Made by a program: the position numbers and the translations under genes
The notes under the pieces: generated by a model
Told to the model about the DNA's origin: nothing
Seen by the model: only the letters and a program-made list of their open reading frames with translations
Database searches by the model: none
Shown: piece after piece, positions 1-59,312 of the stretch
Position numbering within the stretch: the stretch's first letter is position 1
Layout of the letters: each line of letters starts with the position of its first letter
IMG/VR virus record: IMGVR_UViG_3300032898_000005
Span: 1 to 59,312 of that record
Length of the DNA: 59,312 nucleotides
Direction: 5' to 3' (one strand)
Origin: a virus

Positions 1-899
1 GTGTTGAAGTCGTCAAACAGGGCGGGCACCTGGAGCCCGGCCCCGGACGCCAGGCTGAGCCCGGACGGCGATCCGGCGGGGGCGGCCAGGACCATCGTGG
101 CGGTGACGCCGGAGACCGACACCGGGCCGCTCGACACCGACACCGCCCCGGCCGGGGCGGCGAGGGCGAGGGCGGCCACCGCCCCGTTTATGCCGGATAC
201 CGAGGGAGCGCCCGCCGGGGCGGCCAGGACCATCGTGGCGGTGACGCCGGTGACGCTGGCCCCGGCGGAGGACTCGATGATAGCCGCCCCGGCCGCCCAG
301 TTGCCGGTGGACACGGTGCCCGCGTACGTGACCGAGCCGGAGCTGATCAGCTGGTACGAGGCGCAGCCGAAGTCGCTGGACATCTGAGTGAGGTTGGTCC
401 AGCCGCCGCTGGTCGGCGGGGTGACGGTCTGCCCGAATCCCACCACGCAACCGACGCCGATGCTCGCCTGGGAGGTACTGCCGGTAGCGCCCGAGCTGAA
501 CGACCCGCTGGACCCTCCGGCCGAGTTCGGGGTAATGACCGTGGGGCTGGCTCCCAGTCCGGACACCTCTATGCCCCACGACCCGGTGGCACCGGAGCCG
601 AAGTTGCTGGCGTTAGTCACGGTCAGGCCGACTGCGGACGACCCTCCGGCGACGTTCGGCATCAGCCAGCCGGTCGAGTAGGGGACGTTAGACGTGCCCT
701 CGTTCTGGCTCCATAGCTGCGTGGATCCCGAGGGCGTCGACCCGGCGAACGTAGGGGACGAGCTGGACATCGTGGTCGTGCTGTTAGCGCCGGTCGCCAG
801 CAGGATTACCGAGCTTGCCGCCGTGACGTTAGAGCCGAAGTTGCCGCCGTAACCAGACCCGCTCTGGTTGATGATGGCTGCCTGGACGACCGCTACCAT
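1..899 (-). CDS. Large tail protein, N-terminal part (continues at 59312-54867)
   Basis: The reading frame starts with ATG at 899, overlapping the TAG of the 66-residue gene upstream by 7 nt, and stays open to position 1. Position 1 corresponds to 59095, and the phase agrees (899 minus 179 is 240 codons, and 179 maps to 59273), so the complete protein is about 1708 residues. This part is Ser/Gly/Thr-rich, as in beta-structured tail proteins, and ends with three related units of about 23 residues built on LAAPAG. Its place downstream of the tape measure and upstream of the lysis genes fits a baseplate or tail-tip/receptor-binding protein. The function is inferred from position and composition; no catalytic motif was seen. 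Confidence 0.8.
   Translation of the reverse strand, partial: MVAVVQAAIINQSGSGYGGNFGSNVTAASSVILLATGANSTTTMSSSSPTFAGSTPSGSTQLWSQNEGTSNVPYSTGWLMPNVAGGSSAVGLTVTNASNFGSGATGSWGIEVSGLGASPTVITPNSAGGSSGSFSSGATGSTSQASIGVGCVVGFGQTVTPPTSGGWTNLTQMSSDFGCASYQLISSGSVTYAGTVSTGNWAAGAAIIESSAGASVTGVTATMVLAAPAGAPSVSGINGAVAALALAAPAGAVSVSSGPVSVSGVTATMVLAAPAGSPSGLSLASGAGLQVPALFDDFN
79..112. repeat. 34-bp direct repeat, copy 1 (tail gene LAAPAG unit)
   Basis: Bases 79-112 and 217-250 are the same 34-bp sequence, in frame and 138 bp (2 x 69) apart. They encode the ATMVLAAPAG units of the tail protein; a diverged middle copy lies around 149-178. The contig's right end falls inside the second copy, which may be why the assembly broke here. 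Confidence 0.85.
217..250. repeat. 34-bp direct repeat, copy 2 (tail gene LAAPAG unit)
   Basis: Second exact copy of the 34-bp coding repeat found at 79-112. It encodes the first of three LAAPAG units in the tail protein. Confidence 0.85.
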
Positions 900-1093
900 A
901 AGGCGGGCCAGTCGTCAAGGCAGCCCTTGCACCCGTGGATCGTCGGGTCGGCCGGTACGATCGACAGCTTCTCGTCCCCCAGCTTGCGAAACTCGGCCAC
1001 GGTCCGCAGCACGTGGCTCTTGCACGCGAATATCACCTGACCGGCCGCCACCCGGATGACGGCAGTGGTCGCCGGGGTCTCGGTTGACGCCAT
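893..1093 (-). CDS. Small Cys-containing tail-region protein (66 aa)
   Basis: Unrecognised 66-residue protein between the tape-measure block and the large tail protein. It has a FACKSH motif near residue 23 and a HGCKGC motif near residue 53, so three Cys and two His could bind a metal. Its TAG overlaps the ATG of the next gene by 7 nt, which implies translational coupling to the large tail protein. Small Cys-rich proteins in this position are often tail-assembly accessories, but no function can be assigned. Confidence 0.7.
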   Translation of the reverse strand: MASTETPATTAVIRVAAGQVIFACKSHVLRTVAEFRKLGDEKLSIVPADPTIHGCKGCLDDWPALW

Positions 1094-1103
1094 CCTAGCC
1101 CCC

Positions 1104-1565
1104 TTAGCTGGCCGTGGCGGTCAGCAGGCCGCTGCCGCTGATAGTCAGTGTGAACGTGTTGGCCGACACAGGGACGGACCCGCCGAAGTCCCAGAAGCAG
1201 ATCAGCTGGTAGGTGGACGCGGACGACTCGTAGAATATCGCCTGGTTGGCTGAGAAGGTGGCCGCGGACCACGACGGGTTGGACGCGCTAGTCCAGGTGG
1301 CGACTGAGTTGTTAGACCCTCCGGCCACGAACGTAGGGCTGGACACGGTAGCGCCACCGGCGGTGTAGCCGGTTCCGGTGATCTCGGCCGCGACGTTGGT
1401 GGTCCAGTCTGTGAGCAGCTTGGCGGTGCTGACGCCCGACGTGGCGAGGGTGATCGGGCCTGCGGCGTTGGACAGGGCCACCTTGTAGGTGCCGGAAGTC
1501 AGGTTGATGTTGCCTGTACCCAGCCCGATGGCGAACTGGGGGAAGACGTGGGGCGTGACGGTCAT
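1104..1565 (-). CDS. Small beta-rich tail-associated protein (153 aa)
   Basis: The protein opens with the pattern GTGNINLTSGTYKVALS and contains ITGTGYTAGGATVSS and a later LICFWDFGGSV stretch. This arrangement (ordered beta strands; KVAL, GTGYTAGG, DFG) is typical of a widespread family of short phage structural proteins near the tail tip. It lies directly downstream of the tape measure. A structural minor-tail role is inferred; there is no sign of an enzymatic site. The alternative is a head or tail decoration protein. Confidence 0.7.
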   Translation of the reverse strand: MTVTPHVFPQFAIGLGTGNINLTSGTYKVALSNAAGPITLATSGVSTAKLLTDWTTNVAAEITGTGYTAGGATVSSPTFVAGGSNNSVATWTSASNPSWSAATFSANQAIFYESSASTYQLICFWDFGGSVPVSANTFTLTISGSGLLTATAS

Positions 1566-1578
1566 CGGGTCTCCTTCA

Positions 1579-4146
1579 TCAAGCGGCCAGTCCAGGCTTT
1601 ACCACGCCGGTGATAGCCCCGCTGTTGCGAATGTTGTACTGGTACAGCTCGGACTGCATGACCTGGAACAGCTTCTGGCCGTTGACGTTAACCGTAATGG
1701 TGCCGCTGCCGCCACCGGCGCTGCCGCCGGAGGAGCTGCCGCCGCTGTACCCGGCCGTCGCCCCGTAAGCGCTGGCCGGTACGCCCAGCTGCGTCGACGC
1801 GACGGCCGAGGACACCTGGTTCATGGTGCTACGCACGTACTGGTACCCGGCCTTGACCCCATTGGCGTATCCTAGCATGGTGTTCATGCCGTGGTTAAAG
1901 AATACCCGCGACGGTGACAGGATCGACAGCGCCGAGCTGAACACCGAGGAGATGTCGTGGCCGAGCCCGCCGACCAGGCCGGTGACCATGCCCCAGGCCG
2001 CCTTGATGCCGTTTACCAGGCCCTGCATCAGGTCCTTACCGGCGGAGTACAGCAAGTTGATGAATCCGCTAGTGATCGACTTGATGATCGAGACCACTGC
2101 ATTGAGCCAGGTGTGGGCCAGGTCCCGAATCCGCTCCCAGGCCGCGCCCCAGTGGCCCTCGATGATGTCGAGGACCGCCGCTATCACGTCGTAGACCGTG
2201 TGGATGGCGGCGGTGACCAGGGCGCTTACCACCTTCCAGGTGGTCTCTGTCACGATGCGGATGACGTCCCATACCGCCTTGAATACGCCCTCTATCACGG
2301 CGAACTCGGTCTTGAGGACGCCCACCACGATGGCCAGGTACGTCTTGAATATGGAGCTGATGAGCAGCCAGGCGGTCTTCACGATCGCCTCGACCGTCTT
2401 GCCGTGGTCGGTCCACCAGCGGGCCATGTCGTCGATGACGTTGTGGATCCAGCTGACCACCGGGGCCAGGATTCCCTTGATGTCGGCCCACAGGCCCTGC
2501 CAGAACCCACGGAACGCGGCGCAATGGTTCCACAGCTCGTAGAACGCGAAGGCCAGGGCGGCGATCAGGCCGATGACCCAGCCGACCGGGGTGGCCTCGA
2601 ACGCCATCCCAAGGAGGCCGAACGCCTTGCTGACCAGGCCCAGGACCTTGATCAGCTCGGTGATGGCGATGACGCCGGAGATCACGTCGACGGCCAGCTG
2701 AGCGAACATCGGGTGGGCCAGCAGACCGGCCAGCCAGGTGAACGCCGGGAGGATCGCCTTCAGCAGGCCAGGCAGCATGCCGAACGCCAGCATGAACGGG
2801 CTGTTCGGAGTGAGGGCGTTCTCGATCAGGGGGGCCAGGTCGGTCAGGATCTTGAGGAACGCGCCGCCCAGCAGTCCGACCACCTGCTTGATGATCGGGA
2901 TGAACGACTGGAACGACGACCCTATGCCGTTCAGGACCATCGTAGCGAAAGCAGACAGGCCGGGGAGCAGCGGCTCGACCGCCTGCCCGAGGCCGACCAG
3001 CAGGCCGACCGCGATCTTGAGGACCGCCGCCAGCGGCCCGCCGAGCGCCTTGACCAGGGCGGTGATCACGCCGATGAACGGCACCGACAGGGGGGCCAGC
3101 TGGGTCAGGGACTGGCCCAGCGCGCCGAGCAGGGCACCGGCCAGGCCGGTTATGGCCTTAGTGGCGGGGACCACCAGCGAAGTCATCAGGTGCATGAACG
3201 AGATGAACCCGCTCGACTGGAGGCCGGAGCTTAGCCAGTGCACCAGGTCGCCCATGGCTATCGCGCCCTGCTGGATCAGCGGGATCAGCGTGGGCATTAG
3301 GTTCTTGATGGCGGTCAGCAGGGTGCCCATCATCGCGAACACCTGCGGCTTGACCGCGTTAGCCAGCTTGGTGTACTCGCCCTCCAGGCCCCGGATGCCC
3401 TCGACCACGGACCGCTCACCGGCGGGAAGGGCGTCCAGCTGGGACTTGGTGTCCTTGAGCGCGCCGAACACCGACATCACGGCGGGGACAGCCACCCCGG
3501 CGAACGCACCCAGGCCGAGCCCGGCGGCCAGCACCGCCGGGGCGACTCCGGCCGCGACCACGACGATGGCCGCGATCACGCCCATCAGCGGGGCGAGAGA
3601 GGAGAAGGTGCCTAGTCCGGACACGCCCATAAGGTCGAGCTTCTCGGCCGCGCGCTCGGCCGAGTCGCCCAGCTCCTTCTCGGCCGCCGACGCCTCTAGC
3701 GCCTCGTCGCGGACGTGGCCGAGAGCCTCTCCGGCCTCTATCGCCTCGTCTCTCAGATGGCCCTCGGCCTCAGACGCCTTCACGGCATCGTCGCGCAGGT
3801 CGGCCATGGCGCGGCCCTGCTCGATCGCCTCGTCGCGAGCGTGGCCCAGCATCTCGGCCGCACCGGCGTTGGCAAGGGCGAAGTCGTCGATGGCGTCCCT
3901 GGCGCTGTCGGTCTCGTCCTTGAGGTCCTTAGCCGACGCCGCGTCGTTCAGCATGGCGTCGCGCATCTCGCGCAGGACCGCCGTGTTCGCCTTGATCTCG
4001 CGAGCCAGGGCCGCCAGGCCCTCGTCCACCCGGCTGTTCTCCTGGGCGAACCGCTTGGCCTCGTCCTCGCCCCGCTGGAACTCCTCGATATACGGGGCGA
4101 GGTCGGCCCGGACTACCTGGTTAATAGGCTCTAGCTCGTCAGCCAT
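1579..4146 (-). CDS. Tail tape measure protein (855 aa)
   Basis: Tape measure proteins set tail length and form the lumen rod inside the tube. The N-terminal 200 residues are charged and helical. Residues about 96-170 hold five consecutive 14-residue units (GHARDEAIEQGRAM, ADLRDDAVKASEAE and so on), a coiled-coil repeat. Long hydrophobic helices follow (about 185-225 and 265-560). The C-terminus is Gly/Ser-rich. It follows the frameshifted chaperones and the gp10-like gene, the canonical order, and overlaps the latter by 8 nt. At roughly 0.15 nm per residue the predicted tail is about 130 nm (inference). Confidence 0.93.
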   Translation of the reverse strand: MADELEPINQVVRADLAPYIEEFQRGEDEAKRFAQENSRVDEGLAALAREIKANTAVLREMRDAMLNDAASAKDLKDETDSARDAIDDFALANAGAAEMLGHARDEAIEQGRAMADLRDDAVKASEAEGHLRDEAIEAGEALGHVRDEALEASAAEKELGDSAERAAEKLDLMGVSGLGTFSSLAPLMGVIAAIVVVAAGVAPAVLAAGLGLGAFAGVAVPAVMSVFGALKDTKSQLDALPAGERSVVEGIRGLEGEYTKLANAVKPQVFAMMGTLLTAIKNLMPTLIPLIQQGAIAMGDLVHWLSSGLQSSGFISFMHLMTSLVVPATKAITGLAGALLGALGQSLTQLAPLSVPFIGVITALVKALGGPLAAVLKIAVGLLVGLGQAVEPLLPGLSAFATMVLNGIGSSFQSFIPIIKQVVGLLGGAFLKILTDLAPLIENALTPNSPFMLAFGMLPGLLKAILPAFTWLAGLLAHPMFAQLAVDVISGVIAITELIKVLGLVSKAFGLLGMAFEATPVGWVIGLIAALAFAFYELWNHCAAFRGFWQGLWADIKGILAPVVSWIHNVIDDMARWWTDHGKTVEAIVKTAWLLISSIFKTYLAIVVGVLKTEFAVIEGVFKAVWDVIRIVTETTWKVVSALVTAAIHTVYDVIAAVLDIIEGHWGAAWERIRDLAHTWLNAVVSIIKSITSGFINLLYSAGKDLMQGLVNGIKAAWGMVTGLVGGLGHDISSVFSSALSILSPSRVFFNHGMNTMLGYANGVKAGYQYVRSTMNQVSSAVASTQLGVPASAYGATAGYSGGSSSGGSAGGGSGTITVNVNGQKLFQVMQSELYQYNIRNSGAITGVVKPGLAA
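1599..1614 (+). repeat. Dispersed polar motif, site 1
   Basis: TTACCACGCCGGTGAT, within the 3' end of the tape measure gene. It matches the genome-wide motif TTACCACGNNGGTGGC at 14 of 14 defined positions except for the last two bases (GC to AT). Confidence 0.6.
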
Positions 4147-4627
4147 CAGTCACCACCGAGCGCATCTCGGCAACCGCTGCGCGGCGCATCCGGCCGTTGA
4201 CGATCACGGTCCGGTGAGTAGGTGCCATGTACGGTCGCTTGGGCAGCGTGACCGACTTGGCAAAGAAGTCGATCCCGCCGCTGACCCAGTGCAGGGCCTT
4301 GCCGTGGGCGCGGATCGTGCCGCCCATCTCCTGAATGCGCGCGTAAACGATCATCGGACGGACCCGGCTCTCGGCCGTGTACGGTCCGGTGCGGCTCGCC
4401 GCGTACAGCCGGACGGATCTCCGCAGGTGCCCGCCGACCAGTGCCGGAGGGCCGCCCGGCGGGCTCGGCGTCTGCGTCTCGCGCTTGTGGGAGTAGCGGG
4501 TCAGGGTCTCCTCGGTAAGCTCCTCGTGGAACTCGCGGGCCATCGCGTAGGCCACCCGGGGCGGACCCTCGTTCTGAATCCGCTGACGCAGCCGGGCCAG
4601 GTACTCGACGTTACCCTGTGCGTCCAT
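4139..4627 (-). CDS. HK97 gp10-like tail completion/minor protein (162 aa)
   Basis: The segment SPPGGPPALVGGHLRRSV (residues about 54-71) is characteristic of HK97 gp10-family and phage virion-morphogenesis proteins, followed by VRPMIVYARIQEMGG and a C-terminal LPKRPYMAPTHR, the usual 'RPF/RPYL' ending. The ATG follows directly after the TGA of the frameshifted chaperone. The gene sits between chaperone and tape measure, an unusual place for gp10-like genes, which normally precede the tube gene. The family assignment is good; whether it acts as tail completion protein is inferred. Confidence 0.75.
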   Translation of the reverse strand: MDAQGNVEYLARLRQRIQNEGPPRVAYAMAREFHEELTEETLTRYSHKRETQTPSPPGGPPALVGGHLRRSVRLYAASRTGPYTAESRVRPMIVYARIQEMGGTIRAHGKALHWVSGGIDFFAKSVTLPKRPYMAPTHRTVIVNGRMRRAAVAEMRSVVTDG

Positions 4628-5235
4628 TCAGTCCGAGTCCTCCGACCTTATCCTAGCTAGGCAAAGCTCCACCGGGACGATCCAGGTGTCCACCTCCAGC
4701 GGCAGGTTCGCCCGCCCCGGCTCGCCGTCCGGCGTCAGCCCGTAGTTGATCAGGTACATCACGTCTCGCAAGCCCGTGGCGGTGAGTCCCTCGGGCAGGG
4801 TCTGGCTGGACCCTTTCAGGCATCGGTAGAGCCGGCCGTAGTCGTCTCTTTTGGGTCTGGCTTCCGGACGACCTTATCGATGTACGGCTGCAGCAGGTCG
4901 GTGATCTCGTTGAAGTCGTCCAGCGGAATCTCGCCAAACGATTCGTCGTTCTCGATCTCCATGCCGGTCCACTTCGGTATCGGCAGGATCGGGCTGGTCA
5001 CGTCCTCGTCGTCCACCCGGAACGTCCAGCCCGAGATCAGGGTGGCCATCAGCGCGTTTCGCTGAAGTTTGGCCAGGGACATGGACAGGGGCATGCCGGA
5101 CATGTCCGGCTCGCCCTTTTCGTTGAACTTCATGTAGATCTTGGGAGCGCCCTCGTAGGCGTCCCGGTGCTTTGCCTTCAGTCCGGTGATCGGAGTGATC
5201 TCTATCGAGTGCCCGGACGCTAGGTCGACGTGCAT
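4628..5235 (-). CDS. Tail assembly chaperone, -1 frameshift product (G-T type, 202 aa)
   Basis: The zero frame of the shorter chaperone contains the slippery heptamer CCCAAAA (minus strand, 4855-4849), exactly phased as C CCA AAA. Slipping back one base opens a 73-codon frame that ends in TGA at 4628, immediately before the ATG of the next gene. The product is 129 plus 73 residues. This is the conserved G/G-T arrangement of long-tailed phages: both products bind the tape measure and recruit tube subunits during tail assembly. Location just upstream of the tape measure supports it. Confidence 0.88.
4816..5235 (-). CDS. Tail assembly chaperone, unshifted product (G type, 139 aa)
   Basis: Short acidic protein with an early SGHSIEITPITGLKAKHR segment and a KxDP C-terminus, located between the tube protein and the tape measure. 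It is the main product of the frameshifting chaperone gene; the shift site at 4849-4855 lies 11 codons before its stop. Non-virion assembly factors of this kind keep the tape measure soluble. Confidence comes from position, size and the slippery site rather than from a recognisable catalytic motif. Confidence 0.85.
   Translation of the reverse strand: MHVDLASGHSIEITPITGLKAKHRDAYEGAPKIYMKFNEKGEPDMSGMPLSMSLAKLQRNALMATLISGWTFRVDDEDVTSPILPIPKWTGMEIENDESFGEIPLDDFNEITDLLQPYIDKVVRKPDPKETTTAGSTDA
4849..4855 (-). promoter_or_regulatory. Programmed -1 frameshift site CCCAAAA
   Basis: Canonical X XXY YYZ heptamer (C CCA AAA in the zero frame) near the 3' end of the chaperone gene. The alternative frame is open for 73 codons and stops just before the next gene. 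Confidence 0.9.
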
Positions 5236-5272
5236 GAGCTGTGCCTCTCCACGTGGGTGACGGTCGGATGGA

Positions 5273-6583
5273 TTAGAAGGTAGGCACCGCGTTGTTCAGC
5301 GTCACCTTGATGGCGCTGTAGCCGCCGGACCAGCCGGTCGACACCACCGAGTTGCGGGTGGTCGCCGTGTGCGTTGTCTTGAACGTCACGTCGTACCCGA
5401 ACAGGGACTTGGAGCTGTTGATCTTGCTGGTGTCGTAGTCCGCGAACGGGATGTCTACCTGCAGGGCCAGGTAGCCCGGGGCGGAGGTCGCCAGCCCGTT
5501 GGTGACCAGGATCTGCAGCTGCGGCTGGGTGTTCTGCAGCATGTACAGCAGGGCCGACTCGTCGACCGCCGGGCTGACCGTCAGCTTGCCGCTCACGGTC
5601 AGCTTGCCAGCGCCGATAACGAACGGGTTCTGAGACCCGTCGTTCGGCAGGTACGGCTCGACCTGGCGGCCGATCGTGACCGACCACTCGGTGATGTCGT
5701 AGATCGGGGCCAGCGCGCCCGACGTGGCCAGGCTGACCGTGGTGTTCCACGCGGGGACGGCCCGGACGGTCGAGAAGCTCGGGGCCGGGGGCGAGGACGC
5801 GATCTGGCCGGTGTAGCTGGTCAGCGCGCCGTTCCACATCAGCAGCTTCTCGGCGTTGCCCGTGAGGGTGACGTCCGACATCCGCCCGAACGCGTACTGG
5901 CGGGCCAGGCCGGTCGTGGGAACCTGGGTGCGGTCGGTCCAGCAGTGGGTCGGGGGCTGACCGAAGTTGGTGTAGATGCCCGACCCGATGAGGTTGCTGT
6001 TCAGCACCGAGAAAGCGTGCTGGTAGGTCCCTGCGCTGACCGTCGTGTTGGTGACGGTGCAGCCGGTAGTGTGGTTCAGGCGGAGCGGCGTGGAGGTCTG
6101 CAGCGTGATCGTGGTCGACGCGCCGGTAAGAACCTGCACGATCTCGGACGGGCCGGTCGAGCCGGTAACGTAGACCTGAATCCACATACCGACCGTGAAG
6201 GAGGTGCCCGAGGTCACCGTGAGGGTGGTGGCCCCGGCCGCCGCCGTGGCGGTGGTGGTGGTGTTCGGCGTGGCCGCCGGTGCCGACTGGGTGTAGTCGC
6301 CCAGGACCCCGAACAGCGGGTTGCCGATCATGTCCATGTACACGGGAGACGCGGGGATCGAGGTCTCCGCGACCATCGGACCCTGCAGCATGTCGTAGAT
6401 GTCGCCCATGGCCGCGCGCAGCGACTCATCAGGCAGCCAGATGGGCTTGTCCTCGGGGTCGAACCCGACGACTGGCATGGACTGGCCGACCGCGGCGGGG
6501 ATCGTGCCGGGGATAAGCTCCCGGTTGACGGCAACGAATCTCTCCTGTGTCGGAAATACCGTGCTTGGAACGGTGAACGGCAC
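5273..6583 (-). CDS. Major tail (tube) protein (436 aa)
   Basis: GTG start preceded by GAGGAG. The protein is Thr/Ser-rich and beta-rich, as expected for tube subunits. It has an early FVAVNRELIPGT segment and a TATAAAGATTLTVTSGT stretch (about residues 112-150) that looks like an inserted beta domain. The C-terminal half carries the WSVTIGRQVEPYLPNDGSQ region and a final FKTTHTATTRNSV strand. It is directly upstream of the chaperone pair, the canonical location. At 436 residues it is larger than simple lambda-type tube proteins, consistent with the insert. Confidence 0.85.
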   Translation of the reverse strand: MPFTVPSTVFPTQERFVAVNRELIPGTIPAAVGQSMPVVGFDPEDKPIWLPDESLRAAMGDIYDMLQGPMVAETSIPASPVYMDMIGNPLFGVLGDYTQSAPAATPNTTTTATAAAGATTLTVTSGTSFTVGMWIQVYVTGSTGPSEIVQVLTGASTTITLQTSTPLRLNHTTGCTVTNTTVSAGTYQHAFSVLNSNLIGSGIYTNFGQPPTHCWTDRTQVPTTGLARQYAFGRMSDVTLTGNAEKLLMWNGALTSYTGQIASSPPAPSFSTVRAVPAWNTTVSLATSGALAPIYDITEWSVTIGRQVEPYLPNDGSQNPFVIGAGKLTVSGKLTVSPAVDESALLYMLQNTQPQLQILVTNGLATSAPGYLALQVDIPFADYDTSKINSSKSLFGYDVTFKTTHTATTRNSVVSTGWSGGYSAIKVTLNNAVPTF

Positions 6584-6841
6584 CTACTTCTCCTCGTCCG
6601 TCGGGTCCTCCTGTGCCGAGGCCGTTTCCACGTCGGGTGACGGACCCAGGTACTGATGCCCGCTGCGGACATCGTACCACTTCCCGTCATCGGGGGGCGA
6701 GACGGCACCGAAGTCGACGATCTCGCCCGGCTCGGCCGACAGGACGCCGGGCCGCTCGGGGTGAAGGTGCGACGGGTACTGCAGCTCGATATGGCCCCGG
6801 AACTCGTACTCTCCCGTGGGCTCGGCCGCTGGTTCGCTCAT
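6584..6841 (-). CDS. Small acidic head-tail region protein (85 aa)
   Basis: Unrecognised protein. The ATG at 6841 overlaps the TGA of the upstream gene (ATGA), which favours it over an in-frame ATG four codons earlier. The middle reads PGEIVDFGAVSPPDDGKWYDV and the C-terminus is strongly acidic (DPTDEEK). Small proteins of this type next to the tube gene resemble head-tail joining accessories, but nothing in the sequence shows the role. Confidence 0.65.
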   Translation of the reverse strand: MSEPAAEPTGEYEFRGHIELQYPSHLHPERPGVLSAEPGEIVDFGAVSPPDDGKWYDVRSGHQYLGPSPDVETASAQEDPTDEEK

Positions 6842-7368
6842 GCCTGTATCCATTCCTCGACCGGGGCGGTGATCAGGGCGTCGTTCCGCTGCATCCGCTG
6901 GCTGGCAGTCGAACGGGTCGGGACGTACTCGTAGTTGAGTACCTCGCCCAGGTTAATCAGCTGGCAGTTGATGCCGGTAGCCGGGTCAACCAGGTCCATC
7001 GGCATCTTGCAGCACCGGAGGATGTTCATCACCAGGTCGACTACCAGCGGGAACGACGCGTTGATCTGCGGGTCCCGGTTGTCATTGAACCAGGTGAGGT
7101 AGATCTCCAGGTTGTGGTTCAGGATCTTGAACCCAGAGTTGGTACTGGCCGGGGTCGGCTGCGGCGCACCGGCGGGCGGGGTGTTGCGCTTGCCGCTGTT
7201 GCGCTTCTCCGGTCCTTTTGACGCCCAGACGTAGGCGTGGGGGTTCTTCTGGGTGGTCTCCGGGTCGGGCGCTGAGATGAACGATTCGAGGCGGACCCCG
7301 GCGTTGCCCGGGATCGACGCGCCGTCGAGCAGGCTATTGACGTGGGCCAGGGTGGACGAGATGGGCAC
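6838..7368 (-). CDS. Putative tail terminator / head-tail connector (176 aa)
   Basis: Unassigned by motif. It has an ordered core with KILNHNLEIYLTWFNDN and ASFPLVVDLVMNILRC and lies between the adaptor-like protein and the tube protein, where tail terminators or stoppers sit in siphovirus genomes. The start abuts the stop of the 318-residue gene, and its own stop overlaps the next start (ATGA), so these genes are translated as a coupled block. Function is inferred from synteny. Confidence 0.6.
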   Translation of the reverse strand: MPISSTLAHVNSLLDGASIPGNAGVRLESFISAPDPETTQKNPHAYVWASKGPEKRNSGKRNTPPAGAPQPTPASTNSGFKILNHNLEIYLTWFNDNRDPQINASFPLVVDLVMNILRCCKMPMDLVDPATGINCQLINLGEVLNYEYVPTRSTASQRMQRNDALITAPVEEWIQA

Positions 7369-8325
7369 CTAGACCACCCGTGCGTACGACTTGACGGCGT
7401 TCTCTGCGAACGTCCGCAGCTGCTCGGGGCCGACCGGCCCGCCGCCGCCGGAGCCGCCGCCTGACATCGACTGAATCTCGGTGGCGGTCGCGCCGCGCTC
7501 CAGGGCCAGCGCCGAGCACATGTCAATCGTGGCGTTCATGACCGCGCGGGACAGCGTGGTGAACAGCGTACCGGCGTCGTGGGGCCACGCCAGGGGAGAC
7601 ATCAGCGTGACCGTTCCTGGGCCGTACGCCACCGACGTGGACAGGGCCTGCGCGACCTCTTGCTGGAACCCGTCGTACACGATGCCGGTCGCGCCGTTGG
7701 GAAAGTAGGTGTCCGTCCCGGCCGTGGTCGGTGCCCAGCCGGTGCAGTCGTCGACCTGGATCGTGGTAGCGCCCTGGGCGGCCGGTGCGGTCAGGGAGGT
7801 GTGAGGCCATCCGTTTATGTAGCTGATCACGTAGCGCCAGCCGCGGCGGCCGAGGTCCCAGTTGACCAGGCCCGGGGCCAGGAGGATCGCCTGGCCGCCC
7901 TCGGACACGTCCGCCGCCTGGGCCGCCCCGAACAGGCCGATAGGCGGGAACTCGATGTCCATCTGGTTCAGAGCGATGGTCTGCCAGTTGCGCGGGAACG
8001 CGTAGTTCGGGCTGACCTGGCCGCTGACCACGGCCAGGATCGGCCACCGGGACGTGAGCAGACGACCGACCTGATTGTTGGCGCGGACCGTGACCCGCCA
8101 GTCTGGGCCGTCAAAGTACTCGGTGTCGAGGGTGGCCCGCAGGGGCTGGTTGGTGATGCCCTCGATCAGGCCGGTGGCCCTGAGGCAGATGTTCGACTGC
8201 TCGGCGTACTGCTCGCGCGGGCCGGACCGGCGGTCCGGGATCGTGGTCCAGTCGATCCCGGTGGGCGCGCTCAGCAACACCTCGGGGGTGATGTACGGCG
8301 TACCGGGTCCCGTTAGGAGCCCCAC
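7369..8325 (-). CDS. Putative head-tail adaptor protein (318 aa)
   Basis: N-terminus MGLLTGPGTPYITPEVLLSA, the style of phage head-tail connector proteins that start with a 'P.YIT.E.L' helix. The middle is beta-rich (AAQGATTIQVDDCTGW) and a Gly-rich linker (GGGSGGGGPVG) precedes a final helix. It follows capsid-associated genes and precedes the terminator/tube genes. At 318 residues it is longer than gp6-type adaptors, probably through the inserted beta domain. The assignment rests on order and N-terminal style. Confidence 0.65.
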   Translation of the reverse strand: MGLLTGPGTPYITPEVLLSAPTGIDWTTIPDRRSGPREQYAEQSNICLRATGLIEGITNQPLRATLDTEYFDGPDWRVTVRANNQVGRLLTSRWPILAVVSGQVSPNYAFPRNWQTIALNQMDIEFPPIGLFGAAQAADVSEGGQAILLAPGLVNWDLGRRGWRYVISYINGWPHTSLTAPAAQGATTIQVDDCTGWAPTTAGTDTYFPNGATGIVYDGFQQEVAQALSTSVAYGPGTVTLMSPLAWPHDAGTLFTTLSRAVMNATIDMCSALALERGATATEIQSMSGGGSGGGGPVGPEQLRTFAENAVKSYARVV

Positions 8326-8380
8326 CGGCCATCACCCCCGAACTCGTGCCCGCCATCGCCACAACAGCAGTAGGGCGATC

Positions 8381-8396
8381 CTACCACGTTGGTGGC
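8381..8396 (+). repeat. Dispersed polar motif, site 2
   Basis: CTACCACGTTGGTGGC in the 82-bp gap between the 71-aa gene and the adaptor gene. Non-coding copy of the genome-wide motif. Confidence 0.65.
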
Positions 8397-8407
8397 GGTT
8401 GGTGCAG

Positions 8408-8623
8408 CTAGAGCGCTTCCTTGACGACCGTCTCGGCCGCGTCCTCGCCGTCCGCCGCAGCGGCGTTGATCAGGCTGGCCGGGACGTACTTCTCCAGCTC
8501 GGCCAGGATCGACTTGCCACGGCTGAGAATGTCCGTGATGAAGCCGTGGGCCGCCGCCCCGGCCGCCTGCTCGGCGGTCACGGCATCGGTCGTCTGGGCG
8601 GGCTCGGTGGGCTGGGTGCTCAT
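8408..8623 (-). CDS. Small Ala-rich protein (71 aa)
   Basis: Unrecognised. It has a polar N-terminus (STQPTEPAQTTDAVTAEQ) followed by a helical segment (GFITDILSRGKSILAELEKY). Its start overlaps the stop of the SAP-domain protein (TGA/ATG), so it is probably co-translated with it. It lies in the block between major capsid and tail connectors; no function can be assigned. Confidence 0.6.
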   Translation of the reverse strand: MSTQPTEPAQTTDAVTAEQAAGAAAHGFITDILSRGKSILAELEKYVPASLINAAAADGEDAAETVVKEAL

Positions 8624-9159
8624 GGTGTGCCTCCACTAAGGATCGACTCCGCGATCCGATCGATAAGGTCCTCGCGGGTGCCGGATACAGTTAGGTTACG
8701 TTCCCGGCATACGTCCTTGAGGTCTGTCTTGGTGAGGGTGGCGTAATCGGCCTTGACCTGCTCTACCATGATCGCGGTCGCCGCCGCCTTCACCGACGCT
8801 GGCTGCTCCTCGGGATCCGAGGAAACAACTAGGTCGTCTGGGTTAATGTCCGGCTGCGCGTTGCGAGCCGCCATCTGATTGGTCACCGCCGCCTGGGCCA
8901 GCATGAGCTGCTGCTGGTGCATCGCGGACTCGGCCGCCGCCTTGGCGTCGGCGGCCTCCTGCTCCTCGTCGGGAGTGAGCGGAATCTTGTACCGGCTGGA
9001 GGACCAGGCCGGGTTGCCCGAGAGGGAGCGCTCGCACGGAGGGCAGTCGATGCCCCAGATCGGCACCCGAGTCCCGTCGCTCTTGCGAGGTCGAGAATGC
9101 GAGTGACCGGTGCTCATGTCGTGGTGCGCGTTGATGTCGTTTCGTGCATAGAGGACCAT
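8620..9159 (-). CDS. Capsid-region protein with SAP-like C-terminal motif (179 aa)
   Basis: The N-terminus (MVLYARNDINAHH, then SHSRP and CPPCE) resembles a recurrent actinophage family with a CxxC pair that sits downstream of capsid genes. A helical Glu/Ala-rich middle follows. The last 40 residues (LTKTDLKDVCRERNLTVSGT then a REDLIDRI helix) match the helix-extension-helix SAP motif, which binds DNA or proteins. The start at 9159 is preferred over an internal ATG at 9117 because the family N-terminus is retained; neither has a strong ribosome site. Confidence 0.65.
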   Translation of the reverse strand: MVLYARNDINAHHDMSTGHSHSRPRKSDGTRVPIWGIDCPPCERSLSGNPAWSSSRYKIPLTPDEEQEAADAKAAAESAMHQQQLMLAQAAVTNQMAARNAQPDINPDDLVVSSDPEEQPASVKAAATAIMVEQVKADYATLTKTDLKDVCRERNLTVSGTREDLIDRIAESILSGGTP

Positions 9160-9201
9160 GCTAAGTGGAAGGAGACCTTAGGGCCGCTTCCTTCACCTTC
9201 T

Positions 9202-9495
9202 CTATTCGGGTTGGGTAGGACTCCCGCAGCCGGGGCAGGTCTTGGTCCACGCCTGGTTCACGCGAGGACTGCACCTTGCTGAGCAGACCATGCCGACCCG
9301 GGTGCCGAGGGTGTAGGTGCGACCGGTCCCGATGATTCCGTTGCGGACTGCATCGCTCTGCTTGAACTCGTCCATATAGGGATCCGGAATGTCGACGTAC
9401 CCGCCCGGCTTGCTGTTGAAGCTCTCGCCGGTCGAGCCCATCTCCACGCCGTAGCATCCTGCAGGAAGGGTGACCTGGGTCGTACCGTTGCTCAC
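9202..9495 (-). CDS. Small protein with C-terminal zinc-ribbon-like cysteines (97 aa)
   Basis: Unrecognised. N-terminal beta segment (TTQVTLPAGCYGVEMG), and at the C-terminus a CSARC motif followed about 12 residues later by CPGCG, giving four Cys that could coordinate zinc. It lies between capsid-associated proteins, so a structural role at the capsid is possible. No catalytic residues were seen. Confidence 0.6.
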   Translation of the reverse strand: MSNGTTQVTLPAGCYGVEMGSTGESFNSKPGGYVDIPDPYMDEFKQSDAVRNGIIGTGRTYTLGTRVGMVCSARCSPRVNQAWTKTCPGCGSPTQPE

Positions 9496-9528
9496 CGGGC
9501 AAGTATACCGCCCAGGTTGGCTCGGCTG

Positions 9529-9873
9529 CTAGACGGTGATGATCGCGGTGGCCTTGCCGCCCACGATCGGCGTGGTGACCACCACCCGGGCGAGGACAGC
9601 GCCAGCGACGGCGGACGGGGCCGGGATGGTGGCACCGCCGCCCGCCGTGACCGACACGGGGGTACCGGCCGCCTGCCACGTGGGGACGCCCGCCACCACG
9701 GTCGCGAGCTGCAGGGCGACGGCACCGGCGGTGATGCCGGACTCGCCTACCACCCCGCCATGGCAGGTGACCGAGCCGCCGACCGTGATGCCGAGCTGCG
9801 AGGCGAGGTCGACGACCGCCCCGTAGCCGCCTACCGCGTTGTCGAGGTCGTCGATTGCGACCGAGTTAGCCAT
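9529..9873 (-). CDS. Hydrophobic beta-rich protein, candidate capsid decoration (114 aa)
   Basis: Very Val/Ala/Thr/Gly-rich (for example GVPTWQAAGTPVSVTAGGGA). The region just downstream of the major capsid transcript holds three such small beta proteins in a row, a usual place for capsid decoration or cement proteins. No motif identifies it; the suggestion is from composition and position only. Confidence 0.6.
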   Translation of the reverse strand: MANSVAIDDLDNAVGGYGAVVDLASQLGITVGGSVTCHGGVVGESGITAGAVALQLATVVAGVPTWQAAGTPVSVTAGGGATIPAPSAVAGAVLARVVVTTPIVGGKATAIITV

Positions 9874-9882
9874 GCTGATCTC

Positions 9883-10173
9883 CTAGCTTACGTTGGTTCC
9901 TACGAACCAGCTGAGCGTCGACCCGGTGGCCGCCGCGATCGCGTAGAGCGGGCCGGGGCCTAGGTTGCCCAGGGCCGCCAGGGGGACCACCGAGTTGGGC
10001 GGGATGGTGGCCTGCCCCGGCCCGGTCCCGCCCGCCGTGACGTTGGACCCGCCGATGGTGACGGCACCGGCACCGGAAACCGCCAGGACCAGCGACCCGG
10101 GGCCGCTGGCCTGCAGGCCGGTGCATGGGGTCGCCGTGGCGAGGACGGCCACCGAGCCGATGCTCAGGCTCAT
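9883..10173 (-). CDS. Small beta-rich protein, paralogue of its neighbour (96 aa)
   Basis: It shares with the next upstream protein (10173-10439) the plan 'TG(Q/L)ASG ... PP(N/G)S ... PLYAI(A/T)AA(T/N)', so the two are probably tandem paralogues. Composition is Gly/Ala/Val with almost no charge. Start and stop overlap by one base with the neighbour (ATGA-type packing). Candidate decoration protein; function unproven. Confidence 0.62.
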   Translation of the reverse strand: MSLSIGSVAVLATATPCTGLQASGPGSLVLAVSGAGAVTIGGSNVTAGGTGPGQATIPPNSVVPLAALGNLGPGPLYAIAAATGSTLSWFVGTNVS

Positions 10174-10439
10174 CAGGAAGGACCGATCCCTGCGGTGAGC
10201 TGGAGGTTGGCGATCGTGTTCGCCGCCGTGATCGCGTAGAGCGGAAGGCCGTTCTTGAGCAGCTTCATCTCAGACCCGGGCGGGAACGGCGTGCCGGTCG
10301 ACGCGGTGACTCCGGACGCCTGCCCGGTGAAGCAGGTAGACGGACCGGCGTTGACCACGGTCTGGTTCTCCAGGCCGTTGGACGGGTTGCGTACTAGGGT
10401 GGCGGCCGGGGTGACCCTCACCGAGAACTGGTCAGCCAC
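10173..10439 (-). CDS. Small beta-rich protein, paralogue of its neighbour (88 aa)
   Basis: First gene after the strong terminator hairpin behind the capsid/HNH unit. It carries the same FTGQASGVTAS ... PLYAITAANT framework as the 96-residue protein downstream. A GGAGA ribosome site precedes the ATG. Probably a structural capsid accessory, one of a duplicated pair; this is inference from composition and position. Confidence 0.62.
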   Translation of the reverse strand: MADQFSVRVTPAATLVRNPSNGLENQTVVNAGPSTCFTGQASGVTASTGTPFPPGSEMKLLKNGLPLYAITAANTIANLQLTAGIGPS

Positions 10440-10459
10440 GAGGTCTCCTTACCTGGTGG

Positions 10460-10500
10460 CCAAGGGGCGGCACCGGGGCACAGCCGGTGCCGCCCCTTGG
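10460..10500 (-). terminator. Strong hairpin downstream of capsid/HNH genes
   Basis: Perfect 17-bp stem (10460-10476 with 10484-10500) and a 7-nt loop, with no U-tract. Placed just after the HNH gene stop, it would end the abundant capsid transcript. Confidence 0.8.
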
Positions 10501-10503
10501 GGC

Positions 10504-10920
10504 TTACGATCGATGCGGGCAGACCCCGCCGTTGAAGTGCCGAGCGCAGTTGCAGTTCCAACACAGCGTCTGATAGCCGGGCGGCCAGCCCTCGCGCCGG
10601 AGTCGGCGGAGGATTGCCTGGTTCTTTCCGCGAGGACTGTTCTCTGATCTGCGCTCCGCTGCGCCGTCACCGTTGATATGATCAATGGTGAGAAACCGGT
10701 ACTCGACTTCTCCGCAGCACTGGCATACCCCGCCGTAAGCTTCGATAGCCTCACGGCGGAGCTTGTGCCAGGATTTGCGATTAGCTTCGTTCCATTTCTC
10801 CGGATTAGCTTTCTGGTCGGCCGCGACGCGAGCGCGCGTGGCTGCCTGGTACTCCGGGTGCGTCCGGTAGTACTCACGCTGCCACTCGTTTCTGTCGAAT
10901 GCCGTCTTGTCGTCCGTCAT
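10504..10920 (-). CDS. HNH endonuclease (138 aa)
   Basis: Basic N-terminus rich in R/K/W typical of DNA contacts, then CQCCG (about residue 66), FLTIDHINGDG (the H-N part, residues about 75-86) and LCWNCNCARHFNGGVCPH at the end. The Cys pairs form the structural zinc site and the His/Asn residues the beta-beta-alpha-metal nuclease. It is inserted between the major capsid gene and its terminator, a common location for free-standing homing HNH genes; a packaging-associated HNH usually lies beside terminase instead. Likely a selfish homing nuclease. Confidence 0.88.
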   Translation of the reverse strand: MTDDKTAFDRNEWQREYYRTHPEYQAATRARVAADQKANPEKWNEANRKSWHKLRREAIEAYGGVCQCCGEVEYRFLTIDHINGDGAAERRSENSPRGKNQAILRRLRREGWPPGYQTLCWNCNCARHFNGGVCPHRS

Positions 10921-10955
10921 ATGCCCAGTGTATCAGGCATATGACGTCCGCCGTA

Positions 10956-12881
10956 CTAACTGTAAGGTGTCGTGTCGCGGGCCTGAAGCCCGGTCAGGAT
11001 GCCGCAGTACATCGGGGCGTTGCAGAGCAGCGCGCCGTACATGAACATCGAGTACCGGAACGTGGGGTCGATCACGGGCCAGGAGACCGAGAGGTAGTCC
11101 TGGACCAGCACCATCTCCCAGATGTTGGAGACGTTCGACCAGGAGTAGGGGACGGTGTAGGACATCGCCGCGACGGTGCCCTGCGGCCACCACGGGTGGA
11201 CCAGGAGCTTGAGGATGTCCCGCGTGAACGGGTTCACGTACTGCGACACCGCCGCACCGGCGATGACGTTGGACACCTGGTTCTGGTCGATCTTGAGCTG
11301 GTAGTTGTTCGCCTGCCCGGCCTGCAGGATGTCGTTGGACAGGTTGCTGATGTCGGTCGAGTTACCGACCAGCTCGGTCGGGCTGGCCTTGAACGCGCCG
11401 AACCCGGTGCCGTACTGCTGCGACCCGTTCCACAGCCCGTTCAGCATCTGGTTGAGGGCCGGGATGCTGAGGTGAGTGCCCACGTTCGGCTGGTAGTAAC
11501 CGGCCTGCCAGCCCACCCCGGTCGGGTAGTTGCTGCCGCCGGTCGACGCTGCCCCGGTGAGCGTCGGGATGACGCCCAGCATACGGTTCTGACCGGCGGT
11601 GCCGGAGTCGCTCGTGGGCGGCTGGTGGCCGGTCGACGGGAGGGTCGGACCCTGGATCGTGATCTTGTTGCCGCCGAGCTGCGCGTAGAAGTACGAGTTC
11701 CCCTGGCCGGGAGTCGCGCTGGTCGAGACGTACACGGCCCAGTTGTTCGCGCCCGGGGGCAGCTTGCTGGAGATCGTCACGTCCACCACGTCGCCCGCCG
11801 CCACCGTGGTGATCGCGGCGGTGTAAGTGCCGACCGTCTCGCCCCAGTAGTTCTGGGCGGTGATGCCGACGCCAAAGTCGGCGAGGGTGCCCAGGGCGGT
11901 CTCGTTCGAGCCTGCGGTACGGACGGTGAGGGTCGGGGCGGTGATGCCCGAGGTCGAGATCGCGGTGGTGTTACCAGCGATCATCTGGTACTCCTCCATG
12001 AGCATGAACTGCTGCAGGAGGATCAGGTTGGCGAGGGCGGAGATGTCCTCGTAGCCCTGGCCCGCGAACTGCGACAGCCAGGACAGCGCCTCCGACATCC
12101 CAAAGAACTGGTAGGGGATGTTGATCGGCACGGCCGACTGCACGCCGGTGACGGGCATGTTGACCGGGAACGTGCCGCCGGGCATCGTCATCGAGGAGTT
12201 CGGGACGTCCGCGAGGGAGATGTCCACGACCGCGCCTGTGCCGCCGCCGGTGCCGCCGAAGGTCTGCGAGCCGGAGATGCCCGTGACCACGTTGACCCTG
12301 CGGCTGGTGCCCTGGCCCTGGACCCGGGCGAACTTGTTGCGCAGGGGCGAGTACACCGGGTAGATCAGCCGCGACGGGTTCACCAGGTCGTAAGGGACCA
12401 GGCCCTGCGTGGCCGCCGTCAGCGGGACGGTCAGGTTGATGTTCTTGCCCAGCTCGCCCAGCGCCTGCTCGACCTGCTGGAACAGCTGGGACATCCACGC
12501 GCCGTTGCCGCCGCCCGGTCCGTCCATGGCCGCCATGAACGAGCCGTACTGGTTCAAGAAGTTGGGGTTGAGCCCCTTCATGACCTTCTTGGGGTTCTGG
12601 AACGACTTCCGTACCGTCAACCGCAGGGCCTTAGTCGCGGCGAACGCCAGACGGAAGCCGTCCGGGTCCGAGTCGTCCATCGGCGCGATCCCGTGGACCC
12701 GCCGGTTGGACCGCTCGTCGAGGACACCCGCGCCGTAACCGGCGTAGCCTGCGCCCTTTACCGCCATGTGCATCTTGCTGCCGAGCGCGTCCTGTGCCGC
12801 GCCGAACCGGCCGATGTCGCCCAGGAGGTCGGAATCCGCAGAGTCCCGGGCATGAGTCGGCCGCGTGAGGGTGTTAGCCAC
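10956..12881 (-). CDS. Major capsid protein with long insertion (641 aa)
   Basis: It follows the protease/scaffold gene, as expected for an HK97-type capsid protein. The GTG at 12881 is chosen because AAGGAG lies 7 nt upstream; a TTG two codons earlier is too close to it. The core contains MLMEEYQMIAGNT (spine helix with a 'GD/GN' loop style) and a C-terminal MSYTVPYSWSNVSNIWEMVL then VLVQDYLSVSWPVID segment. Residues about 310-420 form a Thr/Gly/Val-rich beta insertion, explaining the length compared with 300-400 residues in simple HK97 proteins. Fold identification is by context and pattern. Confidence 0.8.
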   Translation of the reverse strand: MANTLTRPTHARDSADSDLLGDIGRFGAAQDALGSKMHMAVKGAGYAGYGAGVLDERSNRRVHGIAPMDDSDPDGFRLAFAATKALRLTVRKSFQNPKKVMKGLNPNFLNQYGSFMAAMDGPGGGNGAWMSQLFQQVEQALGELGKNINLTVPLTAATQGLVPYDLVNPSRLIYPVYSPLRNKFARVQGQGTSRRVNVVTGISGSQTFGGTGGGTGAVVDISLADVPNSSMTMPGGTFPVNMPVTGVQSAVPINIPYQFFGMSEALSWLSQFAGQGYEDISALANLILLQQFMLMEEYQMIAGNTTAISTSGITAPTLTVRTAGSNETALGTLADFGVGITAQNYWGETVGTYTAAITTVAAGDVVDVTISSKLPPGANNWAVYVSTSATPGQGNSYFYAQLGGNKITIQGPTLPSTGHQPPTSDSGTAGQNRMLGVIPTLTGAASTGGSNYPTGVGWQAGYYQPNVGTHLSIPALNQMLNGLWNGSQQYGTGFGAFKASPTELVGNSTDISNLSNDILQAGQANNYQLKIDQNQVSNVIAGAAVSQYVNPFTRDILKLLVHPWWPQGTVAAMSYTVPYSWSNVSNIWEMVLVQDYLSVSWPVIDPTFRYSMFMYGALLCNAPMYCGILTGLQARDTTPYS

Positions 12882-12893
12882 CTTCAAGCTCCT

Positions 12894-15362
12894 TTACTTC
12901 GTAAGTAGCGTGGTGAGCATCTTGGTCGCGTTGAGCCGCAGACCAGGGTCACCAGACGCCGCAAGACCGTTCACGAATGCTAGGAACTCTGCGTCCTCGC
13001 TGCCGCCCTCGTCCGCACCGCCGGTGCCGATCGACTTGGCTACGAAGCTATCGCGGTCCACCGGACCGTCAAGGATGGGCAGGCCCCGGTAGGGGGCTTG
13101 TTCCGGGTCGGGGAGCGCGCCGAGCGCGGCGTTCTCCGCTGCTAGGGACTTGTTCAGGATCTCGGCCTTGGCCAGCTTCTTCCGAAGCTTGCGCTCGGCG
13201 TCGGTCTCGATTGACTTGGTTTGGCCGGGTGCCATCGCGAACGTGGGTCGCTGGCCGGGCTTGATGCCCGTCTGGCCCTCGGCCGCGGTGTAGTCCTGCA
13301 GGGACACGTTAATCGGGCACATGTCCGGCCATAGCGCGCGGACGGACTGGTGCAGCTGGGCCAGCGAGTTGATCGCCTGGCCGAACGCTGCGGTACCGGC
13401 GGTGGCCTGGCGGCCCTCGCCTGGGCTGGAGTTCGCGCGGCCCGACTGGATGTAGCCGCGCTGGAAGTCGCTAGCCGACACCGAGTGCACGGTAGCGTTC
13501 GGCAGCGAGGAGTGGCCGGACTCGCTACCGGCGGACAGGCTGGGCCGTCCGGCTGACTGGTAGCCGCGCCGGAACTGAGTCGGCTTGATGTTGGACTGCT
13601 GGGTTGGCTTGGTGTTGGGGAACAGCTCGGGGAACGCCTTCCTGGCGTCCAGGAGCGTGTCCGGCCCGATCGACTGCATCTCACCGATCGTCCGCAGCAC
13701 GTCAGTGAAGTAGGCGGCCTCGTCGGCGCGGCCCTTGGTGATCGCCTCGATGGCGACGGACTGGATCTCCTGAACCGGCAGCGCGCTTACCACGTCGGTG
13801 ACGCCGTACGCCTTGCGGACCAGCTTCCACTTGTGGCCGGGGCAGGTCAGGTCGTGCAGCCGCCGCATGCCGTCGCTGGGCGCAGACTTCGTGACGCCCC
13901 AGCTCGACCCGGGCACCCCGGTCTCGTCGCCGGGCTCGGTAGTCGAGTTCATCGACGCGTCGTGCTCGACGCCCTCGACCTGCGCGCCGTCCGGCTCGCG
14001 GTGCTTACCCGCTGGCTTCATGGTCTTGTCCTTGGCCGTGCCGTAACCGCTCTCGGCCGCGTCCCGGTCGGGCTTGCCCCGGACGCCTGCCGGAGTGTTA
14101 CCGCCGTTGTCGCCCCGGGCCGCCGCCTGGAGCGCGTTCTTCTGGGCCTTGAGAGCCAGACGGAGCGACTTGGGGAGCTTCTGCTTCTTCTTGCTCCCGG
14201 ACGTGCTCTTGTCGTCCCCGTCGCCCTCGGAGGAGCCGTCGTCGGCGTCGTCGTCCGAGTCGTCCCCGGCCGCGTCGGTGTCGGCGTCGTAGTCCGCGAT
14301 CGTGCCGTCGTCGTCGCCCTCGTCGCCCGGGGCGTCATCGGCTGCGTCGGACTTGATAACGCCGGGCTTGGCGGTCTTCTTGACGAATCCGTTTTCGCAG
14401 TCCGGGCAGTCTCGGTGACCCTCGAGGATCTTGCCGTCTCCGTGGCAGGTCGGACAGGGCTTCATGCCGTCCGGGACCTTGACGGCCTTGAGCACCATGC
14501 CCTTGCCACCGCACTTCTCGCAGTCGCTGTCGGGGCCGCTGCACGCCGGGCACGGCTTCATCCGAGCCTTGTTAGATGGTTTGTTCTGGAGGCTGGGTGG
14601 CAGGTCGCTGTCTTCCATACCGAACTTTCGGTGAGCGATAGAGCGGATCCTCGACCGTACCGCCCCGGGGTCGTCAGCGTGGTGAGCCAGGCTGGCCGCG
14701 TCGGGAACGTCGGCGGGTCCCTTGATCGGGAACGTGTGATTAGGACCGGCGAAGTCGCCGGGCGGGACGTCGGAGACGTCGCGGCCGGAGGAGTCGACGA
14801 TCTTCTTCTTTTTTCCCAGCGCCACGCGCGCCATGGGAGACAGGCTCACGGTTTTCGCCACCAGGCGCACCCCGCCGCCCTCGATCGACTTGGCGATCTC
14901 GAACGTTGTGTTCTTGTTGCTGCCCCGGTCGACCAGGCTGACCTCACCGATCGAGCCGCCGCAGATCGTCCCGCCGGGAGCGATCCGAGACTTGAACACA
15001 ATCTGCGGGTCAAGAATCCCGATCGAGAAGTCCCGAAGGACCCCCTTCTCGACCAGGTTCTTGGCGTTGGTCTCGCAGACCAGCGCCTTGAGGTAGTGCC
15101 CGCCCTGGCCGTCCTTGTCGAGTTCAAGCGCCAGTCCCTTACCCGCAGGGTACAGGAACGGGCTGTGCTGAACACGCATGTTGCCGCCGGTCGAAAGCCA
15201 CTTCTTCAGCTCTCGGGCCGACCAGCCAGGGTCGACGATCTGGTGATCGGCGTCAACGGTGCCGTCAGTGCACTTGCCGTACACTACCAGGTCTCCGTCT
15301 GGCGTCTTGTCGAACTTCAAGATTGGAAACGAGACGTGCTGAATGCGCAGATCCGTGGCCAA
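12894..15362 (-). CDS. Prohead protease fused to zinc domain and scaffold (822 aa)
   Basis: The TTG at 15362 is preceded by GGAGGTGA. Residues 1-200 match XkdF-like phage proteases: NMRVQHSPFLYPAGKG (His/Ser catalytic region) and GEVSLVDRGSN. Next comes a segment of the 'FPIKGPADVPDAASLAHHAD ... AVRSRIRSIAHRKFG' type common in these proteins. Residues about 265-325 contain four CxxC motifs (CPACSG, CEKCGGKG, CPTCHGDG, CPDCENG) matching the DnaJ central zinc domain. A run of Asp/Gly/Ser follows (about 340-390), then a Gln/Ser-rich helical scaffold with a C-terminal coiled coil. The fused DnaJ-like module is unusual. Confidence 0.82.
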   Translation of the reverse strand: MATDLRIQHVSFPILKFDKTPDGDLVVYGKCTDGTVDADHQIVDPGWSARELKKWLSTGGNMRVQHSPFLYPAGKGLALELDKDGQGGHYLKALVCETNAKNLVEKGVLRDFSIGILDPQIVFKSRIAPGGTICGGSIGEVSLVDRGSNKNTTFEIAKSIEGGGVRLVAKTVSLSPMARVALGKKKKIVDSSGRDVSDVPPGDFAGPNHTFPIKGPADVPDAASLAHHADDPGAVRSRIRSIAHRKFGMEDSDLPPSLQNKPSNKARMKPCPACSGPDSDCEKCGGKGMVLKAVKVPDGMKPCPTCHGDGKILEGHRDCPDCENGFVKKTAKPGVIKSDAADDAPGDEGDDDGTIADYDADTDAAGDDSDDDADDGSSEGDGDDKSTSGSKKKQKLPKSLRLALKAQKNALQAAARGDNGGNTPAGVRGKPDRDAAESGYGTAKDKTMKPAGKHREPDGAQVEGVEHDASMNSTTEPGDETGVPGSSWGVTKSAPSDGMRRLHDLTCPGHKWKLVRKAYGVTDVVSALPVQEIQSVAIEAITKGRADEAAYFTDVLRTIGEMQSIGPDTLLDARKAFPELFPNTKPTQQSNIKPTQFRRGYQSAGRPSLSAGSESGHSSLPNATVHSVSASDFQRGYIQSGRANSSPGEGRQATAGTAAFGQAINSLAQLHQSVRALWPDMCPINVSLQDYTAAEGQTGIKPGQRPTFAMAPGQTKSIETDAERKLRKKLAKAEILNKSLAAENAALGALPDPEQAPYRGLPILDGPVDRDSFVAKSIGTGGADEGGSEDAEFLAFVNGLAASGDPGLRLNATKMLTTLLTK
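13787..13802 (+). repeat. Dispersed polar motif, site 3
   Basis: TTACCACGTCGGTGAC inside the protease/scaffold gene. Copy of the genome-wide motif with A for G at position 15. Confidence 0.55.
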
Positions 15363-15408
15363 CCGGTCACCTCCGATGTCTGGAGTAATCCTATCACGCG
15401 CCCGTGAG

Positions 15409-15570
15409 CTAGGCCACCTGGCAGGTAACCTCGATGACCACCGCATCCGTCTCGGTGATAAAAACGACCGGAGGGCCGGAGGTGGCCCCGGTGTAGACGG
15501 TCTGGTCGGTGTTGTCGATCGAGGAGTCCGAGCCCGCGATGTAGGCAACCGGCTGCTGGGTCGTGGCCAC
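15409..15570 (-). CDS. Small protein (53 aa), GTG start
   Basis: Too short for standard calling, but supported by AGGAG 6 nt upstream of GTG at 15570 and a clean reading frame (N-terminus ATTQQPVAYIAGSDSSID, ending in VIEVTCQVA). It sits 8 bp downstream of the 135-residue gene. A longer open frame running up to 16014 in the same phase is a shadow of that gene. Unrecognised; probably a small structural or assembly protein. Confidence 0.6.
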   Translation of the reverse strand: MATTQQPVAYIAGSDSSIDNTDQTVYTGATSGPPVVFITETDAVVIEVTCQVA

Positions 15571-15578
15571 GTCCGCTC

Positions 15579-15986
15579 CTAAGGCTGGATAGACGGGTCC
15601 AGATAGAACTGGCCCCAGAACAGGTTCCGCTCGGACCCGGCCACGTCGTAGTCCATCCACAGGGCGTGGTAACCCTGGTACGGCGCTCCCAGCGGCAGCG
15701 TGGCGGCCGGATTGATCGTCAGAATCACCGAGGTCAGGAGCGAGCTGGACTGCACCGCCAGCTCGCCGCCGCCGCTCGGGATCGGGCTGGCGTCTCCGCC
15801 GTCCGAGGTCAGCAGGATCACCGGATCGGCGTCGGTCACGTTGGTCTTTACCACGTACGCGAACGTGTGCTCGGCCGGGGGGTACGGCACGATCCCGCCC
15901 GGCTGAAACATGTTGAATGACCACTGGGTGAACGACCCCCACGCCATCCGGAGGTCCCACTGCAGTGACGATACGCCTAGTGGCAT
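15579..15986 (-). CDS. Structural-region protein (135 aa), leaderless start
   Basis: Unrecognised, beta-rich (AEHTFAYVVKTNVTDADPVI, YQGYHALWMDYDVAGSE). The ATG at 15986 lies 6 nt after a TATACT -10 box that has GTGACC 17 nt further upstream, so the mRNA probably begins at the start codon. An earlier in-frame TTG/ATG would lie upstream of the predicted transcription start. Position before the protease gene suggests a virion-related role. Confidence 0.65.
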   Translation of the reverse strand: MPLGVSSLQWDLRMAWGSFTQWSFNMFQPGGIVPYPPAEHTFAYVVKTNVTDADPVILLTSDGGDASPIPSGGGELAVQSSSLLTSVILTINPAATLPLGAPYQGYHALWMDYDVAGSERNLFWGQFYLDPSIQP

Positions 15987-15992
15987 GAGCCC

Positions 15993-16021
15993 AGTATACA
16001 GCAAGGCCCGGCACCGGTCAC
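15993..16021 (-). promoter_or_regulatory. Promoter GTGACC-17-TATACT
   Basis: The -35 at 16016-16021 and the -10 at 15993-15998 lie partly inside the terminator hairpin. Transcription would begin at or next to the ATG at 15986 (leaderless). It is a weaker match to the phage promoter family. Confidence 0.55.
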
Positions 16022-16042
16022 CCGGTCCGGGCCCTGGCTTGC
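16001..16042 (-). terminator. Hairpin downstream of the 85-aa gene
   Basis: Paired arms GGCCCGG (16005-16011) and CCGGGCC (16027-16033) with a further inner ACCGG/CCGGT pairing, 14 nt after the stop of the 85-aa gene. Confidence 0.65.
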
Positions 16043-16046
16043 CTGG

Positions 16047-16304
16047 CTACTGCATCTCGGCCTCGATCTTGTAGCCGTTCCTGACGTACTCGACGTAGCC
16101 CTCCTCGGTCAGGTTGTCCAGTTCCTCCCGGGTGAACCCGACGAGCCAGATGCCCGTGTCGGCGTCCACCTCCTCGACCGTCCGCGTCCAGGCGGTCGGA
16201 TCCATCGCGGCATTGACGGCCTCAATCGCGCTTCCGATCGACCGGACGGGCAGGCCGCTTATGGTCTCGATTATCGCGACCTGAACCAGATTGATCTCTC
16301 GCAT
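16047..16304 (-). CDS. Small soluble protein (85 aa)
   Basis: Unrecognised mixed alpha/beta protein: REINLVQVAIIETISGLPVR, then a Trp/Thr region and a FTREELDNLTEEGYVEYVR helix-turn. A GAGCGAG ribosome site precedes the ATG. It is co-transcribed with the 30-residue leaderless gene and ends before a hairpin. No domain identified. Confidence 0.65.
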   Translation of the reverse strand: MREINLVQVAIIETISGLPVRSIGSAIEAVNAAMDPTAWTRTVEEVDADTGIWLVGFTREELDNLTEEGYVEYVRNGYKIEAEMQ

Positions 16305-16318
16305 GTCTCGCTCCTCGC

Positions 16319-16411
16319 TTATTGAACGTCTGCCGCGCGCTTGGCCGCGCGGAACATGTAGCGGGTGATCGTCCAGCCGGTGAGCCGGGCTCCGGTCTCG
16401 TCTGTGTTCAT
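16319..16411 (-). CDS. Leaderless micro-protein (30 aa)
   Basis: The frame MNTDETGARLTGWTITRYMF continues with a basic AAKRA tail and ends in TAA. It is supported by position, not homology: its ATG is exactly 6 nt downstream of the TTTAAT -10 box of a clear promoter, the arrangement seen for other leaderless genes here. Function unknown; a small helical basic peptide. Confidence 0.55.
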   Translation of the reverse strand: MNTDETGARLTGWTITRYMFRAAKRAADVQ

Positions 16412-16417
16412 ACCACT

Positions 16418-16447
16418 ATTAAACCACACAGAGTGACATCCGGACAA
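16418..16447 (-). promoter_or_regulatory. Promoter TTGTCC-18-TTTAAT
   Basis: -35 at 16442-16447, -10 at 16418-16423, with spacer ending TGTGG. Drives the leaderless 30-aa gene and the 85-aa gene. Confidence 0.8.
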
Positions 16448-16452
16448 GCGGT

Positions 16453-16671
16453 TTATTTGATCGTATTTGGTCCGGTCAGGGCCGCCGCGTTACTGACGAT
16501 CGCGGGCGGGGCGGCCTGCCAGGCGGGCAGCTTCTTGAACTGACGGATAGCCGCCGCCTGCTGCGCGGCCGGTACCCCGGTTACCCCCAGGTAGCTGAGA
16601 AAGTCGTCCCAGTCGCCCAGATCCCACGTAAGGGTCTTGATCCAGTCCTCGTTAGTGTCGTCGTTAGCCAT
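16453..16671 (-). CDS. Small acidic N-terminal protein (72 aa)
   Basis: MANDDTNEDWIKTLTWDLGD followed by a helical, Ala/Gln-rich segment. The ATG at 16671 is preferred over one three codons earlier that would touch the GGAGG ribosome site. It has its own promoter directly upstream and a Pro/Ala-rich C-terminus. The pattern 'D.GDWDDFLSYLG(V)TGVPAAQQAAAI' is unidentified. It forms a separate transcription unit between portal and capsid genes. Confidence 0.65.
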   Translation of the reverse strand: MANDDTNEDWIKTLTWDLGDWDDFLSYLGVTGVPAAQQAAAIRQFKKLPAWQAAPPAIVSNAAALTGPNTIK

Positions 16672-16692
16672 GGATATCATCTCCTCCCTACC

Positions 16693-16722
16693 ATTAAAAC
16701 ACGCTTATTGTCTCCCGGTCAA
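16693..16722 (-). promoter_or_regulatory. Promoter TTGACC-18-TTTAAT
   Basis: -35 at 16717-16722 overlaps the last codons of the giant portal gene; -10 at 16693-16698. Drives the 72-aa gene. Confidence 0.8.
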
Positions 16723-19700
16723 GTATTGCTGGTCGGCCCGACGGTTACCACGCCGGTGGCGTCCAGGCCCACCAGCTCGTACTCATTCAGGCATCCGAAG
16801 CCGGACCGGGGCCAGGACAGGATCGAGGTGACCGGCATGGACGACTTCAAGATCACGCTGGTCGAGCCGCCGTTTGCGAACGACTTGGCCGTTCCCGTGT
16901 TGACGGTCCACGACGACAGCGGCCGGAGCGGCGGGACCTCGATCTTGTCGCCGGACTTGATGCCCTTGGCCCAGTCCGGCAGCATGCCCGCATCCCATTT
17001 CATGCCACGGATGACGTTGACCCGAGTGATCCCGCGCTCCTTGAAATCCTCCTGCGTAAGCTCGTACTGGGCTCGGAGGAACGCTCGATAAGCTTCACCA
17101 TGCTGGGCGTATGCCTCGTCGATCTCGTCTTGCTTTCCCGAATCCAGGGTCCATGGGGCTACGTGGCCGCGATCGAGCCCGAACTCGTCGATAGCGGCCT
17201 CCTGCGCGACCAGGGACTTGGTGCTGGTGTCGTTCGACGTACCGGCCCAGTTCTGTACCAGCTTGGCCGCCGCCCATTGCTTGATGTCGGCGGCGGTCAG
17301 CTGCTTGTCGTAGTCGGACAGCGGGTTGAGGGCGTTCTTCTTCGAGATCGTCAGCTCGTACCCGATGTTACTCTTCTTGAACGTGTACTTGTCCGGGTGC
17401 TCGGCCGCGTCCATCATCAGGTTGTAGTGTTCGGTGTCCTCGTTGCCGTCTCCGGCGAACGCGGCGGCCACCATCTTCTTGGGCTCGACCTGGATGCGCG
17501 CGGCCAGCCGGGAAGCTACCAGCTGCTTGTGAGCCACCGCGTCATTCGCGCTGTACGGATGGCCCGGCAGGTCCTCATTGAACAGCGCGTCACGGATCGC
17601 GGTGTGCGACTCGTCCTTGGAGTCCCACGCGCCCATCTCGTGGCTGGCCGGTGCCCCGGGCTCGGGCTTGGGCACCTTGGGCGCGTTGGTCGACGCGGCG
17701 GTAGGCTTGGGCACCTTGGGCTTGGACGGAACCGCCCCGGGCTTGGTGCTCAGCTCGGCTACGATCGCGGCAGCATCGAATTCGACCTTCTCCTGCTTCT
17801 GAGCACCCTGCATGTGCTCACCGATCAGGTTGTACACCTTGACGTTAGACGAGTTCAGGCTGGCGATGGTGGTATCGGCCATCGGCCCGGCCGGGGCGAA
17901 CGTGCCGTCCGGCTGCTTTGCCTCGATCGTTACCTTGCCGTCGCCCTTGTACACCGCCCGCAGTCCGGCGTTTCGCAGTCCGGGCTTGCCCTCCGGGTGA
18001 GGCTCGATCGCGAACATCGAGTCCTTGCCGTCCGTGGTGACCACGTAAGCCCAGTTCCGGCCGTCCGGAGTGACTCCCACGTCGGTGTACGCGACCCCGG
18101 CCGTGGACCCTTCCGGCTTGCCCCCGCCCGGCTCGTCGGAGTTCTCAAGGGCGGCGGCCAGGTCCGCTAGGTGCTCGTCCGAGGTCTCGCCCGGGGCCGG
18201 GTGGGTGGCGGCGGCCGGGGCGGTCGGCTTGGGCTTGGCGGTGCCCAGCTTGGACGCCAGCTTGTCCTGCAGCTTGGCGCTGTGGCTAAGCTCCTCGTGG
18301 GCCTGGGCGTGGGTGATGTCGCCGTTCTTTACCGACGCCACCAGCTGGCTGACGTGCTTCGAGTCGTGACCAGGCAGGTAGTTCCCGCCCTTGGTCTTGG
18401 CTCCGCAGCCGTCGTGGCAGTGGCCCGGCTCGATCTTAGGCTTAGCCGGGGCCGGGTTCGGGTCGAACGTGTGGTTAGCGTGGGCGTCATAGTCCGCAGT
18501 GGAGTGGTAGAACGGGCTGACCGGGTGTCCGCTATTGTTCAGCTTTGTCTCTAGCTTACCCTGCAGCTTGGGCTTGCCGTGGAGCATGCCCAGCGCGGAC
18601 TCGGCCGTGATGTGCCCGTCCTGCACCGCCTGGTGAAGGTGGCTCACGTGCTTGGCGTCGTGGCCGGGCAGGTAGTTGCCGCCCTTGGTCTTGCCGCCGC
18701 ACCCGTCGTGGCAGTCGTTCGCGGCCGGGTCGATCAGCACGTAGCCGTGGTGGTAGGTGTACGCGGTACCGGCGATGTGGTGCCCGTGGAAGCTGTCCTT
18801 GATCAGCCGCGGGATCGCGTGCTTGTTCTTGGGGTCGCTGCCCTCGTGCACCTGGTCGAGGTGGGTCTCCTCCATGTCGTGCCGGTCGGCTGGCTCGATG
18901 TCACCGATCCACGCGGGGATCAGCTCGTCCAGCTCGTGGTACGCTAGCGCCCTATGGTGGCCGTCGACGTCGATGTAGTCGCCGTCCGGGTCGACCACCA
19001 AGACCGCCGGGTTTACGTGCTCGCCCGCCCGGATCTTGCGCTTGAACTCGTCGACCTTACCACGCTGGTGACTGGCCGCCCACTTGTCCATGTCGTCGTG
19101 GTCGACCTCGGCCCACGGCACCAGGTGCGGACCGCTCCAGGTCGCGTCCTTTACCCACTCGATCGAGTCGGGCGGGTAGTTCCGGAGCAGCTGCTGGTAG
19201 ACCTGCTCACCGATGCTGGCCGCGCTCTTCTCGATCGGGTCGCCGGTGGCCTCCAGGGCTCGGCGGACGCGCTTGGGGTGGTCCCTCAGCTCGTCTCGGA
19301 CCGCCGGGTTGTCCTTGAGTTCCGCAGGGTCCCACCACGCGACAGCTTCCGGGTTATCGTTACCTGGATCGTCCGGATTGGCACCCTTGGCACGGTCGAG
19401 GATAGGTACGTCGGACTCGGACCGTACCACCACCACGTGCCCGCGATACGGTCCCGTATCCCAAGTCGCAACAGCGTTTCCCTTTGGAACCGGCAGGCCA
19501 GTCTCTTCCGCCCATTCGCGCCTAGCGGCGTCCTCAACGCTCTCGCCGTCTTCAAGCCTGCCTCCTGGGAACTCCCACTTGCCACCGGCCGGATCGTCCT
19601 CGTCGTGCGCCCGCTGGATCATCAGCACGCGGCCGGTGTCCTTGGCCCGGACTGCCAGCCCGCCCGCCTCGAATTCAGCGGCGTCGGACTTAAACACGTT

Positions 19701-22700
19701 GCGCATCGGCTCGTAGCGGGGCACCACGGTCTTGGGCCATCCCGCCATCTTGGGCTGACGGGTGTCGCGGATCGGTCCGACGTTCAGCGCGCCACGGTTG
19801 ATGACCACGGTGCGGGCCTTGCCCTCGGACACGCCGTCGACGCCGGTCAGGGCGGCCATCCTGCCAGCGTCGTACCGGACCAGGCTCTTGTATGGCTCGG
19901 GCAGCTGCATCGCCGCGTCTTCGAGATCGTCGGCCGACTCGACCTTAGACCCGGGCTTGAACTGCATCGGCATGACGTGGGGAGTATATATCGCCGCCCC
20001 GGACGGCCCCGTCTCGTGGTTGGCGGTGTAGAACCCGGCGGTGCGCCCGCCGGTCGACGTCCGGAAATCGCCGTTAACGAACTGGTCGGCGTAGTCGCTG
20101 GCCCCGCCGCCCTCGCTACCCGAGTGGCCGAGCCAGTCGCCAAACGCGTGGTAGTGGACCGGCCGATCCGGGTCGATCGGGTCGTGCCCCGGCTTGGCGT
20201 TAAAGCCCTGGATCTCCAGCATGCGCTTAAGCACCGGGTCCACGGGGTTGTGCTCGTTGTCGAGCGGCAGCTTGTCAAGCTCCTGCAGCTCGGCCAGGTG
20301 CGGTGCCCAGTCCTCGGGCTTGGTTAGCTTGGCCCCGCCGCCGCTGCCCGCGCCCGGCACGCCCACGAACACCCATCCGTGCTCGTAGCCGTGGGGTCCG
20401 ACCTTGCCCAGCTCGTGCCGCTCGAAGTCCCGGTAGGTCAGGCCGGACGCCAGGTACTCCTCCAGGACCAGCGACTTGGCCACCGACATCGGCGCTACGG
20501 TGGTGGACTCGACCGGGAGTCGCTTGGGCAGGATCGCGCAGCGGCACTCGGGGTGGCCGGGCGGGAAGGTGTCGCCGGTGTCGTACACCTGGTCGATCGG
20601 GATGACGCCCTGATCGACGTTCAGCTTGCAGTGCGGGCACACCCGGTCGTCCTTTGCACTGCTCCACTTCTTGGCGTCCTGGTCGGCCTTCCTGTACTCC
20701 GCGACTGATGCCTGCGTGGTAGCGCGGGCAAGCTCGGTACCGGCGACCATGAGGGCGCGCTGCGGGTTCGACAGGATCTGCTTGATGTCGGCGGCGATCG
20801 TGTCGGCGGAGTCGCCGTCCTCGAATCCCTCGGCCAGGGCGTTGGCCAGGTCGGTCATCCGGGTCTGGGTTACTGACTTGATCGTCTGGATGCCGTAGTC
20901 GTCGAGTAGCTGCTGAAGGCCGTTACCGGCGACCAGGCGGGCCGCCGCCGCGTCGCCCGGGGTCCACTCGTCCCAGAACGTCGAGTCGTAGGCGGAGCTT
21001 AGCTGCTCCCTGGCGGCCTCTCGGCCGACCGCGAATCCCTCGGCCCACAGGTTGCCAAGAACCTGCTGCACCACGTCCTGGATCGCCTGATCGAACCCAC
21101 GAGAGGTCAGCCAGCTCCACGCCTGCTGAGCGAGGTTCGACAGTGCGCCCTTGTTCGCCGTGGCAGTGCGGCTCTGCAGCCAGTCCTCGGCCATGTTCGA
21201 GTGCAGGGCCGCCAGACCGGCGGACAGCCGGTCGGCGTACAGGTCCTTGAGCTGTAGGTCGTACCGCCACCCGGCCCAGTCACGAGGGTAGGCCGTCGTA
21301 GGCCGCCCAGCTTTTGGGAGCACCGCCGCCCGCGACTTCTGGTTCTGGTCGACCGTAGCGCCGTTGTCGTGCTGGTGACCGTCGTGCGCGGCCTCACCAC
21401 GCGGGCAGTAGCGGCAGTTGCCGTCGCCGTCGTCGGTGAAGTCGTGCGGTCCGCTGCGATAGGACTGCTGGATAGGCTGCTCGCCCCGGTGCTGCCGCTG
21501 TCTCCCCACCGACGTGGTAAGCCCGCCCTGGCCGCCCATGAGGTCGTACGGGGCCAGGCCCTGCTGTCCGTCCTGCGAGTCCAGCGGCACGGTCGTGGAC
21601 AGCACCTTCTCGATCCGGCCTGCGATCGTCGGCGGGCCGAAGCATCCGATCACGAACTGGCGGGTGACGCGGTAAGCGTCGTCCGCGTCCAGCGACTTGA
21701 GCAGCTCGCCGTAGTGCTCGACCACCGGCTCGGGCAGGTGCCTCGACTGCCAGTCCTCGACCCGGGTGCCCTTCTTCACCTTGCGCCGCAGCGCGTCCAG
21801 CTCAGACAGCATCGCTTTGGTCGAGGGCCGCGCTGGCTGGTTCTGCTCCGAGCCGGGCAGCTCGTCGCTGGCGGACGGCGGCCGGACCGGCGGTGCCAGC
21901 GGCTTGCCTGCAGCGAAGTCCTCGTGCATCTGCTGCTGGACCTGGGCGTGGGCTTCCTGGGCGGACTGCCGCGCCTGACCCACCTTATCGTCGGGGTGCA
22001 GCTTGGGCGGCGGTGCCGGATGCTGGGGATCGGTGCCCGGGTCGCCCGGCTTGAGCGGCTTACCGAACGCGTCGGCAGGCCCGGCAGGCGGCCCGCCGGG
22101 TGCCGTGCCCGGCGGGCCGCCTGGCTTGGGAGCGCCAGCCGCGCCCGGTGGTGTCGTCCCGGGCTTCGGAGGGGTCGCGGAGCCACTCGGGAGCGCCGGG
22201 CGGCCAGCCGCACCGGGAACTTGCGGAGGGCCGCCCGGAGCGCCTCCGCCGGGCGGCGGGGGTGCGCCGATCGCGGCCGGGGGCGGGGTGCCCATCGGCT
22301 TGCCGGTGGTGGGGTCGATCGAGCCCAGCGGGACCATGCCCGCAGTCGGTGAGACGAACACGGGGTCGGAGGTGATCGGCAGTCCGTACGGGGGCTTGCC
22401 GAGGGCGATGCGGCACTCGTCGATCGGGGCCAGGCCGTTCGACAGCATCTTGACCAGGCGGTCGACGAGGGAGTCCTCGTCCTCGTCCTCCTCCAGGCCC
22501 TCGAACATGAACCGCATGTCCTCTTGCTTCCAGATCACCTGGATTAGGACATTGAAGATGTCGGTCAGGAACGACAAGGTTGGCTTGGTCGACTTGCGCT
22601 GCTGCTTGTCCTGGCTGGCCTTGGCCATCTGGTTCGACGCACCAGGCGACTGGGTGGCGCTGACCTTGGGCGAGATGCCAAGCTCCATCGGCTCGACGTC

Positions 22701-23909
22701 GTAGCCCATGCAGATCTGCGTCATGATCACCTCGTCCGACTGGTCCGCGATCTCGATGGGCTTCATCGGGAACACCTTGGAGCCAGGCGGAAGGGCGATG
22801 CTCTTGTGCTTCCAGGCGGGGTCGCCAGCCAGGGCGTTGTTCTGGTCCTGCCAGATCTGCAGCTGGTTCGGCGTCCAGCCTAGGTTCTCGCCGGGGCTGA
22901 TGTAGTTGCCCGGGATCGTGCCCTCGTCGAAGAAGTCCATCTGAAACTGCTGCTTGCGCAGTCCGGTGATGGTCGGGATCAAGGTGCGTTCGAGGGGCGG
23001 GAAGCCGTACGGGGTCCACGCGCGCTGCGTGTAGGGAAGGTACAGCAGCTGGTCGCCCCGGTACTCCTTGGCGGGCTTGCCCAGCTCCTTGATGACGTCC
23101 TGGTCGGTGCCGTCGAGGATCTGCATCAGGTCGACCCTAGGGACGCCGTAAAGGTACTGCTGGTAGCCGGGCGACGGCGGGGCCACCCGGCCGCCGCGCG
23201 TGTTAACCAGAGGGCGGATCGTGCTGCCGCTGATGACCTCCAGCGCGGCCACGTCGCTGCCGAAGGGTCCTGCGCCCTTCTTCTTCGTGGGGTGCACGTA
23301 CAGCGAGGTCGCGTCGGTTACCAGCATCTCCTCGACGATGGCGTCGATGTAGCTGCCGAAGCTGATGTAGTCGGGGTCGGGCCGCTTGAAGAACCGCACC
23401 ACCTCGGCACGCCGCTCGGCAAAGTCGCGGTGCGCCGCCACGTCGCCGCGCATCTTCTTCTCGGCTTCCTTGGTGGGCATGATGTCCCACTCAAGGCCGC
23501 GAATCTCGTTCTTTCGGAGCTGGATGCACGCGCGGGCGACCGAGTAGATGTCGGCGTACATCCGCAGCGTGCCGAACGACGCGAGCTTGAAGCCCTCCGA
23601 GCCGGGCACGCCTACCGGCATGTTCCAGCCGACCGGCATCTCGCGCTGCCTCGGGCCGGGCCGCTCGTCGTCGCCGTCCGGAACGTTGATCGGCACCGTC
23701 TCGATCGGCGTCAGCGGCGTGAACGTACCGGCCAGGAACTGCATCGGGTCGCGAGGGAGTGGGGCGGCCAGGTTGTGACCGTACAGCATCTGCTGGTAGG
23801 TCGACACGGCCGGGCTCATCACCGACACCCCGCCGACCTGCTTGCGAACCTCGTTCCGCATCTTGGCGCGCTTCATCGCCGCTACCACGCGGGTGGGATC
23901 AGTTGCCAC
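16719..23909 (-). CDS. Giant portal-MuF-Nudix-ParB-like-ART polyvalent protein (2396 aa)
   Basis: One uninterrupted frame. Residues about 90-520 look like a portal protein (MQILDGTDQDVIKELGKPAK, QMDFFDEGTIPGNYIS, ICMGYDVEPMELGIS). A Pro/Gly-rich linker spans about 525-670. Residues about 900-1120 are MuF-like, ending in the zinc motif CPHC ... GHPECRCAI. Residues about 1440-1475 hold a Nudix box (GGRLEDGESVEDAARREWAE then ETG). Around 1630-1665 is a ParB-like VDGHHRALAYHE. Two zinc-like CHDGCG...PGHDAKHVS modules lie near 1735 and 1835. The last 110 residues resemble an ADP-ribosyltransferase (NVIRG, SSWTVNTGTAKSF, NEYE as an ExE motif). GTG at 23909 is preferred. Such effectors are probably packaged in the capsid and injected. 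Confidence 0.85.
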   Translation of the reverse strand: MATDPTRVVAAMKRAKMRNEVRKQVGGVSVMSPAVSTYQQMLYGHNLAAPLPRDPMQFLAGTFTPLTPIETVPINVPDGDDERPGPRQREMPVGWNMPVGVPGSEGFKLASFGTLRMYADIYSVARACIQLRKNEIRGLEWDIMPTKEAEKKMRGDVAAHRDFAERRAEVVRFFKRPDPDYISFGSYIDAIVEEMLVTDATSLYVHPTKKKGAGPFGSDVAALEVISGSTIRPLVNTRGGRVAPPSPGYQQYLYGVPRVDLMQILDGTDQDVIKELGKPAKEYRGDQLLYLPYTQRAWTPYGFPPLERTLIPTITGLRKQQFQMDFFDEGTIPGNYISPGENLGWTPNQLQIWQDQNNALAGDPAWKHKSIALPPGSKVFPMKPIEIADQSDEVIMTQICMGYDVEPMELGISPKVSATQSPGASNQMAKASQDKQQRKSTKPTLSFLTDIFNVLIQVIWKQEDMRFMFEGLEEDEDEDSLVDRLVKMLSNGLAPIDECRIALGKPPYGLPITSDPVFVSPTAGMVPLGSIDPTTGKPMGTPPPAAIGAPPPPGGGAPGGPPQVPGAAGRPALPSGSATPPKPGTTPPGAAGAPKPGGPPGTAPGGPPAGPADAFGKPLKPGDPGTDPQHPAPPPKLHPDDKVGQARQSAQEAHAQVQQQMHEDFAAGKPLAPPVRPPSASDELPGSEQNQPARPSTKAMLSELDALRRKVKKGTRVEDWQSRHLPEPVVEHYGELLKSLDADDAYRVTRQFVIGCFGPPTIAGRIEKVLSTTVPLDSQDGQQGLAPYDLMGGQGGLTTSVGRQRQHRGEQPIQQSYRSGPHDFTDDGDGNCRYCPRGEAAHDGHQHDNGATVDQNQKSRAAVLPKAGRPTTAYPRDWAGWRYDLQLKDLYADRLSAGLAALHSNMAEDWLQSRTATANKGALSNLAQQAWSWLTSRGFDQAIQDVVQQVLGNLWAEGFAVGREAAREQLSSAYDSTFWDEWTPGDAAAARLVAGNGLQQLLDDYGIQTIKSVTQTRMTDLANALAEGFEDGDSADTIAADIKQILSNPQRALMVAGTELARATTQASVAEYRKADQDAKKWSSAKDDRVCPHCKLNVDQGVIPIDQVYDTGDTFPPGHPECRCAILPKRLPVESTTVAPMSVAKSLVLEEYLASGLTYRDFERHELGKVGPHGYEHGWVFVGVPGAGSGGGAKLTKPEDWAPHLAELQELDKLPLDNEHNPVDPVLKRMLEIQGFNAKPGHDPIDPDRPVHYHAFGDWLGHSGSEGGGASDYADQFVNGDFRTSTGGRTAGFYTANHETGPSGAAIYTPHVMPMQFKPGSKVESADDLEDAAMQLPEPYKSLVRYDAGRMAALTGVDGVSEGKARTVVINRGALNVGPIRDTRQPKMAGWPKTVVPRYEPMRNVFKSDAAEFEAGGLAVRAKDTGRVLMIQRAHDEDDPAGGKWEFPGGRLEDGESVEDAARREWAEETGLPVPKGNAVATWDTGPYRGHVVVVRSESDVPILDRAKGANPDDPGNDNPEAVAWWDPAELKDNPAVRDELRDHPKRVRRALEATGDPIEKSAASIGEQVYQQLLRNYPPDSIEWVKDATWSGPHLVPWAEVDHDDMDKWAASHQRGKVDEFKRKIRAGEHVNPAVLVVDPDGDYIDVDGHHRALAYHELDELIPAWIGDIEPADRHDMEETHLDQVHEGSDPKNKHAIPRLIKDSFHGHHIAGTAYTYHHGYVLIDPAANDCHDGCGGKTKGGNYLPGHDAKHVSHLHQAVQDGHITAESALGMLHGKPKLQGKLETKLNNSGHPVSPFYHSTADYDAHANHTFDPNPAPAKPKIEPGHCHDGCGAKTKGGNYLPGHDSKHVSQLVASVKNGDITHAQAHEELSHSAKLQDKLASKLGTAKPKPTAPAAATHPAPGETSDEHLADLAAALENSDEPGGGKPEGSTAGVAYTDVGVTPDGRNWAYVVTTDGKDSMFAIEPHPEGKPGLRNAGLRAVYKGDGKVTIEAKQPDGTFAPAGPMADTTIASLNSSNVKVYNLIGEHMQGAQKQEKVEFDAAAIVAELSTKPGAVPSKPKVPKPTAASTNAPKVPKPEPGAPASHEMGAWDSKDESHTAIRDALFNEDLPGHPYSANDAVAHKQLVASRLAARIQVEPKKMVAAAFAGDGNEDTEHYNLMMDAAEHPDKYTFKKSNIGYELTISKKNALNPLSDYDKQLTAADIKQWAAAKLVQNWAGTSNDTSTKSLVAQEAAIDEFGLDRGHVAPWTLDSGKQDEIDEAYAQHGEAYRAFLRAQYELTQEDFKERGITRVNVIRGMKWDAGMLPDWAKGIKSGDKIEVPPLRPLSSWTVNTGTAKSFANGGSTSVILKSSMPVTSILSWPRSGFGCLNEYELVGLDATGVVTVGPTSNT
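16745..16760 (+). repeat. Dispersed polar motif, site 4
   Basis: TTACCACGCCGGTGGC, perfect copy of the genome-wide motif, inside the last codons of the giant portal gene (read there as A-T-G-V-V-T). Confidence 0.65.
19057..19072 (+). repeat. Dispersed polar motif, site 5
   Basis: TTACCACGCTGGTGAC in the portal gene, in a different reading phase from the other coding copies (codons read S-H-Q-R-G-K), so protein sequence does not explain it. Confidence 0.55.
23882..23897 (+). repeat. Dispersed polar motif, site 6
   Basis: CTACCACGCGGGTGGG at the 5' end of the portal gene. Copy of the genome-wide motif with G for the final C. Confidence 0.55.
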
Positions 23910-24285
23910 CGTCACCTCGTCCGCTCGTCGCCGCGTCAATGTGGGCCATGAGACGCTGCTCCAAGGATACCAGCTCGGTGGAGACGTGTCGACGCATGCG
24001 CTCGTCGCGCCTGTCCATGTGCGGCCCGTGGTGCTTGTTCCACCAGGCCAGTAGGCGCTTGCCCACCGAGTCCCGGAAGTACCAGACCACGAACCCGCCG
24101 AGCGCCAGGTCCTCGTACGTCGCGATCGTGTTCGACCACGTTCCGCCCTCCGGCCAGGCGAAGTACAGGCGGAACGTGGCGAACCTGCTGCCGAGCAGGG
24201 ACAGCGCCGCGACGACCAGCGCCACGGTGAGGGCGATCAGGTCGTCGCGCCTAGCCCTGGCCAGGTCCCTCGGAGACAGTCGCAT
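23899..24285 (-). CDS. Membrane protein with C-terminal cytoplasmic helix (128 aa)
   Basis: A hydrophobic segment at about residues 16-35 (LIALTVALVVAALSLLGS) and a second weaker one around 58-70 (LALGGFVVWYF), followed by a charged helix RRDERMRRHVSTELVSLEQR. It overlaps the start of the giant portal gene by 11 nt and the previous gene by 35 nt. A membrane protein in the head module could be a second holin-like or injection-associated protein; nothing decides between these. Confidence 0.7.
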   Translation of the reverse strand: MRLSPRDLARARRDDLIALTVALVVAALSLLGSRFATFRLYFAWPEGGTWSNTIATYEDLALGGFVVWYFRDSVGKRLLAWWNKHHGPHMDRRDERMRRHVSTELVSLEQRLMAHIDAATSGRGDGGN

Positions 24286-24787
24286 CCGGCGAGTCTACCG
24301 TGCCATGTCGCGCCACCTCAATGAGGGCCTCCAGCCGGTGCACCGCCTGGGCGACGTGCTCGCGGCACGGGTGCCGCCGCAGCGCGTTACGGACGCCGAC
24401 CAGGCCGTCTCTCCCGGTCAGCGTCGAGATCAGCAGCGATATGTCCTCGTCGAGGTCGTCGACCCGGATGAACGAGGACTCGTCGGGGTCGCCCTGGTCC
24501 TCGAACAGGACGCCGGTCCAGTCGACCTCCCGAGCTGGCCAGAACTCGACAACGGCCGGGGTGCCGTTCGGGTGGAACTCAAGCCGCTTCACCCGGGGGC
24601 ACGCTCGGGCGTGGTACCCGCCGCAGTGCATGCAGGTGTTGCCGTCGAGCTGCTCGATCTCCTCCTCGGTCAGCGACCGCTGCAGGCGTCGCTCCATCTC
24701 GCGACGGCGGGACAGGTCCTGGAGGATCCGCATGTTCTGGATCGCCTGCTCGCGGTCGCTGCCGAGCGACCTTACCGGCGTGCTCAC
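24251..24787 (-). CDS. Zinc-knuckle protein of the packaging region (178 aa)
   Basis: The GTG at 24787 overlaps the TGA of the membrane gene upstream (GTGA), so it is preferred to an upstream ATG. The N-terminal helix is charged (REQAIQNMRILQDLSRRREM), followed by CMHCGGYHARACPRVKR (a CxxC...H...C zinc-like cluster near residue 60), then a beta-rich region and a His-rich helix with RHPCREHVAQAVHR. Immediate neighbour of the portal, but no family could be named. Confidence 0.65.
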   Translation of the reverse strand: MSTPVRSLGSDREQAIQNMRILQDLSRRREMERRLQRSLTEEEIEQLDGNTCMHCGGYHARACPRVKRLEFHPNGTPAVVEFWPAREVDWTGVLFEDQGDPDESSFIRVDDLDEDISLLISTLTGRDGLVGVRNALRRHPCREHVAQAVHRLEALIEVARHGTVDSPDATVSEGPGQG

Positions 24788-25020
24788 CAGGGGAAGCCCA
24801 TGAGCATGACCAGCTTGGCGGTGCCGAGCACGCACAGCCCGGAGAAGCACAGGAAGAACAGCAGCACGCTGAACAGGCCGAACGCCCTGGCCAGCTTGAA
24901 CAGCGGCAGCTGCTCGACGGTGCGGTCCGGCGGCGGCCCCACGGGCTCGGGCCGTCCGAAGGTCTTAGGCTGCATCTCGATCCGCCGGAATCGCTGGGTC
25001 GGCGCGCCTGGGTCGGTCAC
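24784..25020 (-). CDS. Single-span membrane protein (78 aa)
   Basis: Polar Pro-rich N-terminus (PEPVGPPPDRTVEQLPLFKL) and a single hydrophobic segment (GLFSVLLFFLCFSGLCVLG) at about residues 48-66. It is the first gene of the unit running into the portal gene, behind its own promoter, and is coupled to the zinc-knuckle gene by a GTGA overlap. Function unknown; a small inner-membrane protein. Confidence 0.68.
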   Translation of the reverse strand: MTDPGAPTQRFRRIEMQPKTFGRPEPVGPPPDRTVEQLPLFKLARAFGLFSVLLFFLCFSGLCVLGTAKLVMLMGFPW

Positions 25021-25105
25021 GTCACTGCCTCTCGTCTAGGGCGACGGCCCCGGCCCTCCGCCCGAGGGATAGGAGGAGCCAGGTAGCCGGGGCCGCCTGC
25101 CCCGT

Positions 25106-25135
25106 AGGCTACCAGCGGGCTTGTCACGGAGTCAA
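25106..25135 (-). promoter_or_regulatory. Promoter TTGACT-18-TAGCCT
   Basis: -35 at 25130-25135, -10 at 25106-25111. Likely start of the unit ending with the giant portal gene. Confidence 0.75.
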
Positions 25136-25147
25136 GAGACACAGACA

Positions 25148-25179
25148 GGCCCGGCACCCCGCGTGGCGGGGGCCGGGCC
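25148..25179 (-). terminator. Hairpin after the GHDA zinc-module gene
   Basis: Arms GGCCCGGC (25148-25155) and GCCGGGCC (25172-25179), with an inner GC pairing, located 12 nt past the stop at 25191. Confidence 0.75.
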
Positions 25180-25190
25180 GGAGTCGGTTC

Positions 25191-25892
25191 CTACTTGGCG
25201 TCGGCTGGGGCCGGGGCCGCGTCCTTGGCGGCGGCCTTGGCCTGCTTGGCGGCGGCGGCCTTGTCGGCCCTGGCCTGCGCGTTGTCCAGCGCGCGGGTGG
25301 TCTTGGCCTTCAGCGGCTCGGAGATCTTGGCGGCGGCCTTGATCGCCTCGTCCCGGGAGGTCTCGCCCTTGCCGACCAGCGCGACCAGGTTGCTGACCAT
25401 CCGGGCGTCGTGGCCCTGGCGGAACAGCGAGCCCTTGCCGGTGACCTGGCCGCAGCCGCACTGGCACTGGACCGGGACCAGCTCGGGCTTGGGGGTCTTG
25501 GCGGGCTTCTCGGTCTTGGCGGGCTTAGTAGCCATCGCGGTCTCCTCAGTGTCAGTGCTGCTGCAGTATTCCTCGTGCTCCTCGCCCTCGGGGGCGAAGC
25601 ACTCGTCGCAAGTATCGGCGACGCTGACCCCGGCCGCGATGCGGTCGGCGTCGGTGACCGGGCGAGCCCAGAACCGGCTAGCGACGCCGCCGAACCAGAA
25701 CTCGCCGCCGACGATCCCGTCCACCACGTACTTGACGTGCAGGCCGTCGCGGTCGGTACTGATCAGGGCCAGCTTGCCCTCGGCCAGAGGCGACTTGCGG
25801 TCGCGGCCCAGCAGGACCAACTGGTCGGCGTGACCGTGGTCCTTGTGGGTGCCCCAAGTCGGCTCGGTCGCGGTGGTGGTGGTCTCGCTCAT
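25191..25892 (-). CDS. Zinc-like GHDA-module protein with Lys/Ala tail (233 aa)
   Basis: The ATG at 25892 has GGAGCCCGAG upstream. Residues 1-90 form an unassigned domain (LALISTDRDGLHVKYVVDGI) with CDEC near residue 97. Residues about 145-185 carry QCQCGCG then RQGHDARMVSNL, a Cys/His module also present twice in the giant portal protein and once in the 50479 gene. The tail is Ala/Lys-rich and histone-like. An in-frame ATG at 25535 with GAGGAG upstream may start a shorter product holding only the module and tail. DNA or nucleoprotein binding is plausible but unproven. Confidence 0.7.
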   Translation of the reverse strand: MSETTTTATEPTWGTHKDHGHADQLVLLGRDRKSPLAEGKLALISTDRDGLHVKYVVDGIVGGEFWFGGVASRFWARPVTDADRIAAGVSVADTCDECFAPEGEEHEEYCSSTDTEETAMATKPAKTEKPAKTPKPELVPVQCQCGCGQVTGKGSLFRQGHDARMVSNLVALVGKGETSRDEAIKAAAKISEPLKAKTTRALDNAQARADKAAAAKQAKAAAKDAAPAPADAK

Positions 25893-25936
25893 CTCGGGCT
25901 CCTCTCGGCGGGCGGAACGCCCGCCCTGTAATTCCA

Positions 25937-25966
25937 ATTAAACCATGGCCCGTGACTCCTTGACAA
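25937..25966 (-). promoter_or_regulatory. Promoter TTGTCA-18-TTTAAT
   Basis: -35 at 25961-25966, -10 at 25937-25942, spacer ending CATGG. The leader contains a GGCGGGC/GCCCGCC hairpin before the start of the 233-aa gene. Confidence 0.85.
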
Positions 25967-26048
25967 GTCCATTCGACATATCCGTGCGAACCAAGATCGT
26001 AGCACACGCTTTGCTTCTCTCGCGTACGCACGAGCCCGCGAACGGGGG

Positions 26049-26078
26049 TTGTCACGGTGTCAATTAGTGTGGTTTACT
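26049..26078 (+). promoter_or_regulatory. Promoter TTGTCA-18-TTTACT
   Basis: -35 at 26049-26054, -10 at 26073-26078, spacer ending TGTGG. Drives the plus-strand DUF2786 gene; divergent from the promoter at 25937. Confidence 0.85.
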
Positions 26079-26129
26079 GGTGGTGCGGGGCCGGACCGGC
26101 CGGCCCGACCGCCACAGGAGGAACACACG

Positions 26130-27122
26130 ATGGCTAAGATCACCGAGGCCCAGGGCACCACCTCTCGCCTGGACACCATCCGCGCGCTGCTGGCCAAGGC
26201 TGAGGGTGCCTCGACCGACCCGGAGCGGGACGCCTACACCGCTAAGGCGGCCGAGCTGATCGCAAAGTATGGCGTAGACGAGGCCATGCTGAACGGATCG
26301 AAGAACGACAGCGGCCAGGTAGTGGACGTCGTGGTGTGGGTCGTCCGGCCGTTCGGGGACCGCATGCAGGACCTGCTCCGGGGGATCGCCGTGGAGATGG
26401 GCGCGCAGACGCGCCAGGTCAAGCAGCATACCGGCAACTACCAGGTCGGCCAGCTCAAGTGGCAGCACGGCCTGCGGGTGTTCGCGTTCAAGTCCGACCT
26501 TAATCGCATCGAGGTCATGTACACGTCGCTGCGGAACCAGGCCCTGGCCGGGGCCAGCCGGATCAAGGGCGAGCACAAGTTCGGGCAGGACCAGAAGGCC
26601 CACCGCGAGTCGTACCTGGACGGGTTCGTCTGCGCCGTCCTCGGCCGCATCTCCAGGGCCGAGGAGGCGGCCAGGCAGGCGGCCGAGGCCGAGCGCGAGA
26701 TGCGCGACGAGCAGCGTCTGCTGTCCGGCGACCTGACCGTCAGCCGCTCGGTCGAGCTGGTCCTGGCGGACCGCAGGTCGGTGGTCCGGAACACCATGAC
26801 GATGGCCCTGTACGGAAAGTCGGCGGCCGAGCTGGACGCCAACGCCGCAGCCAGCCGGGAGCGGTGGGCCGAGATGGGCCGGCGGGCCGAGGAGCGGCGG
26901 CAGGCCCGGATCGCGGAGCACGCGAGCTGCAAGAAGTGCCACGCGGCCAAGTCTGGCTACTGCGCCGATCACCGCGACATGAGGCCGTCCCAGGCCAGCT
27001 ACCGCTCGTACGAGCGGGTCGGCAACCAGTTCGAGGCAGGTTACGTCGACGGCCGGAACGCCGACCTCGGCCCGTCCGGCAAGCAGGTCGCCCAGAACGG
27101 CCCGGCCGGAATCGAGGGATGA
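26130..27122 (+). CDS. DUF2786-domain protein (330 aa)
   Basis: The ATG at 26130 follows CAGGAGG. Residues about 12-50 (DTIRALLAKAEGAS ... AYTAKAAELIAKYGVDEAML) match the N-terminal DUF2786 helix pair found in many phage and plasmid proteins. A middle domain with YLDGFVCAVLGRISR follows, then a charged coiled region and a C-terminal zinc-like CKKC ... GYCADHRD motif. It is one of the few plus-strand genes and has a dedicated promoter, suggesting early or separately timed expression. The biochemical role of DUF2786 is not established. Confidence 0.82.
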   Translation: MAKITEAQGTTSRLDTIRALLAKAEGASTDPERDAYTAKAAELIAKYGVDEAMLNGSKNDSGQVVDVVVWVVRPFGDRMQDLLRGIAVEMGAQTRQVKQHTGNYQVGQLKWQHGLRVFAFKSDLNRIEVMYTSLRNQALAGASRIKGEHKFGQDQKAHRESYLDGFVCAVLGRISRAEEAARQAAEAEREMRDEQRLLSGDLTVSRSVELVLADRRSVVRNTMTMALYGKSAAELDANAAASRERWAEMGRRAEERRQARIAEHASCKKCHAAKSGYCADHRDMRPSQASYRSYERVGNQFEAGYVDGRNADLGPSGKQVAQNGPAGIEG

Positions 27123-27166
27123 TGCGATTCTCTGGTCGCTCGTGTTCTTTGCCCTGCTCGACGCGC

Positions 27167-27182
27167 TTACCACGCTGGTGGC
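27167..27182 (+). repeat. Dispersed polar motif, site 7
   Basis: TTACCACGCTGGTGGC, perfect copy, in the intergenic segment after the DUF2786 gene and just before a plus-strand promoter. A degenerate copy (TTACCACGGCTGGCCG) is at 27892 in the terminase gene. Confidence 0.65.
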
Positions 27183-27195
27183 GGCGCTGCTGCGG

Positions 27196-27225
27196 TTGAC
27201 CGCGCCGAGCTGATCCGTGTAGGAT
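27196..27225 (+). promoter_or_regulatory. Promoter TTGACC-18-TAGGAT
   Basis: -35 at 27196-27201, -10 at 27220-27225. It precedes about 130 nt of structured non-coding sequence and then the 71-aa zinc protein gene. Confidence 0.7.
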
Positions 27226-27231
27226 CGGGGT

Positions 27232-27359
27232 CTGCTCGACACGCTGGGCCATCCGCGAACAGGTCGCTTGGTCGACCGTAGTAGCCCGACAACCCACCTT
27301 GCGGCAGTTAGTGACGAGGCCAGGTCCTGGCATCAAAACCAGGGTAGCCTGGCCTCGTC
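27232..27359 (+). ncRNA. Candidate small RNA or structured leader
   Basis: Sequence between the promoter at 27196-27225 and a long hairpin (27313-27359). No open frame of note, no tRNA cloverleaf found. It could be an independent RNA of about 130 nt or a 5' leader with an attenuator for the gene at 27380. Support is the promoter plus the hairpin only. Confidence 0.4.
27313..27359 (+). terminator. Hairpin terminator/attenuator
   Basis: Arms GACGAGGCCAGG (27313-27324) and CCTGGCCTCGTC (27348-27359), perfect 12 bp, with a nested CCTGG/CCAGG hairpin in the loop. Confidence 0.75.
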
Positions 27360-27379
27360 CGTGTCTCGGGGAGGTCGCG

Positions 27380-27595
27380 TTGTCGTGGAGATGCGAGCAG
27401 TGGGGGCATAAGATGTCGCCGCGGTCGCCCTGGGTCCAGCTCAACCGGCACCAGTGCCAGCGCAGCCGGTGCTGCCGACGCTGCAAGGCGATGGACCTGA
27501 TCGACGTCCGGCCGCACCGGCGGCGCTGGCTCCGGCCCAACGAGTGCCGCCGGTGCGGCGCGTTCCTGCCGCTACCGGAGGAGCGCCGCGAGTAG
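27380..27595 (+). CDS. Zinc-ribbon-like protein (71 aa), TTG start
   Basis: The TTG at 27380 is chosen because GGGGAGG lies 5 nt upstream. The protein begins SWRCEQWGHKMSPRS and has CCRRCKAM and ECRRCG pairs spaced like a zinc ribbon; it is very basic. The 3' end overlaps the convergent terminase large subunit gene by 24 bp. Basic zinc-ribbon mini-proteins of this kind are common in actinophages and may bind nucleic acid; the function is unknown. Confidence 0.6.
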   Translation: MSWRCEQWGHKMSPRSPWVQLNRHQCQRSRCCRRCKAMDLIDVRPHRRRWLRPNECRRCGAFLPLPEERRE

Positions 27596-29134
27596 CGCTG
27601 GGTCGATCGGCTCGCGGCAGTGCGGGCAGCTCGGCCGGTCCTTCATCAGCAGACTCCCTCGGTTGCAGCGAGGGCACTCGTAGGGCGGGTTGTACAGCTG
27701 GGTCCAGTCGGCGTTCTGGGTCAGCTCGGTCATTCCCCAGACCAGGGCGTCGAGGCGGTCCGGCGACTCCCGGTCGAGCGGCGTCCACGAGCATAGCTGG
27801 TCCTCCAGGATCGGGAACGTGCCGACGTGGTGCGCCCGGCCCTGCTCGTAGATCGCGGAGATCGGCTCGGCTCGCACCGCCTTACCACGGCTGGCCGTCA
27901 CGGTCCGGTACGGCACGTTCTCGTCGATCGTCCGCAGCAGCTCCTCGATGAAGTCGCCGCCGTTGTTGGCCTCACCGATGATCCGGTCGGCCTCGTGCTC
28001 GTAGTACGCCTTCACCGCGCACCGCATCGCCGCGCCCGGGGTCATCCGGCCGGACAGGTCCTCCAGCAGGTACACCTGGCCGTCCGCGCCGAGCGCCACG
28101 ACCATGATGCCGAACTCGGCCGAGCTGTTCTTGCTCGTGGTCGACGGGTCCATCGCGACCACCACGCGCTGCAGCGGCGGCAGCACGGGCTTGCCGGTGC
28201 GGATGTCGATCGGGGGCCGCAGCCGCTGGTCGTCGAGCCAGGCCCGCCTCCACAGCGCGCCCTCGACGTCCGCGATAAGCTCGCCTTCAAGTTCCTGGCG
28301 GCCGATCCGGGTGCCGCCGTACCGCCGGTACAGCTCCTTCAGGGCGACCTCGGACAGGTTGGCCTGGTTCTCCAGCGTCGAGCCCTGCGTGATGTGCACC
28401 GACCCGTCCGTGCGCCCGGCCAGCTCGCGCAGGAGCGGCGTGCCGCGGGGGGTCGTCGTGACCAGCATCCGGGGCTTCTCACCGATGCGGAGGGCGGGCA
28501 TCAGGCCCTCGTGCCAGGTCGCCTCATAGCGCCACGACGCAAGCTCGTCGGCCCAGCCGCCCCACAGGTTCGAGCCTCGAACTCGGTCGGGCCTGTCCGC
28601 ACTGAACCCGTAGATCACCGAGCCGTTGACCAGCTCGATCTCCAGGTCGTTCCGCCGGTAGTTCGACAGCTCTTCCTTGCGGATCGCGCGGAGCAGGCCC
28701 GAGCTGCCCTCGATGCACACCCGCCTGGTGTCGCTGAACGTCGGGGCGATCACGCACCAGGCCGAGTTCGGGTACTTGAGCGCCTGCTCCGACAGCCAGC
28801 TCGCGCCCACCCACGTCTTGCCGAAGCCGCGTCCCGACATCAGCAGCCAGGTGGACCAGTCGAGGTCGGGCTGGAACCCGTCCCTGTGGCACTGGCACGC
28901 GGCCATGTGGAACTGCTCGCCGTTCTTGCCGACAATCGTCTGCGCGAACCCGTGGCGAGGGTCGTCCGGCGGCAGCTGCTTGTACCTGGCGTGCTTGCGC
29001 CAGTCGCGCATGCGCTGCCGCGCCCTGGCCGCAGCCAGCTCGCGCCTAAGCTTCTTCTTCTTTCCTACCGGCCACGACTCCCACCCTGCCGGCAGGCCGT
29101 ACTGATCGAGCTTAGCTGCAGCGGCCGTGGCCAC
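27572..29134 (-). CDS. terL: Terminase large subunit (520 aa)
   Basis: DNA-packaging motor ATPase and nuclease. Walker A is SGRGFGKT (about residue 105), Walker B is LWGGWADELASW (about residue 195), and the TTTPRGTP motif follows as coupling motif. The nuclease half has VVVAMDPSTT (first catalytic Asp, about residue 325) and SPDRLDALVWG near the end. The C-terminus carries an extra CPRC ... CPHC zinc ribbon. It is downstream of the small subunit and several mini-genes in one unit. Length is normal for the family. Convergent 24-bp overlap with the plus-strand zinc protein. Confidence 0.95.
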   Translation of the reverse strand: MATAAAAKLDQYGLPAGWESWPVGKKKKLRRELAAARARQRMRDWRKHARYKQLPPDDPRHGFAQTIVGKNGEQFHMAACQCHRDGFQPDLDWSTWLLMSGRGFGKTWVGASWLSEQALKYPNSAWCVIAPTFSDTRRVCIEGSSGLLRAIRKEELSNYRRNDLEIELVNGSVIYGFSADRPDRVRGSNLWGGWADELASWRYEATWHEGLMPALRIGEKPRMLVTTTPRGTPLLRELAGRTDGSVHITQGSTLENQANLSEVALKELYRRYGGTRIGRQELEGELIADVEGALWRRAWLDDQRLRPPIDIRTGKPVLPPLQRVVVAMDPSTTSKNSSAEFGIMVVALGADGQVYLLEDLSGRMTPGAAMRCAVKAYYEHEADRIIGEANNGGDFIEELLRTIDENVPYRTVTASRGKAVRAEPISAIYEQGRAHHVGTFPILEDQLCSWTPLDRESPDRLDALVWGMTELTQNADWTQLYNPPYECPRCNRGSLLMKDRPSCPHCREPIDPALLAALLR

Positions 29135-29137
29135 GTG

Positions 29138-29275
29138 CTACCTGTACACGACTTGGGTCGTGGTGGGCTGGACGTGCGTGCCCACGGTCATCGGCAGGAT
29201 CAGCGCGAACATCAGCACGCCCTGCCGGACCCCGATGCAGACCGCCTCCAGCCACGATACTTTCTCGCGGTTCAC
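29138..29275 (-). CDS. Single-span membrane mini-protein (45 aa)
   Basis: The GTG at 29275 has GGAGGT 6 nt upstream and overlaps the TGA of the 136-aa gene (GTGA). One hydrophobic segment, LEAVCIGVRQGVLMFALILP. It ends 3 bp before the terminase gene. No function can be assigned. Confidence 0.6.
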   Translation of the reverse strand: MNREKVSWLEAVCIGVRQGVLMFALILPMTVGTHVQPTTTQVVYR

Positions 29276-29682
29276 GACGGTACCTCCCCGAGCCTCTCGC
29301 CCTCGACCGCCTGCTCCTGCTCCCACGGTCGCCACGGGTTCCGGCCGCGAGGAGCGCGGATCTCGCCCACGCGGAAGTCGAACCCTGCGACGTAGAACGT
29401 GAACTCGGCCGTGATCACCTCGCCCAGCTGGTCGATCACCATCGCGTCACCGAGGTAGACCGGCTCGCCGTCTTCGGTGGCGAACATCCGCAACCGCGCC
29501 GTCACGGTGCCGTCCGCGGTAGCTCCGATCCGCACTTCCGCGTTGGTCACGGTCGGGATCAGCTCGCCCGTCACCGCGTCCTTCACCGCCACCGCCCATC
29601 CCGGCATCGGCCTGCTGTCGAGCCGCGACACCAGCGGTACCTCTATCCGCACCGTCCGCTTCTGAATCTCTGTCTCGCTCAT
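29272..29682 (-). CDS. Beta-rich soluble protein (136 aa)
   Basis: Starts MSETEIQKRTVRIEVPLVSR with GGAG upstream. Alternating beta strands (TADGTVTARLRMFATEDGE, EVITAEFTFYVAGFDF) suggest an Ig-like or barrel fold. It lies in the terminase operon between mini-genes. No family recognised. Confidence 0.65.
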   Translation of the reverse strand: MSETEIQKRTVRIEVPLVSRLDSRPMPGWAVAVKDAVTGELIPTVTNAEVRIGATADGTVTARLRMFATEDGEPVYLGDAMVIDQLGEVITAEFTFYVAGFDFRVGEIRAPRGRNPWRPWEQEQAVEGERLGEVPS

Positions 29683-29691
29683 CTCGATCTC

Positions 29692-29844
29692 CTAACGCAA
29701 TCTGGGCCTGGTCGCCCGCAGGCACCACACAAGCTGCTTTCCTGTGCACACCTGGCACACGCCATTCGGGCTCGGGTTGCTGCCGCGTCTCGCGCACACG
29801 CACGGGAGCAGGACCAGGGCGTCAGTCGCGTGTGTCTTCTCCAT
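29692..29844 (-). CDS. Cys-rich mini-protein (50 aa)
   Basis: MEKTHATDALVLLPCVCARR, then CQVCTGKQ and a later Cys: a CxC plus CxxC arrangement that could bind zinc. It overlaps the preceding 26-codon gene by 23 nt in another frame and ends just before the ribosome site of the 136-aa gene. Supported by tight packing; function unknown. Confidence 0.5.
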   Translation of the reverse strand: MEKTHATDALVLLPCVCARRGSNPSPNGVCQVCTGKQLVWCLRATRPRLR

Positions 29845-29902
29845 CGTCGCCGTAGGGGTCATCGTCGGGTGCCTCCAGCCAGTACCGGCCGATCGCCTTC
29901 AT
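29822..29902 (-). CDS. Acidic micro-protein (26 aa)
   Basis: MKAIGRYWLEAPDDDPYGDD with an acidic end. The ATG at 29902 has GGAG upstream and is the first start after the promoter at 29944. It overlaps the 50-aa gene. Weak evidence beyond position and ribosome site. Confidence 0.4.
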   Translation of the reverse strand: MKAIGRYWLEAPDDDPYGDDGEDTRD

Positions 29903-29943
29903 CCGCTCCCAGCAGGCGAGGACGACCCTTACCCACAGCCGGT

Positions 29944-29973
29944 ACCTTACCACGGGGGTTGTCACGCTGACAA
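29944..29973 (-). promoter_or_regulatory. Promoter TTGTCA-18-TAAGGT
   Basis: -35 at 29968-29973, -10 at 29944-29949, spacer ending CGTGG. Drives the block leading to terL. The region also contains a degenerate TTACCACGGGGGTTGT. Confidence 0.75.
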
Positions 29974-30189
29974 TGGAGGCTGGTAGTTGAACTGACGCTG
30001 ACCGGCCCGGTTCAAACGTCCCGAGTCGACGTACACCAACTCAGTAAGCGTGCCGAACGGTGCTTGGCCGGGCCGGCCTGGCGACCTGGTGCCGCGCCTC
30101 CACTCGGTGCACGCCTTGAGCACGGTTATCGTGCTTCCGTCGTCGGCCCCGCCGACCAGCTCCACCACGTCCTGCCCCGGATTGTCCAC
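29962..30189 (-). CDS. Small protein after terminase small subunit (75 aa)
   Basis: The GTG at 30189 overlaps the TAG of the small terminase gene by one base. The protein has a VVELVGGADDGSTITVLKAC start and a C-terminal GQRQFNYQPPLSA. A longer open frame reaching 30477 in this phase is a shadow of the terminase gene. The FGTLTELVYVDSGR part suggests a small beta domain; unrecognised. Confidence 0.6.
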   Translation of the reverse strand: MDNPGQDVVELVGGADDGSTITVLKACTEWRRGTRSPGRPGQAPFGTLTELVYVDSGRLNRAGQRQFNYQPPLSA

Positions 30190-30782
30190 TACTTGCTCGC
30201 CTTCATCGACTCGGGGTGCGCCTCCAGCACCACCGCGTTGCCCGTCTCGGTCATCTCCTGAACGAGCTGCCTGATCTCCTCGTCCACCGACTCGTCTTCC
30301 TTGTCCGCCTTCTCCGGCATCGCGTCGAGGCCGTTGAGCTTGGCTCGCCTGGTGTACACCGCGAGCAGGACGTTGACCACCCGCAGGATCGGGTCGTGGT
30401 CCACGATCTCCTCCAGCTTCGGCACCATCTTGCCGTCGCTGTCGAACATCACCTGGCCCGAGTCGTCCGTCATCCACCCCACGAACCTGGTAACCACCCG
30501 GCCCTGCTGGATCACGATGTGCTCGGCCACCAGCACCTTGAGCAGGTCCTGCTCTCGCTCGTCCAGCTTCAGGTTCTCGATCGCCCTGAGACTGTCCACG
30601 TGGGGTGACGGGTACTTGTCGAGGTAGTCCTGCACCGCCCCGAACGCGGCACCCGGGCCGCTGTACCCCACCTCGTCCGCGATCTGCTGCCAGGTCTTCC
30701 CGCGGACCCGCAAGCTTACCGCTTTCTCTCTCTTTTCTTTTGCCGTCACGCGTCGGCTTACCGACTCCGGGTCGTACCTCAC
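30189..30782 (-). CDS. terS: Putative terminase small subunit (197 aa)
   Basis: N-terminal helix-turn-helix-like region (VSLRVRGKTWQQIADEVGYS, residues about 21-40) as in small terminase subunits that recognise the packaging site, followed by long charged helices (LDEREQDLLKVLVAEHI) and an acidic C-terminal helix. The GTG at 30782 overlaps the TGA of the micro-gene upstream (GTGA). It precedes terL in the genome. The assignment rests on the HTH plus coiled-coil plan and position. Confidence 0.8.
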   Translation of the reverse strand: MRYDPESVSRRVTAKEKREKAVSLRVRGKTWQQIADEVGYSGPGAAFGAVQDYLDKYPSPHVDSLRAIENLKLDEREQDLLKVLVAEHIVIQQGRVVTRFVGWMTDDSGQVMFDSDGKMVPKLEEIVDHDPILRVVNVLLAVYTRRAKLNGLDAMPEKADKEDESVDEEIRQLVQEMTETGNAVVLEAHPESMKASK

Positions 30783-30871
30783 GGGTAGCACCCCGGCTCG
30801 GGCGTCAGCGCGCCGTCCGCTCCGTACTGCCTTACCACGGTCTCCGTCCTAGGTTCCTGCGGTATCTCCAT
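30779..30871 (-). CDS. Micro-protein (30 aa) coupled to terminase
   Basis: MEIPQEPRTETVVRQYGADG and a PEPGCYP end. The ATG at 30871 has AGGAGG upstream and overlaps the end of the 140-aa gene; its TGA overlaps the GTG of the small terminase. Position within a coupled chain and a good ribosome site support translation. Confidence 0.5.
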   Translation of the reverse strand: MEIPQEPRTETVVRQYGADGALTPEPGCYP

Positions 30872-31271
30872 CGCCCTCCTGCCCGGTGCACTCGCCGTCG
30901 CAGCCGCACTCCCGCTTGTCCGCGTCGTCTGTGAGCAGTCTACACCCGCACTCCCCCGAGCACATCCACGGCCAGCCTAGCCCAAGCTCCTCCATCAGCT
31001 CGGCCATTCGCTGCATGAACCCGCTGCCGTGCGGCCGGCCCGGCGTGCACCCCAGGTACTCGAACTCTTGCCTGGTTATCCGGCCCAGCAGCTCCGCGCA
31101 GTACCTCCCGCACTCGTCCGTGGTCATCGCGGCCATGTTCCTGTCCCAGCCCACGTTCGCCACCCCGCCGCACCGCTCGCACCGGAACGACCAGTTGAAG
31201 TCAATTACGGGCAGGAGCCGGAGCGCGTGAGCTCCGCACCCCGGCTCGAACCCCGTTGCGTGTACTCTCAA
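30849..31271 (-). CDS. Cys-rich putative zinc protein (140 aa), TTG start
   Basis: The TTG at 31271 overlaps the TGA of the upstream gene (TTGA) and follows AGGATCAGGA; a longer frame to 31541 is only a shadow. It contains FRCERCGGVAN, a DECGRYCAELL helix, CSGECGCR and ECGCDGEC, at least ten Cys. Several metal sites are likely. It lies in the small-terminase operon. No known family could be named. Confidence 0.62.
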   Translation of the reverse strand: MRVHATGFEPGCGAHALRLLPVIDFNWSFRCERCGGVANVGWDRNMAAMTTDECGRYCAELLGRITRQEFEYLGCTPGRPHGSGFMQRMAELMEELGLGWPWMCSGECGCRLLTDDADKRECGCDGECTGQEGDGDTAGT

Positions 31272-31567
31272 TCGATCCTGATCCTCGTCACGTCGACGTG
31301 CTCCGGCCGCGTGCACTCTCCCTTGCGGTTGAAGCACTTGGAGGTCTTGGTCTGGACTGAGAACCTCTTCCGGCCGTCCCTCACCACGTCCGTGGTGATA
31401 TTGACCACCCGGTAGTCGTGGGTGTGCTTGACCGTGTTCTCGGGCGGGCCGGCCTTCTCGCTCCGCCGCTCCCCTGCGCCCTTCTTGCCCTGCGTGCAGC
31501 TCCCAGGTCCCCTGCCGCCGATGCACGGCTGCATCTGGCACTGGTCGCAGTAACCTCTCCTGCCCAC
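31268..31567 (-). CDS. Cys-rich small protein (99 aa)
   Basis: First gene behind the promoter at 31601. MGRRGYCDQCQMQPCIGGRG carries two Cys pairs, and a later region (KTSKCFNRKGECTRPEH) carries another. The middle has a VKHTHDYRVVNITTDVVRDG strand region. A zinc-stabilised small protein is likely; the function is unknown. Confidence 0.62.
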   Translation of the reverse strand: MGRRGYCDQCQMQPCIGGRGPGSCTQGKKGAGERRSEKAGPPENTVKHTHDYRVVNITTDVVRDGRKRFSVQTKTSKCFNRKGECTRPEHVDVTRIRID

Positions 31568-31600
31568 TCAGACCTCCTCGGTACGGTTAACCACAACTTC

Positions 31601-31630
31601 AGTAAGCCACGCCGTGTGTCTTCGTGTCAA
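31601..31630 (-). promoter_or_regulatory. Promoter TTGACA-18-CTTACT
   Basis: -35 at 31625-31630, -10 at 31601-31606, spacer ending CGTGG. Drives the unit with the small terminase gene. Confidence 0.75.
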
Positions 31631-31638
31631 ACCATTCA

Positions 31639-31676
31639 CGGCCGGGCCGCTTACCACGTGGGTAGCGGCCCGGCCG
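31639..31676 (-). terminator. Hairpin after the collagen-like gene, motif in loop
   Basis: Perfect 12-bp stem CGGCCGGGCCGC (31639-31650) with GCGGCCCGGCCG (31665-31676); the 14-nt loop contains most of a copy of the dispersed motif. Confidence 0.8.
31651..31666 (+). repeat. Dispersed polar motif, site 8
   Basis: TTACCACGTGGGTAGC, one mismatch to the motif, forming the loop of the terminator at 31639-31676. Confidence 0.6.
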
Positions 31677-31688
31677 TCCCGGTCCTGC

Positions 31689-32519
31689 CTAGCTGCAGGC
31701 GTTGACCCCGGTGATGTCGCCGGTCTGGCCGGACGCGGCGTCCGCCCACTGCTCGCAGGTGTTCGGCGCGCTGTACGTCCAGGACCAGTTCGTCAGGTTC
31801 GGCGTGCTGATCACCGTGCCGCTGGCGAAGAACAGGCTCACCCAGTCGGTCGTGCTCGGGGTGTCGCCCGTCACCGTGCCGGGCACCGCCGCCGTGGGGC
31901 TGCCCGAGCTGGCGTAGAACTCCACGTCGCTGCCGCCGGTGAACGTTCCGTCGACCACTCCGCTGATCGGCGTGCCCTTGCTCGGGGAGTCCGCCCCGCT
32001 GACCGTCTGGAACGTGCCCGAGTCCGCGATCGTGCCCGTGTAGAACCAGCAGGCTGCCGCGCCGCTGCCGCAGTCGGCGGCCGGGGCCGCGCCGTGCCGC
32101 GTTACCGACACCGTTCGCGTGTACGCGTCCTTGGCCCAGTTCCCGTTGTCGCCGCTGTCGTCGCGGTCCGACACCGCAGTCGTCGCGGTCGCTGCCACCG
32201 GCTCGTACGAGGCCCCGGCGGGACCCTGCGGCCCGGTCGCGCCCTTGGGTCCCTGCGGCCCGGTCGCCCCGGTCGCGCCCTTTGCCCCGGTCGCGCCGGT
32301 AGCGCCCTTCGGCCCCACCGCGCCAGTGAACGTCTTGTACTTGGCCGGGCAGGTGTTGTGCACCGCCAGCACGCTGCCGCCCGCGTTGTAGCACAGCTTG
32401 TTCGGCGCAGGAGTGGCCGCCGTCGACGTCGCCGCCACCGCCACCCCTCCGGCCAGGGTCAGCGCGGCGACCGCCGCGATGACCAGCGCGGAGACCCGCG
32501 CCCTCGTCGTCTTGAACAC
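31689..32519 (-). CDS. Secreted collagen-like repeat protein (276 aa)
   Basis: Signal peptide: basic start (MFKTTRARV), hydrophobic core [17 protein letters not shown] and AVA-A cleavage-type site near residue 29. Residues about 68-102 are Gly-X-Y triplets ([20 protein letters not shown] and onward). The rest is a Ser/Thr-rich domain with several Cys ([14 protein letters not shown]) that could form disulfides outside the cell. GTG start with GGAGA upstream. Triplet repeats are common in phage tail fibres, but this protein has an export signal and sits with replication-side genes, so a secreted or cell-surface protein made during infection is the likelier reading. Confidence 0.8.
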
Positions 32520-32568
32520 TGTTTCTCCTTGGTTGTTGTTAACCGACCTGGCTCGCCGCCAGGAAGTC

Positions 32569-33132
32569 CTACTGCTGGACCGGCTGCGGACCGGTGGGCG
32601 GCGGCTCGGCCGGCTGGGCCATCGTCGGCCGCAGGTCGCTCACCGGGACCGGCGGCAGCTCGGCCTGGCCCGGCCTCAGCAGGCTGGCCAGGGTCTCCGA
32701 ACTCGGCTTTAGCTTGGCGAACTCCTCGCCCGGGAGCACCAGGACGTGCACGTCGATCAGGCCGTGCCACCCCAGCAGCTCGTTGATCGACCGCTGGTAG
32801 TTCGAGATCTGGTCCGAGTTCAGCCACGGCGGCACCCGCACCGCCAGCACCTCGCCCGGCCTCACCACCATCACCGCCGCCTCCAGCGCGGCCAGGATCT
32901 GGTCCATCGTCGGGCCGAGCCTGGGCGGGTCGGCCTGCACGCGCTCGGCCGGGCTGACCTCCTTCGGCTGCCGGTCCTTGCGCTGCTGCTCCAGCATCAG
33001 CTCGAACCGCGCCCACTGCTCCGGCGTCATCGTGTCCGCGAACTCGCGCTCGGCCTCGGTCAGCTCGTCCGGCACCGGGTGCATCGCCGCGTCAGCCAGC
33101 TCCCTGGCCGGCCGGTCGTCGTTCTCGCTCAT
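32569..33132 (-). CDS. Unrecognised soluble protein (187 aa)
   Basis: Charged N-terminus with [19 protein letters not shown], a helical middle and an ordered core ([20 protein letters not shown] ... [17 protein letters not shown]), then a Pro-rich end. The 'VVRPGE.L.VRVP' pattern recurs in uncharacterised actinophage proteins. AAGGAG upstream of the ATG. No enzymatic motif; function unknown. Confidence 0.65.
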
Positions 33133-33144
33133 CTTTCAAGCTCC

Positions 33145-33573
33145 TTATCTCGGCTGTAGCCCGCCGGGCATGAACCCGGCCGGGGTCGCGGCCACCAGGC
33201 CGCTTTGCCTTGCGTTCGGCTGGTTGTTCGAGAAGCACAGCATGCACAGCGTGTTGCCGTTTACGAACATGTCCGCTGGCCGGATCGCGGGCACGAACGG
33301 CGGCACCTGGTCACCGAGCTGGTCCAGCATCCCCGGGTTCCGGCTCACCATCTCGCCCAGCGCGATCGCCTGCTCCATCAGCTGGCCGAACTCCTCGGAC
33401 GCCGGGTCCTTTCCCGCCGCCTTGAGCTGCCCCGCGATCTCGATCACGGCCTTCCTGTGGTTGTCCGCGCACATCACGCACGCGGGCCGCCACGGCTGCA
33501 GCATCGCCAGCGGGTTGAAGCCTGGGCCGAGGTCGTCCTCGGGCTCGCCGTCCGCGTCCTTCGGCGGCGTCAC
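33145..33573 (-). CDS. Helical protein with paired CxxC motifs (142 aa)
   Basis: The GTG at 33573 overlaps the TGA of the membrane mini-gene (GTGA). It contains PACVMCADNHRKAVIEIAGQ and NTLCMLCFSNNQPNAR: two CxxC pairs separated by about 80 residues that could form one zinc site, with helices between (EEFGQLMEQAIALGEMV). A longer frame to 33759 is a shadow. Unrecognised. Confidence 0.62.
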   Translation of the reverse strand: MTPPKDADGEPEDDLGPGFNPLAMLQPWRPACVMCADNHRKAVIEIAGQLKAAGKDPASEEFGQLMEQAIALGEMVSRNPGMLDQLGDQVPPFVPAIRPADMFVNGNTLCMLCFSNNQPNARQSGLVAATPAGFMPGGLQPR

Positions 33574-33719
33574 CTGGTCGCCCACGCGAACACCCTCACG
33601 AACCCGACCACGGCCACGCACGCCATCGCGATCACGGACGCCTGCGGCCCGTTGGCCGCGGCCACGATCAGCCCGGCCGCCGCCGCTGACGTCACGAGGT
33701 CCCGCACCCGCAGCACCAT
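33570..33719 (-). CDS. Small membrane protein (49 aa)
   Basis: The ATG at 33719 has AGGAGG 6 nt upstream. Two hydrophobic stretches (LVTSAAAAGLIVAAANG and VIAMACVAVVGFVRVFAW) suggest a hairpin membrane topology. First gene behind the promoter at 33761. Function unknown. Confidence 0.62.
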   Translation of the reverse strand: MVLRVRDLVTSAAAAGLIVAAANGPQASVIAMACVAVVGFVRVFAWATR

Positions 33720-33760
33720 CGCCGTACCTCCTCTGCTTACCTCGACTAGCCTTGCCCATC

Positions 33761-33790
33761 AGTGAACCACGTTCCTTGTCACGGTGTCAA
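33761..33790 (-). promoter_or_regulatory. Promoter TTGACA-18-TTCACT
   Basis: -35 at 33785-33790, -10 at 33761-33766, spacer ending CGTGG, immediately after the dUTPase stop. Drives the unit ending in the collagen-like gene. Confidence 0.8.
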
Positions 33791-33794
33791 TTGG

Positions 33795-34430
33795 TTACGA
33801 GCCGCTCGACCCGAACCCGGCCTGGCCCCGCTCGCCCTCGGGCAGGTCCAGGCCCTTGGGCAGCGTGACCACCTCGACCTGCTCCATCAGGTTGGGCAGC
33901 ACGATCAGCTGGCCCATCCGCGTGCCTGCGGGCAGGTGCAGCCGCTCGGCGTAGTCCTCGCTGGTGACCGGACGGAACAGCATCACGAACAGCTCGCCGC
34001 GCCACGTCTCGTCGATGATGCCGGGCATCACGATCACTTGGTGCTTGGCCCACGTCGACGACCGTCCCGTGATCCAGCCGAAGGTGTTGGGGGGCAGCGC
34101 GACCGCCACCCCCGTGGCAGCGTTCACGGTGTCGCCCAGGTCCATCACCACGTCCTCGGTCAGGGCCAGGTCGAGCCCGCAGTCGTGGGGGTAACTGGGC
34201 GGGCTGAACGCGGGGAACGGCTGGTCGTCCAGCCGCTTGGCCAGCAGCTTGTCCGTCCGCGACGTCCGCACCGCGTTGGCCAGGTTCTCCTGCATCGACC
34301 TGAGGCCGATCCGCCTGGGCAGCGGCGGGGCCTCCAGCGGCCCGTCTGGCACCGAGCTGCCCGGCTGGAAGGCCGCAACCAGATCGGCCAGCCGCTTCTG
34401 CTGCTCTGGGGTCGGGTTCTCCAGGCTCAT
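33795..34430 (-). CDS. dut: dUTP diphosphatase (211 aa)
   Basis: Hydrolyses dUTP to dUMP, keeping uracil out of DNA and feeding dTMP synthesis. The five trimeric-dUTPase motifs are in order: DCGLDLAL (about residue 86), GRSSTWAKHQV (about 123), MPGIIDETWRGEL (about 137), AGTRMGQLIVLPNL (about 170) and the P-loop-like GERGQAGFGSSGS at the C-terminus. An N-terminal extension of about 75 residues is longer than in single-domain dUTPases. The ATG overlaps the TGA of the MazG-like gene (ATGA), placing it in the PurZ operon, where it would clean the pool alongside Z synthesis. Confidence 0.92.
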   Translation of the reverse strand: MSLENPTPEQQKRLADLVAAFQPGSSVPDGPLEAPPLPRRIGLRSMQENLANAVRTSRTDKLLAKRLDDQPFPAFSPPSYPHDCGLDLALTEDVVMDLGDTVNAATGVAVALPPNTFGWITGRSSTWAKHQVIVMPGIIDETWRGELFVMLFRPVTSEDYAERLHLPAGTRMGQLIVLPNLMEQVEVVTLPKGLDLPEGERGQAGFGSSGS

Positions 34431-34945
34431 GCGAGCTTGCCTCCGTTCGCGCGGACGTAGCGCGCCATCCGCGCGTACGTCTCAAGGTCCTTCCAGGTGT
34501 CGTCCCCGGGCTGGTTGCCGTTCTCCCACGCGCTGAACAGCCGGGCGGCCTTGCCCAGGGCGTAGTGGGACAGGGCCAGCTCCTGGCCGACCACGGCCGG
34601 GTCGGCGGTGCCGCCCTTGGGCAGCATCCGGGCCTGGGCCGCGCCCATCACGGCCAGGTCGGACGAGCCGTACTCCGCCAGCTTGTCCAGCATGTCCTTG
34701 AGGTCCGCCTCGAACTGGGCGCGCATCCAGACCTCGATCGGGCTGGCCGAGGAGGCGGCGATGCCCCGGGCGACGTCCAGGGAGCTGATCGGGACGGCCT
34801 TGCCGTTGGCGTCGTGCGTGTACGAGGTGCGGTTGGAGAAGCGCACGCCGCAGACCTGGCACTGATCGCCGGGCTGTGGCTCCTCGCTGGTCCAGACGTG
34901 ACCGTTGGCGTCGGTGTACGTCTGCGGGTAACCGGGCTGAGTCAC
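34427..34945 (-). CDS. MazG-like nucleotide pyrophosphohydrolase, MazZ candidate (172 aa)
   Basis: An N-terminal CQVCG zinc-like pair precedes an all-alpha domain. The second half (LKDMLDKLAEYGSSDLAVMG, then GKAARLFSAWENG, then DDTWKDLETYARMARYV) matches the helix plan of MazG/DUF1599-type NTP pyrophosphohydrolases, with K-RL and D-DL-YA positions conserved. In Z-genome phages MazZ cuts dGTP to dGMP, the PurZ substrate. Adjacency to the PurZ-type gene (1-bp gap) and dUTPase (ATGA overlap) supports that role. The classical EExxE box is not clear, so the exact activity is inferred. Confidence 0.7.
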   Translation of the reverse strand: MTQPGYPQTYTDANGHVWTSEEPQPGDQCQVCGVRFSNRTSYTHDANGKAVPISSLDVARGIAASSASPIEVWMRAQFEADLKDMLDKLAEYGSSDLAVMGAAQARMLPKGGTADPAVVGQELALSHYALGKAARLFSAWENGNQPGDDTWKDLETYARMARYVRANGGKLA

Positions 34946-34946
34946 G

Positions 34947-36149
34947 TCACATTCCCTTGCGTAGGTCGATCACGGAGTCGGGGCCGGTGCCGACCAGCTC
35001 GACCAGCGCGCCGATGTCGCGCGAGATCTTGGTGATCAGCGAGTAGTACCGGGCCGCGTCGGCGTCCTCGGTAAGGTTGCCGATGTCGGTCATGCCGCGC
35101 AGGGCCGGGATCACGTGGTCGGCCATGGTGAGGGCCGCCCGGACCGGGCCGGGTCCGCCGTTCGGGTGCATCCCGTTGGCCACCATCGCCGCGCGGGCCT
35201 GCGGCCCGTTCCAGAGGCCGACCCGGCGGATCTTGCGGGTCACGGTGGTAAGCTCGGGCTCCAGTCCCAGCTCCTCCCACGTCACCTCGTTGGTGAGGGG
35301 ACCGGAGTCGCCCGCCACCCGGATCGGGTAAGTGCGGAACACCACCCACACCTCCAGCTGCTCGGGCTCGACCACCCACGGCGACAGACCGGCCATGGAC
35401 AGGAAGTCGATCGCGGTGCAGTCTGAGGTGGTGCACTTCGGATAGTGTCCCGCGTGAGTGCCCAGCAGGTGCCCCTGGGTTCCCTCGATCAGCACGTCGC
35501 CGCCGTCGCGGGTCCACTGGGCCGCGATGTCCGCCACCGAGTGAGTGACGTGCACGTAGTTCTCCGCGCCGATGTCGAGGGAGTACCCGCTGGAGAGCTG
35601 GCCGATGATCCTGGCACCTCGCATGGCGCGGTCCGCGCGGGCCGCCCCGACGCCCTTGCCGGTCGAGCCGATCCGTCCCACGAGCTGCTCGGCCGCCTCC
35701 GCCTGGGCGTGGTGGGGCTCCAGTACGGTGGCCTGGTGGTCGACGATCAGCCGCTGGCTGACGTGGTACCCGGCGGCGTCTAGAAGGCGCAGCTCGCGGC
35801 TGAGGATGGCCAGGTCGACCTCGGACCCGGCCGCGATCGCGAGCGTCTCCGTCTGGTTCGAGACCGCCGCGACGGGCACCTGCTGCAGCCGCCACGGGTG
35901 AGCGTCAGAAGCGTGATGGCCAGGACTGAGCGGACTGCCCGCGTGGAACGCCATAAGAGCGGCGTCGCCCAGATTGGCGGCCGAGTCCTCGCAGTCGGGC
36001 GGGCACCGGCCGATGACGGTGTGCCCGGCGTTGGGTCCGGCCACCCGGATCGACAGGCCCCGGCGGTGCTCGCGGGCGAGGAACGCGGCGATCGCGCCCT
36101 TGCCCTCCGACCCGGCCTGCCCGCCGACTACCACTTGCAGTTGCGACAC
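34947..36149 (-). CDS. purZ: PurZ-type (amino)adenylosuccinate synthetase (400 aa)
   Basis: PurA-family fold: P-loop VVVGGQAGSEGKG (residues 6-18), VAGPNAGHTVI with the catalytic His (H43), EGTQGHLLGTHAGHYPKCTT near residue 220, RRVGLWN and the C-terminal VGTGPD. The catalytic Asp of PurA (GDEGKG) is Ser14 here (GSEGKG). Loss of that Asp is reported for PurZ of 2-aminoadenine phages, which condenses dGMP with Asp to give N6-succino-2-amino-dAMP; host PurB and kinases then yield dZTP. GTG start with GGAGGT upstream. Operon: 54-aa gene, purZ, MazG-like, dUTPase. Confidence 0.88.
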   Translation of the reverse strand: MSQLQVVVGGQAGSEGKGAIAAFLAREHRRGLSIRVAGPNAGHTVIGRCPPDCEDSAANLGDAALMAFHAGSPLSPGHHASDAHPWRLQQVPVAAVSNQTETLAIAAGSEVDLAILSRELRLLDAAGYHVSQRLIVDHQATVLEPHHAQAEAAEQLVGRIGSTGKGVGAARADRAMRGARIIGQLSSGYSLDIGAENYVHVTHSVADIAAQWTRDGGDVLIEGTQGHLLGTHAGHYPKCTTSDCTAIDFLSMAGLSPWVVEPEQLEVWVVFRTYPIRVAGDSGPLTNEVTWEELGLEPELTTVTRKIRRVGLWNGPQARAAMVANGMHPNGGPGPVRAALTMADHVIPALRGMTDIGNLTEDADAARYYSLITKISRDIGALVELVGTGPDSVIDLRKGM

Positions 36150-36150
36150 G

Positions 36151-36315
36151 CTAGTACCTCCAGGTTGAGATGACCCTACCGGCCTGCTGACGGCGGACCC
36201 GGTAGACCGGGTACCACAACCCGCAGGTGGACAGCATCATCAGGCAATGAAACGCGAACTCCGGCCCGGACATGCCGGACCGGACCTTGGTCACCCGTAC
36301 CAGGCGTTCGTGCAC
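36151..36315 (-). CDS. Small membrane-type protein (54 aa) leading the PurZ operon
   Basis: The GTG at 36315 has GAGGAG upstream and is the first start after the promoter at 36360. The protein has SGPEFAFHCLMMLSTCGLWY, a short amphipathic membrane segment flanked by basic residues, then YRVRRQQAGR. Small proteins of this 'FH..M...TCGLW.PVY' style recur in actinophages. Its stop precedes purZ by 1 bp. Function unknown. Confidence 0.62.
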   Translation of the reverse strand: MHERLVRVTKVRSGMSGPEFAFHCLMMLSTCGLWYPVYRVRRQQAGRVISTWRY

Positions 36316-36359
36316 GGTCGTCTCTCCTCATGTCGGCCCCGGGACGGGGCAGGAATCCC

Positions 36360-36388
36360 AGAATACCGCGTGCTTGTCACCGTGTCAA
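36360..36388 (-). promoter_or_regulatory. Promoter of the purZ operon, TTGACA-17-TATTCT
   Basis: -35 at 36383-36388 overlaps the end of the resolvase gene; -10 at 36360-36365. Likely transcript: 54-aa gene, purZ, MazG-like gene, dut. Confidence 0.75.
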
Positions 36389-36934
36389 CGGGCTGGACTT
36401 ATTCCTGGCACTCCAAACTATCCCGTGCGAGCAGGCGTCCCGGCGGTGCGGCATCCCGGGCAGGTCGAAGTCGGGGCCACGGTACTTGAACCTGCCGGAG
36501 CCGAGGGCGCGGTCCTTCATGCGGAACCCGGCGTCCAGGGCGATCGCGCGGCCCGCCTTCAGGTTGCCCTTGGCGTCCTGCAGGGTGACCGGCACGTCGT
36601 TGCGCTTGGCGATGTAGCGGACCACCCCCACGCACTGAGAGGTCAGCAGCTCGGAGTAGCCCTGCTCGCGCGCCAGCCACGGGTACAGTGAGTAGCGTTC
36701 GAGGACGACGTGGTGGAGCAGGCGGATATCGCGCTCCAGGGCGGAGTGCAGGTCGTCCGGGCGAAGGGTAAGGGCCTCGACCAGCCGTATCCGGCCCTTC
36801 TTCGACTGGTCGAGGTACTCGCCCTTCCCCGGCTCGGTAGACCCGGGCCACAGCTCGAACCGGGCGAGCCCGCACCACGACTCGCCCGGGTCCACCGCGT
36901 CGACCTTGTAGACGCGGCCCTTGGCCAGGCTCAT
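36377..36934 (-). CDS. Putative RNase H-like Holliday junction resolvase (185 aa)
   Basis: Starts MSLAKGRVYKVDAVDPGESW: the VDPG segment fits the first catalytic Asp of RuvC-type folds. A later VVLERYSLYP could supply the second acid, and HRRDACSHGIVWSA near the C-terminus has the D-A-x-x-H pattern of phage RuvC-like nucleases. The ATG overlaps the previous stop (ATGA). It lies in the DNA polymerase operon, fitting a role in resolving branched replication or packaging DNA. Similarity is by motif pattern only; other RNase H-fold nucleases are possible. Confidence 0.6.
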   Translation of the reverse strand: MSLAKGRVYKVDAVDPGESWCGLARFELWPGSTEPGKGEYLDQSKKGRIRLVEALTLRPDDLHSALERDIRLLHHVVLERYSLYPWLAREQGYSELLTSQCVGVVRYIAKRNDVPVTLQDAKGNLKAGRAIALDAGFRMKDRALGSGRFKYRGPDFDLPGMPHRRDACSHGIVWSARNKSSPLTR

Positions 36935-37113
36935 ATCGTGTACCACCACCGACGCCAGGCCCGGGTGCGCTTGCGGCGGACCCGGCCGCCGCCGGGCACC
37001 CACTCGCGCAGGCACAGCAGGCAGATGTACCGGCCGTCCGCCGCGCCACGGCGCGCGAGCTGGTGCTTGTGCGGCCACAGCAGCCGCCACCGGGACATGC
37101 GGCCGGTGCTCAC
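36931..37113 (-). CDS. Basic zinc-like mini-protein (60 aa)
   Basis: MSTGRMSRWRLLWPHKHQLA, then YICLLCLREWVPGGG and a strongly basic tail. One CxxC plus His residues suggest a small zinc or nucleic-acid-binding protein. It overlaps genes on both sides by 4 nt, so it belongs to the polymerase operon. Unrecognised. Confidence 0.6.
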   Translation of the reverse strand: MSTGRMSRWRLLWPHKHQLARRGAADGRYICLLCLREWVPGGGRVRRKRTRAWRRWWYTI

Positions 37114-37322
37114 AGCGGCACCGTCGGGTCGGAGTCGGTCAGCATGACGATGCTGATCGTGAACGAGTCGGCGGCCCGGCCCAGGTAGATCGTGTGCAGG
37201 TCGGTGCGGTCGAGGTGCTGGTTCAGGTGCTTATCGCCAGCGACTGACGCGCGCTCGGCTGTGGAGTATGCGCCGCCCGCCAGCTGACACTTGCACGACC
37301 ACATGTGGGTTGGCTCCATCAC
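37110..37322 (-). CDS. Small protein (70 aa) after DNA polymerase
   Basis: MMEPTHMWSCKCQLAGGAYS, a His/Asp-rich middle (DKHLNQHLDRTDLHTIYLG) and a hydrophobic SFTISIVML. It overlaps the polymerase stop by 4 nt. No domain recognised; expressed with the polymerase. Confidence 0.6.
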   Translation of the reverse strand: MMEPTHMWSCKCQLAGGAYSTAERASVAGDKHLNQHLDRTDLHTIYLGRAADSFTISIVMLTDSDPTVPL

Positions 37323-39301
37323 ACTGCCTCAAGGTAAGAGGTGTGGCCGAAGGGCTTAGTGTCGGCCTTAAAAGGGACTCCCGAGAACAGTCGACTGAAA
37401 GTCGACACGATGGTGTCCTGCATCAGGGCGGAGACCCTTTCCACGTCGGTGACGGGAATGCGGTCAACCAGGGAGTCGTGAATCTGGAGGACCAGCATGC
37501 CGGGGCACTCGCGGTCGTGCTTGACCATGGCTATGCGCATCGCCTCGGAGACGTCGCCCTGGACTCGCTGGTTAAAGGCCTTGTGGACCGGCTCGTAGTC
37601 CGCGAACTTCCGGACCTTGCCGGTGCAGAGGCGGACGAAACCGTTCTCGGTGGCCATGTCGGAGTACTGGTACAGGGCGCGGGCGAAACCGGGGAACGCG
37701 TTCTTGTAATCGGAGATGAACTCGCGGGTCTGGTCCACGGTGTACTCGTAGCCGGTGAACTTGGCGATCTGGGCCTTGAGTTCCTTGGCCCCGATGCCGT
37801 AGAGGATGCCGAGGTTGCAGCGCTTGGCCACGCCTCGGTAGCGCTCCCAGTCGGGGTCGAGCAGGGCGTCGGCCAGGGCGGTCGACGGGTAGAACATGAG
37901 CTTGCAGGCCGCGTTGTGGGAGTCGACGCCCTTCTTGAGGGCGCGCAGCATGTTCTTCTCCTTGGCCACCCAGGTAGCCACGCGAATCTCGGCCTGGCTG
38001 GCGTCCGACTCCCAGTACTCGTAGCCGGGGTCGTAGCCGAGGAACCTGCGGATCGGTTCGAGGCCGGAGGGGATCTGGTAGTCGTGAGGGAGGGCCTGGG
38101 CCTGCCAGCGCTCGACCGAGAGACGGCCGGAGACGACGCGGCCCTGCCGGTGGCAAGTGCGCAGGCGCCCGTCCGGGCCGACGAGGGCGGGGAAGGCCGC
38201 GTACCACTTGCTGTTGGCCGACTGCAGCTCCTGGAAATGGGCGTACTCGGCAGCGCCGGGGGCGTTGAGCTTGATCAGGCGCTGGACCGACTCGTCGTCG
38301 ACCTGGGGCCTGCCACCGGCGGTCATCTTGTCGGCGTAGGGGAGGTAGCCCAGGCCGCCGTCCTTGGGTGCGCCGAAGAAGTACTTGACGGCGGCGGGTC
38401 CGGTGGGCTTGCCGGTGCCGCCCTTGAACGGTACGGCGGAGGCGGCCTCCTTGATCAGGCCGGTGAGCTTTACGGACTCGCGACGGCATCCGTCGGAATC
38501 GAACCCGACGCCGCGCTTCTCCATGCCGTAGAGGGTGCGCATCAGGGCCTGCTCCTCCTCGATCCGGATCGAGAGCTGGTCGGTGAGGAGGGTCTGCTGG
38601 TGCTCGTAGAGCAGGTAGGTGAGCTGGGCGTCACGCTGGGCGTAGGTGCCGAGGACGGACCAGGGGATGAGGTCGTACCGGGGGTCGGCCTGGGGACCCT
38701 TCCACGGGGCGAGGGCCTCGGCCTCGTCGGCCTCCGCTCCCTCCTCGATGCCAAGCTCCTTGCCGATGTTGAGGCGGACCGAGGTGGGCTTGAGCGAGGT
38801 GGACTCGCCCGGCCACAGCTGGCCGGAGGCGAGCATGGTGTCCCACACCACGCGGGAACCTAGGTCGTAGTGGCCGCCGTCCCACGGGGGGCAGGCGGGG
38901 CCGTCCGAGGTGCAGTACTGGTCGTGGGGGCGGTCGCGCTGGCCTGCCAGGAACATCAGCAGGTCGTACTTGGCGTTCTGCAGGATGAGATGCTGGCGGG
39001 ACAGCCAGCGCATGAGCTGGTCCCACGCGGCCAGGGACCGGTTGGGAGTGTAGAGGTCGGCGTCCGACCACTTGGAGATCCGGCGCAGGTGCGAGGACGG
39101 GATCTGCTTGGGGCCGAGGGGAAGGCACCCGTCGTAGTATCCCTGGTCGAAAGGGACGGCGATCGAGACAAGCTCGGCGGTGACGGGATCGCGCCAGGCG
39201 GCGGAGACGGCGGAGACGCGGGCACCGTCGTCAGCGAAGAGACCAGAGTCCTCGGAGTCCAGGGCGACAAGGTGGTCGGAGACGTCGGGGAGTCGGGTCA
39301 T
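37319..39301 (-). CDS. Family A DNA polymerase with 3'-5' exonuclease (660 aa)
   Basis: The ATG at 39301 overlaps the upstream stop. Exonuclease motifs: ALDSED (D15, E17), LQNAKYDLLMF (about 115) and YAQRDAQLTY (about 220). Polymerase motifs: A, ESDASQAEIRV (about 432); B, AKRCNLGILYGIG (about 494); C, VLQIHDSLVDR (about 607). Motif C reads HDS instead of the usual HDE, and the motif B Phe is Leu. In Z-genome phages a family A polymerase (DpoZ) often accompanies PurZ, so this enzyme probably copies DNA with dZTP; that is inference. It heads the replication functions of this operon. Confidence 0.93.
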   Translation of the reverse strand: MTRLPDVSDHLVALDSEDSGLFADDGARVSAVSAAWRDPVTAELVSIAVPFDQGYYDGCLPLGPKQIPSSHLRRISKWSDADLYTPNRSLAAWDQLMRWLSRQHLILQNAKYDLLMFLAGQRDRPHDQYCTSDGPACPPWDGGHYDLGSRVVWDTMLASGQLWPGESTSLKPTSVRLNIGKELGIEEGAEADEAEALAPWKGPQADPRYDLIPWSVLGTYAQRDAQLTYLLYEHQQTLLTDQLSIRIEEEQALMRTLYGMEKRGVGFDSDGCRRESVKLTGLIKEAASAVPFKGGTGKPTGPAAVKYFFGAPKDGGLGYLPYADKMTAGGRPQVDDESVQRLIKLNAPGAAEYAHFQELQSANSKWYAAFPALVGPDGRLRTCHRQGRVVSGRLSVERWQAQALPHDYQIPSGLEPIRRFLGYDPGYEYWESDASQAEIRVATWVAKEKNMLRALKKGVDSHNAACKLMFYPSTALADALLDPDWERYRGVAKRCNLGILYGIGAKELKAQIAKFTGYEYTVDQTREFISDYKNAFPGFARALYQYSDMATENGFVRLCTGKVRKFADYEPVHKAFNQRVQGDVSEAMRIAMVKHDRECPGMLVLQIHDSLVDRIPVTDVERVSALMQDTIVSTFSRLFSGVPFKADTKPFGHTSYLEAV

Positions 39302-39420
39302 CGTCCTGTCGCAATGTGGTAGACGGTGCTGGCGACGAAGCACAGCACCAGGGCGGCCAGCGCGATGCGGAGCATGGCGTCGGTTGACGGAATGAATCGG
39401 CCGGGGCCTCGGACGCTCAC
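39298..39420 (-). CDS. Single-span membrane mini-protein (40 aa)
   Basis: GTG at 39420 overlaps the preceding TGA (GTGA) and its own TGA overlaps the polymerase ATG. One membrane helix (LRIALAALVLCFVASTVY). Its tight coupling to the polymerase gene supports translation. Confidence 0.55.
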   Translation of the reverse strand: MSVRGPGRFIPSTDAMLRIALAALVLCFVASTVYHIATGR

Positions 39421-39527
39421 GGGGCGACTCCGAGGTAGGTGAGGGAGATAGCGAGGGCGCAGGCCGCAGAGAGCAGGCCGAGGATAAGTAGGAAGTCGCG
39501 GACGGCGACGAGGTAGCGGTACGTCAC
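39417..39527 (-). CDS. Single-span membrane mini-protein (36 aa)
   Basis: GTG at 39527 overlaps the TGA of the HAD-like gene. [20 protein letters not shown] followed by a hydrophobic [13 protein letters not shown]: almost entirely a membrane segment. A longer frame to 39926 in this phase is a shadow. Confidence 0.55.
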
Positions 39528-39943
39528 TGGTTGCCGATCCCGTCGACCCGGTAGGCGAGCTGGTTGACGATGGCGATAGCGTTGTCGAGGTGGTCGGCGG
39601 ACTGGCCGAACTCTAGGCGGACGGCGCGGTCGTCGAGGTAGGCGACGGCGGCGACCTTGCGGTTGGTGACGAGGACGACATCGCCGTCGCCTGGGCCGCC
39701 GGTCCAGAACGAGCGGGTCATGTCGGGGTCGGGCTGGACGCGGAAGCTGAGACGGCGCAGGACCTGGGCGACCGGCTCGACCGGGCGGCAGGTGGAGACG
39801 ACCACGGCGTAGGCGAGAATGTGAAGGCGGCGGATGATGGTGGCGTCGATCTTGCCGTAGATCGCGCCGTCCTGCCAGCCGTTCTCGTAGGAGTGAATCA
39901 GGCCGTCGAAGTCGACGGAGACGCACTGTCGTCGTGTGGGCAT
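39524..39943 (-). CDS. HAD-superfamily-like phosphatase (139 aa)
   Basis: The first strand [16 protein letters not shown] holds the DxD motif (D11, D13 by count) of HAD hydrolases. A VVVSTCRP segment fits motif II (S/T), and VAYLDDRAV fits the acidic motif IV. Short, with no obvious cap domain. It may act on nucleotides or polynucleotide ends, given the polymerase and methyltransferase neighbours. The family call is motif-based; the substrate is unknown. Confidence 0.72.
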
Positions 39944-40648
39944 CTAAGCTCCTATGCTATAAAGATACTCGACGGGTAGGGCCTTGCCGCTCCTGATGCC
40001 AGCGCTCCGCTGGCCCTCCCATACCACGGACAGTCCGGGGATGCGCTCGTATTCCGACAAGAACACCGCGCACTCGCGATCTGCCCATTTCCTGGCCCTG
40101 CGGATCAGGCGGTCCAGGTCCAGGTCCTGATAACTGCTGTTGTGGTTCTTGGTACGGGACTGGTACGGAGGGTCGCAGTAGATCACGCACCCCATCGGCG
40201 GGCGCAAGGTGTCGTATGATCGCGTCATGAACTGTCGTATGCCGCCGTGGTCGCGGATCTGAGCGGCCTGGCGCATGACGGTACGACTGGAGGCAGCTGC
40301 TGACATGTTGCCCCGTCCGTAGCCCTCGAACCATATGCCGCCGAAAGAGCACCCGTAGCCGACGAACCCCCGCAAGGCGGACGGGCTGGCGTGACGCAAG
40401 CTCCGGTACTCGTCTTCGGACACCGCGTCGGGCGGGGTCCACCCACCGTTAACCACGGCGTCCCACATCAGCACGAGGTCTTCGTGCACGTCGCTCCCTA
40501 CCGCCTTGTGAAAATGGGGGGCCATCTTGGCGAACACGGACGCTCCGCCCAGGAACGGCTCCCAGTAGGTCAGTCTCTCATTGGTGTGGCGAAGCATGAC
40601 AGCGGCCAGCTGACTAGCTATCCGGTGCTTGCCGCCCATATATTGCAT
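39944..40648 (-). CDS. DNA adenine-N6 methyltransferase, Dam/D12 class (234 aa)
   Basis: Starts MQYMGGKHRIASQLA, the AdoMet-binding beginning of D12-class enzymes, then YWEPFLGGASVFAK (motif I, about residue 30), SDVHEDLVLMWDAV and the catalytic CDPPYQSRTK (DPPY about residue 159). Length is normal. It is the first gene of the polymerase operon, behind its own promoter. In a phage predicted to carry 2-aminoadenine, the substrate question is open: it may methylate Z, residual A or host DNA. It could protect against restriction. Confidence 0.9.
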   Translation of the reverse strand: MQYMGGKHRIASQLAAVMLRHTNERLTYWEPFLGGASVFAKMAPHFHKAVGSDVHEDLVLMWDAVVNGGWTPPDAVSEDEYRSLRHASPSALRGFVGYGCSFGGIWFEGYGRGNMSAAASSRTVMRQAAQIRDHGGIRQFMTRSYDTLRPPMGCVIYCDPPYQSRTKNHNSSYQDLDLDRLIRRARKWADRECAVFLSEYERIPGLSVVWEGQRSAGIRSGKALPVEYLYSIGA

Positions 40649-40683
40649 TGTGCTCCTCTTCCATCAAATCGTGACGTGCGCCT

Positions 40684-40713
40684 ATGGTATCAGATGGGTT
40701 GTCACCCGGTCAA
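40684..40713 (-). promoter_or_regulatory. Promoter TTGACC-18-TACCAT (bidirectional pair)
   Basis: -35 at 40708-40713, -10 at 40684-40689. Shares its palindromic -35 region with the plus-strand promoter at 40699. Drives methyltransferase, HAD, polymerase and downstream genes. Confidence 0.8.
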
Positions 40714-40728
40714 CGGACATGATAAAAT
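40699..40728 (+). promoter_or_regulatory. Promoter TTGTCA-18-TAAAAT (bidirectional pair)
   Basis: -35 at 40699-40704, -10 at 40723-40728, followed by AAGGAGG and the helicase ATG at 40749. One of the closest matches to a consensus -10. Confidence 0.88.
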
Positions 40729-40748
40729 TTGGAGTAAGGAGGTGCGAG

Positions 40749-42248
40749 ATGAGCATGGTGCTGAACTCGGAGCAGAGGGCGATCGTCAAGGCGAGCAAGA
40801 CCGCCCGGACGATGCGCGTGGTGGCGCTCGCGGGAACGGGCAAGACGAGCACGCTGGCGGAGGTGGCGGAAGCCAACCCGTACGTGCAGTACCTGTACGT
40901 GGCGTACAACAAGGCGGCCCAGCTGGACGCGGCGGCGAGGTTCCCCAGGAACGTCAAGTGCCAGACCAGCCACGGCATGGTGTTCATGCAATACGGGAAG
41001 AGGTACAGCTCTAAGCTGAACGCGCCGAGGGTGCCCGCGTGGAAGGCGGCCAAGGTCCTGGGGCTGGCCGAGCTGCGGGTGGAGTACTGCGTCAGCTGCA
41101 GTATGGTGACGAGCGAGGGCGGTGACCACGCGGGTCACGCGGTGCTGGCGGAGACGGTGAACACCACGGCGATGGCGAGCCTGGTGATGCGGGGGGTGGA
41201 CCGGTGGTGCCACTCGGACCAGGCGGAGATCGACTGGTGGCACATCCCGCCGGTGAAAGGCGCGGACGAGCGGCTGCAGCGGGCGATCCGGGAGAGCCTG
41301 GTGAGCAGCGCGCGGGAGGCGTGGAAGGACCTGAAGAGCGCGAACGGGCAGCTGAAGTTCAGCCACGACATGTACCTGAAGATGGCGCAGCTGGACGGCT
41401 GGCGGACGGACCGGAACTCGGTGATGCTGGACGAGGCCCAGGACACCAACCCGTGCGTGGCGAGCATGCTGCTGTCGGCCAAGGGCAAGCGGATGACGAT
41501 GGTGGGGGACCCCAACCAGGCGATCTACGAGTGGAGGGGGGCCACGGACGCGATGGACAAGTTCGAGGCCGACGAGACGCTGGGGCTGACGGGGAGCTAC
41601 CGGTTCGGGCCGGAGATCGCGGAGTTCGCTAACGAGTGGCTCGGGATGCTCGGCAGCGAGATGCAGCTCAAGGGCTGGAAGAAGCTGGAGGGAAAGGTAG
41701 TCGACTTCGTGGAGGAGCCGGACGCGATCCTGTGCCGGAGCAACGGCGGGTGCGTGGCGGCGGCGATGCACTGGCTGGAGGCGGGCAGGAAAGTGGCGGT
41801 GGTGGGCGGAGGAGGAGAGATCGAGTCGCTGGCGAGGGGGGCGCAGGGGCTGATGGCCGGTAGGAGGAGCGAGCACCCCGACCTGGTGAACTTCGACAGC
41901 TGGGGCGCGGTGCAGGCATACTGCAAGGAAGAGCCGGAGGCGGCCGGGACGCTGGTGCCGCTGGTGCGGGCGATCAGCCAGTACGGGCCGGAGGCGATCA
42001 TGACGATGGCGCGGAGCCTGGTGCCGGAGGACCGGGCCGACGTGACGGTGAGCACCCAGCACCGGAGCAAGGGCAGGCAGTGGAAGACGGTACAGATCGC
42101 GGGCGACGTGATGCAGCCGAAGGCGGGCGAGGAGCTGCCGAGGGAAGAGCTGCGGCTGAGCTACGTCGCGGCGACGAGGGCGCAGGACGTGCTGGCCACG
42201 GGCGGGGATGGCGGCCTGGGCTGGATCAAGGGCGGGCTGGCCACGTAA
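40749..42248 (+). CDS. UvrD/Rep-like superfamily 1 helicase (499 aa)
   Basis: Starts SMVLNSEQRAIVKA with the Q-motif, then Walker A ALAGTGKTST (about residue 28), MLDEAQDTNP (motif II, about 227), MVGDPNQAIYEWRGA (motif III), STQHRSKGRQWKTV (motif V) and LSYVAATRAQD (motif VI). All core motifs are present at reduced length compared with UvrD (about 720). It is alone on the plus strand between two minus-strand replication operons and ends at a bidirectional hairpin. Likely unwinds DNA during replication or recombination. Confidence 0.92.
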   Translation: MSMVLNSEQRAIVKASKTARTMRVVALAGTGKTSTLAEVAEANPYVQYLYVAYNKAAQLDAAARFPRNVKCQTSHGMVFMQYGKRYSSKLNAPRVPAWKAAKVLGLAELRVEYCVSCSMVTSEGGDHAGHAVLAETVNTTAMASLVMRGVDRWCHSDQAEIDWWHIPPVKGADERLQRAIRESLVSSAREAWKDLKSANGQLKFSHDMYLKMAQLDGWRTDRNSVMLDEAQDTNPCVASMLLSAKGKRMTMVGDPNQAIYEWRGATDAMDKFEADETLGLTGSYRFGPEIAEFANEWLGMLGSEMQLKGWKKLEGKVVDFVEEPDAILCRSNGGCVAAAMHWLEAGRKVAVVGGGGEIESLARGAQGLMAGRRSEHPDLVNFDSWGAVQAYCKEEPEAAGTLVPLVRAISQYGPEAIMTMARSLVPEDRADVTVSTQHRSKGRQWKTVQIAGDVMQPKAGEELPREELRLSYVAATRAQDVLATGGDGGLGWIKGGLAT

Positions 42249-42258
42249 GGGAAACACG

Positions 42259-42300
42259 ACGAGGCCCCGGTTACCACGTGGGTGGCGGCCGGGGCCTCGT
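42259..42300. terminator. Bidirectional hairpin, motif in loop
   Basis: Perfect 12-bp stem ACGAGGCCCCGG (42259-42270) with CCGGGGCCTCGT (42289-42300). It lies between the convergent helicase gene and the 37-aa gene; the loop is a perfect copy of the dispersed motif. Confidence 0.82.
42271..42286 (+). repeat. Dispersed polar motif, site 9
   Basis: TTACCACGTGGGTGGC, perfect copy occupying the loop of the terminator at 42259-42300. Confidence 0.7.
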
Positions 42301-42306
42301 CCTTGT

Positions 42307-42420
42307 TTACTCGCCGGGCTTACGGGCGGTCAGCTCCCAGGCCAGGGCCAGCTCCCAGCTGGAGGGGCGCTGCGGGCCGTGAACCGAGTCCTGCCCGGTC
42401 CAGTTGTTACGCTTGTTCAT
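42307..42420 (-). CDS. Small Trp-rich protein (37 aa)
   Basis: MNKRNNWTGQDSVHGPQRPS then a WELALAWELTARKPGE helix. Strong GGAGGTGA ribosome site 6 nt upstream and a TAA just before the shared hairpin. It overlaps the C2H2 gene by 14 nt. Function unknown. Confidence 0.62.
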   Translation of the reverse strand: MNKRNNWTGQDSVHGPQRPSSWELALAWELTARKPGE

Positions 42421-42535
42421 CGTCGTTCACCTCCTCGGGCTCGGAGTGGTCGTCCAGGATGTGCCGGTTAAAGTCCGTGTCCGAGATGAACACGGCGTCC
42501 GGGCACTGAGTGCAACGGATCAAGGCCGCCACCAC
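42407..42535 (-). CDS. C2H2 zinc-finger-like micro-protein (42 aa)
   Basis: Contains CTQCPDAVFISDTDFNRHIL followed by DDH: C-x2-C-x12-H-x4-H, a classical single zinc-finger spacing. The start is uncertain (TTG 42538, GTG 42535 or GTG 42532), with no strong ribosome site. The promoter at 42576 lies about 40 nt upstream. A small DNA- or protein-binding regulator is plausible. Confidence 0.6.
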   Translation of the reverse strand: MVAALIRCTQCPDAVFISDTDFNRHILDDHSEPEEVNDDEQA

Positions 42536-42575
42536 CAATCGAGGCGTAAGCCGCCCCGGCGGCGGCCCCGGACCC

Positions 42576-42605
42576 AGTAGACCAGATGGGTTGTCACGGA
42601 GACAA
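42576..42605 (-). promoter_or_regulatory. Promoter TTGTCT-18-TCTACT
   Basis: -35 at 42600-42605, -10 at 42576-42581. Drives the C2H2 and 37-aa mini-genes. Confidence 0.7.
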
Positions 42606-42688
42606 GGGCATGGTCGGATGGGAACAGAGGGCCGGTTCGCGGCCCTTACGGTGATCGACGGCTACCTGCAGCAGTAGTGCAGGCGCGC

Positions 42689-42719
42689 GGCCCCGGCCCC
42701 GACAAGGGTGTCCGGGGCC
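42689..42719 (-). terminator. Hairpin in the primase downstream region
   Basis: GGCCCCGG (42689-42696) pairs with CCGGGGCC (42712-42719) in the non-coding gap after the primase gene. It probably ends read-through transcription before the promoter at 42576-42605. Confidence 0.55.
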
Positions 42720-42744
42720 TGGTTGTACTCGGAGTGACCAGGCC

Positions 42745-42757
42745 ATCACAGTGTGAT
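42745..42757. repeat. 13-bp perfect palindrome ATCACAGTGTGAT
   Basis: Dyad ATCACA-G-TGTGAT in the same non-coding gap, 15 bp before the iteron array. Possible operator or replication-protein site. Confidence 0.6.
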
Positions 42758-42771
42758 TCACGACCCTGTAC

Positions 42772-42866
42772 CCTGTGTACCCTGTGTACCCTTCTCTTCC
42801 TCTATCTCTCTTTGGAAGACCGGAAGGGGGAGAGGGGAGGGACGGAGGGTACACAGGGTACACAGG
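42772..42866. repeat. Inverted iterons: 21-bp inverted repeat around a purine/pyrimidine tract
   Basis: Left arm 42772-42792 carries TGTGTACCC twice in tandem (a third, imperfect copy precedes it); right arm 42846-42866 is the exact reverse complement. The 53-bp spacer is pyrimidine-rich on the left and purine-rich on the right. It abuts the stop codon of the primase-polymerase gene. It could be a replication origin with iterons or a long terminator stem. Confidence 0.75.
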
Positions 42867-45098
42867 CTACATCCGGCGCAATGACCAGACCTGACCCCGG
42901 CTGGACCTGCTCTTTTCCATTACGACGCCCGACTTGCGCAGGATGCCGGACAGGCGGCCCAGGCGCATCCCGATCTGGGTAGGACTCTTGGGCCAGCCGG
43001 TGTCAGCGCCCCGGTCGAGTCGGCCGTGATAGGTGGAGAACAGGGCCGACGTGGTGCCCTCCCAGCCCTGCTCCGCGAGGGCCAGTACATGGACGGTGAA
43101 GGCGTCCGTCTCCACTGACGCGCGGACGCCCTCGGCTACCTTGCGGCGGTACGTGTCGACCGTGCGCGAGCCGGTGGCGCGGTCCATCGCGGCGCAGACG
43201 TGCACGAAGTCGGCCATCCGCTCGCGAGAGAAGTCGCCCGACTCGGCCACGGCCGGGAGGTGAGCCAGGACCGACGAGGCGAGGTCGAGCAGCGCGCCGA
43301 GGGCGACCGGACGGTCGCGCTCCCATTGCCTGGCCAGGTCGGTCTGAGTGATGAACGTGGAGATCGGCTCGGGCTCGAACAAGACGGTCCGGTCCACCAG
43401 GTCCCCACGGGAGACCAGGGAGTCGATCGAGGTCACCACGAACGAGCGGCGGACCGACACCACGGACAGGTCCTGGTCGGAGTACTTGCGGCGTTTGACG
43501 TCGCCGGTTTTGGTGACGGCGGTGCAGATCGCGTCGGACAGCCAGTCAGGCATCGTGGACAGGTTGTCGAGAACGACGATGGGCTGACCAGCGATGGTGA
43601 CCTCCCAGTCCTCGTCGCGACCGGGCTGGCGGCGGACGGCGACGGGGGAGGGGTCGACCAGGGAGCGGATGAGGCGGGCCATCGAGGACTTGGCGGTGCC
43701 CTCCTCGCCGCGCAGGTAGACCACGGGGTGATCGATGTCGGGGATCAGCCAGGCGAGGATGCAGGCGACCAGCAGGGCGCGGTCGGCCGGGGGTAGGTTC
43801 AGGAGCGGGTAGAGGGTGTCTTTGAGCTTGCCGCCCCGGACGGGCGTGGGCAGCTCGCCGGTAAGGTCGGTCCGGCGGAACAGCACAGGGGGCTCCTCGA
43901 CTACCTTCCAGGTGCCGGGACCGATCACGATGGCGCGGCCGGTCTGGTCCCCGAGGTCGAGCACGATCTCGCCGTCGTGCCACGCGGTCCGCATCGGGAG
44001 GGGGGTCGTGGGCTTGTAGGCGGCCCGGCCTTCGAGGACGGTCATCACGTCGGCCAGGGCCCCGTTCGATGGCGGATGTCCGAACTCCTGTTCATGCTGG
44101 GCGGCCAGGGCCGCGCGCATCGAGCCCGAGCCGCCGCGCAGGGCGCGCACCACGCGGGGGCCGGTGAGAGGAACGCCGAAAGGCACGTTCTCCTCGGACC
44201 GGACTAGCTCGTAGTCGCGCATGGCGATCCTCATCAGTCGCTGGGCCATGGTCGGCTTGTCGCCGTCCGCGCCCTCCAGCAGCTCGGTCCGAGCCTGCTC
44301 CAGGCACCGGGCCAGCTCCATCGGCCACCAGTTCGGCTGCTGCCGCTTGCGCTCGGCCCGGCGCGACGTGGTGATGGCGTCGGCCTCGGCCAGCTCGCGG
44401 ATCTGGTCGTCGTCGAGTCCGGCCCGCATCGCGTGCTTGATCAGCAGGAACGTGTGGTCGCTGGGGTCGGTGCCCTTGGGTACCACCACGCGCAGCCCGG
44501 CGGGGACGCGGCTGCTGGATGGTATCTCGGCGGTCACGGAAGGGGTCACCTCGGGCCTCATCAGCCAGTCCGGTGCATCGGCCAGGGGACGCCACGACGA
44601 TACCTCATAGATGCCCTCCTGGCTGCGGGAGGGCGGCAGGATCACGTAATCGTGACTCAGGCCGCCCCGGATGTCTATCGTCTTGTCCTTGTACTTGCGA
44701 GCGGGCGCGCCAAGCTTACCTGACTGCCGTTCGCCACGGTAGAACATGTGGGTACCGCGAACGCCCTCATGTCCGGGCGTGCTTACCACGCGGGTGGCGG
44801 GCAGGTGCCCTAGGCTCAGCCGGTCCTCGGCGTGGCCGGTCTTGTAGGAGTCGAAGTCGAGGATGACCAGGTGGTCGGCCCGGCCGCCGATCAGGGCGTC
44901 CGGCCAGGTCTCCCACCAGATGTGTATCTGCTCCACGTCGACGGTAGCCGAATGCTTGCCACCGGCGGTTAGCGGGGCCTTGTCGGCACCGCAGGGAAGA
45001 ACTGGGATTCCGAATTGCTGGGACCAGACGAGCGCCCACATCAGCATCGGCTGGACGGACTCGACACGGGCAGCCACTTCGGCTGGTAGCTTGCACAA
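42867..45098 (-). CDS. Primase-polymerase/helicase (743 aa)
   Basis: N-terminal archaeo-eukaryotic primase-polymerase domain: FGIPVLPCGADKAPLTAGGK, WWETWPDALIGGR and LVILDFDS with the catalytic acids (about residues 28-85), then GTHMFYRG and IDIRGGLSHDYVILPPS. The C-terminal half is a P-loop ATPase with YLRGEEGTAKSS (about 466) and IVVLDNLSTMPDW as Walker B-like segment. It would prime and unwind at the replication fork. TTG start after TAGGAGCG. The iteron array lies just behind its stop. Single long gene on the minus strand. Confidence 0.88.
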   Translation of the reverse strand: MCKLPAEVAARVESVQPMLMWALVWSQQFGIPVLPCGADKAPLTAGGKHSATVDVEQIHIWWETWPDALIGGRADHLVILDFDSYKTGHAEDRLSLGHLPATRVVSTPGHEGVRGTHMFYRGERQSGKLGAPARKYKDKTIDIRGGLSHDYVILPPSRSQEGIYEVSSWRPLADAPDWLMRPEVTPSVTAEIPSSSRVPAGLRVVVPKGTDPSDHTFLLIKHAMRAGLDDDQIRELAEADAITTSRRAERKRQQPNWWPMELARCLEQARTELLEGADGDKPTMAQRLMRIAMRDYELVRSEENVPFGVPLTGPRVVRALRGGSGSMRAALAAQHEQEFGHPPSNGALADVMTVLEGRAAYKPTTPLPMRTAWHDGEIVLDLGDQTGRAIVIGPGTWKVVEEPPVLFRRTDLTGELPTPVRGGKLKDTLYPLLNLPPADRALLVACILAWLIPDIDHPVVYLRGEEGTAKSSMARLIRSLVDPSPVAVRRQPGRDEDWEVTIAGQPIVVLDNLSTMPDWLSDAICTAVTKTGDVKRRKYSDQDLSVVSVRRSFVVTSIDSLVSRGDLVDRTVLFEPEPISTFITQTDLARQWERDRPVALGALLDLASSVLAHLPAVAESGDFSRERMADFVHVCAAMDRATGSRTVDTYRRKVAEGVRASVETDAFTVHVLALAEQGWEGTTSALFSTYHGRLDRGADTGWPKSPTQIGMRLGRLSGILRKSGVVMEKSRSSRGQVWSLRRM
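44783..44798 (+). repeat. Dispersed polar motif, site 10
   Basis: TTACCACGCGGGTGGC, perfect copy, inside the primase-polymerase gene (read there as A-T-R-V-V-S). Confidence 0.65.
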
Positions 45099-45235
45099 TC
45101 GGACGCGCTCCTAGTACAATAGTCAACTGGAAGAGGTCTCGCTCATCTCGCCCTAGCGGACCCCCGATCGCCAGACTGTCGCGGCCTGGCGGCCGGGGGT
45201 TCTCGCTATCTCAGCACCCAGGTTCGGGCACAGTA

Positions 45236-45272
45236 AAGGCCGGGTACCCAGGGGAAGTGGATACCCGGCCTT
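45236..45272 (-). terminator. Hairpin downstream of the SSB-like gene
   Basis: AAGGCCGGGTA (45236-45246) pairs with TACCCGGCCTT (45262-45272). The 240-bp gap 45099-45336 holds this and a weaker hairpin around 45151-45199; no gene or clear promoter for the primase was seen there. Confidence 0.78.
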
Positions 45273-45336
45273 CACGTCCGACCGCCCGGTAGACCCCTCG
45301 GCGGGGTGCTCGAACGGCGGCCGGGGTCAGGGGCGA

Positions 45337-45804
45337 CTAAAAGTCGTCGTCGTCCGCGTCGTCGTCGGAGTCGTCGTCCTCGCCGTCCGAGTTGGACCCG
45401 ACCGGCAGCAGGGTCTGCAGGTCCGACGCCATCTGGCCCTTGCGAGCGCCCTTCTGGATCTCGCGCTGGCCGACGATTCCCTTGACCTCCTTGCCGAGGA
45501 GGATGTCGGTGTCGACGTTGGGCTTGACCTCGAACGCCTCGAAGAACATCTTGAGGAACCACGCCTGGTTCTCCGCGAAACCGGTGTTGGCGCGGATCGT
45601 CTTGCCCTTGAACTTGTCGCCGGTCAGCTGGCCGGACACCACGGAAAAGGTCCAGATCCAGTAGCCGTTGCCGTTGACGTCCGGCTTGGGCGAGACGACC
45701 ACCTTGTCGAGCTTGAGGACGTACTCGTCCTCGTCGAGCAGGGCGGAGCCGCTGCCCTCGGCCTTGGCCACGGCCTTTGCGGTTGCTGCGTCGAGCTTGG
45801 GCAC
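45337..45804 (-). CDS. Putative single-stranded DNA-binding protein (155 aa)
   Basis: Resembles the DUF669/gp2.5-like phage SSB plan: an N-terminal beta domain (EYVLKLDKVVVSPKPDVNGN, YWIWTFSVVSGQLTGDKFKG with DxxxxK spacing), then a basic region, and a tail of Asp/Glu (DGEDDDSDDDADDDDF), the signature acidic tip of SSBs that contacts partner proteins. It lies between the primase and recombination genes and has its own promoter. No OB-fold residues can be proved by eye. Confidence 0.75.
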   Translation of the reverse strand: MPKLDAATAKAVAKAEGSGSALLDEDEYVLKLDKVVVSPKPDVNGNGYWIWTFSVVSGQLTGDKFKGKTIRANTGFAENQAWFLKMFFEAFEVKPNVDTDILLGKEVKGIVGQREIQKGARKGQMASDLQTLLPVGSNSDGEDDDSDDDADDDDF

Positions 45805-45844
45805 TTGGTGCCTCCCAGTTAGTGCGGATCGTGTGTCGGGCGCT

Positions 45845-45874
45845 ATCGTACTGCGGTGGTTGTCAGCGTGTCAA
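45845..45874 (-). promoter_or_regulatory. Promoter TTGACA-18-TACGAT
   Basis: -35 at 45869-45874 overlaps the stop of the 97-aa gene; -10 at 45845-45850. Drives the SSB-like gene. Confidence 0.8.
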
Positions 45875-46164
45875 CGGGACTTGGTCGAGTAATTGGTGGC
45901 CCGGCCGCGTGCGTGCTTGCCGACGCGGACGCCGGGCAGCAGGTCGAGCAGCTGCTTGCCGCTGCCGCGCCACTCGCTGACCTTGCCCACGGCCGGTGGT
46001 GCCGCCGGAGGGCGGGTAGGCTGGCACGTCTCGCACCGCTCGCGCTTGGGACGCCGGACCCCGGGCACCTTCTCGGGCTTGGGCTCGTGGTCGGCTGCGG
46101 TGTGGCCGCCCGCCATGTACCGGCGGTTAGCCTTCTGCCGGGCGCGTTTGCGTGCTGTCGTCAT
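45871..46164 (-). CDS. Basic zinc-like protein (97 aa)
   Basis: MTTARKRARQKANRRYMAGG, HEPKPEKVPGVRRPKRERCE and CETCQPTRPPA: a very basic protein with one CxxC. The end (KHARGRATNYSTKSR) is also basic. It overlaps the 91-aa gene by 38 nt. A nucleic-acid-binding role is likely from charge alone. Confidence 0.6.
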   Translation of the reverse strand: MTTARKRARQKANRRYMAGGHTAADHEPKPEKVPGVRRPKRERCETCQPTRPPAAPPAVGKVSEWRGSGKQLLDLLPGVRVGKHARGRATNYSTKSR

Positions 46165-46402
46165 CTTCGAACTCTCCTAGATCTCTGGTTGCGTAGTCGG
46201 CAGTCCTGATCACGTCCAGCATCGCGAGCTGGTAGCGAATCACGGCCTGGGCTAGGGGGGCCACCGCCGCCAGGGCGTCGACGGCCTCACTTACGGGAAC
46301 GTGGGGAGCGCCGCGCTGCCGCATCGCGATCGTCTCCCGGTCCATGCCGGTGGCCAGCTTCCTGGCCCGGCTGGCGATCTGGGTGCGCTCCTCCGCGCTC
46401 AC
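46127..46402 (-). CDS. Helical protein (91 aa)
   Basis: MSAEERTQIASRARKLATGM, then a hydrophobic helix region (VDALAAVAPLAQAVIRYQLA) and an acidic end (LGEFEDDDSTQ). It overlaps both neighbours; part of the recombination operon started at 47448. Unrecognised. Confidence 0.62.
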   Translation of the reverse strand: MSAEERTQIASRARKLATGMDRETIAMRQRGAPHVPVSEAVDALAAVAPLAQAVIRYQLAMLDVIRTADYATRDLGEFEDDDSTQTRPAEG

Positions 46403-46602
46403 CGATCGATCCTTATCGATCGTTTGTGCAGACTAGCGTGCATTCTGGTTGCATGCTCAGAGCATGTGCGTTGCGGTCTGGAGTCGATACGTCCAGGGGA
46501 TTGAACGATGTACATCGTGGTTAGCTGGGGACACTCGCCGTGATTCCAGTCGCACTGTCCCAGATCGCCTACGCACACCGTGTCCGTGACGGGCACGATC
46601 AT
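46399..46602 (-). CDS. Cys/His-rich mini-protein (67 aa)
   Basis: Contains CVGDLGQCDWNHGEC and TCSEHATRMHASLHK, a Cys/His set suited to zinc. It overlaps the Sak4-like stop (TGA/ATG packing). Function unknown. Confidence 0.6.
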   Translation of the reverse strand: MIVPVTDTVCVGDLGQCDWNHGECPQLTTMYIVQSPGRIDSRPQRTCSEHATRMHASLHKRSIRIDR

Positions 46603-47441
46603 TCAGCGTCTCCCTTCTTGCGGACCTTGAGAAGCTCGCGGTACTCGGTCTGGATCGGGTCGGTGTCCTTGGTAAGGTCGCCCGAGACGTAGGCGAGGAG
46701 ACGGTCGAACGTGGGGACGGCCAGGCGGGCGGGTAGGACGCCGAAGTTGTCCTTACCGGTAAACTGGGCCGAGGGGCGGGGGTAGCCGACGACCACGGGC
46801 CGCCCGTCCGGCCAGGAGCCCTCCTGCTGCAGGCGGATGACCATGTTCGAATAGCCGATGAGGTCGCCTCGGAGGGCGGGGTTTACGGCCGGAGTGCGCT
46901 TGACCGCGCCGGAGCCCTCGTCCACTTCGAGGGTCATCTGGCAGGCCACGGCGACGTGGCAGGGCAGCTCGACCAGGGAGCGCATCAGGCGGCGCATCTC
47001 CTGGGTGACGCCCTTGTACTGGTCCCGGCCGTCGCCGGTGGTGTACCGCTCCAGGGGGTTCAGCTCGACGTGGTTGCGCTCGGACTGGGTGACCGCGCGC
47101 TGCCAGTCGAAGTCGACGTACTTCTCGATCCGGCGGGCCACCCACTCGGTGGCGGTGTCGATTGCGATGCCCGCGAGGGCGGCCGGGTCGTCGTCCAGCA
47201 TCTCGCGCCACTCCTCGATAGTCTTCTCCATCGAGATCGGGTCGAGCTGGTCGATCGGGTCGATGCGGTCGGTGGGGATGCCGAGGGCCTTCAGCGGCTT
47301 GTTTCGGATGCCCTTGTCGGCCCGGATCCACTTTACCAGTCCGAGCTTTGCCATGTAGGCCATGGAAGTAGTCTTGCCGGTGCCGTAGTCACCGAAGTAG
47401 AGGACCCGCAGGCGGTCGTCCTCGTCGTCTAGAGATGCCAT
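46599..47441 (-). CDS. Sak4-type RecA-fold ATPase (280 aa)
   Basis: Walker A YFGDYGTGKTTSMAY (residues about 15-28), Walker B-like AGIAIDTATEW (about 90), then MRSLVELPCHVAVACQMT, as in Sak4/AAA_24 phage recombinases that anneal single strands or assist replication. It ends with YVSGDLTKDTDP. The ATG at 47441 is exactly 6 nt after a TACACT -10 box, implying a leaderless mRNA. It heads the operon with three small Cys/His or basic proteins and lies beside SSB, primase and a Cas4-like nuclease, typical of a recombination module. Confidence 0.88.
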   Translation of the reverse strand: MASLDDEDDRLRVLYFGDYGTGKTTSMAYMAKLGLVKWIRADKGIRNKPLKALGIPTDRIDPIDQLDPISMEKTIEEWREMLDDDPAALAGIAIDTATEWVARRIEKYVDFDWQRAVTQSERNHVELNPLERYTTGDGRDQYKGVTQEMRRLMRSLVELPCHVAVACQMTLEVDEGSGAVKRTPAVNPALRGDLIGYSNMVIRLQQEGSWPDGRPVVVGYPRPSAQFTGKDNFGVLPARLAVPTFDRLLAYVSGDLTKDTDPIQTEYRELLKVRKKGDAE

Positions 47442-47447
47442 GGGCCG

Positions 47448-47477
47448 AGTGTACCAGAGGACTTGTCACCGTGTCAC
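47448..47477 (-). promoter_or_regulatory. Promoter GTGACA-18-TACACT (bidirectional pair)
   Basis: -35 at 47472-47477, -10 at 47448-47453, leaderless start of the Sak4-like gene. Overlaps the plus-strand promoter at 47463. Confidence 0.75.
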
Positions 47478-47492
47478 GTCGTATGGTTTAAT
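47463..47492 (+). promoter_or_regulatory. Promoter TTGTCA-18-TTTAAT (bidirectional pair)
   Basis: -35 at 47463-47468, -10 at 47487-47492, spacer ending TATGG. The ATG of the 25-aa gene is 6 nt downstream. Confidence 0.85.
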
Positions 47493-47498
47493 GGGTTT

Positions 47499-47576
47499 AT
47501 GACGAACTACGGATACGAGGACGAGGCCGAGCACATCGACCTGAGCGGCGACTACAGCGAGGAGCCGCCGTTCTAG
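47499..47576 (+). CDS. Leaderless acidic micro-protein (25 aa)
   Basis: MTNYGYEDEAEHIDLSGDYS followed by EEPPF: about 9 acidic residues, aromatic, no basic residue except His. The ATG is 6 nt after the -10 box, and a 12-bp hairpin follows at 47591. A dedicated promoter and terminator around a 25-codon frame indicate real expression. An acidic peptide could be a DNA mimic or inhibitor, but that is speculation. It could also be a non-coding RNA. Confidence 0.55.
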   Translation: MTNYGYEDEAEHIDLSGDYSEEPPF

Positions 47577-47590
47577 GACCGAGCACAGCT

Positions 47591-47622
47591 GAGGCCCGCA
47601 CCTGATGGAGGGTGCGGGCCTC
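47591..47622 (+). terminator. Hairpin closing the 25-aa unit
   Basis: GAGGCCCGCACC (47591-47602) pairs with GGTGCGGGCCTC (47611-47622), perfect 12 bp, 8-nt loop. Confidence 0.82.
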
Positions 47623-47633
47623 GCTGTTTCTAA

Positions 47634-47681
47634 GGCGGGTACCGAGGGGACCAGATCCCCATCCTGCCCTCGGTACCCGCC
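47634..47681 (-). terminator. 15-bp-stem hairpin
   Basis: GGCGGGTACCGAGGG (47634-47648) pairs with CCCTCGGTACCCGCC (47667-47681); the loop holds a further GGGGA/TCCCC pairing. It ends the short minus-strand unit from 47792. Confidence 0.82.
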
Positions 47682-47786
47682 ACGACGCTGACGGAAGGGT
47701 CGCCCAGCTACGGGGGTAGAACTGGGTTCCGCTTGGCGAACGGTGGCTCGTCCGGCACCGTCCGCTTGAGACCGCCAGCGGATATG
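47634..47786 (-). ncRNA. Candidate short RNA unit
   Basis: Region between the minus-strand promoter at 47792-47821 and the hairpin at 47634-47681, about 150 nt. The only frame with a plausible start is GTG-PDEPPFAKRNPVLPP (16 aa, without a clear ribosome site). It may be a small RNA or code for a micro-peptide. The gap 47577-47874 contains nothing else apart from a copy of the dispersed motif. Confidence 0.4.
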
Positions 47787-47791
47787 GGACC

Positions 47792-47821
47792 AACCTACCG
47801 GACCGGTTGTCGGCGTGTCAA
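47792..47821 (-). promoter_or_regulatory. Promoter TTGACA-18-TAGGTT
   Basis: -35 at 47816-47821, -10 at 47792-47797. Drives the short unit ending at the hairpin 47634-47681. Confidence 0.75.
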
Positions 47822-47829
47822 GCGGGCGG

Positions 47830-47845
47830 TTACCACGCGGGTGGC
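47830..47845 (+). repeat. Dispersed polar motif, site 11
   Basis: TTACCACGCGGGTGGC, perfect copy in the non-coding gap behind the Cas4-like gene. Confidence 0.7.
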
Positions 47846-47849
47846 GTCA

Positions 47850-47875
47850 GTGCCGCTGATCGTAGCACGCGGCAC
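47850..47875 (-). terminator. Hairpin at the end of the Cas4-like gene
   Basis: GTGCCGC (47850-47856) pairs with GCGGCAC (47869-47875), directly at the stop codon. Confidence 0.6.
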
Positions 47876-48789
47876 TAGTGACGGGAGAAATCCTGAGTAA
47901 AGCCTTGGTCGCGCAGGAAGCCCTGCACGTTAAGGCCCTTGCGCCCGGCCAGGCAGGCGTCCCGGAAATCGCACCGCCACGCGCATCGGTCCGGGTCCGT
48001 GGACCTGGGCGACATGGCTCCGGCACGGCTTACGGCGGCCTGCTGGGTGTACCTGGCCAGGGCCAGCTGATAGGTCTCCCGGGCCACGATGTCTAGCTCG
48101 CGATCGGATCGTACCATAGGCAGGCGTCGGAACCGCTCGTCGAGCGGGGTCGCGCCCGGGGTGGCGACGTCGGCCTGCAGGCGGTAGGTGCGGGCCGCGT
48201 TGTAGATCTGGCCGAACACCCGCTTGCCGAGCTGCCGCATCGCCCAGGTGTACAGGCCGAACTGGTCGTCCAGGGCGAGGAGCTTCTCCCCGGGCAGGTC
48301 CTTGCCGGACTTGTGGTCGACTACGTAGATCTTCTTGTTCCGCCGGTTGCGGACCACCAGGTCGATCTTGACCTTAAGCCAGAACGAGGACGGCGTTCCC
48401 TTGAGCGTGGGCAGTCGGCACTCGGCCGCGTGCTCGACGGCCAGGATCTGCCACTCGGGGTCGGTGCCCCAGTGGGCGACGTAGCCCGAGTACATCCACT
48501 CGGTCAGCCCGGCCAGGTCGTCCGGCATCCGGCGCATCTCGGACTCGACCGCCTTGCGGCACAACCCGAGCAGCGCACCGCTGAACGAATTGGGCGAGTC
48601 CTGCTCCTTCTGCAGGCGCATGAGGGTGTTGTAGTGGGCCTCCATGACCTGATGCCAGGCGGTGCCCTTGGCCAGGGCGGTCTCGGGGCCGTGGGGCTTG
48701 GACCAGCGATCGACGTAGCCGAGCTGGTGCTTGAGGGCGCATTGCTTGGCCGTGTCGATCTCGCTGTAGCTGACGATCCGCCTAGGCAT
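47875..48789 (-). CDS. Cas4/RecB-like PD-(D/E)XK nuclease (304 aa)
   Basis: RIVSYSEIDTAKQCALKHQL is the start typical of the PDDEXK_1 family (Y-S-E ... C). Then KGTAWHQVMEAHY (His motif), FWLKVKIDLVVRNRRNKKIY and VVDHKSGKD with the D ... D-x-K active site (about residues 140-165), and QFGLYTWAMRQ. Near the C-terminus CAWRCDFRDACLAG provides three Cys that, with Cys16, could hold a 4Fe-4S cluster as in Cas4 and AddB. It probably resects DNA ends together with Sak4. Here it is not near a CRISPR array. Confidence 0.88.
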   Translation of the reverse strand: MPRRIVSYSEIDTAKQCALKHQLGYVDRWSKPHGPETALAKGTAWHQVMEAHYNTLMRLQKEQDSPNSFSGALLGLCRKAVESEMRRMPDDLAGLTEWMYSGYVAHWGTDPEWQILAVEHAAECRLPTLKGTPSSFWLKVKIDLVVRNRRNKKIYVVDHKSGKDLPGEKLLALDDQFGLYTWAMRQLGKRVFGQIYNAARTYRLQADVATPGATPLDERFRRLPMVRSDRELDIVARETYQLALARYTQQAAVSRAGAMSPRSTDPDRCAWRCDFRDACLAGRKGLNVQGFLRDQGFTQDFSRH

Positions 48790-49105
48790 CTCCGGTAACC
48801 TCCCTATGCTGTCGGTAAGCGAGCGCGGCGACGTGCACGCACTGGCTGATTAGCGCGCGGAACTCCAGGTCGCTGATCCCGTCCGGGTGGCTGCGGGCGA
48901 TCTGGCCGAACGAGCCCATCAGGTCCATCAGGATCGCGGCGAACTGCTCGCCGGTTACCCGGTAAGAGTCCAGCGCCGTGACGATGTTGATCGCCATGAT
49001 GTCGAACGCGTCGTGGTGGGCGGGGTTGTCGCATTGCAGCTTGACCCGATCGGTCGGGTCCTCCTCGACCAAGAACCGCTTCTGGTCGTCAGTCAGTATC
49101 GGCAT
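48782..49105 (-). CDS. Small His/Asp-rich protein (107 aa)
   Basis: MPILTDDQKRFLVEEDPTDR, CDNPAHHDAFDIMAINIVTA, ending in a helix with CVHVAALAYRQHREV. ATG at 49105 with GGAGA upstream; a GTG at 49123 with GGAGG is an alternative start. The NPAHHDAFD segment is not a full HD phosphohydrolase signature, so it is not called DatZ. It overlaps the Cas4-like start by 8 nt. Confidence 0.6.
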   Translation of the reverse strand: MPILTDDQKRFLVEEDPTDRVKLQCDNPAHHDAFDIMAINIVTALDSYRVTGEQFAAILMDLMGSFGQIARSHPDGISDLEFRALISQCVHVAALAYRQHREVTGDA

Positions 49106-49400
49106 GTATCTCCGGCTTTCCACGGGGCCTCCGGCTGACTGCGGACGCCAGGAGGACCAGACTGACCTTATAACCTTCCAGATTGCCCCGAAGACCGTCG
49201 TCGGGGCCTTTCAGGATGCCCTCGACCGACATGGCCACCTCCATCAGGAACTGGGCCAGGCGGATATCGGACATCGGGTACGAGTCGCGCAAGGACTCCA
49301 CCGACATCAGCATCGTGGACGGGTCGACCCCCGACCAGGCAGCAGAGCTGTCTGCCTGGTCGAGGGCCTCCCTGATCGTCCGCGTGAGCGGTCGTGTCAC
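49089..49400 (-). CDS. Helical protein (103 aa)
   Basis: MTRPLTRTIREALDQADSSA, then helices (RLAQFLMEVAMSVEGILKGP, YKVSLVLLASAVSRRPRG). It resembles its downstream neighbour in helix layout ('FLM...A....SL....') and may be a distant paralogue. Overlaps both neighbours. No function recognised. Confidence 0.6.
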   Translation of the reverse strand: MTRPLTRTIREALDQADSSAAWSGVDPSTMLMSVESLRDSYPMSDIRLAQFLMEVAMSVEGILKGPDDGLRGNLEGYKVSLVLLASAVSRRPRGKPEIHADTD

Positions 49401-50005
49401 TGCGAATCGTCGCTACTGAACGTAGGGTCGGACGGCCCGTCGCCGGGCTCGTCGACGTGACTGCCCTCGTTATCGTACGAGTTCTCGCCGTCCGTTCCGA
49501 TGAACGAGAAGGGGAACCCGACCGAGCGGAACACGTCGGCCAGCGAGTTAGGCACGGCCTTGTTGGCCTGGATCTCGGCCCCGGGCGGCGGGAACTTCTG
49601 CGGGAACTCAGCGAACGACAGCGGCGACCCGTCTTCGTAAGAGAACATCTTCTCGTGGTCGGCGTCAGTGTGGCCGCAGGGGTACTGAGCGTCGGACGGG
49701 AGGATCTGCCCGGCCGGGGGCGGCACGACCTCGTAGTGGCGGAGGGTCCAGCCGCTGATGAGGTCGAGCACCTCGTCCCAGGTGCGCGCACGGTGGCCGT
49801 AGCGGCCGGTGAGATACCACGAGCCGTTGTCGGCGCGGATCGCGGCGTAGGTGTAGGTCTGGTCCGCCAGGACGCGGAAGATGCGCAGCATCGCGCCCTC
49901 GGCTGGTTCGGGGCCGAACGCTTCTTCCAGTCGCTTGAACTCGGCCAGGCGCTCGGCTACCTGGTCCATGAGGGCGGCGGCCGCCGCCCTGGTCATCTTC
50001 GACAC
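49397..50005 (-). CDS. Unrecognised soluble protein (202 aa)
   Basis: The GTG at 50005 has GGAGCGAG upstream and lies 43 nt below its promoter. The sequence has an N-terminal helix (RAAAAALMDQVAERLAEFKR), a beta region (TYTYAAIRADNGSWYLTGRY, TWDEVLDLI) seen in many small actinophage proteins, a YPCGHTDADHEK Cys/His segment and an acidic Ser/Asp tail. First gene of the nuclease operon. Function unknown. Confidence 0.68.
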   Translation of the reverse strand: MSKMTRAAAAALMDQVAERLAEFKRLEEAFGPEPAEGAMLRIFRVLADQTYTYAAIRADNGSWYLTGRYGHRARTWDEVLDLISGWTLRHYEVVPPPAGQILPSDAQYPCGHTDADHEKMFSYEDGSPLSFAEFPQKFPPPGAEIQANKAVPNSLADVFRSVGFPFSFIGTDGENSYDNEGSHVDEPGDGPSDPTFSSDDSQ

Positions 50006-50048
50006 ATCTCGCTCCGATCGGGCCGCCCCGGCGGCGGCCTGTCCCGGC

Positions 50049-50078
50049 AGTGTATCGCATTGCTTGACTACGTGACAA
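50049..50078 (-). promoter_or_regulatory. Promoter TTGTCA-18-TACACT
   Basis: -35 at 50073-50078, -10 at 50049-50054. Drives the four-gene unit ending in the Cas4-like nuclease; back to back with the promoter of the XRE regulator. Confidence 0.8.
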
Positions 50079-50094
50079 CGGCGGGGAACGGTCG

Positions 50095-50124
50095 TTGCCA
50101 CGGAGTCACCGCCTGGGGTATCCT
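50095..50124 (+). promoter_or_regulatory. Promoter TTGCCA-18-TATCCT
   Basis: -35 at 50095-50100, -10 at 50119-50124, 19 nt before GTG of the XRE-type gene. Divergent from the promoter at 50049-50078. Confidence 0.72.
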
Positions 50125-50142
50125 GGGGGCGGAGGTTACACG

Positions 50143-50475
50143 GTGCTTTCACTACACGAGTTCGGCGAAACTGTTTCGTGCGACTATACCACGGCGTCGA
50201 GGCTGCTATCCGGCGAGCGCGCGCCGTCCACCGCCCTGCTGCAGCGCATCTGCAGGGCGTATCAGCTTGACGCGAACGCGGCCCTGGCCGCGCTGGCGGA
50301 GGACCGGACCGGCGGGTCCAAGCGGACGCCGGTCTTTGCCGCGTTCCTACGCGAGCAGGTGTTCGACGCCAGTGTGGCATACCTCACATCCGGAAGTACT
50401 TTGTCAGGAGGACAAGAAGGCGATAAGATGGTTGTTGATGCAGGGGCGAGCCGCCCCGCCGACCTAGGGAGCTAG
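50143..50475 (+). CDS. XRE/Cro-family transcription regulator (110 aa)
   Basis: The GTG at 50143 has GGAGGT 7 nt upstream. Residues about 4-50 (LHEFGETVSCDYTTASRLLS, then RAPSTALLQRICRAYQLD) match the helix-turn-helix of XRE-family regulators. The rest is a short helical region and a flexible tail. It is the only clear DNA-binding regulator in the genome and lies between divergent promoters, a position where autoregulation is likely. It may be a Cro-like or immunity-type regulator; no integrase supports lysogeny. Confidence 0.8.
   Translation: MLSLHEFGETVSCDYTTASRLLSGERAPSTALLQRICRAYQLDANAALAALAEDRTGGSKRTPVFAAFLREQVFDASVAYLTSGSTLSGGQEGDKMVVDAGASRPADLGS
50401..50429 (+). promoter_or_regulatory. 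Promoter TTGTCA-17-TAAGAT
   Basis: -35 at 50401-50406, -10 at 50424-50429, inside the end of the XRE-type gene. Drives the 175-aa GHDA-module gene. Confidence 0.65.
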
Positions 50476-50478
50476 CAG

Positions 50479-51006
50479 ATGAGCGAGACCGAGACCAAGC
50501 CCACGATCAACAAGCTCAAGCAGTGCGCGTGCCTCACCGGAACCGACCAGGTGTGCACCGCCACCACCCGCAAGGTGTTCGCCCAGGGCCACGACGCCCG
50601 GATGTCGTCCCGGCTGGCCGTGGCGGTCGCCAGCACCGAGGACCCGATGACCGAGGCCGACGCGGTGACCCTGATCAAGAAGGCTGGCGGCGGGATGGCG
50701 CTGATCAGCAAGACCACCCACTCGGCCAAGCTGCGGGCGCAGCGCGCGGCCGGTGGCGACAAGCCCAAGGTCGAGAAGAAGGCGAAGAAGCCGAGCACGG
50801 CCGAGCAGGCGATCGAGTCGGCCGGTCCGCAGATCAAGGGCACCAAGGTCATCGTGTACCACGGCAAGGCCAAGTCCGAGGCGATCGTCGTCGCCAACGC
50901 GTCCGAGGAGCTGGTGGCCCGCCACCGCCGCCAGGGCAAGAACTGCGACCACCAGATCGAGGTCGAGGAGGGTCCGGACGGCAAGCCGGAGATCTTCACC
51001 AAGTAG
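50479..51006 (+). CDS. GHDA-module protein with Lys-rich linker (175 aa)
   Basis: N-terminal KQCACLTGTDQVCTATTRKV then FAQGHDARMSSRL: the Cys/GHDA module shared with the 25191 gene and with the giant portal protein. A Lys-rich linker (KPKVEKKAKKPS) follows, and a C-terminal beta domain with KVIVYHGKAKSEAIVVANAS. The promoter and terminator at 51014 make it a separate unit. Function unknown; a zinc-stabilised nucleic-acid or protein-binding module is a guess. Confidence 0.7.
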   Translation: MSETETKPTINKLKQCACLTGTDQVCTATTRKVFAQGHDARMSSRLAVAVASTEDPMTEADAVTLIKKAGGGMALISKTTHSAKLRAQRAAGGDKPKVEKKAKKPSTAEQAIESAGPQIKGTKVIVYHGKAKSEAIVVANASEELVARHRRQGKNCDHQIEVEEGPDGKPEIFTK

Positions 51007-51013
51007 CGACCCG

Positions 51014-51052
51014 GACGAGGCCCGGCACCCGGCGTGGTGACCGGGCCTCGTC
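51014..51052 (+). terminator. Hairpin after the 175-aa gene
   Basis: GACGAGGCCCGG (51014-51025) pairs with CCGGGCCTCGTC (51041-51052), perfect 12 bp, 8 nt after the stop. Confidence 0.85.
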
Positions 51053-51057
51053 GTGTG

Positions 51058-51087
51058 TTGACTGCGTGACAAGTATTCCGGTAGACT
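51058..51087 (+). promoter_or_regulatory. Promoter TTGACT-18-TAGACT
   Basis: -35 at 51058-51063, -10 at 51082-51087, 30 nt before the ATG at 51118. Confidence 0.82.
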
Positions 51088-51117
51088 GCCCGGCATGACC
51101 AACCACAGGAGCTACTA

Positions 51118-51504
51118 ATGGCAGGATTCGACATCCCAGAGGCGATGGGGACGCTGTACGACCTGTTCCGCGCGGCCGACTGGAAGCAGCCGTCCAGCGA
51201 GCCGGACGAGTGGGTGAGCTGGGACGGACTGTTCGAGGTCCAGATCTCGCACTCCAGCCAGATGTGCACGATCCGCTGGCGGCGGGCGATCCCGCAGCTG
51301 GAGGCCGCGGCCGACCGGCCCAGGGAGTCAGCCCAGGCGTACCTAGCCCGCAAGCGCGAGATGGGCTGGGCGGTGAGCCGGTTCAAGCCGCACGGCCAGG
51401 CCGCCACGCCGTTCGTGCAGTGGCTCGGCACTGTGTTCGGGGAGATCGTGGTGTGGTGCACGCAGATGGCGGAGGTGGTCGACGCACCTAGCCGGGATGA
51501 GTGA
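51118..51504 (+). CDS. Unrecognised soluble protein (128 aa)
   Basis: MAGFDIPEAMGTLYDLFRAA with ACAGGAG upstream. It has a Trp-rich region (DEWVSWDGLFEVQISHSSQM), a helix with ESAQAYLARKREMGW and a hydrophobic C-terminal helix (FVQWLGTVFGEIVVWCTQM). It is a late plus-strand gene facing the lysis cassette. No domain recognised. Confidence 0.68.
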   Translation: MAGFDIPEAMGTLYDLFRAADWKQPSSEPDEWVSWDGLFEVQISHSSQMCTIRWRRAIPQLEAAADRPRESAQAYLARKREMGWAVSRFKPHGQAATPFVQWLGTVFGEIVVWCTQMAEVVDAPSRDE

Positions 51505-51805
51505 CCGGCCGCGCCACGTCTTCGTGGTCAGGTTCCAGTTCCTTACCGGGCTTACCCAGGTCTGCTGCCCGTGCACCCCGCGAGACGCCACGGACATGCG
51601 AGGGAAGCCCTTGCAGGAGCCGACCCGCCAGACAGTCGAGGACATGCTCCGCGTGTTCAGGGAGCATGTCCTCGGGGCCGCCGCGCCTACCACGCGGGTG
51701 GCGGCTACTCGACCGTCAGCCCAGCGGTCCAGGTTTGCTGACCCACCTCGCCGTCGACCGTCAGGTGATTCGCCTCCTGGAAAGCCCGCGTCGCCTCGTC
51801 GGTGA
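51497..51805 (+). CDS. Possible small protein overlapping a terminator (102 aa)
   Basis: The ATG overlaps the preceding stop region (8 nt) and the first 60 residues look coding (SDRPRHVFVVRFQFLTGLTQ, CCPCTP). The frame then passes through the hairpin at 51638-51673 and 100 bp into the convergent endolysin gene, and its final part is Arg/Pro-rich. If transcription stops at the hairpin there is no stop codon. Low confidence that the full frame is translated. Confidence 0.35.
   Translation: MSDRPRHVFVVRFQFLTGLTQVCCPCTPRDATDMRGKPLQEPTRQTVEDMLRVFREHVLGAAAPTTRVAATRPSAQRSRFADPPRRRPSGDSPPGKPASPRR
51638..51673. terminator. 13-bp hairpin between convergent genes
   Basis: GAGGACATGCTCC (51638-51650) pairs with GGAGCATGTCCTC (51661-51673), perfect, 10-nt loop. 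It serves the plus-strand genes and possibly the endolysin transcript. Confidence 0.8.
51687..51702 (+). repeat. Dispersed polar motif, site 12
   Basis: CTACCACGCGGGTGGC between the hairpin at 51638-51673 and the endolysin stop codon. Confidence 0.65.
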
Positions 51806-52487
51806 TGTTGCCGAAGTCGCCGTCAATGCCGTCGCGGAGCTTGCCGGAGGTGCCGAGGTCGTGATCGTTCGCGATCAGCACCCCCTGCCAGATCCGCACG
51901 GCCTTGCCGGTGTCACCGGTCTTGATCTCGGGCATTGTCGCCACTAGCTGCTCCTCCCACGTTTCGGTACTGGACTCGAAGAAGTCCGGCTTGAGGACGG
52001 ACGCGTCGATCAGGCTGTGAATCCGGCCCGACGCGGCGTCGGTCCACTGGGTGCCGTCCATGCTGACGGCGATGCCCGGGTACTTGCAGGTGTCCGGGCC
52101 GCAGATGTGCTCGCCCTCGCCGTAGTGAGCCGACAGCAGCCGGACCTCCTCGACGGCGATGTCGCGGGACGCCAGCTCCTCGATGACGGCGGGCATCCCG
52201 GAGATCGAGGCGTACACGATCGGGCGGACGTATCCGGCGGTGAGCCGGTACTCCACCCAGTCGGCCGCGCCCTCGGGCGAGGTGTCCTTCTCCTCGCAGT
52301 CCACCCCGTCCGCGACGGCCTTACCGCCGAACACGGTCATCGAGATGTGGTAGGCGTCGGGGAACAGCTTGACGATCGCGCTGTACGTCCGGAAGTCTCC
52401 GTCGACGTAGCCGAGGTAAGCGTCGTACCCGTCCAGCAGGTTCTGTGGTACCGTGGAGTCGGCGCAGCTAAGGTTTTGGGCTGTCAC
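51705..52487 (-). CDS. Endolysin: GH25-like/DUF1906-like domain plus peptidoglycan-binding domain (260 aa)
   Basis: The N-terminal domain begins LLDGYDAYLGYVDGDFRTYS and has ADGVDCEEKDTSPEGAADWV with acidic residues, and RPIVYASISGMPAVIEEL: the barrel-type layout of GH25/DUF1906 (Rv2525c-like) hydrolases. The last 70 residues (TGDTGKAVRIWQGVLIANDH, GIDGDFGNITDEATRAFQEA, VDGEVGQQTW) are a clear peptidoglycan-binding_1 domain. It degrades the cell wall at the end of infection. No signal peptide, so it needs the adjacent holin. The catalytic class is less sure than the binding domain. Confidence 0.85.
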   Translation of the reverse strand: MTAQNLSCADSTVPQNLLDGYDAYLGYVDGDFRTYSAIVKLFPDAYHISMTVFGGKAVADGVDCEEKDTSPEGAADWVEYRLTAGYVRPIVYASISGMPAVIEELASRDIAVEEVRLLSAHYGEGEHICGPDTCKYPGIAVSMDGTQWTDAASGRIHSLIDASVLKPDFFESSTETWEEQLVATMPEIKTGDTGKAVRIWQGVLIANDHDLGTSGKLRDGIDGDFGNITDEATRAFQEANHLTVDGEVGQQTWTAGLTVE

Positions 52488-52791
52488 ACTCGAACTTCCT
52501 TTCTAGACGCTGGAAGTCGCTGTCCAGCTTCATGAGCCCTGACTGGCTCTTGGACGGGGGCTTCCCCGACGTCAGCAGGTCGAGACTATCGCACCACTGG
52601 CGGTTGCTGGCCGCAATAGCCGCCTTGATCGCGTTGCGCTGGCTGGCCTGGGCGGCTACCAGGGCCTCGTGCTGGTTGGCGTTGGCCCGGCCCACGTTAA
52701 CCGAGGTCCAGACGAGGTTTCCCCCGCCGATGACCACCACCAGGACCACGATCGATACCACGCCACGGGCGCGGACCGACAGCCACGCCAT
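52468..52791 (-). CDS. Single-span membrane protein of the lysis cassette (107 aa)
   Basis: The ATG at 52791 overlaps the TAA of the holin extension (TAATG). One membrane helix near the N-terminus (VVSIVVLVVVIGGGNLVWTS), then a helical extracellular part (HEALVAAQASQRNAIKAAIA) and two Cys. It overlaps the endolysin start by 20 nt. The N-in, C-out topology and coiled part are spanin-like, or it may be an antiholin; the role is not proved. Confidence 0.68.
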   Translation of the reverse strand: MAWLSVRARGVVSIVVLVVVIGGGNLVWTSVNVGRANANQHEALVAAQASQRNAIKAAIAASNRQWCDSLDLLTSGKPPSKSQSGLMKLDSDFQRLERKFECDSPKP

Positions 52792-53068
52792 TAGCCCACC
52801 ACCAGGATCAGGCCGGCTGCGATCCAGGCGACTGCGACGATGGTGCAGATTCCGATTCTCCATCGTCGGCTGAATGTTTTCCCGAGGCGCTGCCTGAGGG
52901 TGAGCCAGAGAGCACGGCTTTTGCGTGATCGGCCAGCGTGGGAGTGGTGAGGGCGAGCCCGGTAACGAGGAGGGCCGTGTTTGGCGCGTGGCTGAGCATC
53001 TGGGACAAGATCAGAGCCAGGCCGGTACCGGTAAGTAGGATGTCCTTCAAGAGGGACCATACGCTCAC
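52791..53068 (-). CDS. Holin with -1 frameshift C-terminal transmembrane extension (92 aa)
   Basis: In the holin frame the heptamer GGGAAAA (minus strand 52883-52877) is phased G GGA AAA. Slipping -1 replaces the Ser/Gly/acidic tail by a 28-residue tail with a membrane helix (IGICTIVAVAWIAAGLILVV) ending in TAA, which overlaps the next ATG. No start codon for that hydrophobic frame exists in the region, so frameshifting is the simplest way to express it. Product: 64 plus 28 residues, three membrane segments. This would be a second holin form. Confidence 0.65.
52808..53068 (-). CDS. Holin (86 aa)
   Basis: Two hydrophobic segments (LLKDILLTGTGLALILSQML and TALLVTGLALTTPTLADH) and a Ser/Gly/Glu-rich hydrophilic tail: the class of small actinophage holins. 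It lies two genes upstream of the endolysin, in a canonical lysis cassette. The start is ATG with short spacing to the stop of the tail gene upstream (9 bp). Permeabilises the membrane to release the endolysin. Confidence 0.8.
   Translation of the reverse strand: MSVWSLLKDILLTGTGLALILSQMLSHAPNTALLVTGLALTTPTLADHAKAVLSGSPSGSASGKHSADDGESESAPSSQSPGSQPA
52877..52883 (-). promoter_or_regulatory. Putative -1 frameshift site GGGAAAA in the holin gene
   Basis: X XXY YYZ heptamer in exact phase (G GGA AAA), with a membrane-helix frame open in -1. Same slip class as the CCCAAAA site of the tail chaperones. Confidence 0.65.
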
Positions 53069-53077
53069 TCCACACCC

Positions 53078-54862
53078 TTATTCACTAACCCAGATCAGTT
53101 CGAAGTGGCTCTCGCACCCGGTTACCACGCTGGTGGCGTAGGTGCTGGCCCCGTTCAGCTGCTCGTACGACGGCCATACCTCGTCCCCGACGGCCAGGTA
53201 AGTCAAGTCCAGTCCGTCCGCCCCGGGCGGCAGCGTGGTGCCGCCGTTGTTGGTGCTCGACTGCTGCTGCAGCGTGGTTACCGGTATCACGTCGCCCAGC
53301 GAGTTCTGCAGGCCGAAGCCCGCCGAGCAGACGTACGGCACCGTGGTACCCGGGACTTGAGATCCGCCGGTGACGACCAGGTACCAGCCCGCCACCTGGG
53401 CCGTGTAGTGGTTGGACGCTCCGGACGTCCAGCCGCCGTAGTTGTCCCCCACGGTACCATGCACCCGGCCCGTGGCGCTCTGCATCTGCAAGATCTCCTG
53501 GGTGCCGTTCGGCAGGGAGGTCTGGGCTGTGGTCTGGTAGCCGAGGAAGTACGGGCGGTTCAGCAAGAAGTTGAGGTCGTTACCTAGGTGCTGGTCGAAC
53601 TGAGCCAGCAGGGCCGCGTCCTCGACCCCGGCGGTCCACCGGAACGTCACGTCCGGCGGGGTGAACGCCAGGTTCGAGACGGACGACTGGTTGCCCATCC
53701 AGACTACCAGCATGTTGCCGATGCCGGACAGCGTGCCCGAGTTGGTGAGGGTGGTGCAGACGCCCTGGATCGTGTCGCCCGCGTTCAGGTCCAGGAGGCG
53801 GGTCATCTGCGGCCGGATGAACCCGCTTCCCGACGCGCTGCTGTGGGCCGGTCCGTACAGGTTAAGCGAACCGTTGATCTGGACGCCGACCCGCCGCTGC
53901 CCGGCCGTCGCGTCGGAGAACTCGGACATAAGGTGGACCAGGTAGACGCCAGGGACGGGCACCGTGTACTTGTGGGTGCTAGGCGAGTAACCCGAGTAGT
54001 TGTCGGTGGTGGCGCTGGACGGGTTGAGCGCGGTGAGGGTAGAGACCGCCACCGAGCCGGTCTGGTTGCCGGTGACGCGGAGCTGGGGCCGGTTGTTCAG
54101 GAAGCTTAGGGTGTTGCTGACGTACTGGTTCAGGTTTACGCTAGAGGCCAGTGACCACGTGGTGGACGGGGTCGGCACCGGGCTGATTACCGCAGGGGTT
54201 ATGGACGAAGTGCCCAGGCCGATCCACAGGTAGCCGAGTCGGCAGGACGTGGAGACCGGGATCGAGTTGGCCTGGGCCGCGTAGCTGTTCGCGCTAGAGT
54301 CCTGGACGATCGACTGCAGCGAGATGCAGATGGGGGAGGACGGGGTGGTGGTCAGGAGGTCCAGGCAGTAGGCCACGTTCTGCTGGGCGGTGGACCCGAG
54401 CTGGGACCCGCCCCGGGTGCTGCTCGACAGCAGGTTGTTGAACAGACCGGCGCTGACGTAGCCGGTCGCGTTGGTGACCGCGGTGATGCCGAGGTGGCTG
54501 AACTCCAGGTAGGTGCCGGAGCCTAGGGAGATGCTGCCGTCGGCCCCTGGAGTGTTGCCTAGGGCAGTTCCCTGGTAGACCCCTACCCCGCCGTAGTACA
54601 GGGCCTCGTTGTTTACGTAGGTACCCCAGTGGTTGGTTGTCCCGGTATCAGACACGTTGGTGGTCGAGCCGCCCGCCGCCGCCGAGCTGGTGACGGTCAT
54701 GCCGGTGGCGTTGATCCAGCCGGACTTCAGTGGCGGGAACGCGTGATACAGGACGCCGTTCGGGGCGTGGTTGTTGTACGGAACGTACGAGTACAGGTCG
54801 TTGTTCAGGTACTTGGCCGACACGAAGCTGCCGGGGATCCACGAGCGGGGAGGCATCGGCAT
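53078..54862 (-). CDS. Minor tail protein with tandem C1q-like domains (594 aa)
   Basis: N-terminus MPMPPRSWIPGSFVSAKYLN, the style of distal actinophage tail proteins. Two similar C-terminal segments (about residues 275-400 and 430-594) each start with a loop DN(Y)SGY/GGW, then KYTVPVPGVYLVHLMSEFSD or HYTAQVAGWYLVVTGG: the G-x-Y-L-V strand of C1q/TNF-type jelly rolls, typical of receptor-binding or fibre tips. It lies between the large tail protein and the holin. A host-recognition role is inferred from domains and position. Confidence 0.78.
   Translation of the reverse strand: MPMPPRSWIPGSFVSAKYLNNDLYSYVPYNNHAPNGVLYHAFPPLKSGWINATGMTVTSSAAAGGSTTNVSDTGTTNHWGTYVNNEALYYGGVGVYQGTALGNTPGADGSISLGSGTYLEFSHLGITAVTNATGYVSAGLFNNLLSSSTRGGSQLGSTAQQNVAYCLDLLTTTPSSPICISLQSIVQDSSANSYAAQANSIPVSTSCRLGYLWIGLGTSSITPAVISPVPTPSTTWSLASSVNLNQYVSNTLSFLNNRPQLRVTGNQTGSVAVSTLTALNPSSATTDNYSGYSPSTHKYTVPVPGVYLVHLMSEFSDATAGQRRVGVQINGSLNLYGPAHSSASGSGFIRPQMTRLLDLNAGDTIQGVCTTLTNSGTLSGIGNMLVVWMGNQSSVSNLAFTPPDVTFRWTAGVEDAALLAQFDQHLGNDLNFLLNRPYFLGYQTTAQTSLPNGTQEILQMQSATGRVHGTVGDNYGGWTSGASNHYTAQVAGWYLVVTGGSQVPGTTVPYVCSAGFGLQNSLGDVIPVTTLQQQSSTNNGGTTLPPGADGLDLTYLAVGDEVWPSYEQLNGASTYATSVVTGCESHFELIWVSE
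53122..53137 (+). repeat. Dispersed polar motif, site 13
   Basis: TTACCACGCTGGTGGC, perfect copy, in the last codons of the 594-aa tail protein gene (read there as A-T-S-V-V-T). Confidence 0.65.
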
Positions 54863-54866
54863 CAGG

Positions 54867-57800
54867 TCACCACGCCAGGGCGTTCGAGCCGATGACGTCC
54901 CGGCCAGCTACGTCGGCCTGCAGGACGGTGCCCTCGGGCACGTACGGGCTCTGCTGGTAGTCGGTCGTCCAGGTACCGGGGCCGATGTGCGTCTCGACGC
55001 GCTGGGTGATCACGGGGAGATTGTACCGCGTCGGGTTGAGCGGGGACCTGATGGTGACGGCCGGGTCGCCCAGGTCGGTCTGCAAGATCGAGTTGAAGGT
55101 GGCGGGCCGGGAGTGCGAGACCACGGTAATCGAGCGGACGCGGATCGAGGGTCGCTGGTACTTGCCGATGGACCAGTTGGCGCGATCGTAGGCGTCGCCC
55201 GCGGTGGTGCCCGAGACGGCCTGCTGGAGCGGTCCGCGCTGGAAGTACTGCAGGATCGACGGCTGGTTGACCACGGTGGGGGTGGCGGTGGTGATCGTGC
55301 CCTCGGTGACGGACGCCTTTACCGAGTTGTTCACGTAGGTGTTGTCGTAGTCCATCGCCTGGGCGGGCAGGTACGTGACCTGATCGTTCTGCAGGCGGAT
55401 CGCGGCCTGGTCCACGTACACCTGCGTGGTAGTGGGCGGGGTGCCGCCGATGACCACGCGGAGGTGGCCGTACGATGCGGTGGCGGGGGAGGGGCCGATG
55501 GGATTCACGGGCACCCAGACGCCCGGCGGCAGCGCGATGTCCGGACCGCCCGTGCTGGACAGGTACGTGTTGCTGGAGTTGTACCAGTCGACCTGGATAC
55601 CGGCCCCGCCGTACCAGCCGCCCGGCGACATCAGCCAGGTCTCCAGGTCGTACCCGGTCGACGGGCTCACGGGTATCTGCCCGCCGGAGTCGGCGTTGAG
55701 GCTGCAGCCCGAGCTGGTGCCGTTGAACGTGAGCAGGCAGGACTGGGAGAAGGTGAATCTGGCAGCGCTCGTGATCGAGGCGGTGCAGTTCGTGGCGGAC
55801 CAGCCGGTGAGGCCCTGCTGGAAGTTCCAGTTGGCGTTTAGCGGCCCTACCGGCTCGTCTCCGAACGTGACGGCGGCGGTCTGGTTGAACTGGACCTGAC
55901 GGGTCTGGAGGACCAGGTTGCCGTTGGCGATACCGGCCCATCGCGCGGCGAACGACAGGGCGTCCCCGTTCAGCGCGCTGGCCAGGCTGGACCCGGCGGT
56001 GGAGTAGGCCGGGCCAAGCTCGGAGTACAGGTCCTGCGGCCCGGCCAGGCCGAGGTTGAGGCCAGCCCACGCGACGTATCGCAGGGCGCGGTCGGTCAGC
56101 CCGTCCTGGCCGAACCCGGACAGGCCCGACAGGACGTGGCAGACCTGCCGCCAGCTCGGCATCGCCCCGGGGAACATGCATCCGTACGACATGGCGTACT
56201 GATAGGTGTCGTAGTAGTTGCCGTAAGCGTATACCGCCTGGCCGAACGCGATGGCCACGGCGTTGCCCGGGGTGGCGGTGTAGGGCAGCGTCGAGGAGAC
56301 CCCGCCGTTGAGAGTTACGGTAACGGTCGACGAGGTAAGCTCGATATGTATCAGGTTGGACGGTATGCTGAACGTGGACCCGTTGATCGGGTAGTTGTTG
56401 ACGCCCAGCGGGGCTATGACGGTAAACCCGGAGCTGCTGTTGGTGGCGAAGACCAGGGACGGGATGTCGTTGGTCGTGGTGAACTGAGCCCCGACGAATA
56501 CCAGGGACCCGGGGCCGAGTCCCACCGTATTCAGGTCGGGCGGGTACGCCAGCGAGAACAGCTTGATGGTGCGGGTGGCGGTTACGGCGGTGGTGACATA
56601 CGGCACGGCTGCCCAGAACTCGAATGAGCAGGGCACCCCCGGCATGGCCGGGTCGGGGCCGTACAGCACCCCGGCCCCGGGGGCGGCGACAGTGGAGGGG
56701 GAGGTGTCCGCCGACTCGCCCATGCCGGTGCCGGAGTCGCCCAGCAGGCCGGAGGTCTGGCCGGTGATCACCGGGACGTTCGCCCCGTTGGTATAGGTGC
56801 CCGACTTGGCGTTGTACAGGGAGGTGTTGCCCGCAAACATGCCGTCGACCCCGGACAGCGGAATCTCCGCATCGGGGGCGGTGTACTGCTCGTTGAACGG
56901 CAGGCTGATGTACGGCATGTCGGCCAGGATCTCGCCCTGCACCGCCGAGGGCAGGTTCACGGAGGACGCGACGCCTACCACGTCGGTGGCGATAAGGTTG
57001 GACCAGCCCCACTGCGGGAAGTCGGGCCAGTCCTGCGGCCAGCGCTCGACGTAGCCGAACCCCACCGGGTACCGGCGGCCCTGCCAGAAGCACGACACTC
57101 GCGTGGGTACGCCGAGCCGGACCAGCCCGGTCTGCATCGGGATCGATCCTATGGCGAACCCTACCTCGGCAACGTAGAATTCCTGGGTCGGGGACCCGGA
57201 CACCGTGAGCAGCGCGGTGATCGACGCCAGGTCGGCGGGCACGACGCCGGTGGCGGACAGCTGGGTCCACACCCCGGCGGGCACGTTGGTAAGGGTCTGG
57301 CTCCCGAGGACGGTGGTGGACCCCGCCAGGCTGGTGGCCTCCAGCTGCAGCTCGGTGTTGCCGCTGGCCCACCCGGACGGGAACATCACCCAGAGCGATG
57401 CGGTCACCGGGTAGTTGACGTTGATCGCGCCGGAGTAGACGTACTTGACGCCGATCACGGAGCCCGAGGACGGGGTGACGCCCAGGGACTCGTTGGCGTA
57501 GGCACCGGGGGCGGACGCGAACGTCTGGGCGGCGGTCATGCCGAGCTGGGCCGAGCCCGAGGTGACCGACCAGCCGGAGGTGCCGAGCAGCTGCATGGCC
57601 GGGTCCGGGTTGAGCGCGTTCGAGTAGAACACCGACCCGGCCCACTGCGGGTCGAAGTCCCCGGCCTGGTTGTTCATGGCGATGGTCATCTGCCCGGCCT
57701 CGGGCTGGGCCAGCTCGTACTGCTGGCCGCGCGAGGACGAGATCGCCACCTGGCCCTGCTTGCCCAGGGCATAGGTGCCCAGGTTAGTCCACTGGTCGTC

Positions 57801-59312
57801 CAGGATCGCGGCGGTGTTGTCGCCCGGATTCGCTCCGAACGCCTGCTCGACCAGGACGCGGGGGAACACCGACCGGGACTGGGCGGGCAGCGCGCTGGCC
57901 ATGCTGATCCCGACCATCAGCGCCACCGAGTTGCATACCTCGGTGTTGCCGATGGTCCAGGCGGCGGTAGCGGTGGTCAGCGGCGCGCAGGCCATGTAAG
58001 CCGTGGACATCTGAACCGTGGTCGAGGTGGTCCCGCCCGAGCCGCTGGATTCGGCCAGGATCTGGGTCCACCCGTAACTCGGGGACGATATGCTGTTGCC
58101 GTAGTACTGGTTCGCCACGGCGGAGAACACGTAGTCTGCGGTGGCGGTGGTGCCGCTGAGCGAGAGCGACGTGCCGCCGGTGCCGCTGGCCACGTGGAAG
58201 TCGAGCAGCGGCCAGTAGGACGCGGGCAGCCCATCCAGCTCGATCACCTGGAACATGAACGAGCCGGAGTAGCCCTGCGGGCAGAACGACAGCCAGCCCT
58301 CCACGGCCATCGCGTTGGAGCACACGAACGCGGCCAGCCGCACTCCGCTGATCACCTGGCCGGAGTCCCCGACGTACCGCCACCAGTTGCCCTGGTTGTC
58401 GGCCACGGCCCCGGCCGGAGTGGGCACGTAAGCGGACGCGGTGTTCCACGCGGCCAGCACCAGCAGCATGTTCCCCTGGTCGTTCCCGGGGGTCACCGCC
58501 CGGGGTCCGCAGTTCGGGGTGGTCAGTGCCTCGGTGAACGTGTAGCCGGTGGTGACGTTGACCACCGACACGGGCGAGATCACCGTAGCGTTGGTATTGA
58601 AGTTGGCGAACGTGGAGGTGCCCGACAAGCCGGACCCGTTGTCGGCCGCGTAGCACTGGACGTTGGTCGAGGTGATGGCGATCGAGTACGCGGTGGACCA
58701 GAGGTTGAACCAGGTGATGCCGTCCGACGACACGTCGAAGTAAACCGACCCGTCGAACTCGCGGATCCGCCACCAGGCGTGGTTAGTGGCGCTGTAGGCG
58801 ACGGTGCCGACCGTAGTAGGGACCCCGGCGGCCTCGTAGACCGCCACCAGGTTAGCGCCGTCGTAGTGCATCTCGAAGTAGTTGGAGCTGCTGGACCCCA
58901 CCTGCAGTGCGGTCCGGGTGCTCGCCCGGATCTGCGGGCTTACCTTCACCTGGTAGTACGACCCGGTGAGGTCGGCGGCGGTGCCCGACTTGAGACCGGC
59001 GGTGCCGCTGGCCGCGTAGGGGACGGTGGCCAGGCCGCCGGAGATCGACGGCGATCCGAAGCTGTTTCCCCACTTAGAGGACAGGGTAGACGGCGTGTTG
59101 AAGTCGTCAAACAGGGCGGGCACCTGGAGCCCGGCCCCGGACGCCAGGCTGAGCCCGGACGGCGATCCGGCGGGGGCGGCCAGGGCCATCGTGGCGGTGA
59201 CGCCGGAGACCGACACCGGGCCGCTCGACACCGACACCGCCCCGGCCGGGGCGGCGAGGGCGAGGGCGGCCACCGCCCCGTTTATGCCGGATACCGAGGG
59301 AGCGCCCGCCGG
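54867..59312 (-). CDS. Large tail protein, main part (N-terminus at 1-899)
   Basis: Open frame through the right end of the window; its true start is ATG at 899 of the left end after closing the circle, giving about 1708 residues. It contains FDDFNTPSTLSSKWGN and a carbohydrate-binding-type beta sandwich (YYQVKVSPQIRASTRTALQV, NYFEMHYDGANLVAVYEAAG, WWRIREFDGSVYFDVSSDG), then a long beta-rich region that includes QMTIAMNNQAGDFDPQWAGS, typical of baseplate/tail-tip proteins that display fibres. Overlaps nothing; a 4-bp gap precedes the C1q-like protein. Main adsorption-apparatus candidate. Confidence 0.85.
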   Translation of the reverse strand, partial: PAGAPSVSGINGAVAALALAAPAGAVSVSSGPVSVSGVTATMALAAPAGSPSGLSLASGAGLQVPALFDDFNTPSTLSSKWGNSFGSPSISGGLATVPYAASGTAGLKSGTAADLTGSYYQVKVSPQIRASTRTALQVGSSSSNYFEMHYDGANLVAVYEAAGVPTTVGTVAYSATNHAWWRIREFDGSVYFDVSSDGITWFNLWSTAYSIAITSTNVQCYAADNGSGLSGTSTFANFNTNATVISPVSVVNVTTGYTFTEALTTPNCGPRAVTPGNDQGNMLLVLAAWNTASAYVPTPAGAVADNQGNWWRYVGDSGQVISGVRLAAFVCSNAMAVEGWLSFCPQGYSGSFMFQVIELDGLPASYWPLLDFHVASGTGGTSLSLSGTTATADYVFSAVANQYYGNSISSPSYGWTQILAESSGSGGTTSTTVQMSTAYMACAPLTTATAAWTIGNTEVCNSVALMVGISMASALPAQSRSVFPRVLVEQAFGANPGDNTAAILDDQWTNLGTYALGKQGQVAISSSRGQQYELAQPEAGQMTIAMNNQAGDFDPQWAGSVFYSNALNPDPAMQLLGTSGWSVTSGSAQLGMTAAQTFASAPGAYANESLGVTPSSGSVIGVKYVYSGAINVNYPVTASLWVMFPSGWASGNTELQLEATSLAGSTTVLGSQTLTNVPAGVWTQLSATGVVPADLASITALLTVSGSPTQEFYVAEVGFAIGSIPMQTGLVRLGVPTRVSCFWQGRRYPVGFGYVERWPQDWPDFPQWGWSNLIATDVVGVASSVNLPSAVQGEILADMPYISLPFNEQYTAPDAEIPLSGVDGMFAGNTSLYNAKSGTYTNGANVPVITGQTSGLLGDSGTGMGESADTSPSTVAAPGAGVLYGPDPAMPGVPCSFEFWAAVPYVTTAVTATRTIKLFSLAYPPDLNTVGLGPGSLVFVGAQFTTTNDIPSLVFATNSSSGFTVIAPLGVNNYPINGSTFSIPSNLIHIELTSSTVTVTLNGGVSSTLPYTATPGNAVAIAFGQAVYAYGNYYDTYQYAMSYGCMFPGAMPSWRQVCHVLSGLSGFGQDGLTDRALRYVAWAGLNLGLAGPQDLYSELGPAYSTAGSSLASALNGDALSFAARWAGIANGNLVLQTRQVQFNQTAAVTFGDEPVGPLNANWNFQQGLTGWSATNCTASITSAARFTFSQSCLLTFNGTSSGCSLNADSGGQIPVSPSTGYDLETWLMSPGGWYGGAGIQVDWYNSSNTYLSSTGGPDIALPPGVWVPVNPIGPSPATASYGHLRVVIGGTPPTTTQVYVDQAAIRLQNDQVTYLPAQAMDYDNTYVNNSVKASVTEGTITTATPTVVNQPSILQYFQRGPLQQAVSGTTAGDAYDRANWSIGKYQRPSIRVRSITVVSHSRPATFNSILQTDLGDPAVTIRSPLNPTRYNLPVITQRVETHIGPGTWTTDYQQSPYVPEGTVLQADVAGRDVIGSNALAW
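56975..56990 (+). repeat. Dispersed polar motif, site 14
   Basis: CTACCACGTCGGTGGC inside the large tail protein gene (read there as A-T-D-V-V-G). Confidence 0.6.
59095..59312. repeat. Terminal overlap with positions 1-218
   Basis: The 218 bases repeat 1-218 with a single difference (A at 91, G at 59185, changing Val to Ala in the tail protein). The tail gene is in phase across the join. It indicates a circular or circularly permuted genome of about 59,094 bp; a real terminal repeat is less likely because the end falls inside a coding repeat. Confidence 0.88.

Follow-up and report, generated by a model that had tools for sequence, protein, structure and literature searches.

Organisation of the locus

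The window analysed here is an entire virus record of 59,312 bases (67% G+C), which is linear, has no terminal repeat and may be incomplete. Other genes in it encode the large subunit of terminase, a PrimPol, a Sak4-like protein, an exonuclease and a protein resembling endolysins, which mark the record as the genome of a tailed phage, or a large part of one; no close DNA relative was found in the phage collection. In order of transcription, on the minus strand, the locus comprises a gene for a PolA-type DNA polymerase, a small ORF, a conserved ORF with a RuvC-like motif, a promoter-like site, a 54-aa ORF, and then three genes referred to below as purZ0, the middle gene and dutZ. The features are as follows.

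37319..39343, minus strand: predicted DpoZ-1 type family A DNA polymerase, 674 aa (PF00476, 1.6e-33)
36377..37090, minus strand: conserved 237-aa ORF of PHROG 5202, with a RuvC-like DPG motif seen by eye; true start probably internal
36360..36388, minus strand: sigma-70-like promoter TTGACA-17-TATTCT, 5' of the operon (consensus match only)
36151..36315, minus strand: 54-aa ORF in the interval between promoter and purZ0 (from the ORF list)
34947..36149, minus strand: PurZ0, predicted N6-succino-2-amino-2'-deoxyadenylate synthase, 400 aa (GTG start with a GGAGG ribosome site)
36108..36110, minus strand: Ser14 codon of PurZ0, at the position of the PurA catalytic Asp (from alignment)
36021..36023, minus strand: His43 codon of PurZ0, the catalytic His being retained in NAGH (from alignment)
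35904..36014, minus strand: insert in PurZ0, residues ~46-82, CPxxC...H...HPW, possibly a small zinc knuckle
34427..34945, minus strand: middle gene, 172 aa, unnamed all-helical family, candidate dNTP pyrophosphohydrolase (from synteny and an AlphaFold2 model)
33795..34430, minus strand: DutZ-type dUTPase homologue, 211 aa (PF00692, 9.4e-19)

A single nucleotide separates the purZ0 stop codon from the start of the middle gene, whose own stop codon overlaps the start of the dUTPase-like gene by four nucleotides (ATGA), so that the three genes appear to be tightly coupled, in translation as well as in position. The promoter-like site (36388-36360) is the sole match within 33.5-37.2 kb, where 0.1 would be expected by chance, and is a match to consensus only. 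The first-pass annotation had read the operon as a PurA-like protein followed directly by a MazG-like protein and a dUTPase under one promoter: the PurA-like protein and its direct neighbours hold, as does a single promoter-like site at the level of consensus, whereas the label 'MazG-like' does not, no Pfam, PHROG or NCBIfam MazG model recognising the middle protein. The ORF of PHROG 5202 recurs near PurZ0 in related loci, while Pfam and PHROG searches placed the 54-aa ORF in no family. A PADLOC run on the operon gave no match. A D12 adenine-type methyltransferase with DPPY is encoded upstream.

Assignment of the PurA-like protein to PurZ0

The 400-aa product of the first gene of the operon is a PurA-family protein (Pfam PF00709, 108.9 bits) that has VVVGGQAGSEGKG at residues 6-18 and PNAGH at residues 39-43. 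In an alignment with E. coli PurA and its relatives, Ser14 falls opposite the Asp of the PurA motif GDEGKG and His43 opposite the catalytic His, exactly as had been read from the sequence at first pass, and both residues are invariant in the 12 PurZ0 proteins aligned. The curated PurZ model NF038379 of NCBIfam is passed at 308.7 bits against a cut-off of 300, and the equivalog cut-offs for PurA are not reached. PHROG 1211 matches at 7e-75, and the top match in the PDB (3.9e-71) is 7vf6, the PurZ0 of Gordonia phage Archimedes (PMC12884076).

The phylogeny points the same way. In a tree of 124 PurA and PurZ proteins from phages and cells, the protein groups not with PurA but, with a support of 100, within a 45-row PurZ0 clade that includes Archimedes (7VF6), Wayne, Ghobes, Hiyaa and the Microbacterium phages; the PurZ proteins of phiVC8, S-2L, Bhz9 and Bm1 form a separate clade, likewise with a support of 100. 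Its closest relatives are the IMG/VR loci L020-L023, at 48-57% identity, and its identity to any named phage is no higher than 48%. The protein is accordingly designated PurZ0, an assignment by homology.

The T-x-x-D base motif, shared with other PurZ0 proteins, is retained in the window, and is absent from phiVC8 and Bm1. In PurA this motif contacts the guanine of GTP. PurZ0 is said, following Tong et al. 2023, to use GTP, and PurZ to use ATP. Because T-x-x-D is retained, the enzyme of the window would probably use GTP. The PurZ of S-2L uses ATP or dATP (PMC8342488); one sentence in PMC12884076 states the order of GTP and ATP for PurZ0 and PurZ in reverse.

After NAGHTV the PurZ0 of the window bears an insert, CPxxC...H...HPW, for which a small zinc knuckle is a plausible structure. 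Variants of it occur in the Streptomyces phages and in about twenty IMG/VR loci, among them the close relatives of the window, and one locus (L099) has two CxxC pairs at this point. The alignment revealed no such insert in the characterised PurZ0 proteins of Archimedes, Wayne and Ghobes.

The Ser-for-Asp change in cellular relatives

It had been proposed at first pass that loss of the catalytic Asp is what marks PurZ. As a sole criterion this is insufficient, for most of the cellular relatives examined carry the same change. One genome per species was scanned for GSE-type relatives of PurA, which gave 353 confirmed contigs, of which the best 80 were kept; a motif search found GSEGKG or GSEAKG in 77 of these 80, and L166 and L167 show YGSEGKG by eye. 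The scan patterns demanded either GSE or RV[AG]GPNAG, so these counts reflect how common such proteins are and not their share of all PurA relatives. In the tree, the cellular proteins fall outside the phage PurZ0 clade with one exception. This is L100, whose contig has been assigned to a Verrucomicrobia MAG and which also has the middle gene; another cellular locus, L101, yielded an incomplete protein below the length limit of the tree and was left out.

The abundance of GSEGKG proteins in bacteria raises the question of whether the operon might represent a cellular-type PurA paralogue system with no part in the making of phage DNA, the more so as such paralogues have a recurring adjacent protein of their own (at 57 of 78 loci, one example being dCTP-deaminase-like). 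This is, however, highly improbable: the tree disfavours it, placing the protein of the window inside the phage clade, and a DpoZ-1 polymerase and a DutZ lie alongside, with PrimPol and terminase in the same record. What supports the phage assignment is thus the position of the protein in the tree, its score against the curated model and its gene neighbours, and not residue 14. The wider consequence is that Ser-for-Asp is by itself an unsafe marker, since many bacteria have Ser at this position in a PurA relative encoded on the chromosome.

DutZ and the DpoZ-1 polymerase

In a tree of 50 sequences, the dUTPase homologue of the window groups with those of Z phages, which a 99/99 branch divides from a comparison set of only eight non-Z dUTPases; one sequence with a very long branch (L039) was probably mis-extracted and was left uninterpreted. 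The two sides differ in a short motif, which is GRSS[TA] on the Z side (GRSST in the window and in Wayne, GRSSA in Ghobes) and RSG in six of the eight non-Z enzymes. In the window and its four close relatives L020-L023, the Tyr of motif III is replaced by Trp (IIDETWRGE). The N-terminal extension of about 77 aa is not DmtZ, to judge by the matches listed. Identity to named phages is about 35-41%, and at this distance, as at the 48% or less found for PurZ0, substrate range could have shifted.

The dUTPase homologues of Ghobes and Wayne hydrolyse dATP, dGTP and dUTP, with a turnover roughly tenfold higher for dATP than for dGTP, and such a homologue is present in every PurZ0 genome surveyed (PMC12884076). 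The 'dUTPase' of the window is therefore best described as DutZ, to which hydrolysis of dATP and dGTP can be ascribed by analogy with these relatives. This alters one part of the earlier view. The absence of DatZ is borne out, in that the record, which may be incomplete, contains no DatZ-type HD domain (PF12917; YfbR-like). It had followed, at first pass, that exclusion of dATP would have to come from MazZ or from polymerase choice; these need not be the only sources, since the apparent gap is closed by the adjacent gene, which groups with DutZ enzymes, and those tested break down both dATP and dGTP. The window is also not among the phmmer matches listed for DmtZ (NDT-like domain).

The family A polymerase can likewise be assigned to the DpoZ-1 type. 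Twenty-nine polymerases of PurZ0 phages, including that of the window, make up one side of a branch with a support of 100, against comparators consisting of three PurZ-phage and five other polymerases. Congruence between PurZ0 and DpoZ-1 has likewise been reported (PMC12884076).

These assignments bear on whether replacement of adenine would be complete. A mixed A/Z genome would result if dATP were incompletely cleared, as might be supposed from the failure to detect DatZ, from the lack of the window among the DmtZ matches listed, and from the presence of the D12 methyltransferase, a type that acts on adenine. Such an outcome is nonetheless unlikely, given the strong preference of characterised DutZ for dATP (PMC12884076) and the presence of a DpoZ-1 polymerase.

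The middle gene

Searches against Pfam, PHROG and NCBIfam placed the middle protein in no known family, giving only scattered weak matches for one or two members of its group, and neither DUF5664 (PF18909) nor DUF550 was found in the record. It had been taken, at first pass, for MazZ, but no similarity could be detected to S-2L MazZ, to the purZ neighbours of phiVC8 and Bm1, or to DUF5664 and DUF550 proteins. A family profile was built from eleven aligned sequences, with Wayne left out, and refined once. Compared against it by hhalign, S-2L MazZ and the phiVC8 and Bm1 neighbours gave nothing, and nor did the Acinetobacter dATP/dGTP pyrophosphohydrolase or the DUF5664 protein of Wayne; these were comparisons of single sequences with a profile, which very distant kinship could escape.

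The gene is closely linked to purZ0. Every one of the 82 IMG/VR records fetched by similarity to PurZ alone, and one MAG, has it as the next gene after purZ0; many of these records are near copies of each other, and 33 are left at 75% identity. The same slot is filled by the middle gene in Hiyaa, Galactica, Keanu, Archimedes, Ghobes, FireCastle, Olihed and Htur. A reverse search of the viral collection, seeded with a sub-alignment of middle proteins only, gave 72 loci, of which 70 have PurZ0 upstream at a distance of 21-249 bases, measured from the tblastn ends, and the other two start within 80 bases of a contig end; many of the contigs are the same as those of the PurZ-seeded search. In annotated phages, a protein search placed the family in 24 records from Microbacterium, Gordonia, Micrococcus and Streptomyces phages, adjacency to PurZ0 being checked directly for those records that were fetched. 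The profile found no such gene in Wayne, where a DUF5664 protein takes up the slot, nor in the stretches of the four PurZ phages.

AlphaFold2 predicts a confident four-helix core for the protein (pLDDT 92.4, pTM 0.81). Foldseek gave no significant match in the PDB for either the full-length or the core model; the significant matches in BFVD that bear a phage name are members of the family itself (Archimedes, Ghobes), with weaker fold matches to DUF6378 and nucleotide-modification-associated proteins and, in the PDB, a weak match to HisE. When the family profile was run against the PDB, it matched nothing but designed helical repeats and a single ribosomal protein. Ten residues are near-invariant (Lys88, Glu91, Tyr92, Gly93, Glu122, Lys132, Arg135, Asp149, Asp153 and Tyr157), while the N-terminal extensions of the family vary. 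The metal-binding motif of MazG, EExxE...ExxD, is not visible by eye in an alignment of 34 sequences. The middle gene belongs to an unnamed all-helical family found almost always next to PurZ0. The partners of PurZ0 named in PMC12884076 are DutZ, DmtZ and DUF5664, and the middle gene is not described in the main text of that paper, so far as the available portion and a term search cover it.

The most likely role for this protein is either that of a purine dNTP pyrophosphohydrolase or that of a partner of PurZ0. The chances seem about even that it is a dGTP/dATP pyrophosphohydrolase of a previously unrecognised kind, which in most PurZ0 phages would stand in for MazZ or DUF5664 by non-orthologous replacement. 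Adjacency to PurZ0 in both directions of search favours this, and so does the slot in Wayne, which holds DUF5664, a tested dATP/dGTP hydrolase (PMC12884076). The compact all-helical core, with its near-invariant charged residues (Lys88, Glu91, Glu122, Lys132, Arg135, Asp149 and Asp153), and the weak fold likeness to DUF6378, nucleotide-modification-associated proteins and HisE are in keeping with it; the lack of the MazG motif, of any significant fold match in the PDB even with a confident core model, and of profile similarity to MazZ, DUF5664 or DUF550 tells against it, and both reactions may already be carried out by DutZ. That last point, together with the tight adjacency and translational coupling to purZ0, the variable N-terminal extensions and the want of a recognisable catalytic motif, would suit a non-catalytic partner, whether a scaffold, a specificity subunit or a regulator of PurZ0 or DutZ. 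This second role is somewhat less probable, for the conserved charged residues suggest a ligand-binding or catalytic site and the occupant of the slot in Wayne is an active enzyme.

A proposed route to a 2-aminoadenine genome

Taken as a whole, the window can with considerable confidence be described as carrying a PurZ0-type cassette for a 2-aminoadenine (Z) genome, the enzymatic steps and the presence of Z in DNA being deduced. The phage is known from the metagenomic record alone, and the proposal draws on membership of families and clades, on gene order and on close linkage. The Z genome foreseen at first pass is well supported by the phylogeny, the curated PurZ model, conserved synteny and the DpoZ-1 polymerase; it is very likely because PurZ0, DutZ and the polymerase each group with their counterparts from Z phages.

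PurZ0 would condense dGMP with aspartate, probably at the expense of GTP, to give N6-succino-2-amino-dAMP. Host PurB and host kinases would then complete the synthesis of dZTP, the host enzyme being invoked because no PurB was found in the record, which may be incomplete. DutZ would convert dATP and dGTP (and dUTP) into monophosphates, draining the dATP pool and providing dGMP. The product of the middle gene would most likely contribute additional purine-dNTP pyrophosphohydrolase activity, or act as a partner of PurZ0 or DutZ. The DpoZ-1 polymerase would copy the DNA with Z for A, so that every adenine should be replaced.

Comparison with known Z systems

Gene sets of the PurZ0 style are already known from some actinobacterial phages. 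The most similar layout is that of Micrococcus phage Olihed, which, like related IMG/VR loci, shares the gene order of the window and has only the middle gene between purZ0 and dutZ; its sequence is, however, more distant, its PurZ lacks the insert and its DutZ keeps the motif III Tyr. Streptomyces phages Hiyaa, Galactica and Keanu have a PurZ0 44-48% identical to that of the window, with the same CPxxC insert, and share the order polymerase ... PurZ0 - middle gene - DutZ. They differ in having a DmtZ-DutZ fusion and a phage PurB, neither of which was met with in the window (DmtZ by the matches listed), and a long N-terminal extension on the middle protein. The PurZ0 of Archimedes resembles that of the window in its clade, in Ser at the catalytic Asp position and in a GTP-type T-x-x-D, but the two are only about 40% identical, Archimedes has no Cys/His insert, and it possesses a separate DmtZ-like gene and a PurB.

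Arthrobacter phage Wayne also has PurZ0, DpoZ-1 and DutZ (PMC12884076), with DUF5664 in the slot of the middle gene and DmtZ fused to DutZ. The Z cluster of S-2L (DatZ, MazZ, PurZ) follows a shared strategy, in which dGMP and dZTP are made and dATP is removed (PMC8342488), but its PurZ belongs to the other clade, and homologues of its DatZ and MazZ were not found in the window. The phage described here and the IMG/VR loci L020-L023 constitute a distinct sub-lineage of PurZ0 Z-DNA phages.

On balance, we favour the view that the unrecognised family is a core and near-universal part of PurZ0-dependent Z-DNA synthesis, replaced by DUF5664 in Arthrobacter phages. If this is correct, the middle gene would represent either a new kind of partner for PurZ0 or a further, independently recruited way to clear dATP or to supply dGMP. 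With a gene linked to PurZ0 in both directions of search, the PurZ0 pathway as at present known is probably missing a part.

Sequence features of the phage proteins and neighbouring genes

The PurA-family protein of the window (PurZ0, of the phage clade, with Ser14 in place of the catalytic Asp) carries a Cys/His insert of the form CPxxC...H...HPW, encoded at 35904-36014; in the PurZ of L099, another IMG/VR locus, the corresponding insert has two CxxC pairs and is zinc ribbon-like. In the accompanying dUTPase homologue DutZ (33795-34430), and in those of L020-L023, the IMG/VR loci nearest the window's PurZ0, motif III has Trp for Tyr (IID..WRGE), which sets this sub-lineage apart from every other DutZ or dUTPase that the alignment displayed. 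Three further genes were noted:

31689-32519, collagen-like ORF with Gly-X-Y repeats
39524-39943, gene adjoining that of the polymerase; its product matches PHROG 1238, which bears the name phosphoheptose isomerase
39944-40648, DNA methyltransferase of the D12 class and adenine type, its DPPY motif intact

The collagen-like product appears to carry a signal peptide. The PHROG 1238 protein is also encoded close to PurZ0 in L022 and L067. The methyltransferase sits in a phage whose DNA is predicted to lack adenine, and it had a tblastn match in none of the 19 PurZ0 loci compared, L020-L023 among them.

PurZ0 and PurA relatives on contigs assigned to bacteria

Contig L100, attributed to an uncultured Verrucomicrobia MAG, has a phage-type PurZ0 (L100:4001-5379) together with the middle gene, the all-helical gene lying between those for PurZ0 and DutZ in the window, so that this contig is probably either a prophage or phage DNA that was binned with the MAG.

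Bacterial chromosomes commonly encode PurA relatives in which Ser replaces the catalytic Asp (L101-L179, for example L104:2371-4133). At 57 of 78 such loci a recurring protein starts about 1 kb downstream, and its L104 copy bears a weak likeness to dCTP deaminase (PF22769, just below the cut-off). Other loci encode a deoxynucleoside kinase, a DUF7002 protein or an unnamed protein of 235 aa, or have a P-loop domain as a fusion. These bacterial loci have the look of an uncharacterised cassette for nucleotide metabolism or defence.
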